From contig JAGHUT010000007.1 in assembly GCA_018064645.1 (NCBI GenBank), positions 1-34,536 on the forward strand: a stretch of DNA of 34,536 bases, written 5' to 3'. The stretch is from Candidatus Crickella merdequi (GTDB taxonomy: Bacteria; Bacillota; Clostridia; Peptostreptococcales; Anaerovoracaceae). Shown here piece by piece: positions 1-34,536 of the stretch. A program made the position numbers and the translations under genes. Numbering within the stretch: the stretch's first letter is position 1; the number at the start of each line of letters is the position of its first letter. The notes under the pieces were generated by a model that was given only the letters and a program-made list of their open reading frames with translations, made no database searches and was not told where the DNA came from.

Positions 1-692
1 GAAGTATATCCATCAAATACAGTGGTTACTGCTACAGCAAGTCTGTCAGCAATTACCAGCTTCTTGAAATAACCCCAAATCATCAGCTGAAGACCTCTGC
101 AGAACTTATCATAATCGAAAGTATGCTCTGCAAAGAACTGAGGCTCAAGCCTGTTATATCTTCCGATAGGACCCTGTACAGCCTGCGGGAAGAATGAAAT
201 AAACAGCGCAAAGTGTGCAAGATCCTTCTCAGCCTTGATTGTTCCTCTGTAAATATCTACAAGATATCCAACGGACATGAACATGTAGAAGGAAATGCCC
301 ATAGGCAGAAGCAGATTGACATATGGCATCGCAATATCATATTTGAACATTGCGAAGATATCAATGATGCTCTCCCCCACCGAGTTGTAGTATTTAAATA
401 TAAAGAGCACTCCGAAGATCAATATGATTGTCCATACAAGAAGAGGCTTGTTTATTCTCTTTGCTTCTTTCTTATTTGCGGCAGTCTCCTTATTCTTCTC
501 CATCTTTAGACCTGATGCAAAAGTAACTGCGGTTGTACACAGCACAAAAATCAGAGGAATAACACCTGCGAACAGATAGAAGCCGTAGCTGGCGCCAAGA
601 AGAACAATCCACTGATAATTCTTAGGAACTACATAATATATGATATAAACTACTGCCAGAAAAAGCAGAAATGATAATGATGTTATTGACAT
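1..692 (-). CDS. MBOAT family O-acyltransferase (AlgI/DltB-like), 3' end beyond the left window edge
   Basis: Hand-translated from the ATG at 692 (minus): MSITSLSFLLFLAVVYIIYYVVPKNYQWIVLL...SFFPQAVQGPIGRYNRLEPQF...LMIWGYFKKLVIADRLAVAV, an MBOAT hallmark; open to the window edge (absent from the ORF track because it is truncated). Confidence 0.9.
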   Translation of the reverse strand, partial: MSITSLSFLLFLAVVYIIYYVVPKNYQWIVLLGASYGFYLFAGVIPLIFVLCTTAVTFASGLKMEKNKETAANKKEAKRINKPLLVWTIILIFGVLFIFKYYNSVGESIIDIFAMFKYDIAMPYVNLLLPMGISFYMFMSVGYLVDIYRGTIKAEKDLAHFALFISFFPQAVQGPIGRYNRLEPQFFAEHTFDYDKFCRGLQLMIWGYFKKLVIADRLAVAVTTVFDGYT

Positions 693-703
693 TTATGCTC
701 CTC

Positions 704-1756
704 CTACCAGCTTACAACGAAGCCTTTTTCGTTATATTTAGCAATATCGTTCTTGAACTGTGCAATGTCTTCTTCAAACTGTTTCTTTACACTATCACTT
801 GTTTTGCTAGGTGAAAGCTTGTATTTGTCTCTGATATAATACGCGAGACTGTCTGTAACCTTAAGAGAGCCCCTTATGTTGGTATGCTTAAGGTCATACA
901 TATCAGTCTGAAGATTAATTCCAAGCTGTGACTTCATCGGCTCATAATTATAATCCACAAAGTCAATTCCCATCTCCTCGCAGTAAGCCTCGATAACAGC
1001 ATGCTTCTTTGCAGTCCATCTAAGATCGTAATTACCAACAGCAAGAACCTTTATATCATTCTCTTTACACAGTTCAATGAGTCTTCCATACCAGTAGCGA
1101 GTATTCTCATCTACTTCATACTCCTTGCTGCTTACCATTCTCTCTCCAGAGATATCCTCCTGTGGAACAACCTGCGTTGTTGCATAATAGCCGTGAAGAT
1201 AATCATATTCATATTCAAAGCTGTCAATTCCATTAACAAGAACTTCTCCCCATCTGCCATGGAATCTGAGTAGCGGGAAGAAATAACTCTGTACAGTCTG
1301 AACACCGCCACTCTGCTCCGCAATGTCTTTAGCGGCCTCGTATTTTGTTCTGGATATTTTCTTGTAATCCATTCCTCTTCTCAGGAAAGGCTCTCTGAAC
1401 TCGTAATCATATGGAATAATCAGTGCTCCGGCTGCCAGAACAACCACCTTTGGGTTCTGTGTCTTTAGAGTCTCCTCCACTGTCAGATATGCAATCTGCG
1501 GTGACTGACACGAACATGCCCTGTTGTATGACACAATGCCTGTATCATCATACATCCTAAGCGGATTAACGCTCATCATCATAAGAGATGTTCCAACAAA
1601 AAGAACATCTACAGAATCTGCTTCTGTCTCATAGAATGATTTAGTCTGATTTGTGTCATGCTCGCTGAATGGAAAAAGAGCCCTGTTAACTCCAAGGAGA
1701 CATAGAATCAGAATCAATATGAAGAGTAATGCTTTTGTTGCCTGCTTCTTTGTCAT
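704..1756 (-). CDS. Membrane-anchored SGNH/DltD/AlgJ-like protein, probable partner of the MBOAT
   Basis: N-terminal TM, VLFVGTSLMMMSVNP block (G-T-S nucleophile-like), C-terminal D..H block (DMYDLKHTNIRGSLKVTDSLA); 11 bp upstream of the MBOAT gene. Confidence 0.75.
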   Translation of the reverse strand: MTKKQATKALLFILILILCLLGVNRALFPFSEHDTNQTKSFYETEADSVDVLFVGTSLMMMSVNPLRMYDDTGIVSYNRACSCQSPQIAYLTVEETLKTQNPKVVVLAAGALIIPYDYEFREPFLRRGMDYKKISRTKYEAAKDIAEQSGGVQTVQSYFFPLLRFHGRWGEVLVNGIDSFEYEYDYLHGYYATTQVVPQEDISGERMVSSKEYEVDENTRYWYGRLIELCKENDIKVLAVGNYDLRWTAKKHAVIEAYCEEMGIDFVDYNYEPMKSQLGINLQTDMYDLKHTNIRGSLKVTDSLAYYIRDKYKLSPSKTSDSVKKQFEEDIAQFKNDIAKYNEKGFVVSW

Positions 1757-2694
1757 TATCTGTTTACTTCCTTAAGTATCTTTATAAACTCTGCTGCCGG
1801 TCTAGGCAGATATTTGTTCTTTGGATATGCAACATAGATTTCTCTTGTGCATATGTCTTTCTGTCCTATATACAGTGCCGGCAGACTGCTGAAATCTGCA
1901 CTTAGTGCACTGCTTTCTGTTACAAGTGAGGTTCCTACACCAGCAAGTGTAAGTGCAAGTGTTGTCATAGTCTGCTCTGCCATTATTGTGTGGTCAGGCC
2001 TAACACCATATGCCTTGAAAAGCTCTTCAAGCTTCTGTCCGATATGCTGCTCAGGCCTTAGTACTACAAAAGTTCTCTCACATAACTTCGTGAATTCTTC
2101 TTTTGTCAGTTCTCTAAGGCTGCGTCTGTCTCTCGGGTCTATCCTCTTGCCATCAAGGTCCCCGTTTACATCCCACTCTGATGGAACAGCAATATATATT
2201 AATTCATCTGCAAGCTTCTCATATGTGAATCTGTCAGGATCTCCCGGGATTGGCGTGATGAAAAGATCAAGTTCTCCTTTAATTGCAGCAGCTTCGAGTT
2301 CAGGAACTTTACGGTCTGCAATATTAATTTCAACCATTGGGTATTCTTTTGCAAAAGCACTTATTGCCTTAGGCATATATGCGATATTGAAGAATACTGC
2401 TCCTCCAACAGACAATGTTCCTGTCTGAAGACCCTCAATGTCTGCAAGCTTCTGCTTCATCTCTACTGACAGGCGCTCTGACTTCTCGATATAATCAAGA
2501 TAAACTCTTCCTGCATCTGTCAGTTCGAGAGGCTGCTTTGATCTGTCGAAAAGAACAGCACCAAGCTCTGTCTCCTTCTTCTTAAGATATGAGCTGAGCG
2601 CCGGTTGTGATATGCCGATACTTTCGGCTGCCACAGATATATTACGATATTCTGCAATTGCTTTGATGTAGTTTTCGTTAAGTTTCTTATCCAT
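1756..2694 (-). CDS. LysR family transcriptional regulator (ORF track start 2718; ATG at 2694 preferred)
   Basis: N-terminal wHTH (NENYIKAIAEYRNISVAAESIGISQPALSSYLKKKETELGAVLFDRS) typical of LTTR; AGGAG just upstream of the ATG at 2694. Confidence 0.9.
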   Translation of the reverse strand: MDKKLNENYIKAIAEYRNISVAAESIGISQPALSSYLKKKETELGAVLFDRSKQPLELTDAGRVYLDYIEKSERLSVEMKQKLADIEGLQTGTLSVGGAVFFNIAYMPKAISAFAKEYPMVEINIADRKVPELEAAAIKGELDLFITPIPGDPDRFTYEKLADELIYIAVPSEWDVNGDLDGKRIDPRDRRSLRELTKEEFTKLCERTFVVLRPEQHIGQKLEELFKAYGVRPDHTIMAEQTMTTLALTLAGVGTSLVTESSALSADFSSLPALYIGQKDICTREIYVAYPKNKYLPRPAAEFIKILKEVNR

Positions 2695-2735
2695 TGAGCT
2701 CCTGCCATAAGTTCTCATTTATACTTAATGCAACT

Positions 2736-2749
2736 GTATAATATTATAC
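2736..2749. promoter_or_regulatory. Perfect 14-bp palindrome GTATAATATTATAC overlapping the presumed lysR -10
   Basis: Direct reading of the sequence upstream of lysR (2694). Confidence 0.35.
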
Positions 2750-2770
2750 TTATACTACTTCCAAGTCAAT

Positions 2771-2798
2771 AAAAAAGCCTCCAGCAGGCTGAAGGCTT
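2771..2798 (-). terminator. Rho-independent terminator after the SLC13 transporter
   Basis: AAGCCTTCAGC/GCTGGAGGCTT stem then U-tract on the minus strand. Confidence 0.75.
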
Positions 2799-2808
2799 GA
2801 TTATTATC

Positions 2809-4257
2809 TTAAATTGTACTGAATGCCGGCCAGTATTCTACACAAAGCCATGATGCAACTGACATCAGGAGAATAACCATAATTGTCATACCAACGCCCT
2901 TCTTGAGCATGAACTTAGGCTCAAGACCATAACCAACAGGAATAGCTCTGATTGATGTTGGAAGCATGTATGAAATATTAACTCCGATTGTTGCAACGTA
3001 GATATAAGGAATTGGATTAAGGCCGATTCCGGAAACAATACTGATTACAATCGGCATTGCAACTGCTGCTGTAGCAGTGTTGCTTGTCATATCTGACATC
3101 AGCAGTGTAACAGTTACGATTACAAGAACTGTCATGAATCCGCCGTTAAGTCCTATTGAATCCATAGCAGCACCAATTGCAGCTGCTGCACCTGTCTCAT
3201 TAATGAGTGTGCCTGCAGCAAGACCACCGGCAAAGATGTAGAGAAGATCCCATATAACCTTCTTCTCTGCGCTCTTCCATCTGATGAGTCTTGTACCGTC
3301 TCTTCTCATTACAACGAAAGCGAGTATTGCACATGTAATAAATACATAAGCAGGCTTAAGTCCAGGAAGAAGTGTCTGATAGAACTGTCTTGTAAAGGCA
3401 AGAACTGTAGCTACTACAAAGAGTGCAAGAGCCCACTTTTCTTCGAAGGACATTTTTCCCATAGACTTGTATTTCTCAGCAAAATAGTCTCGTGAACCGC
3501 CAAGGGATTCTCCCTTCTTACAGCATAACAGCAGATAAATAATGTTACTTACAACAAGAATTATCATAAGCGGCAGGAATCTCACAACCCAGTGCATGTA
3601 GATGAACTCTTCGCCTGTCAGATCCTGAAGATACTGAACTGTTACAAGGTTCATAGCACCACCTAAAGGAGTTGCCATTCCACCAACACCTGCACCATAT
3701 GCAATTGTCATAAGAATCATTGAACCGGTTCTGCTCTCAGCAATGTCTGTAATTCCAACATACTTAAGCATTGATACAGCAATCGGTGTGATAGCTGCAC
3801 ATACAACCGCATTGGGCAGAACGGCCGAAAGAACAGCTGTAAGTATGAACCAGAAAGCAATTTGCCCCCTAAGGCTGTTGCCGATCAGCATGAGGAACAT
3901 TGATGCAATTCTCTTATCGAGTCCAGATACCTCCCAGGCTGCTGTTATAAGAGAAGCTCCCAGGAGCAGCATAATAGTCTCATTTGCATAATTGGCAATA
4001 ATGAGAGACATATCGCACATCATGAAGATTGCGTTAAGAGTAATAGGAAGAAGTGCAGTAACGGCGAAATCAATCGGTCCTGTTACCCACCAGTAAGCCA
4101 TCCACGCAATTGTTCCAATAGCACCTCTGGCTGCAGCAGTCTCAAAGAATGATGTCGGCAGCAGTGTATAGCACAGGAAGAAAAGCAGCGGACCCACAAG
4201 AAGGTGAACAATTCTCATTGTTACCTCTCTCTGTGTGTAAGTTTTCTGTAAAGACAT
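2809..4257 (-). CDS. SLC13/DASS family anion (dicarboxylate/sulfate) permease
   Basis: 482 aa polytopic protein; motifs GGLAAGTLINETGAAAAIG..., SDMTSNTATAAVAMPIVISI, MLPTSIRAIPVGYG. Confidence 0.85.
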   Translation of the reverse strand: MSLQKTYTQREVTMRIVHLLVGPLLFFLCYTLLPTSFFETAAARGAIGTIAWMAYWWVTGPIDFAVTALLPITLNAIFMMCDMSLIIANYANETIMLLLGASLITAAWEVSGLDKRIASMFLMLIGNSLRGQIAFWFILTAVLSAVLPNAVVCAAITPIAVSMLKYVGITDIAESRTGSMILMTIAYGAGVGGMATPLGGAMNLVTVQYLQDLTGEEFIYMHWVVRFLPLMIILVVSNIIYLLLCCKKGESLGGSRDYFAEKYKSMGKMSFEEKWALALFVVATVLAFTRQFYQTLLPGLKPAYVFITCAILAFVVMRRDGTRLIRWKSAEKKVIWDLLYIFAGGLAAGTLINETGAAAAIGAAMDSIGLNGGFMTVLVIVTVTLLMSDMTSNTATAAVAMPIVISIVSGIGLNPIPYIYVATIGVNISYMLPTSIRAIPVGYGLEPKFMLKKGVGMTIMVILLMSVASWLCVEYWPAFSTI

Positions 4258-4452
4258 TAAACACCTCTATAACTTTTTGTTTATTTATATATAACTTATG
4301 ATTTATAATCCTTGTGTATTCTACACCTTTATCTGCTAAAATCAAGGAGTTTTTGCGTCGCACTCTCATTTATCACGACAATGAACTTTCGATTTGTAGT
4401 ATAATTGATATAATTATGGGCTTATTTTTATTTGAACGACAAGGAGATATTA

Positions 4453-5931
4453 ATGTACCCATCAATCATTGAGAATCTTGCACATCATGCAATGACAAAC
4501 CCGGATAAGCTTTGCTTTGCTGACGAGCGCAAGGAACTTACATATAAGGAAACATGGGAGGCAATTTACGGCCTTTCAGAGGAACTGAAGGCACGTGGCA
4601 TCAGGAAGGATGACTGTGTTGTAATTGAATGTAACCAGAGTGCTGATTTCATGATTTTCGATCTTGCAATTCAGCTGGCGGGAGGTATATTCGTTCCACT
4701 TGAGAAGAATGTTGCACTTGCAAGAGCTGAAGAAATCGCAGGAGATACAGAAGCTGCCCTCTTCGTTGGCAAGAAGCCGCTTGAAGGATATGATTTTATG
4801 GAAATAGATGAAGCATGCAGCTATGCAGCATCACCGGCAGCACTTGAAGATGTAGCATTCCCGGATATCAACGATGTAGCGGAAATACTTTTCTCAACAG
4901 GTACTACAGGAAAAAGCAAGGGAATCGTCCTCACCCACAGAAGCAACATATCAATCGCAGAGAATGTATGCCAGGGTGTTAAGATGAAGGCTGACAACGT
5001 TGAGATGATTCCAATGCCAACAAGCCATTCACACGGACTTAGAAGAAGTTATGCCAACCTGGCTAACGGCAGCTCAGTAATATATATTGGAAAGATTACA
5101 CTTCTCAAGAAGCTTTTCAGCATGATGGACCAGTACGGTGTAACAAGCATGGACCTTTCACCAAGTATGCTTTCGATTATTTTCAAGCTCAGCAAGGACA
5201 AAATCGGAGAGTATGCTGATGTTATGGACTATGTTCAGCTGGGTTCTGCCCCACTCCCTGAGGAGGATAAGCAGCACCTTGCAAGACTTCTGCCTAATAC
5301 AAGACTGTATAATTTCTATGGAAGCACAGAAGCCGGCTGCTCATGCCTTCTTGACTTCAATGAGGCACCAGGCAAGAAAGGCTGCATCGGTAAGCCAGCA
5401 GTCAATTCAAAGTTCATCGTTGTTGATGAAAACCGAAAAGAAATTCAGTCATCACCGGATAACCTTGGATTCCTTGCAAGCACAGGTCCTATCAATATGA
5501 AGGAATATTACAAGGCGCCTGAGCTGACTAAGGAAGCTATGCCTGATGGAGATTACATTTACACTAAGGATCTTGGATATATTGATGAGAATGGCTATGT
5601 ATACATGCTTGGACGTAAAGACGATGTAATCAACTACGCCGGCATCAAAATCAGCCCTGAAGAGCTTGAATCTCTTATTGTAAAGAATCCGCTGATTAAA
5701 GACTGTGCTCTTGTTCCAGTGGATGACCCTCTTACAGGTCAGGCCCCTAAGCTGTATATCTCACTTGAGGACAGCACTAAAGATGAATACGATGTCAAGG
5801 CATTCAAGGTATTCCTCTCCGAGATTATCGATCAGAACAAGCAGCCTAAATACATTGAGATAATTGATGAGATTCCAAGAACATTCAACGGCAAGATTAT
5901 ACGTAAGAATCTCATTGCACTTAACAAATAG
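4453..5931 (+). CDS. AMP-dependent synthetase/ligase (acyl-CoA synthetase / adenylation enzyme)
   Basis: A3 motif ILFSTGTTGKSKGIVLTH; YNFYGSTEAG; YTKDLGYIDENGYVYMLGRKDDVINYAGIKISPEE; C-terminal PRTFNGKIIRKNL. ATG at 4453 follows AAGGAGATATTA; the ORF-track start at 4432 is a TTG. Confidence 0.92.
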   Translation: MYPSIIENLAHHAMTNPDKLCFADERKELTYKETWEAIYGLSEELKARGIRKDDCVVIECNQSADFMIFDLAIQLAGGIFVPLEKNVALARAEEIAGDTEAALFVGKKPLEGYDFMEIDEACSYAASPAALEDVAFPDINDVAEILFSTGTTGKSKGIVLTHRSNISIAENVCQGVKMKADNVEMIPMPTSHSHGLRRSYANLANGSSVIYIGKITLLKKLFSMMDQYGVTSMDLSPSMLSIIFKLSKDKIGEYADVMDYVQLGSAPLPEEDKQHLARLLPNTRLYNFYGSTEAGCSCLLDFNEAPGKKGCIGKPAVNSKFIVVDENRKEIQSSPDNLGFLASTGPINMKEYYKAPELTKEAMPDGDYIYTKDLGYIDENGYVYMLGRKDDVINYAGIKISPEELESLIVKNPLIKDCALVPVDDPLTGQAPKLYISLEDSTKDEYDVKAFKVFLSEIIDQNKQPKYIEIIDEIPRTFNGKIIRKNLIALNK

Positions 5932-5945
5932 GGGGATTATTACAT

Positions 5946-7259
5946 ATGGGACTTAAAGTAGTTAAATTCGGAGGCTCTTCAGTTGCCGATGGAATTCAGC
6001 TTGCAAAAATGAAGGCCATTGTCGAGGCAGATCCTGCTCGCCGATATGTGGTTGTTTCTGCACCGGGCAAGCGTTTCTCAGGCGACAGCAAGATTACTGA
6101 CCTCCTCTTCCTGTGCAAGTCACAGAAGGACAGAAACGTAGATTATGAGCAGCTTTTTCAGGTAATCGCAGACAGATACAGCGGCATCATGCACAGCCTG
6201 GATATTGAAGCCGATCTTGATGGAGAGCTTGCTCTCATCAAAGAGAGACTTGAGGCTGGCTGGTCAGAGGATTACATTGTAAGCCGAGGAGAATACCTCT
6301 CCGCATTTCTGGTAGCTGCGTATCTGGGATATGATTTTATCGACACAAAGGGACTCATCCTCTTCGATTCAAGAGGAAGACTCCTCGCTGAGGAGACCAA
6401 CGAGGCACTCAAGGCAGAGCTGGCTAAACATGAGCATGCAGTAATTCCTGGTTTCTACGGTTCACAGATTGGCACAGAGGAAGTTAAGCTTCTCTCAAGA
6501 GGTGGTTCAGATGTAACTGGTTCTCTTGTTGCAAGAGCTGTCGGAGCTGATATCTATGAGAACTGGACAGACGTTTCCGGCCTTCTCATGGCAGACCCAA
6601 GAATCATTCCAAATCCGGCACCAATCGAAAGCATCTCCTATATGGAGCTTAGAGAGCTTTCATACATGGGTGCAAGCGTTCTTCACGAGGATGCAGTATT
6701 CCCTGTTAGAGAGTCTGACATTCCGATTAACATAAGGAACACTAACAGGCCAGATGACCCGGGCACATTCATTACCGCAGAGAAGGATGCTTCATCCTGC
6801 CGCGTAATCAGCGGTATTGCAGGCAAGAAGGACTTTACTGTAATTGCCATTTACAAGAACATGATGAACAAGGAGATGGGTTTCGTACGAAAGGCTCTCA
6901 TGATTCTCGAAGAGAACCAGATTAATTTCGATCATATGCCTACAGGAATTGATTCTCTGTCCATCGTTATCGAAAGTTCAGAGCTTGATGGCAAGCTTGA
7001 GGATGTACTCGAAGCATTTGAACGCCAGCTTTCTCCAGATGACATTGAGGTATTTACAGATGTAGCGCTTATTGCTGCAGTTGGAATTGGTATGAAAGGA
7101 ACGCCAGGAAGCTCTGCAAGGGTTCTTAAAGCGGTAGCCGATGCAGGCATCAACCTTAGAATGATTAACCAGAGCACAAGTGAGATAAGCGTAATTATAG
7201 GTGTAGAAGCAGCCTTCTTCGAGAAAGCAATGCAGGTGATTTACAAAGAATTCGTATAA
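5946..7259 (+). CDS. lysC: Aspartate kinase
   Basis: KVVKFGGSSVADG N-terminus, LLSRGGSDVTGSLVARAVGADIYENWTDVSGLLMADPRI, C-terminal ACT repeats. Confidence 0.93.
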   Translation: MGLKVVKFGGSSVADGIQLAKMKAIVEADPARRYVVVSAPGKRFSGDSKITDLLFLCKSQKDRNVDYEQLFQVIADRYSGIMHSLDIEADLDGELALIKERLEAGWSEDYIVSRGEYLSAFLVAAYLGYDFIDTKGLILFDSRGRLLAEETNEALKAELAKHEHAVIPGFYGSQIGTEEVKLLSRGGSDVTGSLVARAVGADIYENWTDVSGLLMADPRIIPNPAPIESISYMELRELSYMGASVLHEDAVFPVRESDIPINIRNTNRPDDPGTFITAEKDASSCRVISGIAGKKDFTVIAIYKNMMNKEMGFVRKALMILEENQINFDHMPTGIDSLSIVIESSELDGKLEDVLEAFERQLSPDDIEVFTDVALIAAVGIGMKGTPGSSARVLKAVADAGINLRMINQSTSEISVIIGVEAAFFEKAMQVIYKEFV

Positions 7260-7264
7260 CAAGC

Positions 7265-7293
7265 AAAGAGCCTTCGCTGTGAAGGCTCTTTTT
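7265..7293. terminator. Bidirectional terminator between lysC and the ABC transporter
   Basis: AAAGAGCCTTC-GCTGT-GAAGGCTCTTTTT. Confidence 0.85.
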
Positions 7294-7301
7294 CATATAA
7301 T

Positions 7302-9038
7302 TTATGCTCTGTATAGTGCCTCGTAGACACCGCCAAGTTCAAGGAGTTCCTCATGAGTTCCACTCTCAGCGATTCCCTCCTCAGTCAGAACGAGTATTCG
7401 CTCTGCATTCCTGATTGTGCTCAGTCTATGGGCAATAACTATTGTTGTTCTGTTCTTAGCCAGCTTCTCAAGAGACTCCTGAACGATTCTCTCGCTCTCG
7501 TTATCAAGAGCTGAAGTCGCCTCATCGAAGATGAGAATCGGTGGATTCTTGAGGAATACTCTGGCGATAGAAAGTCTCTGCTTCTGTCCACCGGAAAGTT
7601 TGATTCCTCTCTGACCGATATCTGCGTCGTATCCGTTGTCCAGCGACATAATGAAGTCATGAGCATTAGCATTCTTTGCCGCCTCAATTACCTCTTCTCT
7701 CGTTGCATCCGGCTTGCCATAGAGAATATTCTCATAAATTGTTCCTGCAAAAAGATATACATCCTGCTGCACAATTCCGATGTGGTTGCGAAGGCTCTTC
7801 TGCTTGAAGTGACGGATATCTGTGCCATCAATCTTAATGCTTCCGCCGGTAACATCATAGAAACGAGGAATAAGAGAACACAGGGTTGTCTTACCTGCTC
7901 CCGATGAACCTACAAGAGCTGTATATGATCCTGCCTTTATATCAAGATCAATGTGATCAAGAACTATATCAGTACTGTCATGATATCCGAAGCTTACATC
8001 TTCAAATACAATCTCACCAGAAACATTTCCCATATCCACAGCATCATCATCGTCCTGAATGTCAGGATCTATGTTCATTATCTCAAGGAATCTTTCGAAA
8101 CCTGAGTAACCGTTCTGGAACATTTCTGTAAAATCAACCAGTGTTCTGATAGGGTCTGTAAATACACTGATATACAGAAGGAAGGTTACAAGATCAGTAA
8201 CGTCAAGGCTTCCTCTTGCAATAAGTATGCAGCCGACAAGGATAACACAGACCTGTATCATTGTTGTAAAAGTCGCTACTCCAGCCTGGAAAGTTCCCAT
8301 ATATCTGTAGTTGTTTCTTTTTGAGTCGAGGAAGTTATCATTTCCGACCTTGAACTTCCTGTTCTCAATGTCCTCGTTCGCAAAAGACTTAACAACTCTG
8401 ATTCCGGCAAGATTATCTTCTATCTGGCCATTAATCTCGGCAATCCTCTGGCGATTGAGCCTGAATGCACGGCGCATCTTCTTATTAAGAAAATACGCGA
8501 AAGTGAACATGAATGGCAGAATAATAAATGCTGCAAAAGTCAGGCTCGGATTGATGCTGAACAGAATAACGAGAGCACCTGTAATCTTAAGCAATGACAG
8601 AATAATATTCTCCGGACCATGATGAAGAAGCTCTGTAATGTCAAAAAGGTCGGTTGTAACCCTGCTCATAAGCTGGCCGACCTTGGCATCATCATAGAAT
8701 CTGAAGGACAGCTTCTGCAGGTGATCAAATATCTCCTCTCTCATCTTATACTCGATTTTTGCTCCCATAATGTGGCCGTAGTTGCCTATAAAGAATCTGG
8801 CACAGAAATCCACCACAAGAAGTGCTGCCAGGAACAGTGCAACATAAGCAAGCTTGTGCATGATAACAGCAGCATCCTCATGTATAAGAGTCGAAGTGAC
8901 ATAACGTACAACAAGTGGAATTGTCAGAGCAACCGCAGATGACAAAGTCGCAAAAATCATATCTGCCCAGAACAGTCCACGCTGTGGCTTGTAGTAGGCA
9001 ATCATTCTCTTTAAGTTCTCGCTTTTAAATTTTTTCAT
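7302..9038 (-). CDS. ABC transporter, fused permease/ATP-binding (MsbA/MdlB-like exporter)
   Basis: N-terminal six-TM region; Walker A VGSSGAGKTT, signature LSGGQKQR, Walker B ILIFDEATSALD. Confidence 0.94.
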   Translation of the reverse strand: MKKFKSENLKRMIAYYKPQRGLFWADMIFATLSSAVALTIPLVVRYVTSTLIHEDAAVIMHKLAYVALFLAALLVVDFCARFFIGNYGHIMGAKIEYKMREEIFDHLQKLSFRFYDDAKVGQLMSRVTTDLFDITELLHHGPENIILSLLKITGALVILFSINPSLTFAAFIILPFMFTFAYFLNKKMRRAFRLNRQRIAEINGQIEDNLAGIRVVKSFANEDIENRKFKVGNDNFLDSKRNNYRYMGTFQAGVATFTTMIQVCVILVGCILIARGSLDVTDLVTFLLYISVFTDPIRTLVDFTEMFQNGYSGFERFLEIMNIDPDIQDDDDAVDMGNVSGEIVFEDVSFGYHDSTDIVLDHIDLDIKAGSYTALVGSSGAGKTTLCSLIPRFYDVTGGSIKIDGTDIRHFKQKSLRNHIGIVQQDVYLFAGTIYENILYGKPDATREEVIEAAKNANAHDFIMSLDNGYDADIGQRGIKLSGGQKQRLSIARVFLKNPPILIFDEATSALDNESERIVQESLEKLAKNRTTIVIAHRLSTIRNAERILVLTEEGIAESGTHEELLELGGVYEALYRA

Positions 9039-9049
9039 TTAGTCCCCTT

Positions 9050-9742
9050 CTATTTAAGGGCATATCTGGCAATCTCTTCTGCGTGAATAAGAGTTGTGTC
9101 ATAAACAGGAAGAACACTGTGCTCCTCTTTGATCAGAAGACCAATCTCCGTGCATCCCAGAATTACTGCCTCTGCCCCTCTATCTTTAAGCCTGCTTATA
9201 ATATCCTGATATACTGCTCTTGATTCTTCACGAATGTTATTAAAAGCAAGCTCTGTATCAATTATTGTAAAAACCTGTTCTCTCTCTTCGGAGGTTTCCG
9301 GAATAAGGACCTCAAGACCTTTTTCGACAAGTAAGCCTTTGTAGAATTCCTTCTCCATTGTAAAACCTGTGCCAAGAAGTCCTACCTTCTTAACTCCGTC
9401 TGCAATAAGTCTGTCTGCTGTGACCTCAGCAATATGGACAAGTTCAAGCCCCGTCGCATCCATAATATCTCCGGCGAACATGTGCATTGTATTAGTTGCA
9501 AGGGCAATAAAATCTACACCTGCATCTCTAAGCTTAACAGCAGCTTCACATAGAATAGCACTGTTCTTCTCCCAGTCCTGATTACGCAGGCACTCTTCAA
9601 CATCCTGAAAATCCACGCTGTACATAATCATTCTTGCACTGTGATGATCCCCAAGCTCACCATTAACAACTTCATTGATAACCTGATAATAAGGAATTGT
9701 TGACTCAAAAGTCATTCCGCCGAGAAGTCCGATTGTTTTCAT
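9050..9742 (-). CDS. Aspartate/glutamate racemase family protein
   Basis: MKTIGLLGGMTFESTIPYYQ; FIALATNTMH; AVILGCTEIGLLI, Asp/Glu racemase cysteine-region motifs. Confidence 0.9.
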   Translation of the reverse strand: MKTIGLLGGMTFESTIPYYQVINEVVNGELGDHHSARMIMYSVDFQDVEECLRNQDWEKNSAILCEAAVKLRDAGVDFIALATNTMHMFAGDIMDATGLELVHIAEVTADRLIADGVKKVGLLGTGFTMEKEFYKGLLVEKGLEVLIPETSEEREQVFTIIDTELAFNNIREESRAVYQDIISRLKDRGAEAVILGCTEIGLLIKEEHSVLPVYDTTLIHAEEIARYALK

Positions 9743-9781
9743 AGCTACCCCCTTATTGAAATCCTACAACGTTATATTATA

Positions 9782-10016
9782 ATGGTTGAGATGGAAAAAA
9801 AGCAACTGGCCGCAGGAGTACTCCACCTCGAGATTGCAACATTAATTGCAGTATATGGTTGTATTTTCTTCAATATCCTCAACTTTGCAGCCGATGATGG
9901 ATTTGGAACTTATCAATATGTTTTTTCAACACCGAACCTGGCAACCTCTGTTATTTTCCTTTATAGGACTGGCAATGACACTTACAGGTGTTATAATGAC
10001 ATCGAAAGAAATTTAG
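9782..10016 (+). pseudogene. Decayed EamA/DMT transporter fragment (internal deletion plus frameshift)
   Basis: Frame of 9782: GCIFFNILNFAADDGFGTYQYVFSTPNLATSVIFL resembles GALFFNALNFGCGFGISTYTTILSDWRMTAGILFL of the adjacent intact protein; a different frame (9963-10016) reads IGLAMTLTGVIMTSKEI*, matching IGLAMTLAGVILSSREIN* of the intact copy. Confidence 0.75.
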
Positions 10017-10029
10017 GGGATGATTAATT

Positions 10030-10929
10030 ATGACTAAGAAAAGCAACAAAATTCTAGTATATTCACTTGTACTTACAATAGCCACCTGCTGGGGATTATC
10101 ATTCCTTGCTACAGCACTTCTGGTTAAAGTTCTTGATCCAATCCAGATTCTTGCTGCAAGATGGCTTATCGCAGGTCTGATTTATCTGGCAATGATTCTG
10201 GCAGGCAAGATTAAACTTGACCTAAGGAAGAAGACCAACTATCTTCTCCTCGTATGTGCCGCATGTCAGCCATGTCTATACATGTACTGTGAGAACAATG
10301 GTGTTAAGTACACTTCGGCATCAGTAGGTTCAATAATGATAGCTGTAATCCCTTGCGTAGTTATTATTCTAAACGCAATCCTGTTTAAGAAGAAGACGAC
10401 TCGCACTGGAGTATTCAGTATCATTCTTGCTTTTACAGGAGTTGCTGTCTGCACAATGTTCTCACCAGCCTTTTCTTTCACAGGAGAGCTCAAGGGTTAT
10501 TTCCTCATGATGGGAGCAGTTCTCGGTGGAGCAATGTTCACAGTATTTGCTTCAAAGGCAGGCGATGATTATTCTTCAGTTGAACTTACATCTGCAATGG
10601 CAATTATCGGAGCGTTGTTCTTCAATGCCCTGAACTTCGGATGCGGCTTCGGAATCAGCACATATACAACGATTCTCAGTGACTGGAGAATGACTGCAGG
10701 AATCCTTTTCCTTGGTGTATTCTGTTCAGCAATCTGCTTCCTGGCATTTAACAAGACCATTACGCTGATGGATCCTGCCCTTGCCAATAACATGAACGCA
10801 AGTATGACTACTGTAGTCGGTGCTCTGGCCGGAATTCTTATTGGAGGAGACCCGGGCGGGCTCTACACTGTTATCGGACTTGCAATGACACTGGCAGGAG
10901 TAATCCTTTCCAGCAGAGAGATTAATTAA
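10030..10929 (+). CDS. EamA/DMT superfamily transporter
   Basis: 299 aa, about 10 TM, two EamA-like repeats (ATCWGLSFLATALL..., GGAMFTVFASKAGDDYSS...). Confidence 0.9.
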   Translation: MTKKSNKILVYSLVLTIATCWGLSFLATALLVKVLDPIQILAARWLIAGLIYLAMILAGKIKLDLRKKTNYLLLVCAACQPCLYMYCENNGVKYTSASVGSIMIAVIPCVVIILNAILFKKKTTRTGVFSIILAFTGVAVCTMFSPAFSFTGELKGYFLMMGAVLGGAMFTVFASKAGDDYSSVELTSAMAIIGALFFNALNFGCGFGISTYTTILSDWRMTAGILFLGVFCSAICFLAFNKTITLMDPALANNMNASMTTVVGALAGILIGGDPGGLYTVIGLAMTLAGVILSSREIN

Positions 10930-10935
10930 GACAAC

Positions 10936-10968
10936 AAAAAGAGCTGGCTCAAAGCCAGCTCTTTTTTT
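10936..10968. terminator. Bidirectional terminator between the DMT gene and proC
   Basis: AAAAAGAGCTGGCT-CAA-AGCCAGCTCTTTTTTT. Confidence 0.9.
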
Positions 10969-10976
10969 ACGAAAGA

Positions 10977-11774
10977 TTACAGCATCTTTGACTTCTCTGA
11001 AGCCACTCTGATGCACTCCATGACAGCACCTCTCATGCCGCCCTTCTCCAGAGCCTCACAGCCCTCAATAGTTGTTCCTGCAGGTGATGTAACCATATCC
11101 TTGATTACGCCAGGGTGAAGATCCTTATCGATCATCATCTTTGCTGTTCCAAGGCATGTCTGTGCTGCAAGTCTGTAAGCAGTTGCTCTTGGAAGACCCT
11201 GCTTAACGCCGCCATCAGCCATAGCCTCGATGAACATAGCAACCCACGCAGGGCCGCCACCTGAAAGACCGCACACAGCATCAATCAGATTCTCATTAAG
11301 CATCTCAACTATACCTATTGAAGTGTAAATCTCCTTAGCTGCTGCAAGCTCCTCGCATGTGAAATCATTATTATTGCAAAGAGCAAAAGCGCCCTCATAT
11401 ACCATTGCTGGTGTATTAGGCATGATTCTGAGAACCCTTGGAGTTCCATCGACCATTCCTCTAAGTCTCTCAACAGTAACTCCGGCAACGATTGACATCA
11501 TAGCCTTGCCGTCGAGAGCCTTTCCACACTGTGAAAGTGCCTCAGCAGCCTGCTGTGGCTTAACTGCGATAAGTATAATATCTGACTTGCTGCACACCTC
11601 TTCATCGTCTGATGCAAGATTAACGCCCCACGATGCAGCCTTCTCCATCATTGCTGGATTAGGGTCATATACAAATACATTCTCCTTAGCAACCACTCCG
11701 CTCTCGAGAGCGCCGTAGAGGATAGCTCCTCCCATGTTACCAACACCAACTATACCAAGCTTCTGTGAAATCAT
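10977..11774 (-). CDS. proC: Pyrroline-5-carboxylate reductase
   Basis: KLGIVGVGNMGGAIL Rossmann; RIMPNTPAMVYEG; GLSGGGPAWVAMFIEAMADGGVKQGLPR; VTSPAGTTIEG. Confidence 0.93.
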   Translation of the reverse strand: MISQKLGIVGVGNMGGAILYGALESGVVAKENVFVYDPNPAMMEKAASWGVNLASDDEEVCSKSDIILIAVKPQQAAEALSQCGKALDGKAMMSIVAGVTVERLRGMVDGTPRVLRIMPNTPAMVYEGAFALCNNNDFTCEELAAAKEIYTSIGIVEMLNENLIDAVCGLSGGGPAWVAMFIEAMADGGVKQGLPRATAYRLAAQTCLGTAKMMIDKDLHPGVIKDMVTSPAGTTIEGCEALEKGGMRGAVMECIRVASEKSKML

Positions 11775-11790
11775 CGTTTTCTCCTTTCAC

Positions 11791-13044
11791 TTAATCGTTA
11801 TTTCGATGATACTCCCAGGCACGTTCTATCGCACCAGGAGTTTCAAGTAATAATCTTGTTCCCTCTGCCATTGATTTGACAGCGTACATCATTCCTTTGT
11901 GACCTATACTGCACCCTGACTGCTTCGCAGTGGTCCAGTGGTGAATAGGCGTACCCTTGCACATAGTTGCTGCACTTAAGGTTATAAGAGGTACTTTGTG
12001 GCTTACCTCAGTTGCGTCTGTTCCTATAAAAATAATTACAGGCTCATCCTCAAGTGGCTCAAGTCCGCCAAAATATTCTCCATTATTGTCGAAACCAGCC
12101 TCATTACTAATCTCTTCTGCAAGCTTCAGCTCCTCTTCAGTATATTCAGGAAGAGGCACTTCCTTCATTGCATCATAGTAAAGCTCTGTGAGAACTCTGT
12201 TGACCTTCATCTCTCGACAGGTCTTAACCAGCTCAATCTCAACAGTAGTTCCTGTCATCAGAGCTGCTCCTCTAGCACAGTTATCTACTCTTTCGCTTGC
12301 ATCATCAGTTCTAGAACGTTTGCCGGATCTAATGAAATAATTAGTCTTCGCATAGCCTGGAACTACATTTGATGGAATACCGTTATCAACATAGGCATAA
12401 TGCATCCTTACATCGCTTGCTACATGCTCTCTAAGGTAGTTGACACCAACATTCATAAGCTCAGCAGCATCAAGAGCAGACCTTCCCTCTGTAGGCGCCA
12501 TAGCTGCGTGAGCATCAATTCCTCTGAAAGTGTAATTTTTCACATCCGATGACATCCACACATCATTGCTGACTCTGTTGCGGTCAAAAGGATGCCACAT
12601 TACTGCAATATCAAGGTTGTCAAACACGCCGGCATTATTCATTACAATTTTGCCGGACATAATCTCCTCTGCAGGAGTTCCAAATACAGTAATTCTTGCC
12701 TTCTGATTTGTATCAATAAGATACTGTCTGAGAGCGCATGCCGCTCCACACACACCAGTACCAAGAAGATTGTGTCCACATGCGTGTCCAAGTCCTGGAA
12801 GAGCATCATACTCTGCAAGGAATCCAATGTGCGGACCCTCAGTTCCCCAGGTAGCGCTGAATGCTGTTGGCAAGCCCGCAATATCCCAGGTGAGTTTGAA
12901 ACCATGGGCAGCCATGAAGCCTCCGAGTCTTGCAGAAGAATTGGTCTCCTTGTAAGCTACTTCAGGGTGATTGAAAATATCCTGTGCAATTTCGATAAGA
13001 GCTGCTTCGTGATCATTAATCCATTTATCAAGAATATTGTTCAA
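11791..13044 (-). CDS. M20 family metallo-amidohydrolase (AbgB-like), TTG start
   Basis: FLAEYDALPGLGHACGHNLLGTG; FGTPAEE; WHPFDRN; GGAGG-AATTCTAA-TTG start immediately after the ATC hydrolase stop. Confidence 0.9.
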   Translation of the reverse strand: MNNILDKWINDHEAALIEIAQDIFNHPEVAYKETNSSARLGGFMAAHGFKLTWDIAGLPTAFSATWGTEGPHIGFLAEYDALPGLGHACGHNLLGTGVCGAACALRQYLIDTNQKARITVFGTPAEEIMSGKIVMNNAGVFDNLDIAVMWHPFDRNRVSNDVWMSSDVKNYTFRGIDAHAAMAPTEGRSALDAAELMNVGVNYLREHVASDVRMHYAYVDNGIPSNVVPGYAKTNYFIRSGKRSRTDDASERVDNCARGAALMTGTTVEIELVKTCREMKVNRVLTELYYDAMKEVPLPEYTEEELKLAEEISNEAGFDNNGEYFGGLEPLEDEPVIIFIGTDATEVSHKVPLITLSAATMCKGTPIHHWTTAKQSGCSIGHKGMMYAVKSMAEGTRLLLETPGAIERAWEYHRNND

Positions 13045-13737
13045 TTAGAATTCCTCCACACTCACTTCGTCAAGAACATCGAAATACTCCTGTCCGAAGG
13101 TATTAATATAGTCTGCAAATGCCGCTTCAATCGCAGGCTCTGCAGCCTCTCCAAGCTTCTCTCTAAGAACCTTTGTGATTGTATATCTGATATGTGCAGT
13201 GTGGAAGTTGAAATCCTTCATGCATGAGGTTCCAAGCTCCTTCTTCTTCTCAGCAAGTGCTGCATTCTCCTCTTCAGTCAGAGGATGTCCCCAGTCGAAT
13301 CTGCAGCAGTCACCACCCCAGCTCATTGCATCGTTAAGCGGTGTACAAACGAAATCTTCTCTATATCCATTATATACAGCATTATCCACATCTACACAGT
13401 AGAGCTTGCCATACTCCAGGATATCGTGCTTCTTCCATGAATCACACCACGCACACTTGGCAATATAAGTCTGAAGAGTTGGCTCAATACGAATCTGGCC
13501 GAACTCCATCTGGCCTGCATAGTCAGGCTTCCACTCGCCATATGCCTGGTTGGTCATGGTGTTGATCGGATCACCATTAGCAGCTGCTCTTGCAGCCATT
13601 CTCCTGCCTCTTTCTCTGCCGTACTGTGTCATTCCGGCAAGAATTGCGTTCTTTCCAGCCTCTCCGCACATCTCGATTGTGTGCTTTGAAAGATAAGCGA
13701 ACATCATTGCGTGATGTTCAATTAAACACATTGTCAT
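13045..13737 (-). CDS. L-2-amino-thiazoline-4-carboxylic acid hydrolase family protein
   Basis: Recalled family pattern (PF14196-like): YGRERGRRMAARAAANGD..., AKCAWCDSWKKHDILEYGKLYCVDVDNAVYNGY, CCRFDW. Confidence 0.75.
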   Translation of the reverse strand: MTMCLIEHHAMMFAYLSKHTIEMCGEAGKNAILAGMTQYGRERGRRMAARAAANGDPINTMTNQAYGEWKPDYAGQMEFGQIRIEPTLQTYIAKCAWCDSWKKHDILEYGKLYCVDVDNAVYNGYREDFVCTPLNDAMSWGGDCCRFDWGHPLTEEENAALAEKKKELGTSCMKDFNFHTAHIRYTITKVLREKLGEAAEPAIEAAFADYINTFGQEYFDVLDEVSVEEF

Positions 13738-13764
13738 CTCTGTCGTCCTCCCTTTAATGTGTTG

Positions 13765-14322
13765 TTAGAATTCTTTTCTCAGAAGATATCTTCTCTTGCC
13801 GCCATACATCTCTCTTTCTTCAACGATGTTGAAGTTAAGTACAAGAAAATTCCTGTAGCTGTATGGATTGTCTGGAGAAATGGAAGTTAATCCCTCTTTT
13901 GCTCCCATCTCAACTGCAGTGCCTGTTCTAAGCTTGTTGAAATCCCTCTGAATTCCATGACCTCTGAATCTTGGTGAAACCATAGTAAGATCAAATGAAC
14001 AGGTATCCGCAAGCTGCTCCCTGTCATAATTGAAATACTTGCCATAGTTTCTCTCATTATCAGGATCATTAGGAATAAGCACGCTGAATCCGGCAAACTC
14101 TCCATCACACTCTGCAACGAAGCATATATCTTCCTTGAGCTGAGTCTCGTACTCTTCTCTAGTTGATGTCGCATAAAGATCCTTGTCAGGAAGTGCATCT
14201 ACGATTTCCTCCTGAAGAGCTACTACAGCATCAAGATCATCTACTGTTGCTCTTCTGAAGCTTATAGTCTTCGCCTCTCCCTTACCATTAAGTAATTCTT
14301 TTGTAAAAGGTAATGTCACCAT
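13765..14322 (-). CDS. GNAT family N-acetyltransferase
   Basis: FRRATVDDLDAVVALQEEIVDALPD...; SFDLTMVSPRFRGHGIQRDF, the acetyl-CoA binding region. Confidence 0.85.
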   Translation of the reverse strand: MVTLPFTKELLNGKGEAKTISFRRATVDDLDAVVALQEEIVDALPDKDLYATSTREEYETQLKEDICFVAECDGEFAGFSVLIPNDPDNERNYGKYFNYDREQLADTCSFDLTMVSPRFRGHGIQRDFNKLRTGTAVEMGAKEGLTSISPDNPYSYRNFLVLNFNIVEEREMYGGKRRYLLRKEF

Positions 14323-14377
14323 AATTTGCCTCCTTTATGCCATATGTAGCCATTATACTATTTTTTTCAAAAAAATC

Positions 14378-14403
14378 CACGCCCGCCTTTGATGGCGAGC
14401 GTG
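14378..14403 (-). terminator. Hairpin/terminator between the DUF5692-like gene and GNAT
   Basis: CACGCTCGCC-ATCAAA-GGCGGGCGTG then GATTTTTTT on the minus strand; one mismatched pair. Confidence 0.65.
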
Positions 14404-14446
14404 TTTTCTATAGGCGATTTGATTCCGTATAAGGCAGGCGTTTATA

Positions 14447-15544
14447 TTACATTCTCTCTGCAGCCTCTTCGAAATCCTTTGTTCCCTTCCATACTTCCTG
14501 CTTGTATGGGTTGATTCCCTGCTCCTTAGCTCTCTTGAAGATGAACGCGATGCAGATTACATTAGCAGCAAGTGCGAGAATAGCAACAATTCCCTGTGCT
14601 CTTGGATCTGCTGTGATACCCATATCAGCAATTACTTCTCCTGCTGTGTTTACACCGCTGTTGTAAACCTCAATTGCAGGTCCGTAAAGATCAAGTGCTG
14701 AGTATCCAAGCTCGCTTGCTCCACCGTAGATTGTTGGCAGAACTGAGAAAGTCTTGCAGAGCTGGAAGATTGGGAATACCTGTGCAAACATGCACCAGAT
14801 AGCCAGTGTATTAGCACGGTTCTGAATCCAGCCACCCTTGTTCCACAGAGCGTTAGCAAATGTAGGAGCAAGAAGAAGAGCAACTCCGCAGTACCATGTG
14901 TGTGTTGGCAGGTTGGAGTATGTATACTCAAAGTTCCAAAGATCGTATGCGATGATGAACCAAACTGTCATATCAGGCCACAGCATATCCTTCTTGTCCT
15001 TTGATGAGTAGATTCCCCACCATCCTGTCATACAGAAGATGTTCAGCAGACCAGCGATTGCATTAACAACGTTCCACCAGCCTCCGTAGAGGAATACTCC
15101 CTCGTTTGATGCCCACCATGCACCTGACAGGTCACCAGTTACCTTGAAAGCGTTAACAGCTGACTCAAGGTCTGAAACGATAGCGATGAGGATGTTAGCT
15201 GCAACGATAAGGAACGGATATACCTTGAACCAGTCATACTTGCCGAGATACTCCTTGTACTTCAGCATCATGAAACCGATACATCCTGCTGCTGCAGCAT
15301 ACAGCTTGAAATAGTGGAACCAGCCATCCATATACTCCATTGTCTGATTCTCAGCACCACCGAAAGCGCCAAAGTGAATAGCAATAAAGTATACAGTGAG
15401 GATTCCAAGAATTACTCCGAAGATTGCTACTCCGCCAGCCTTTGTCTGACGTGCAATCTCATTAAGAGCAATCAGTCCAACAAATACAAGTACCCATCCC
15501 AGCAGCTGTGTACCGGCAGTACTTCCGTAAATCTGGAATAACAT
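14447..15544 (-). CDS. Polytopic membrane protein, DUF5692-like, unknown function
   Basis: 365 aa, about 9 hydrophobic segments, MLFQIYGSTAGTQLLGWVLVFVGLIALNEIARQTKAGGV...; DUF5692 assigned from memory, not searched. Confidence 0.7.
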   Translation of the reverse strand: MLFQIYGSTAGTQLLGWVLVFVGLIALNEIARQTKAGGVAIFGVILGILTVYFIAIHFGAFGGAENQTMEYMDGWFHYFKLYAAAAGCIGFMMLKYKEYLGKYDWFKVYPFLIVAANILIAIVSDLESAVNAFKVTGDLSGAWWASNEGVFLYGGWWNVVNAIAGLLNIFCMTGWWGIYSSKDKKDMLWPDMTVWFIIAYDLWNFEYTYSNLPTHTWYCGVALLLAPTFANALWNKGGWIQNRANTLAIWCMFAQVFPIFQLCKTFSVLPTIYGGASELGYSALDLYGPAIEVYNSGVNTAGEVIADMGITADPRAQGIVAILALAANVICIAFIFKRAKEQGINPYKQEVWKGTKDFEEAAERM

Positions 15545-15642
15545 AATTAATCTCCTCCTAATGATTCAACTCTTTTAATAAATAATTTAGTACTTGTTAA
15601 AATTATAACCCCATTCACGTTGACAACAAATTCTCATTGCTG

Positions 15643-15673
15643 TAACATTTATTCTACAATGGAATAAATGTTA
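15643..15673. promoter_or_regulatory. Predicted LysR operator: perfect 12-7-12 inverted repeat
   Basis: TAACATTTATTC-TACAATG-GAATAAATGTTA; core ATTC-N7-GAAT fits the LTTR T-N11-A rule. Confidence 0.8.
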
Positions 15674-15707
15674 TGAATTGTCATGAAAAGGTTTAAGAGG
15701 AACAACT

Positions 15708-16586
15708 ATGGAACTGTCATACATCAAGGAATTTGTAACACTTGCAGAAACTTTAAATTACAGTGAAGCTTCTCAGATTCTTTATATCTCTCAGTCTTCA
15801 TTGTCCAAGCACATCAAATCAATCGAAAAGGAGCTGGGCGTAAGTCTTTTTCAGCGTACAACAAGAAGCATGGCTCTTACGGAAGCCGGTAATGTATATC
15901 TCACTTATGCGAGAAAAATTCTTCCTATTTGTCTCGAGGCTCAGCGTGCCATTTCGGCTGTTGACAAGCGCACAGACAGTGCTCTTACCATCGGCGTAAT
16001 TCAGAACCCGCAGTACTATAACCTTGCAGGTTACATGCTTAAATTCAAAGAAGATGTTCCTGAGCTCACATTCAATCTCATAGAATCGGACGAAGCGGGC
16101 CTTCTTGACCTGTACAAGAGGAAGAAAATCAATCTGTTCACAGGATTCCCTTATTCGCAGGATAAGCCAAAGTACAATTTCATGCCTATGGTTTCAAGTG
16201 AGATTGTTGTGCTTTTCCATAAGGACCATCCTTACGCCGGAAGAGAGACTGTCAGTCTGCAGTCTCTGAGAGATGAATCATTGCTTCTGCCTGCACATAA
16301 CTCAACCATTTCAAGAGTTATTCTCGAGGCCTTCTATGAGAAGGGAATCAATCCAAAGCTCCTCTACGAAGGCAGCTCTATCGGTTGTCTTGATCTGGTC
16401 AAAGGCGGGCTCGGAGTATCTCTTCACTCCACTGAATTTGCTTCAACCGTTACAGATGATTCAATCTGTATCTCAAAGATCGAACCGCCAATAGAATTCA
16501 CCTATGGTTTATGTTCAAGAGAGCTCGATGAGCTGACTGATGCAGAAAGACACTACATTGAATATATGAAGATTTACGAAATATAA
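15708..16586 (+). CDS. LysR family transcriptional regulator, divergent from the DUF5692-like gene
   Basis: MELSYIKEFVTLAETLNYSEASQILYISQSSLSKHIKSIEKELGVSLFQRTTRSMALTEAG. Confidence 0.93.
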   Translation: MELSYIKEFVTLAETLNYSEASQILYISQSSLSKHIKSIEKELGVSLFQRTTRSMALTEAGNVYLTYARKILPICLEAQRAISAVDKRTDSALTIGVIQNPQYYNLAGYMLKFKEDVPELTFNLIESDEAGLLDLYKRKKINLFTGFPYSQDKPKYNFMPMVSSEIVVLFHKDHPYAGRETVSLQSLRDESLLLPAHNSTISRVILEAFYEKGINPKLLYEGSSIGCLDLVKGGLGVSLHSTEFASTVTDDSICISKIEPPIEFTYGLCSRELDELTDAERHYIEYMKIYEI

Positions 16587-16613
16587 AAAATCGGCCGGCT
16601 GGCCGATTTTTTT
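16585..16613. terminator. Bidirectional terminator between lysR and the TSUP gene
   Basis: AAAAAATCGGCC-GGCT-GGCCGATTTTTTT. Confidence 0.9.
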
Positions 16614-16614
16614 G

Positions 16615-17379
16615 CTATCCCATAATTATCTTCACGAGAAGAAGTATCAGAACGAGTATGACACTTGGTCTTACTATCCCTGCACCCTTTTCCATTACAA
16701 GACCCGAGCCGATATATGCCCCCAGCATATTGCAGGCTGCAGCTGCAAGTCCAAGAATTACTGCCACCTGGCCATTAAGAAGGAACACCACAAGAGCAGT
16801 AACATTTGTTGTAAGATTGATGATCTTAGCCTGACCGTTGGCATGCCTTGTGCTCATTTTTCCAAAAACAGTAAATGCAACAATCAGAAATGTTCCTGTG
16901 CCAGGCCCATAGAAACCGTCATATATTCCTATGATAAAAGCGGCTATGCAGACAACAGCATAGATTCTTCCTGTAAGTTCAAGAGGTCTTTCGCTTTCTT
17001 CGGCAGGAAAAAGCTTCTTATTTAGAACAAGGACTGCAGTCAGCGGCAGTATCACCAGGAGCACATACTGCATAATTTGTTCATCGCCTCTTACAGACAG
17101 TGCAGCGCCTGCATATGAACCAGCTATAGCCGCAACAATGGATGGAATTCCAAGTCTGAAATTAACCATTCCGTTTCTGATGAATCGGCCTGTTGCGATT
17201 GCTGTACCGCAGCAGTTGGAAAGCTTGTTAGTTCCTATCGCAAGATGTGTTGGCAGACCTGCAATAATGTATGCAGGCAGTGAAATCAGACCGCCTCCCC
17301 CTCCGATTGCATCAACAAAACCGGCAAGAAAAACAAGTGGGCATACTATTACAAATGTCATCAGGGAAATGTCGTTCAT
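16615..17379 (-). CDS. TSUP/TauE-SafE family sulfite/organosulfur exporter-like permease
   Basis: FLAGFVDAIGGGGGLISLPAYIIAGLPTHLAIGTNKLSNCCGTA and GIYDGFYGPGTGTFL, TSUP hallmarks. Confidence 0.92.
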   Translation of the reverse strand: MNDISLMTFVIVCPLVFLAGFVDAIGGGGGLISLPAYIIAGLPTHLAIGTNKLSNCCGTAIATGRFIRNGMVNFRLGIPSIVAAIAGSYAGAALSVRGDEQIMQYVLLVILPLTAVLVLNKKLFPAEESERPLELTGRIYAVVCIAAFIIGIYDGFYGPGTGTFLIVAFTVFGKMSTRHANGQAKIINLTTNVTALVVFLLNGQVAVILGLAAAACNMLGAYIGSGLVMEKGAGIVRPSVILVLILLLVKIIMG

Positions 17380-17471
17380 GTTTCCTCCTAATAAGTTCTG
17401 TTCGTTGACAATAATAACACAATTGCGATTTCATTTCTTTACATAATCAACACAAAGGGGTGCTATCATCT

Positions 17472-17575
17472 AGGTGTCGAAAGTAATTCGACATAAACCT
17501 TTTTCTTTTGATTGTTCTTTCTTAGTTAAATAATTTTCGCAAAGTAAAGACGACTCGCACATGCGGGTCGTTTTT
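17472..17575 (+). ncRNA. Candidate small RNA ending at an orphan Rho-independent terminator
   Basis: Hairpin AGGT-GTCGAA-AGTAA-TTCGAC-(ATAA)-ACCT at 17472-17500; terminator ACGACTCGC-ACAT-GCGGGTCGTTTTT at 17550-17575; no ORF upstream on this strand accounts for it. Confidence 0.4.
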
Positions 17576-17718
17576 ATTTTCGTAAACACATCAGCTTATA
17601 TTTTGGTTATTTTCACGAAAAACGCAACAAAAAATGCTTATCTGTTGACATTTTTCACAAATGAGTTAAAATTTTGTATTATAAATTATTTCTTTCAAGA
17701 CTATAGGAGGATATAGAA

Positions 17719-18717
17719 ATGGCAGAGAAAAAGATTATGCTGTCAGGCATTCAGCCTAGCGGAAATTTGCACCTTGGTAACTACTTAGGAGCAATCAAGG
17801 GCTGGGTAGAAAGAACTGACGAATATGACAACTTCTATTTCATGGCAGACCTCCATACCTTGACTGTAAGACAGGATCCTGAGGACTTCAGAAGAAGAGC
17901 CCTAGAGCAGCTGGCACTGTACATTGCATGTGGTTTAGACCCTGAGAAGAACACTCTGTTCTATCAGTCCCATGTTCCTGCACACGCACAGCTGGGTTGG
18001 GTTCTGGACTGCTACACAATGTTCGGAGAATTGTCAAGAATGACACAGTTCAAGGATAAGTCAAAGAAGAACGCTGACAACATCAATGCAGGACTTTTCA
18101 CATACCCTGCTCTGATGGCTGCAGACATCCTTCTCTATCAGGCACACTATGTACCTGTAGGTGAAGATCAGCGTCAGCACGTTGAGCTTACAAGAGATAT
18201 TGCTAACAGATTCAACGGCGTATACGGACAGACATTCCGTGTTCCTGAGGCATACATTCCAAAGGAAGGCGCTCGTATCTATGGACTCTCAACACCAGAG
18301 GACAAGATGTCAAAGTCAATTCCTGATGGCTGCATCTTCCTTATGGATGAGCCTGATGTAATTCTCAAGAAGTTCAAGAAGGCTGTTACAGATGCAGATA
18401 CTGAGAAGTGGATTCGTTTCGACCCACAGAACAAGCCTGGTGTTTCAAACATGATGAACATCCTCTCAGCTCTCACAGGCAAGAGTTTCGAACAGATTGA
18501 ACAGGAATTCGAGGGAATGGGCTACGGCAAGTTTAAGCCTGCCTGTGCAGAAGTTGTTATTGAGACACTCAGACCTATCAGAGAAGAGGCTACTCGTATC
18601 ATGAAGGATGAAGAGTATCTTAGAAGCGTATACAGAAAAGGTGCTGAGAGAGCATCAGTTATTGCAGAGGCAACTCTTAAGGATGTATATGACAAGGTAG
18701 GACTTACTTACAAGTAA
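17719..18717 (+). CDS. trpS: Tryptophanyl-tRNA synthetase
   Basis: SGIQPSGNLHLGNYLGAI; PVGEDQRQHVELTRDIANRFN; KMSKS motif (EDKMSKS). Confidence 0.97.
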   Translation: MAEKKIMLSGIQPSGNLHLGNYLGAIKGWVERTDEYDNFYFMADLHTLTVRQDPEDFRRRALEQLALYIACGLDPEKNTLFYQSHVPAHAQLGWVLDCYTMFGELSRMTQFKDKSKKNADNINAGLFTYPALMAADILLYQAHYVPVGEDQRQHVELTRDIANRFNGVYGQTFRVPEAYIPKEGARIYGLSTPEDKMSKSIPDGCIFLMDEPDVILKKFKKAVTDADTEKWIRFDPQNKPGVSNMMNILSALTGKSFEQIEQEFEGMGYGKFKPACAEVVIETLRPIREEATRIMKDEEYLRSVYRKGAERASVIAEATLKDVYDKVGLTYK

Positions 18718-18723
18718 ACTGCA

Positions 18724-18753
18724 AGCCACCAGCATCAAACTGGTGGCTTTTTT
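18724..18753 (+). terminator. trpS terminator
   Basis: AGCCACCAG-CATCAAA-CTGGTGGCTTTTTT. Confidence 0.9.
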
Positions 18754-18803
18754 ATTGCTGTATATTATATAATCTAGGAAGGTGAGCGAAAGGAGAATTA
18801 ATT

Positions 18804-19388
18804 ATGAAAAAAATTAAACTTATAGTCGCTGTTCTTACTGCATTCACTATGATGTTTGTTGTTACAGCATGCGGCGCAGCTGGCGAGGGTGCAGGAACAG
18901 CAAATCCTGTTCACGAGTCAGACATCAATGAAGTTGCTGACAAGACCGGCATATATATGACAACTCCAGTAGGTGCTACTGAGATTAAGTTCTCTTATAT
19001 TGAGGTAACTGATGAAGAGCCTATTGCACAGGTTACTTTCAAATATAACGGTAATGAATTCTGCTATCGTGCACAGAAGAACGATTATACTAATATCCTC
19101 GATGTTACCGAGGGTGATGCTGACTTAGCTGACATGATTGAGAGCCTTAATGATGGAACTAATATCGTTGCTTCACTTTCGGGAATGCACTACGAATGGA
19201 AAGCTAGCGCTTTTACAGAAGTCAAAGGCAAGGATGGCCTCGTTGCATTTAATAATAACAAAGAAGGAATAATCGGATGGATTGATCTCGACAGATCTCC
19301 TTCTATACTCTACTCAATAAGCATGACAAGCGGTGCAACCCAGGAAATACTTCAGAATCTTGCCACTGAGATTTATTCACCAATGTAA
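18804..19388 (+). CDS. Putative secreted lipoprotein of unknown function
   Basis: Signal peptide with lipobox VVTAC: MKKIKLIVAVLTAFTMMFVVTACGAAGEG; strong SD AAAGGAGAATTAATTATG. Confidence 0.8.
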   Translation: MKKIKLIVAVLTAFTMMFVVTACGAAGEGAGTANPVHESDINEVADKTGIYMTTPVGATEIKFSYIEVTDEEPIAQVTFKYNGNEFCYRAQKNDYTNILDVTEGDADLADMIESLNDGTNIVASLSGMHYEWKASAFTEVKGKDGLVAFNNNKEGIIGWIDLDRSPSILYSISMTSGATQEILQNLATEIYSPM

Positions 19389-19415
19389 GAAATGTAAACC
19401 TTGAAAGACCAATAT

Positions 19416-19452
19416 AATACCCGCGATAACATAAATCGCGGGTATTCTTTTA
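19416..19452. terminator. Terminator between the convergent lipoprotein and methyltransferase genes
   Basis: AATACCCGCGAT-AACATAA-ATCGCGGGTATTcTTTT, 12-bp perfect stem. Confidence 0.8.
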
Positions 19453-21171
19453 CCTATTAAGTGCTTCTACAGCCATCCTTGCAGCAGTTCCTGCATCTGG
19501 TGTATATATATCAGCACCAATCTCGTGGCAGAAGGTCTTTGTAACCGGTGCTCCTCCAACCATGATTATTACATCATCACGAATTCCTCTCTCTTTGGCC
19601 ATTTCAACAATAATACCCATCTCATGCATTGTAGTTGTAAGAAGAGAAGAACAGCATATAATGTCACACTTCTCGCTGATAGCTGTATCGATGAATTTCT
19701 CTGGTGGAACATCACTTCCGAGATCAATTACATCGATGCCGCTTCCTTCCATCATTATTCTGACAAGATTCTTTCCGATATCGTGAACATCTCCACGCAC
19801 AGTTCCTATGCAGGCGCGGCCTATTGATTCTGCCCCCTCACTAAGAAGGAGCGGCTTCATCATATCGGTCGCAGCATTCATGCACTTTGCCGCCATCAGC
19901 ATGTCAGGAACAAAGACTTCACCAATAGAGAAATCCTCGCCCAGCTCATTCATTCCAAGGCACAGTCCGTCCTGAATAATTGACTGAGCTGTATAACCCT
20001 CCTCGAGGGCTTCCTGGGTAAATTCCAGAACTTTGTTCTTCTGTCCGTTCTGCAGTGCCTCCGAAATCTGCTCCATGATACCGGCTTCAACTGATGTACC
20101 GCCAGCTGAAATATTGGTATTATCATCAGCCTCAATGACCGCTTGTGTATCTCTGAATACTGGTGCAGGCTTGTAATCTGGAAGATGACACAGCCTGTTG
20201 TATTCATCAATCGCGGCATCGACTACGGGTCTTACATGCGGGAATACAGATTTAGGTGCTCCATATGTAATGCATGGTATGAAGTGTCCATAACCGGCAC
20301 ACTCCCTGAGGACACTGATTGTGTAATCATGAATCTCTTCTTCTGTTGAATCTGCTGTATCTATTGCTGCACCTATTCCGCCCATTACTATCATTCTGCC
20401 ATCAAGAATTCTAAGTACTTCAGGAACATTATTCTCAGGCAGTGTACCCTGCCAGCACTTGATACCAACATCTATCATGTCCTCGAGAATTGGGACCAGA
20501 TATGAATCTGCGTGATGAATCGGAATAACGCCATTATCAAGAGCATATCCATAGAATTTCTTATATGGCTCCTTGAAGAATTCTCTCCATATCTCCGGAG
20601 GCATGAAAAGTTGTGTCTTTGTGCCCCAGTCATCATGCGAGAGAAGCGCATCTGGATGAAGATTCTCAACTATCAGCTTAAGATAATCCATTCTGAACTG
20701 AAGAATATAATCAATAAGCTGATGCATCTCATCAGGATGCTCATAGAAAGCAGTAAGAGCATTCTCAAACCCCATGAGGAAATGCGTCTGCTCGAAGATG
20801 CCAGTTCCCATAAAAGCTGTTGCCAGTCTGCCTTCTGCTCGTATCTCTTCGGCCCATTTGACCATAGGCTCCCATCCCTCACGACAGTTGCCCATAAGAT
20901 CAGGAGCATGACAAAATTCACGCCAGCGAGTAATATCAGGGCATACAATTGTCTCATCATTTATAATCGGAGTGGAGCCTGGTGCATCCTTTGGATAAAG
21001 ATGAGTTACTCCCCAGCGATCAACAGTAAGCGAACCAGGCACTCTCTCTTTGTTAAGATACTGAAAGCACGGGTCGCCGTACATTATCTCCGTTGCTTCA
21101 TACTGCTTCAGTAATCTGTCAGGCTTTCCATCCCTCTTAAGCAGTTCTCTAAAAATCTCTGCAGGTCTCAT
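19450..21171 (-). CDS. Corrinoid methyltransferase fusion: URO-D/MtaA-like domain plus C-terminal cobalamin-binding domain
   Basis: N-terminal URO-D-like (LLSHDDWGTKTQLFMPPEIWREFFKEPYKKFYGYALDNGVIPIHHADSYLVPIL); C-terminal GTVRGDVHDIGKNLVRIMMEGSGIDVIDLGSDV (DxHxxG B12 motif). Confidence 0.9.
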   Translation of the reverse strand: MRPAEIFRELLKRDGKPDRLLKQYEATEIMYGDPCFQYLNKERVPGSLTVDRWGVTHLYPKDAPGSTPIINDETIVCPDITRWREFCHAPDLMGNCREGWEPMVKWAEEIRAEGRLATAFMGTGIFEQTHFLMGFENALTAFYEHPDEMHQLIDYILQFRMDYLKLIVENLHPDALLSHDDWGTKTQLFMPPEIWREFFKEPYKKFYGYALDNGVIPIHHADSYLVPILEDMIDVGIKCWQGTLPENNVPEVLRILDGRMIVMGGIGAAIDTADSTEEEIHDYTISVLRECAGYGHFIPCITYGAPKSVFPHVRPVVDAAIDEYNRLCHLPDYKPAPVFRDTQAVIEADDNTNISAGGTSVEAGIMEQISEALQNGQKNKVLEFTQEALEEGYTAQSIIQDGLCLGMNELGEDFSIGEVFVPDMLMAAKCMNAATDMMKPLLLSEGAESIGRACIGTVRGDVHDIGKNLVRIMMEGSGIDVIDLGSDVPPEKFIDTAISEKCDIICCSSLLTTTMHEMGIIVEMAKERGIRDDVIIMVGGAPVTKTFCHEIGADIYTPDAGTAARMAVEALNR

Positions 21172-21200
21172 TGTCAGTCTCCCTTGATTAATGTGTGCCT

Positions 21201-21222
21201 TAATTTTATGTGCGTAAAATTA
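21201..21222. promoter_or_regulatory. Perfect 8-6-8 inverted repeat in the divergent methyltransferase promoter region
   Basis: TAATTTTA-TGTGCG-TAAAATTA. Confidence 0.5.
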
Positions 21223-21297
21223 CTATGTCAAGGAATCTGCTTGAAGATGAAGTCACGCTGGATTAGAATTATGATAATCAATTATCAGGAGGTCCTT

Positions 21298-22521
21298 ATG
21301 GAACTATACTATCCTCTTATTCTCGATGGAGCTACAGGTACACAGCTTGCCAAATACGGATATAATGGCGATATGAGTGCAGAACTCTGGTCTCTTGAAC
21401 ATCCTGACAGATGCGTTGCTATGCAGAAGGAATTCATTGACCACGGTACTGAGATGATTCTGTCTCCTACTTTCTGTGCCAATCCTGTGAAGCTTGAAGA
21501 GAATGGTGTCACCGGACGCACTGTTGAGATCAATGCAAGACTGACAGCTCTGGCCAGAGAGGCTGCAGGTGACAAGGCTCATGTTGCAGGCGATATTGGC
21601 CCTACAGGCAAATTCATTGTTCCCCTTGGTGACCTGACTTTTGAAGAAATGGTAGATATATATAAAGAGCAGGTTCTCGGTCTTGAAGAAGGCGGTGTCG
21701 ATATGTATGTCATTGAGACAATGATGACAGTGGCCGAAGCAAGAGCAGCACTGCTTGCTGTAAGAAGCATCAGTGACAAGCCTGTGTATGTAACTTTTAC
21801 ATGCGATAAGAACGGCAAGACAATGATGGGAACAGATGTTACAGCCGCTCTTGTAATATTCCAGGGAATGGGAGTAGATGCCTTTGGTCTTAACTGCTCT
21901 GTTGGTCCTGATGACATGCTTACACAGATAAGAAGACTCCGCGAATTTGCAGAGGTACCTCTTGTTGCAAAGCCTAACGCGGGAATTCCTGAATTAATTG
22001 ACGGCAAGACTGTTTATCACTGTTCTCCAGAAGAGTTCACAGAATGTATTGATGGATTTGCTGAAGCTGGAGTAATGCTTTTCGGCGGATGTTGCGGCTC
22101 TACAGAGAAGCACATCAAAGCAATATATGATGCGACTCGCAATATCAGGCTGGTCAAGCCTGACCCTCAACACAAAGAGCTGCTTAAGCTTGCAACAGAG
22201 AAGAAAGTATATCTTCTTCCTGTGAATACAATAATCAATCAGGAAGACATAATCCCATGCAGTGAATCACTTGAAGACCTCCTCGAGCTGGAAGCAGATA
22301 AGACAAGTCCTGTTACAGCAATCAGAATCTCCTGCGAGGAAGAACTTAAGAATCTTGAAGAGCATCAGATTTCGATTATCAAACCGCTTTGTATTGTATG
22401 TGATGATGAATCGCTTCTTGAAAAAGCTCTCAGGCTGTATCAGGGAAGAGCTATGTACGAGGGCACTCTTCCAAAAGAAACGCTTGAGAGATTGCGCAAA
22501 CTCTACGGACTGGTATATTAG
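21298..22521 (+). CDS. Homocysteine S-methyltransferase family protein (MetH N-domain type)
   Basis: LILDGATGTQLAKYG; FGLNCSVGPDDM; zinc motif MLFGGCCGSTEKHI; start at ATG 21298 after AGGAGGTCCTT (ORF-track start 21184 is an extension). Confidence 0.92.
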   Translation: MELYYPLILDGATGTQLAKYGYNGDMSAELWSLEHPDRCVAMQKEFIDHGTEMILSPTFCANPVKLEENGVTGRTVEINARLTALAREAAGDKAHVAGDIGPTGKFIVPLGDLTFEEMVDIYKEQVLGLEEGGVDMYVIETMMTVAEARAALLAVRSISDKPVYVTFTCDKNGKTMMGTDVTAALVIFQGMGVDAFGLNCSVGPDDMLTQIRRLREFAEVPLVAKPNAGIPELIDGKTVYHCSPEEFTECIDGFAEAGVMLFGGCCGSTEKHIKAIYDATRNIRLVKPDPQHKELLKLATEKKVYLLPVNTIINQEDIIPCSESLEDLLELEADKTSPVTAIRISCEEELKNLEEHQISIIKPLCIVCDDESLLEKALRLYQGRAMYEGTLPKETLERLRKLYGLVY

Positions 22522-22526
22522 CAAAC

Positions 22527-22554
22527 AAAAGCATCACCTGAAGGTGATGCTTTT
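22527..22554. terminator. Bidirectional terminator
   Basis: AAAAGCATCACCT-GA-AGGTGATGCTTTT. Confidence 0.88.
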
Positions 22555-22557
22555 AGC

Positions 22558-23499
22558 TTAATTAAACATGTATCCCAGTCCATCGTACAGATAAGGGAAA
22601 CTCTCAGTGTATCTGTGCCATTTAACAGGCCACACCTTAAACATGATGTTTCCCTCTGAGAAATCATCATCAGCATACCTGAACAGGCTCTTATGGTGAA
22701 TAAGGTCTTCAACCTGCATGTATGCCGCCAGAGCTTTGTGGTCGTTCTCGCCAGTCGCTGTATATACCTTGAAGTCTGAAGCGTTGTATCCCGATTTCCT
22801 GATTCCGTGAATAATTGAAGCTGCAGACCTGATGCTCTTTGTCTTTGAATAACCATTACTGTCATAATACAGAGCCATACTCATCGGCAGATAATAATAG
22901 AAGCAGTCTGTGTGATCCTTGAGCATGTGCCATGTCAGACTTCCTCCCATACTGAAGCCGGCCATTCCGCGATGGTTCCTGTCCCCATAGGTCCTGTAAC
23001 GTCTGTCAATCAATGGAATAAGGTCTTCTGCAATCTCTCCTGCTGTGCCATCCATTATGTCATCATCTTCCCCATAGTCATATGAGAGCTCAGGTGCAAC
23101 GACAATAATCGGTCTGATTACCCTGTTCTCAATCATATTGTCCAGGATATTCTTAAATGGTCTCTCGCTGCCCGGCTTGCCAAGCCACGTACGATAACTG
23201 CCGCCACGACCGTGCATTAGATACAGTACATCGTACTTATCAGCGCCTCCCTTGTATCCATAAGGCAGGTACACTGTAGCATTCTTAGTTACAGACTTGC
23301 CATTTATTGTTGTATCATATTCAACAACTTCCAGATGTCCCTGCTCATATGCCTTACCATAGAAGGAGTCCGGCATCTGACTGATGTGCTGCTCTTCAAT
23401 AACAATTGTATTCATATATGCCAGTGCCCCCAGATAAAGAATAAGAAGTATCGCCGGAATTGAACATATTACAATGATTATCTTCTTACGCCTGCTCAT
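22558..23499 (-). CDS. Membrane-anchored putative esterase (CE1/feruloyl esterase-like alpha/beta hydrolase)
   Basis: N-terminal TM; YLPYGY...YDVLYLMHGRGGSYRTWLG; GMAGFSMGGSLTWHML nucleophile elbow. Confidence 0.88.
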   Translation of the reverse strand: MSRRKKIIIVICSIPAILLILYLGALAYMNTIVIEEQHISQMPDSFYGKAYEQGHLEVVEYDTTINGKSVTKNATVYLPYGYKGGADKYDVLYLMHGRGGSYRTWLGKPGSERPFKNILDNMIENRVIRPIIVVAPELSYDYGEDDDIMDGTAGEIAEDLIPLIDRRYRTYGDRNHRGMAGFSMGGSLTWHMLKDHTDCFYYYLPMSMALYYDSNGYSKTKSIRSAASIIHGIRKSGYNASDFKVYTATGENDHKALAAYMQVEDLIHHKSLFRYADDDFSEGNIMFKVWPVKWHRYTESFPYLYDGLGYMFN

Positions 23500-24578
23500 T
23501 GTTTCTCTATTATTCCCCCACCTATTACTATATCTCCGTCGTATACTACAGCTGACTGTCCAGGTGTGACAGCCCTCTGCGGTTCATCAAAAATCAGTTC
23601 AACTCTGCCATCGCCAAGGAGCCTCATCGTCGCTGGCTGTTCTTTATGATTGTATCTGATCTTTGCCTTACAACGGAAGCCTTCAGTGCTTGCTTCTTCA
23701 GGAATTATACCGCTTGTCCAGTTGAAGTCTGCAGCAATAACATCTCTTCGGAAAAGCTCCTCGTTATCACACAGCACTACAGTATTATCCTCGGGATTGA
23801 TGCTGTACACGTATACTTTTCGCCCTAGGGCTATACCGAGTTTCTTGTGCTGTCCGATTGTATAACACTCAATTCCCTTGTGCTGTCCCAGCACATTACC
23901 GTCCATATCAACAAAATTGCCAGGCTCAAAGCCTCTGCCTCTTTCCTTCTCGAGAAAAGCCACATAATCACCATCAGGTATAAAGCATATATCCTGACTG
24001 TCTTTCTTATGCGCATTCTCAAAGCCGGCATTCTCTGCAATGGCTCTAATCTCATCCTTCGAAAGGCCACCTAATGGAAAAATCGTATGCGCCAGCTGTT
24101 CCTGTGTCAGATCATAGAGCACATAGCTCTGGTCCTTGCGCTCATCACAGCCCTTCTTGAGAAGATACCTGTCACCCGCTTTTTCAACCAGTGCATAATG
24201 TCCTGTGACAATATAATCGCACCCCATCTCCTCTGCGCATTTAAAGAGATTTCCAAATTTCATATGTTTATTACACGTCACACATGGATTAGGTGTGATT
24301 CCCTCTTCATAACACTTAATGAATCGGTCGATTACATTTGCCCTGAATTCGCTCTTCATATCAACTGCACTGAAAGGAATACCAATGCGCTCTGCAACTG
24401 CTCGTGCATCATCCACATCAGTAGTTGAACCGCATGAATACTCCGTAGAAAGCGACACATCAGCCTTATCAAAAAGCCTCATTGTGCAGCCCACGCAATC
24501 ATATCCCTGATCCTTCATTAGAAGAGCCGCAACACTGCTGTCTACTCCTCCACTCATTGCAATAAGAGCTCTGGTCAT
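23496..24578 (-). CDS. mnmA: tRNA 2-thiouridine(34) synthase MnmA (start at ATG 24578 preferred over 24608)
   Basis: ALIAMSGGVDSSVAALLMKDQGYDCVGCTMRL; NPCVTCNKHMKFG; SQDICFIPDGDY; GGGGGC SD before the ATG at 24578. Confidence 0.95.
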   Translation of the reverse strand: MTRALIAMSGGVDSSVAALLMKDQGYDCVGCTMRLFDKADVSLSTEYSCGSTTDVDDARAVAERIGIPFSAVDMKSEFRANVIDRFIKCYEEGITPNPCVTCNKHMKFGNLFKCAEEMGCDYIVTGHYALVEKAGDRYLLKKGCDERKDQSYVLYDLTQEQLAHTIFPLGGLSKDEIRAIAENAGFENAHKKDSQDICFIPDGDYVAFLEKERGRGFEPGNFVDMDGNVLGQHKGIECYTIGQHKKLGIALGRKVYVYSINPEDNTVVLCDNEELFRRDVIAADFNWTSGIIPEEASTEGFRCKAKIRYNHKEQPATMRLLGDGRVELIFDEPQRAVTPGQSAVVYDGDIVIGGGIIEKQ

Positions 24579-24646
24579 TACTGCCCCCTGTAAAAATATT
24601 TCCTTCACATTATAGCATATTTAAACACTAACTATAACTGACATAC

Positions 24647-24672
24647 AAAAAGAGCAGGACTCCGCCTGCTCT
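24647..24672 (-). terminator. serC terminator
   Basis: AGAGCAGG-CGGAGT-CCTGCTCTTTTTG on the minus strand. Confidence 0.85.
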
Positions 24673-24700
24673 AGTCTGTATCTTCACTTATCCGTAAAGC

Positions 24701-25783
24701 TTACTTGTTTGCCTCATACTCCTTAAGGAAATCTACGAGAGCCTCAACGCCCTCCTGTGGCATTGCATTGTAGATTGACGCTCTGAGTCCACCAACACTT
24801 CTGTGACCCTTGAGGTTATCAAATCCAGCAGCCTTTGTTGCAGCTACTACAGCCTTATCCTCTTCCTCATCACCTGTTGTGAATGTGCAGTTCATGAGAG
24901 ATCTGTCAGCAGGGTTAACGTTACCCTTGAAGAGCTCGCTTGAATCAAGGAAATCATAGAAGATCTTAGCCTTAGCCTCGTTCTTAGCCTGCATTGCCTC
25001 AAGTCCGCCGTTCTCAAGAAGGTACTTGAATACCTTACCACAGCAGTAGATTGCCCATGTGTTAGGTGTGTTGTACATTGAATCCTTGTCAGCGTGTGTC
25101 TTGTAGCTCATATATACTGGACAGAACTCAGGAACATCTCCGATGAGGTCCTCTCTGATGATAACTACAGCCATACCTGCAGGTCCTACATTCTTCTGTA
25201 CGCCAGCCCAGATTACACCATAATCCTCAACATTGCATGGCTTTGAGAGGAACATTGATGACTGGTCTGAAACAAGGATCTTGCCCTTTGTATCAGGAAG
25301 CTGATTATATGTGATTCCGTGAATAGTCTCATTCTCGCAGATGTATACATAGTCTGCATTATCTGGAATATCCAGGTCACTGCAGTCAGGAATATATGAG
25401 AAATTCTTGTCTGCTGATGAAGCAACAACCTTAACCTCTCCGTACTTCTTTGCCTCAGCGATAGCCTTCTTTGACCATGCACCTGTCTCAACATAGCAAG
25501 CAACACCGTCCTTAAGAAGGTTGAGTGGAACCATTGCAAACTGAGTTGTACCACCACCCTGAACGAAGAGAACCTTGTAGTTGTCTGGAATGTTCATGAG
25601 CTTTCTGAGGTCTGCAATTGCCTCCTCATAGATGCTGATGAAAGCCTTTGATCTATGGCTCATCTCCATTACTGACATTCCTGTACCTCTGTAGTTCAGA
25701 ACCTCAGCTGCGATCTCCTCAAGAACTGGCTCTGGCATCATAGCTGGACCAGCTGAGAAGTTAAACACTCTATCGTATTTCAT
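24701..25783 (-). CDS. serC: Phosphoserine aminotransferase
   Basis: RVFNFSAGPAMMPEPVLEEIAAEVLNYRGTGMSVMEMSHRSKAF; LFVQGGGTTQFAMVPLNLL. Confidence 0.96.
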   Translation of the reverse strand: MKYDRVFNFSAGPAMMPEPVLEEIAAEVLNYRGTGMSVMEMSHRSKAFISIYEEAIADLRKLMNIPDNYKVLFVQGGGTTQFAMVPLNLLKDGVACYVETGAWSKKAIAEAKKYGEVKVVASSADKNFSYIPDCSDLDIPDNADYVYICENETIHGITYNQLPDTKGKILVSDQSSMFLSKPCNVEDYGVIWAGVQKNVGPAGMAVVIIREDLIGDVPEFCPVYMSYKTHADKDSMYNTPNTWAIYCCGKVFKYLLENGGLEAMQAKNEAKAKIFYDFLDSSELFKGNVNPADRSLMNCTFTTGDEEEDKAVVAATKAAGFDNLKGHRSVGGLRASIYNAMPQEGVEALVDFLKEYEANK

Positions 25784-25944
25784 TTGTTTTCCTCCGGATA
25801 ATCTTATTTACTAAATATAATGCCGCATAAATGCAGAATAATTCTATCACAAGTACATATACTTGTCGATAACAGGCTGTGTTTCTTTATGTATCATTTC
25901 CATGTTATAATTGCAGGGCACATTATCAGAAATGAGGTTAATAA

Positions 25945-27498
25945 ATGAGTGTATTAGTAGCACAGAATGTATCTCACGATTTCGGCGGACGCCAGATCCT
26001 AGAGGATGCATCCTTCAGACTTAACAAGGGAGAACACGTTGGACTTGTTGGAGCTAACGGTGAAGGCAAGACAACTTTTTTAAATATCATCACAGGCAAT
26101 CTTATGCCTGATTCAGGTAATATCAGCTGGTGTAACCATATCACAACAGGTTACCTTGACCAAAGAAGCACACTCACTCCCGGCAAGACAATTCGTGAAG
26201 TTCTTCGTGAAGCATTTGCTCACTTCTTTGATCTAGAGAAAGAGATGCTTGCTGCATACGATAAGATGGCAGCAGCAGATGATGACGAAATCGCAAGGCT
26301 TATGGAAGATGCTGCGGAGATTCAGGACATACTTGACCACAGCGGATTCTATACTATAGATGCTAAGATTGAAGAATTTGCAAACGGTCTCGGTCTTGGT
26401 GATATCGGACTTGATAAGGTCGTAAATGAACTTTCAGGCGGACAGCGTTCAAAGGTACTTCTGACTAAGCTCCTCCTCGAGAATCCAATGATTCTTATTC
26501 TCGATGAGCCTACTAACTATCTTGACGAGAATCACATCATCTGGCTCACAAGATTCCTGCAGAATTACGAGAATGCTTTTATCCTTGTATCTCATGACAT
26601 TCCATTCCTGAACAATGTAGCGAATGTAATATATCATGTAGAGGATGCAACTCTCACAAGATACTCCGGCAACTACGATGATTTCATGAGAATGTACGAA
26701 ATCAAGAAGAATCAGCTTGAAGCCGCATACAAGAAGCAGCAGAAAGAGATTGCAGATCTGGAAGATTTTATCGCCAGAAATAAAGCAAGAGTTGCTACAA
26801 CGAATATGGCTAAATCGAGACAGAAGAAACTCGACAAGATGGATAAGATTGAGCTCACTAAAGAGAAGCCTAAGCCTGAGTTCGCATTTGAATATTCAAG
26901 AGCACCAGGCAAATATGTCATCGAGGCCACCAACCTTGTAATCGGCTACGATGAGCCTCTCACAAGTCCACTCACCTTCCATGTTGACCGCGGCCAGAAG
27001 ATTGCAATCAAAGGCGTTAACGGACTCGGCAAGTCTACGCTTCTAAAGACCATGCTCGGCATCATTCCATCATTTGATGGAGAAGTTGCCCTTGACTACT
27101 ATGCACAGCCGGGTTATTTCGAGCAGGAGCACGATGGCAGTAACCAGACTGCTCTTCAGGAATTCTGGGATGAGTTCCCTGCTCTCACAAATAATGAAGT
27201 TCGCAGAGCCCTTGCCAAATGCGGTCTCACAAACGAACATATCGAAAGCCAGGTTAGAGTTCTTTCCGGCGGTGAGAATGCCAAGTTCCGTCTTGCCAAG
27301 CTTATGCAGAATCCAATGAATCTCCTTGTGCTGGACGAGCCTACCAACCATTTGGATCCAGTCGCAAAGGATGTTCTCAAAGAGGCTGTTCGAGACTTCA
27401 AGGGAACAGTAATCCTTGTCTGCCACGAGCCTGAGTTCTATCAGGGTGTGGTAACTGATGTGTGGAATCTTGAAGACTGGACAACTAAGGTAATCTAG
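25945..27498 (+). CDS. ABC-F family ATP-binding protein (YkpA/YbiT-like)
   Basis: Two ABC domains: GANGEGKTT...LSGGQRSK...LILDEPTNYLD and GVNGLGKST...LSGGENAK...LVLDEPTNHLD; no TM segments. Confidence 0.95.
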   Translation: MSVLVAQNVSHDFGGRQILEDASFRLNKGEHVGLVGANGEGKTTFLNIITGNLMPDSGNISWCNHITTGYLDQRSTLTPGKTIREVLREAFAHFFDLEKEMLAAYDKMAAADDDEIARLMEDAAEIQDILDHSGFYTIDAKIEEFANGLGLGDIGLDKVVNELSGGQRSKVLLTKLLLENPMILILDEPTNYLDENHIIWLTRFLQNYENAFILVSHDIPFLNNVANVIYHVEDATLTRYSGNYDDFMRMYEIKKNQLEAAYKKQQKEIADLEDFIARNKARVATTNMAKSRQKKLDKMDKIELTKEKPKPEFAFEYSRAPGKYVIEATNLVIGYDEPLTSPLTFHVDRGQKIAIKGVNGLGKSTLLKTMLGIIPSFDGEVALDYYAQPGYFEQEHDGSNQTALQEFWDEFPALTNNEVRRALAKCGLTNEHIESQVRVLSGGENAKFRLAKLMQNPMNLLVLDEPTNHLDPVAKDVLKEAVRDFKGTVILVCHEPEFYQGVVTDVWNLEDWTTKVI

Positions 27499-27513
27499 TT
27501 TTTCAAATTATAT

Positions 27514-27566
27514 AAAACCGTCACCATTCTATCGGCATATACGCCGGTACAATAGTGACGGTTTTT
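27514..27566. terminator. Composite bidirectional terminator
   Basis: Outer stem AAAACCGTCAC/GTGACGGTTTT enclosing an inner CGGC-ATATAC-GCCG hairpin; U-tracts on both strands. Confidence 0.8.
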
Positions 27567-27598
27567 CGTTTAATTGTTAAATTCTGTTGTTCAAATCT

Positions 27599-28279
27599 TT
27601 ATTTAGCACCATACTGCTCATAATAAGCATCAATTGCAGCCTTAATCGTATCATCGATTACAACCCTTCCGCCGCACTCTTTGTTGTAAAGATACTCTGT
27701 TACCTCTGCCATGTCGACAATGGCATTTGTCTCAAAGCCATAGAGTTCCTGAACCTCATCAAGGGCACATTTAACGCCACCCTTTCCGACTTCCATTCTG
27801 TTGAGAGAAACCATGAGTCCAATGATTGTAACATCAGCAGCCTCTCTAACCTTTGGAACAGTCTCTTCCATTGACTTGCCTGAAGTTGTTACATCCTCAA
27901 TCATTACAACTCTGTCGCCATCCTGAAGAGCACTTCCAATGAAACCGCCCTTGTCAGCACCGTGGTCCTTAGCCTCTTTACGGTCTGAGCAGTATCTTAT
28001 CTCCTTGCCGTAGAGCTCGCTGAAAGCGATTGCTGTAACTACTGACAGAGGAATTCCCTTATATGCCGGTCCAAAGAGAACATCGAAATCAGTACCGTAC
28101 TTGCTGTAGATAGCCTTAGCATAATACTCGCCGAGTCTCTTGAGCTGTGAGCCTGTTACGTATGCTCCTGCGTTCATGAAAAATGGTGACTTACGACCGC
28201 TCTTAAGAGTGAAATCTCCAAACTTAAGCACGTCTGACTCTACCATAAACTCAATAAATTCCTGCTTATACTGTTCCAT
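27599..28279 (-). CDS. pyrE: Orotate phosphoribosyltransferase
   Basis: FTLKSGRKSPFFMNAGAYVTGSQL; VLFGPAYKGIPL; DRVVMIEDVTTSGKSMEETV PRPP motif. Confidence 0.95.
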   Translation of the reverse strand: MEQYKQEFIEFMVESDVLKFGDFTLKSGRKSPFFMNAGAYVTGSQLKRLGEYYAKAIYSKYGTDFDVLFGPAYKGIPLSVVTAIAFSELYGKEIRYCSDRKEAKDHGADKGGFIGSALQDGDRVVMIEDVTTSGKSMEETVPKVREAADVTIIGLMVSLNRMEVGKGGVKCALDEVQELYGFETNAIVDMAEVTEYLYNKECGGRVVIDDTIKAAIDAYYEQYGAK

Positions 28280-28341
28280 ATTATCTCCTTTGTTATCGTG
28301 AATTCATATCCAGTTGATATTCTATCACATTCAGGATGATT

Positions 28342-29715
28342 TTATAAAGACTCCAGAATATTTCTTGCCACATATACACCACTTGCGGAGGCGTGCGACA
28401 GAGAATGTGTAATTCCGCTTCCATCTCCGATGATGTACATACCCTTATAAGGAGACTCGAGATTCTCATCTACTTCAACCTCCATGTTATAGAACTTAAC
28501 CTCTACTCCATAGAGAAGTGTGTCATCATTGGCAGTTCCAGGGGCAACCTTATCAAGTGCATAAATCATCTCTACTATTCCGTCGAGAATTCTCTTTGGA
28601 AGTACAAGACTGAGATCTCCCGGAGTTGCATTAAGTGTAGGTGTGATAAAAGCCTCCTCGATTCTCTTCGGAGTTGATCTCTGTCCGCGAATGAGATCTC
28701 CAAATCGCTGAACTATTACTCCGCCTCCAAGCATGTTGCTCAGACGTGCAATTGATTCACCATAACCATTTGAATCCTTAAATGGTGCTGTGAATTTCTT
28801 AGAAACAAGAAGTGCGAAATTTGTATTCTCAGTCTGAAGTGCAGGATCCTCATAGCTGTGTCCGTTTACAGTAATAATTCCGTTAGTATTCTCGTTTACT
28901 ACGGCACCCTTTGGATTCATGCAGAAAGTACGAACCTTGTCCTCATACTTTTCTGTCCTGTACACAATTTTGCTCTCGTACAGCTCATCCGTCAGATGTG
29001 AGAAAACCTCTGCAGGAAGCTCAACTCTCACACCTATATCTACTCTGTTTGACTTAGTTGGAATCTCAAGGTCATTGCAGATATTCTCCATCCATTTAGA
29101 CCCAACACGTCCGACAGAAACAATAAGCTTATCACATGTATATTCACCATCAGCGCACTTTACAGCATAACCGTCCTCTATAACAGCAATAGCTTCAACC
29201 GGTGTATCAAAGAAGAATTCCACCTTATCCTTAAGCTCATTATAAAGATTACCGAGAACTATATAATTTACATCAGTTCCAAGGTGTCTTACTGAAGCAT
29301 CGAGAAGATGAAGGTCATTCTGAATGCACTCCTTCTTGAACTTGGAGCCTGCAGTTGTATAAAGCTTTGTTCCCTCCCCGCCATGATTCATGTTTATCTC
29401 ATCAACATAGTGCATAAGGTCCATTGCCTGCTTCTTGCCGATATACTCATAAAGTGTTCCGCCGAAATCATTTGTTATATTGTATTTACCATCAGAGAAT
29501 GCCCCTGCACCACCAAAACCGCTCATAATTGAACAGCTCTTGCAGCTGATGCATGATTTGATTTTGTCCCCATCAATAGGACACTTACGCTTCTCGAGTG
29601 CGTGACCTGCCTCGAATACAGCAACCTTCAGCTCCGGCTTCTTCTCCATAAGCTCATAAGCGGAAAAAATTCCGCCAGGACCTGCTCCAACAATTATTAC
29701 ATCATAATTCATCAT
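28342..29715 (-). CDS. FAD-dependent oxidoreductase/dehydrogenase (COG2509-like)
   Basis: N-terminal YDVIIVGAGPGGIFSAYEL; CPIDGDKIKSCISCKSCSIMSGFGGAGAFSDGKYN; C-terminal MYIIGDGSGITHSLSHASASG. Confidence 0.88.
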   Translation of the reverse strand: MMNYDVIIVGAGPGGIFSAYELMEKKPELKVAVFEAGHALEKRKCPIDGDKIKSCISCKSCSIMSGFGGAGAFSDGKYNITNDFGGTLYEYIGKKQAMDLMHYVDEINMNHGGEGTKLYTTAGSKFKKECIQNDLHLLDASVRHLGTDVNYIVLGNLYNELKDKVEFFFDTPVEAIAVIEDGYAVKCADGEYTCDKLIVSVGRVGSKWMENICNDLEIPTKSNRVDIGVRVELPAEVFSHLTDELYESKIVYRTEKYEDKVRTFCMNPKGAVVNENTNGIITVNGHSYEDPALQTENTNFALLVSKKFTAPFKDSNGYGESIARLSNMLGGGVIVQRFGDLIRGQRSTPKRIEEAFITPTLNATPGDLSLVLPKRILDGIVEMIYALDKVAPGTANDDTLLYGVEVKFYNMEVEVDENLESPYKGMYIIGDGSGITHSLSHASASGVYVARNILESL

Positions 29716-29746
29716 AATACCTCCAGATTAATACCCGTCAGCGCAT

Positions 29747-29784
29747 AAAAAACAGCTGACCACAAATATGCTTTGTAGTCAGCT
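29747..29784 (-). terminator. Riboswitch expression platform: intrinsic terminator sharing the 3' half of the aptamer
   Basis: Minus strand AGCTGACTACAAA-GCATA-TTTGTGGTCAGCT-GTTTTTT, a 13-bp stem with one G-U. Confidence 0.85.
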
Positions 29785-29836
29785 ATTATCGGTAGCTGGT
29801 AGAAACGCTCGACCGTATTTCGAGCATATACAAAAG
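29771..29836 (-). promoter_or_regulatory. Purine riboswitch aptamer, guanine class (C at the J3/1 specificity position)
   Basis: Minus strand: TTTTGTA-TAT-GCTCGA-AATACGG-TCGAGC-GTTTCTACC-AGCTA-CCGATAA-TAGCT-GAC-TACAAA; P2 6 bp/7-nt loop, P3 5 bp/7-nt loop, L2 GG to L3 CC kissing, J2/3 UUUCUACC-type core. Confidence 0.93.
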
Positions 29837-29854
29837 TTCTTACAAACCTTAGGT

Positions 29855-29883
29855 AGTATACTCAAATGCCATTTGTTATGCAA
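29855..29883 (-). promoter_or_regulatory. Sigma-A-type promoter for the riboswitch transcript
   Basis: Minus strand TTGCAT-17 bp-TATACT, about 20 nt upstream of the aptamer. Confidence 0.8.
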
Positions 29884-29923
29884 GTATTTTTTTAAAAAAT
29901 ATTTTGCTTTGTCGATGCGGTTC

Positions 29924-31144
29924 CTAGTAAAGCTGCGTATTGATTACCTGTGGGTCATAACCCTCTTTGCGAAGATCCTCAAGAATCTTCTGCTTGTGCT
30001 GAGTTCCAAAGGCCTCCATAGTAATCTTAAGCTCTACAGAAGAATTTCTGTTAACGCTGATGAACTGGTTATGATCAAGCTTAATTACATTACCTCCGCT
30101 GTTAGCAATTGATGAAGCAACGTGTACAAGCTCGCCCGGCTTATCTGGCATAAGAACAGAAGCAGTAAAAATTCTGTCCTCCTGAATGAGGCCGTGCTGA
30201 ACAACAGAGGACATTGTAATGACATCCATGTTACCGCCGGAAAGAACTACTACAGCTTTCTTGTCCTTAAGATCAAGCTGCTTAAGCGCTGCCACCGGAA
30301 GAAGGCCTGAATTCTCTACAATCATCTTGTGATTCTCAACCATATCAAGGAATGCCGGAATAAGCTCATCATCCTCTACAGTCAGCATCTTGTGAATATT
30401 CTTGATTGCATATGGCAGAATCTTTGAACCTACAGTCTTTACTGCAGTACCATCAGCTATTGTAAGGGCGCTTTCAAGAGTTACCGGTTCACCTGCCTTA
30501 ATAGCTGCTGTCATACTTGCAGCTGCAGCAGGCTCAACTCCAACAACTTTAATCTTAGGATTGAGCATGCTCGCCAGAGTAGAGATACCGGTGATGAGTC
30601 CACCTCCACCAACTGGTACGATGATGTAATCAACTGTAGGAAGCTCCTGTACAATCTCCATTGCAATACTTCCCTGACCTGTTGCAACCTCAAGGTCATC
30701 GAAAGGATGTATAAAAGTCATTCCCTGCTCTTCTGCCAGCTTAAGAGCATAGTTGCAGGCATCATCATATACATCACCATAAAGAATAACGTCAGCACCG
30801 TAGCTCTTTGTTCTGTTTACCTTGATGAGCGGTGTTACAGTAGGCATTACAATAGTTGCCTTGCAGCCATATCTCTGAGCAGCATATGCAACGCCCTGAG
30901 CATGATTGCCAGCCGATGCTGTAACAAGACCACGAGCTCTCTCCTCATCAGTCATCTTTGAAATCTTATAATAGGAACCTCTTACCTTATATGCTCCAGT
31001 GTACTGCATATTCTCAGGCTTAAGGTAAATGCTTCCGCCAGTCTGTCTTGAAAGGCTCTCACTGTATACAAGTTTAGTCGGCAGGGTTACCCTCTTGACA
31101 GTCTCTGCCGCTTCTTCAAAATTCTTTAAGTTAAGTTCGTTCAT
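29924..31144 (-). CDS. ilvA: Threonine ammonia-lyase (with C-terminal ACT domain)
   Basis: LKPENMQYTGAYKVRGSYYKI PLP lysine motif; TASAGNHAQGVAYAAQ; VPVGGGGLITGIS; VVLSGGNMD; ACT-like C-terminus. Confidence 0.93.
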   Translation of the reverse strand: MNELNLKNFEEAAETVKRVTLPTKLVYSESLSRQTGGSIYLKPENMQYTGAYKVRGSYYKISKMTDEERARGLVTASAGNHAQGVAYAAQRYGCKATIVMPTVTPLIKVNRTKSYGADVILYGDVYDDACNYALKLAEEQGMTFIHPFDDLEVATGQGSIAMEIVQELPTVDYIIVPVGGGGLITGISTLASMLNPKIKVVGVEPAAAASMTAAIKAGEPVTLESALTIADGTAVKTVGSKILPYAIKNIHKMLTVEDDELIPAFLDMVENHKMIVENSGLLPVAALKQLDLKDKKAVVVLSGGNMDVITMSSVVQHGLIQEDRIFTASVLMPDKPGELVHVASSIANSGGNVIKLDHNQFISVNRNSSVELKITMEAFGTQHKQKILEDLRKEGYDPQVINTQLY

Positions 31145-31163
31145 TATCTATCTCCCATACCTT

Positions 31164-31646
31164 TTATAATAATTTAGACAGCTTATCCGCAAAGTCTTCC
31201 ATCTCTTTCTCGTAGCATCTGTTCATCATTCCGCCAACAACCATATCAGCACCAGGTGCTGAAGGCTCAAGTTCAGCCATGGTATTGCCAAATCCACTTC
31301 CGCCGGAAGTTGCATAAAGGACAATCTTCTTGCCGGTTAAATCATAGCTCTCAAGGAATGTATTTACAATTGTAGGTGCTACATACCACCAGATTGGAAA
31401 CGCAAGTAATATTGTATCATACTTTGACAGGTCAATATCATCATTAATTATCTCTGGTCGTATTTCCCTGTTCTGCATCTCTATGCTGCTTCTTGACTTC
31501 ATATTCTTCCAGTCAAGATCTTCTGTTGTGTATGGTACGGCCGGCTTAATCTGATAAAGATCTGCGCCTGTGGCCTCTGCAAGCATTCTTCCCTTCTTAA
31601 GAGTTCTACCGCTTGCGCTGAATACTGCTAATAGTGCTTTTGCCAT
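31164..31646 (-). CDS. Flavodoxin-like protein
   Basis: ALLAVFSASGRTLKKGRMLAEATGADLYQI; DTILLAFPIWWYVAPTIVNTFLESYDLTGKKI. Confidence 0.88.
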   Translation of the reverse strand: MAKALLAVFSASGRTLKKGRMLAEATGADLYQIKPAVPYTTEDLDWKNMKSRSSIEMQNREIRPEIINDDIDLSKYDTILLAFPIWWYVAPTIVNTFLESYDLTGKKIVLYATSGGSGFGNTMAELEPSAPGADMVVGGMMNRCYEKEMEDFADKLSKLL

Positions 31647-31647
31647 T

Positions 31648-32841
31648 CTAAATCTCCTTCTTTCTTGTACCGATTAATACCAGACATGCTCCTGCAGCTG
31701 CAAAAGCTATTCCAATGACTTCCACAAGCCTTACCCCGCCTGCTTCAACCGCCCAGCCTCCAACAGCATTACCTATGGCTCCGCCAATTGCTACAGCTGC
31801 CGTCATATAGCCCTGACCTTTTGCCTTATCATTTGCTTCCATCATATCATCAGAATAGTAAACTGAAGCAGATGCAAAGACTGCGTAGCTTATCATCTGG
31901 ATACACTGAACCATATAAACAGTTCCGATGGAGAAAGCAAAGAAGTAGCCAACGGCTTTTACAAGAAAACCTATACTGGCAATGGCCATAAGGTTTCGAC
32001 TAGATATCCTTCTGATGAGAAAGAAGAAGCCAAACATTACCGGCAGCTCAATTAAAGCCTCGATAGACATGGCAGTTCCTAGAGTTCCGCTGTTGCCTCC
32101 TACACTTTCAATAATCATAATCATATAAGTGTGAATCATGTTATGAAAGCACATGAACATAACAGAGCCGAGGACAGTCATCATGAACATAGGGTATTTG
32201 CGTATGAACTGGACGATACTTGAATTGTCAGCAAGAAGTTCAGGCTCATCTTTGATTGATGGATTCAGTGCGTCCTGCTCCTTGCTGTAGATTGGCATCG
32301 TCATAACAAGCGCTCCGGCCATGACAAGCATAATAAGGCCGATTACAACGATTGAGAACTCTCCAAAAGCTACAATGCTGTTACCCACTATGAATGTCAT
32401 AAATGCGTATGCCAGAGATCCCGTTCCTCTTGCAGTTCCGAAATCGATGAATTCACCCCTCGATGTGTAATAGAAGAGAGCTGAATTAACAAGTGGATTC
32501 TGGAGATATAGAAGAATGGAGAACGCAGGGAACAATATTGCGTTGAGCAGATGATTCTGCCTGAAAATTATCATTATAACAAGAAGCACCAGTTCAACAG
32601 CTCCAAGGAAGAGCATAAGATTCTTCCAGTTGATCTTCTCATATTTGTCCACAAGGGTGCCTACAAGAACCTGTCCAGGCGCAGCAATAACATTGCTTGC
32701 GGCGATTATTACTCCAATTACAATTGCGCTTATCCCCTGTGAGCGCATGAATACTGTAATGAAAATAGTTGCCAGTCCAAAAAGCATCCAGAAGAAGCCT
32801 TGCAGCAATTTGTATTGAATATCTCTAAGTCCTATCCTCAT
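31648..32841 (-). CDS. MFS transporter (MFS_1-like)
   Basis: About 12 TM segments; 397 aa; GVIIAASNVIAAPGQVLVGTLVDKY MFS loop. Confidence 0.85.
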   Translation of the reverse strand: MRIGLRDIQYKLLQGFFWMLFGLATIFITVFMRSQGISAIVIGVIIAASNVIAAPGQVLVGTLVDKYEKINWKNLMLFLGAVELVLLVIMIIFRQNHLLNAILFPAFSILLYLQNPLVNSALFYYTSRGEFIDFGTARGTGSLAYAFMTFIVGNSIVAFGEFSIVVIGLIMLVMAGALVMTMPIYSKEQDALNPSIKDEPELLADNSSIVQFIRKYPMFMMTVLGSVMFMCFHNMIHTYMIMIIESVGGNSGTLGTAMSIEALIELPVMFGFFFLIRRISSRNLMAIASIGFLVKAVGYFFAFSIGTVYMVQCIQMISYAVFASASVYYSDDMMEANDKAKGQGYMTAAVAIGGAIGNAVGGWAVEAGGVRLVEVIGIAFAAAGACLVLIGTRKKEI

Positions 32842-32922
32842 GTTCGTACCCTTTCGTTACATTCTTTCTGTATTGTACCATATTCCGAGATAAACTAATT
32901 AATTTCGTGTATAATATATCGT

Positions 32923-33903
32923 ATGGAAAAAAAGAATTTAGGCAAGACAGACATAAGGGTTACACCCGTTGGAATAGGAACGCTGACTATGGGTTTTTCA
33001 CAGAAGAACCTGTCAGTTGAAGAAGGCTGCAGCATAATTCGTTATGCAATAGACCGCGGTATCAACTTCCTTGACACTGCTCAGTACTACGATACATATA
33101 TGTATGTACGGCCAGCTCTTGATTCTCTCAAAGCTGATGGAAGGCCTCTTCCTGTTATCTGCAGCAAGACTCTTGAGAGTGATTACGATGGTGCCACTGA
33201 TGCAGTACACCAGTGTCTCCGCGATCTTGATATAGACTGCGTTGATATTTTTCTGCTTCATGAGGTTCGCGGCACTGCCGACTTTGAAGCCAGATCTGGT
33301 GCATGGCAGGCCCTCAAGGATTTGAAAACTGAAGGACTTGTTCAGGCCATCGGCATATCTACACATCATGCAGATGCATGTGCTCATATGGCCGAAACAA
33401 ATAACTGCGACGTGGTTTTTGCCCTTATCAATAAGGACAGTCTCGGAATCAGAACCATTAGAGATGGTGAAGATGTTCCAGGTTCAAAAGAAGAAATGGA
33501 ACAGGCAATAAGGAGATGTAGCGATGAAGGGCTTGGAGTTTTTACAATGAAAGCCTTCGGCGGAGGCAATCTTATTGAGAACTACATCCCCTGCCTTGAT
33601 TATGCATCAGCGGTTAAAGGCAACAGCTGCGTTATGATCGGAATGGCATCTATGGACCAGGTCGATGCTGCTGTCGATTACTTTGATAAACGGCTGTCCC
33701 CTTCCTATGCACCTGACATCTCAGCCAAGAAACTGATAATCGATCAGAGTGACTGCGAAGGCTGCGGAACATGTAAGGAGAGATGCGTAAGTCAGGCCAT
33801 ATACTGGAATGAGAATGGGCTTGCATCTATTGACAGCAGCAAATGCGTAAGATGCGGTTACTGCGCGCCGGTGTGTCCTGTCAGGGCAATAATTCTGCTA
33901 TAA
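32923..33903 (+). CDS. Aldo/keto reductase with C-terminal 2x[4Fe-4S] ferredoxin domain
   Basis: MEKKNLGKTDIRVTPVGIGTLTMGFS; NFLDTAQYY; C-terminal CEGCGTCKERC and CVRCGYCAPVCPV. Confidence 0.93.
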   Translation: MEKKNLGKTDIRVTPVGIGTLTMGFSQKNLSVEEGCSIIRYAIDRGINFLDTAQYYDTYMYVRPALDSLKADGRPLPVICSKTLESDYDGATDAVHQCLRDLDIDCVDIFLLHEVRGTADFEARSGAWQALKDLKTEGLVQAIGISTHHADACAHMAETNNCDVVFALINKDSLGIRTIRDGEDVPGSKEEMEQAIRRCSDEGLGVFTMKAFGGGNLIENYIPCLDYASAVKGNSCVMIGMASMDQVDAAVDYFDKRLSPSYAPDISAKKLIIDQSDCEGCGTCKERCVSQAIYWNENGLASIDSSKCVRCGYCAPVCPVRAIILL

Positions 33904-33918
33904 CAGAGGAGTACGACT

Positions 33919-34419
33919 ATGGAATTATGGGATATTTACGATAAGAATAAAGTGCGTACAGGTCGCACTATGAAGAAGAATGACTGGATTCTTAAAGATG
34001 ATGAGTATCATCTTACAGTGCTTGGCGTTGTTTCGACACCTGATAACAGATTCCTGATTACAAAGAGAGTTATGACTAAAGCATGGGCTCCCGGCTGGTG
34101 GGAAGTATCTGGCGGAGCTGCAATGGCTGGTGAAGAATCTCGCGATGCTGTTCTAAGAGAAGTATTTGAAGAGACAGGAATTGATGCTTCACAGGCTGAA
34201 GGCGGCTACAGATTCACCTATCACCGCGAGAATCCAGGTGAAGGAGATAACTATTTCGTTGATATTTACCGCTTTGTAATGGATATAGATGAGTCTGATG
34301 TTCACATTCAGGAAGGCGAATGTGCAGGTTATATGCTGGCAACACTTGATGAGATTAAAGAGTTTGCGGCGCAGGGAATATTCCTCCACTACGACAGCAT
34401 TAAGGAAGTTTTTGAATAA
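33919..34419 (+). CDS. NUDIX hydrolase (Idi-like)
   Basis: Nudix box GGAAMAGEESRDAVLREVFEETGID; ELWDIYDKNKVRTGRTM N-terminus. Confidence 0.93.
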   Translation: MELWDIYDKNKVRTGRTMKKNDWILKDDEYHLTVLGVVSTPDNRFLITKRVMTKAWAPGWWEVSGGAAMAGEESRDAVLREVFEETGIDASQAEGGYRFTYHRENPGEGDNYFVDIYRFVMDIDESDVHIQEGECAGYMLATLDEIKEFAAQGIFLHYDSIKEVFE

Positions 34420-34441
34420 TTCGTTTACTATGATAAATCAT

Positions 34442-34510
34442 AACCACCAGTAAAACTGGTGGTTTGCACAGGCCCTAGAAGGGCCTCGAACTTGCAGCGT
34501 CTCAAGACGC
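34442..34510. repeat. Three consecutive hairpins at the right edge; possible end of an IS200/IS605-type element or other structured repeat
   Basis: AACCACCAG-TAAAA-CTGGTGGTT; AGGCCC-TAGAA-GGGCCT; GCGTCT-CA-AGACGC; no long U-tract. Confidence 0.4.
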
Positions 34511-34536
34511 ACCGAAAAGATATGCCAACCGCATGA

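Follow-up and report, generated by a model that had tools for sequence, protein, structure and literature searches.

A putative guanine-activated riboswitch upstream of a VP0956-like flavoprotein gene in Candidatus Crickella merdequi

The window, i.e. the whole stretch of 34,536 nucleotides of Candidatus Crickella merdequi DNA that we analysed, carries on its minus strand a gene for a VP0956-like FAD-dependent flavoprotein of 457 residues (positions 28342-29715), preceded by a ribosome binding site, GGAGG, at 29720-29724. Upstream of this gene and on the same strand, cmscan detected a purine (guanine-I) riboswitch aptamer at 29853-29756, which covers the full RF00167 model (1-102) with a score of 63.8 bits (E 4.6e-9; gathering threshold 37) and is the sole Rfam match of the window. 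No second RF00167 match was found across the 1.6-Mb, 92%-complete genome. A weak candidate sigma-70 promoter, TTGCAT-17-TATACT (29855-29883, minus strand), was identified by eye; its first hexamer has three of six matches, under the threshold of the promoter scan. The pyrE gene, coding for orotate phosphoribosyltransferase (27599-28279, minus strand; TIGR00336), starts 62 bp downstream of the flavoprotein gene and is possibly the second gene of the riboswitch transcript.

The flavoprotein was assigned to the VP0956-like proteins on the basis of its FAD-binding Rossmann domain (Pyr_redox_2), its C-terminal PF21688 domain and its fold. This agrees with the first-pass annotation, which had called it a COG2509-like FAD-dependent oxidoreductase; COG2509 is what we take to be the name of its family. 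The closest solved structure, both by sequence (E 7.4e-15) and by fold (TM 0.76, E 6.7e-22), is 3NLC (VP0956), deposited as an uncharacterized protein. Four cysteines, C45, C55, C58 and C61, are invariant in 69 orthologues that are 60-85% identical to the window protein, and they might form a metal (Fe-S) site. The structure model is poor in that region (pLDDT < 70 for residues 41-70) and thus cannot tell whether such a site forms. When 250 genomes of the window's family were sampled, 189 had a close homologue. In four related loci (L043, L044, L069 and L072), an antisense open frame of 465-545 residues exceeds the length of the flavoprotein gene, a trap for gene callers.

We re-read each element of the aptamer on the minus strand. 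All the conserved elements of a purine aptamer are present, as had been claimed from the sequence, and the covariance model score is well above the gathering threshold. The core (P1-P2-P3), delineated by sequence and covariation, spans 29771-29835; the earlier coordinates, 29771-29836, are correct for it. It consists of P1 (7 bp, 29835-29829/29777-29771), P2 (29825-29820/29812-29807) with loop L2 (AATACGG, 29819-29813), J2/3 (GTTTCTAC, 29806-29799), P3 (29798-29793/29785-29780) with loop L3 (CCGATAA, 29792-29786), and J3/1, in which A73 corresponds to A29779 and C74 to C29778, the latter as previously noted. The L2 and L3 loops can form the GG/CC contact, and the three-way junction with its J1/2, J2/3 and J3/1 segments is that of RF00167. 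The sole departure from the consensus, a small one, is in J1/2, which reads UAU vs UAA in xpt (nucleotide 24 is a U); U24 occurs in seven of the 14 aligned members, including the window. The presence of C74, U22, U47 and U51 and the absence of junction insertions place the aptamer in the guanine-I class. The adenine class requires U74 and was rejected because of the C at 29778. Guanine-II and xanthine-II riboswitches have junction insertions, and the latter also a U51G change (PMC9295807). Both were rejected, as the junctions are free of insertions, including in J2/3 (GUUUCUAC), and U51 is retained. Guanine is therefore the predicted ligand, on the strength of C74 and the core alone.

An intrinsic terminator hairpin of 16 pairs (-21.8 kcal/mol) was found independently at 29751-29787 on the minus strand, and covariation supports it. 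It has the form AATAGCTGACTACAAA-GCATA-TTTGTGGTCAGCTGTT followed by T4; together with the last two residues of the stem, this makes six consecutive T (29747-29752). The 5' arm of the terminator, 29787-29772, draws on three aptamer segments, namely the P3 3' strand, J3/1 (which includes C74) and the P1 3' strand. The Bacillus subtilis pbuE adenine riboswitch is an ON switch whose terminator overlaps P1, and the overlap of the terminator arm with the 3' strands of the aptamer, nucleotide 74 included, is of this type. In a transcript stopping at P1, the aptamer fold (-18.3 kcal/mol) is also the free MFE structure. Once the 3' arm is transcribed, the terminator conformation is better than the aptamer by 14.2 kcal/mol, and the MFE fold of the leader is the long terminator hairpin without a complete aptamer. 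As A73-C74 and the 3' strands of P3 and P1 belong to both the terminator and the aptamer, the two structures are mutually exclusive, and guanine is hence predicted to switch the gene ON in a pbuE-like manner, whereas guanine switches usually turn their gene OFF. The first-pass reading of a guanine-class aptamer in front of the flavoprotein gene holds, but it mentioned neither the terminator with its predicted ON architecture nor the pyrE gene 62 bp behind.

To follow the association across relatives, we used the 80 closest orthologous loci, drawn from one-per-species genomes and amounting to 472 kb. RF00167 matches at or above the gathering threshold are present in ten of them (L019, L042, L043, L047, L054, L067, L068, L069, L074 and L075), in all cases immediately 5' of the flavoprotein gene and in its orientation; the model has no match elsewhere in these 472 kb. 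The aptamer is likewise paired with the flavoprotein gene in genome G073 (locus L098). Most flavoprotein orthologues nevertheless have no riboswitch, and it adjoins the gene in only two of the 250 sampled genomes of the family. A combined aptamer and terminator model gave 65-98 bits for the ten loci, L044, L072, the window and G073; as it was built from the members themselves, these scores are high by construction, and the informative feature is the gap to all other sites in those loci, which remain below 20 bits. In a sample of 246 genomes from the class, this model gives more than 60 bits solely for the window and G073, the next score being 54.

Both structures are conserved in the aligned homologues. 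Of the 14 members, 13 have the C74-overlapping hairpin, with C74 and the 3' strands of P3 and P1 in its 5' arm and in most cases a U-rich tail behind it. In the aptamer helices, 90% of the cells are paired, with two-sided changes at 14 of 19 pairs, and pairing drops to 30-39% when the helices are slid by one to three columns. The corresponding values for the terminator helix are 83% and 8 of 16 pairs. For both structures together, pairing falls to 25-52% in the slid-helix controls, some excess over these controls being expected because a single member served to define the two structures. Nucleotide 73 covaries with its partner in the terminator, as A-U in ten members, U-A in L042 and G-C in L072.

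Some members deviate from this scheme. The terminator is absent from L043, the 5' strand of P2 from L044 and a clear U tract behind the hairpin from L042; L044 and L072 are degenerate and score below the RF00167 gathering threshold. In L043 (2380-2500), which has the same aptamer, the P1 3' strand could pair with the Shine-Dalgarno region, which hints at translational control. The L072 element (2370-2480) is strongly drifted (G46U, U49G, A52G with A73G) and keeps the overlapping terminator; its ligand may differ. In L042 (2325-2422), L173 and L202, U73 replaces A73 (GTCTA) with C74 kept, and the binding pocket is possibly altered.

As a control, the same terminator finder was applied to purine riboswitch loci of relatives, including 91 C74 loci (duplicate entries counted), a score of 20 or more defining a strong C74-overlapping terminator. 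Among these 91 loci, such terminators were found only in those linked to the flavoprotein gene and in L204, all others scoring 12.5 or less. The overlap is absent from the guanine switches preceding xpt in the window's own family, and the adenine-type (U74) switches L164 and L166 have strong overlapping terminators, as expected. L204 (1501-1620) is a second C74 switch in the genome of L068, located before a gene for a 93-residue membrane protein that is presumably YgjV-like, which suggests that use of the ON module extends to other genes. Weak RF00167 matches also precede genes of another branch of the flavoprotein family, in L099 (720-835, 39.7 bits) and L100 (1501-1614, 37.9 bits); in the latter, a gene for a 202-residue protein without a Pfam match sits between the aptamer and the flavoprotein gene. 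The two were rejected as members of the ON group, since they do not have its layout and look rather OFF-like. They represent a second, separate link between purine aptamers and this flavoprotein family.

We also analysed the genes adjacent to the flavoprotein gene. In the 80 loci they are mostly unconserved, with the striking exception of xpt (identified by TIGR01744/NF006671), found on the same strand with a gap of less than 60 bp in ten loci (L005, L014, L027, L032, L034, L036, L040, L046, L059 and L076), as well as in L206 and L207. The gene order is pbuX-xpt-FAD in L027, L034 and L206, and pbuX alone directly precedes the flavoprotein gene in L065. With about one xpt gene per roughly 2000 genes, we estimate that chance would give ~0.1 xpt neighbours in 80 loci. 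The ten loci are related and hence not independent, yet they include at least three different arrangements; the xpt operons fall largely within a single region of the tree, so that their count overstates the number of independent events. The riboswitch and xpt were not found together beside the flavoprotein gene in any locus examined, and the purine role thus rests on two separate context signals. The proposal, made in the first-pass annotation, that the flavoprotein has a purine-linked role is supported by the recurrence of the riboswitch-gene pair and, where the riboswitch is missing, by the xpt and pbuX operons. The window's genome has xpt and pbuX grouped on a different contig (C30), where no riboswitch accompanies them.

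Two further features of the riboswitch loci were noted. A gene for a fusion of an NT5C nucleotidase and a guanylate-kinase-like domain is divergent from the flavoprotein gene in L054 (6-1124), L069 (1066-2184) and L074 (1052-2173); among the loci examined, only riboswitch-bearing ones have it. L075 harbours a tandem pair of TPP riboswitch aptamers ~40 bases apart (4353-4612).

In the protein tree, built by a quick method and with many open forks, the riboswitch-bearing sequences are scattered, and several branch close to the base of the main clade. The protein of L206, from the pbuX-xpt-FAD operon, groups with that of the window (98% SH-aLRT). This pattern is consistent with an ancient riboswitch that was lost or replaced on many occasions; repeated gain is also conceivable.

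The combination of a guanine-I aptamer and a pbuE-type platform probably constitutes a guanine-activated transcriptional ON switch for a flavoprotein linked to purine-base use. Guanine would capture the three-way junction as the polymerase leaves the aptamer, holding P1 and P3 in place; hypoxanthine and xanthine may act as alternative ligands, less well than guanine. Without ligand, A73-C74 and the 3' strands of P1 and P3 would be drawn by the downstream arm into the terminator, and transcription would end ahead of the start codon. As guanine would prevent termination, the flavoprotein would be made when guanine is abundant, and together with Xpt and PbuX it most likely acts in purine-base use, performing or assisting a redox step. 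More tentatively, the flavoprotein branch with the four cysteines and their possible Fe-S site may represent a redox enzyme of anaerobic gut Clostridia that has so far gone unrecognised and acts in the salvage or breakdown of purine bases. Guanine would induce it via the ON guanine-I riboswitch in one region of the tree, and pbuX-xpt operons would encode it in another.

The opposite regulation, in which guanine would repress the flavoprotein as it does for xpt and pbuX, would be in line with the prevalence of OFF switches among guanine riboswitches (PMC9295807, PMC11477304) and with the switches devoid of overlap ahead of xpt in the same family. However, C74 and the 3' strand of P1 are part of the sole terminator, so that ligand binding must oppose termination, no separate antiterminator/terminator pair lies between the aptamer and the start codon, and the overlapping layout is kept in all but one of the 14 members. 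An ordinary OFF switch was rejected on this architecture and appears very unlikely. A drift of the aptamer towards another ligand, such as xanthine, 2'-deoxyguanosine or a modified purine, is unlikely too. The new kind of target, the recurrent U24 in J1/2, the core changes of L042 and L072 and the existence of related variants with new ligands (PMC9295807) speak for it, but U22, U47, U51, A52, A73 and C74 are standard guanine-I residues in the window and most members, and J2/3 and J3/1 have no insertions of the xanthine-II or guanine-II type.

We regard it as highly improbable that pyrE is the real target, for purine-to-pyrimidine balancing, with the flavoprotein as a passenger. The proximity of pyrE on the same strand is compatible with this, but pyrE does not adjoin the flavoprotein gene in any of the 80 orthologous loci or of 60 further loci, whereas the riboswitch keeps its place before the flavoprotein gene, and pyrE was rejected as a conserved target. 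The gap before pyrE also contains a promoter-like TTTATA-18-TAGAAT, although one is expected by chance. Finally, the degenerate elements of L044 and L072 and the many orthologues without a riboswitch might indicate a non-functional relic or a chance juxtaposition. The conserved core, the covariation in both structures and the identical placement of all ten matches make this scarcely credible.

The aptamer is of a known class, its predicted ON platform is uncommon in guanine switches, and its target is of a new kind. A search of the open literature yielded no prior link of this flavoprotein gene group to any riboswitch, which is weak evidence of absence. The flavoprotein's putative link to purines is supported by independent evidence from operons. 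A widespread orphan flavoprotein thereby gains a first testable physiological context, with guanine as the likely signal and Xpt and PbuX as likely partners. A conserved natural guanine-I aptamer apparently coupled to an ON platform, a combination seldom seen in the guanine switches examined, would mean that aptamer class and switching direction are exchanged over evolutionary time, and that finding a guanine switch ahead of an odd gene can signify induction instead of repression.

Comparison with known systems places these features in context. The window flavoprotein is about 20% identical to VP0956 (3NLC), in which no cysteines align with its Cys-x9-Cys-x2-Cys-x2-Cys segment. With guanine-I riboswitches of the xpt type, the window element shares the three-way junction, the L2-L3 contact, J2/3 (GUUUCUAC) and C74; in contrast, their platform is OFF rather than ON as predicted here, and they control salvage, transport and biosynthesis genes rather than a flavoprotein gene. 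The pbuE riboswitch is alike in the terminator 5' arm drawn from the 3' side of the aptamer and in the ligand blocking termination, as predicted here, but it has U74, belongs to the adenine class and controls another gene. The guanine-II riboswitches of Paenibacillus, which have junction insertions and mostly precede phosphoribosyltransferase genes, also sense guanine and are predicted to be ON switches (PMC9295807); they resemble the window element in the predicted ligand and direction and differ from it in their insertions, target and clade. Xanthine-II riboswitches are ON switches ahead of purine-related oxidative genes (PMC9295807). Although their U51G change and junction insertions are absent from the window, they are alike in the ON layout before a purine-related oxidative gene that we predict here.
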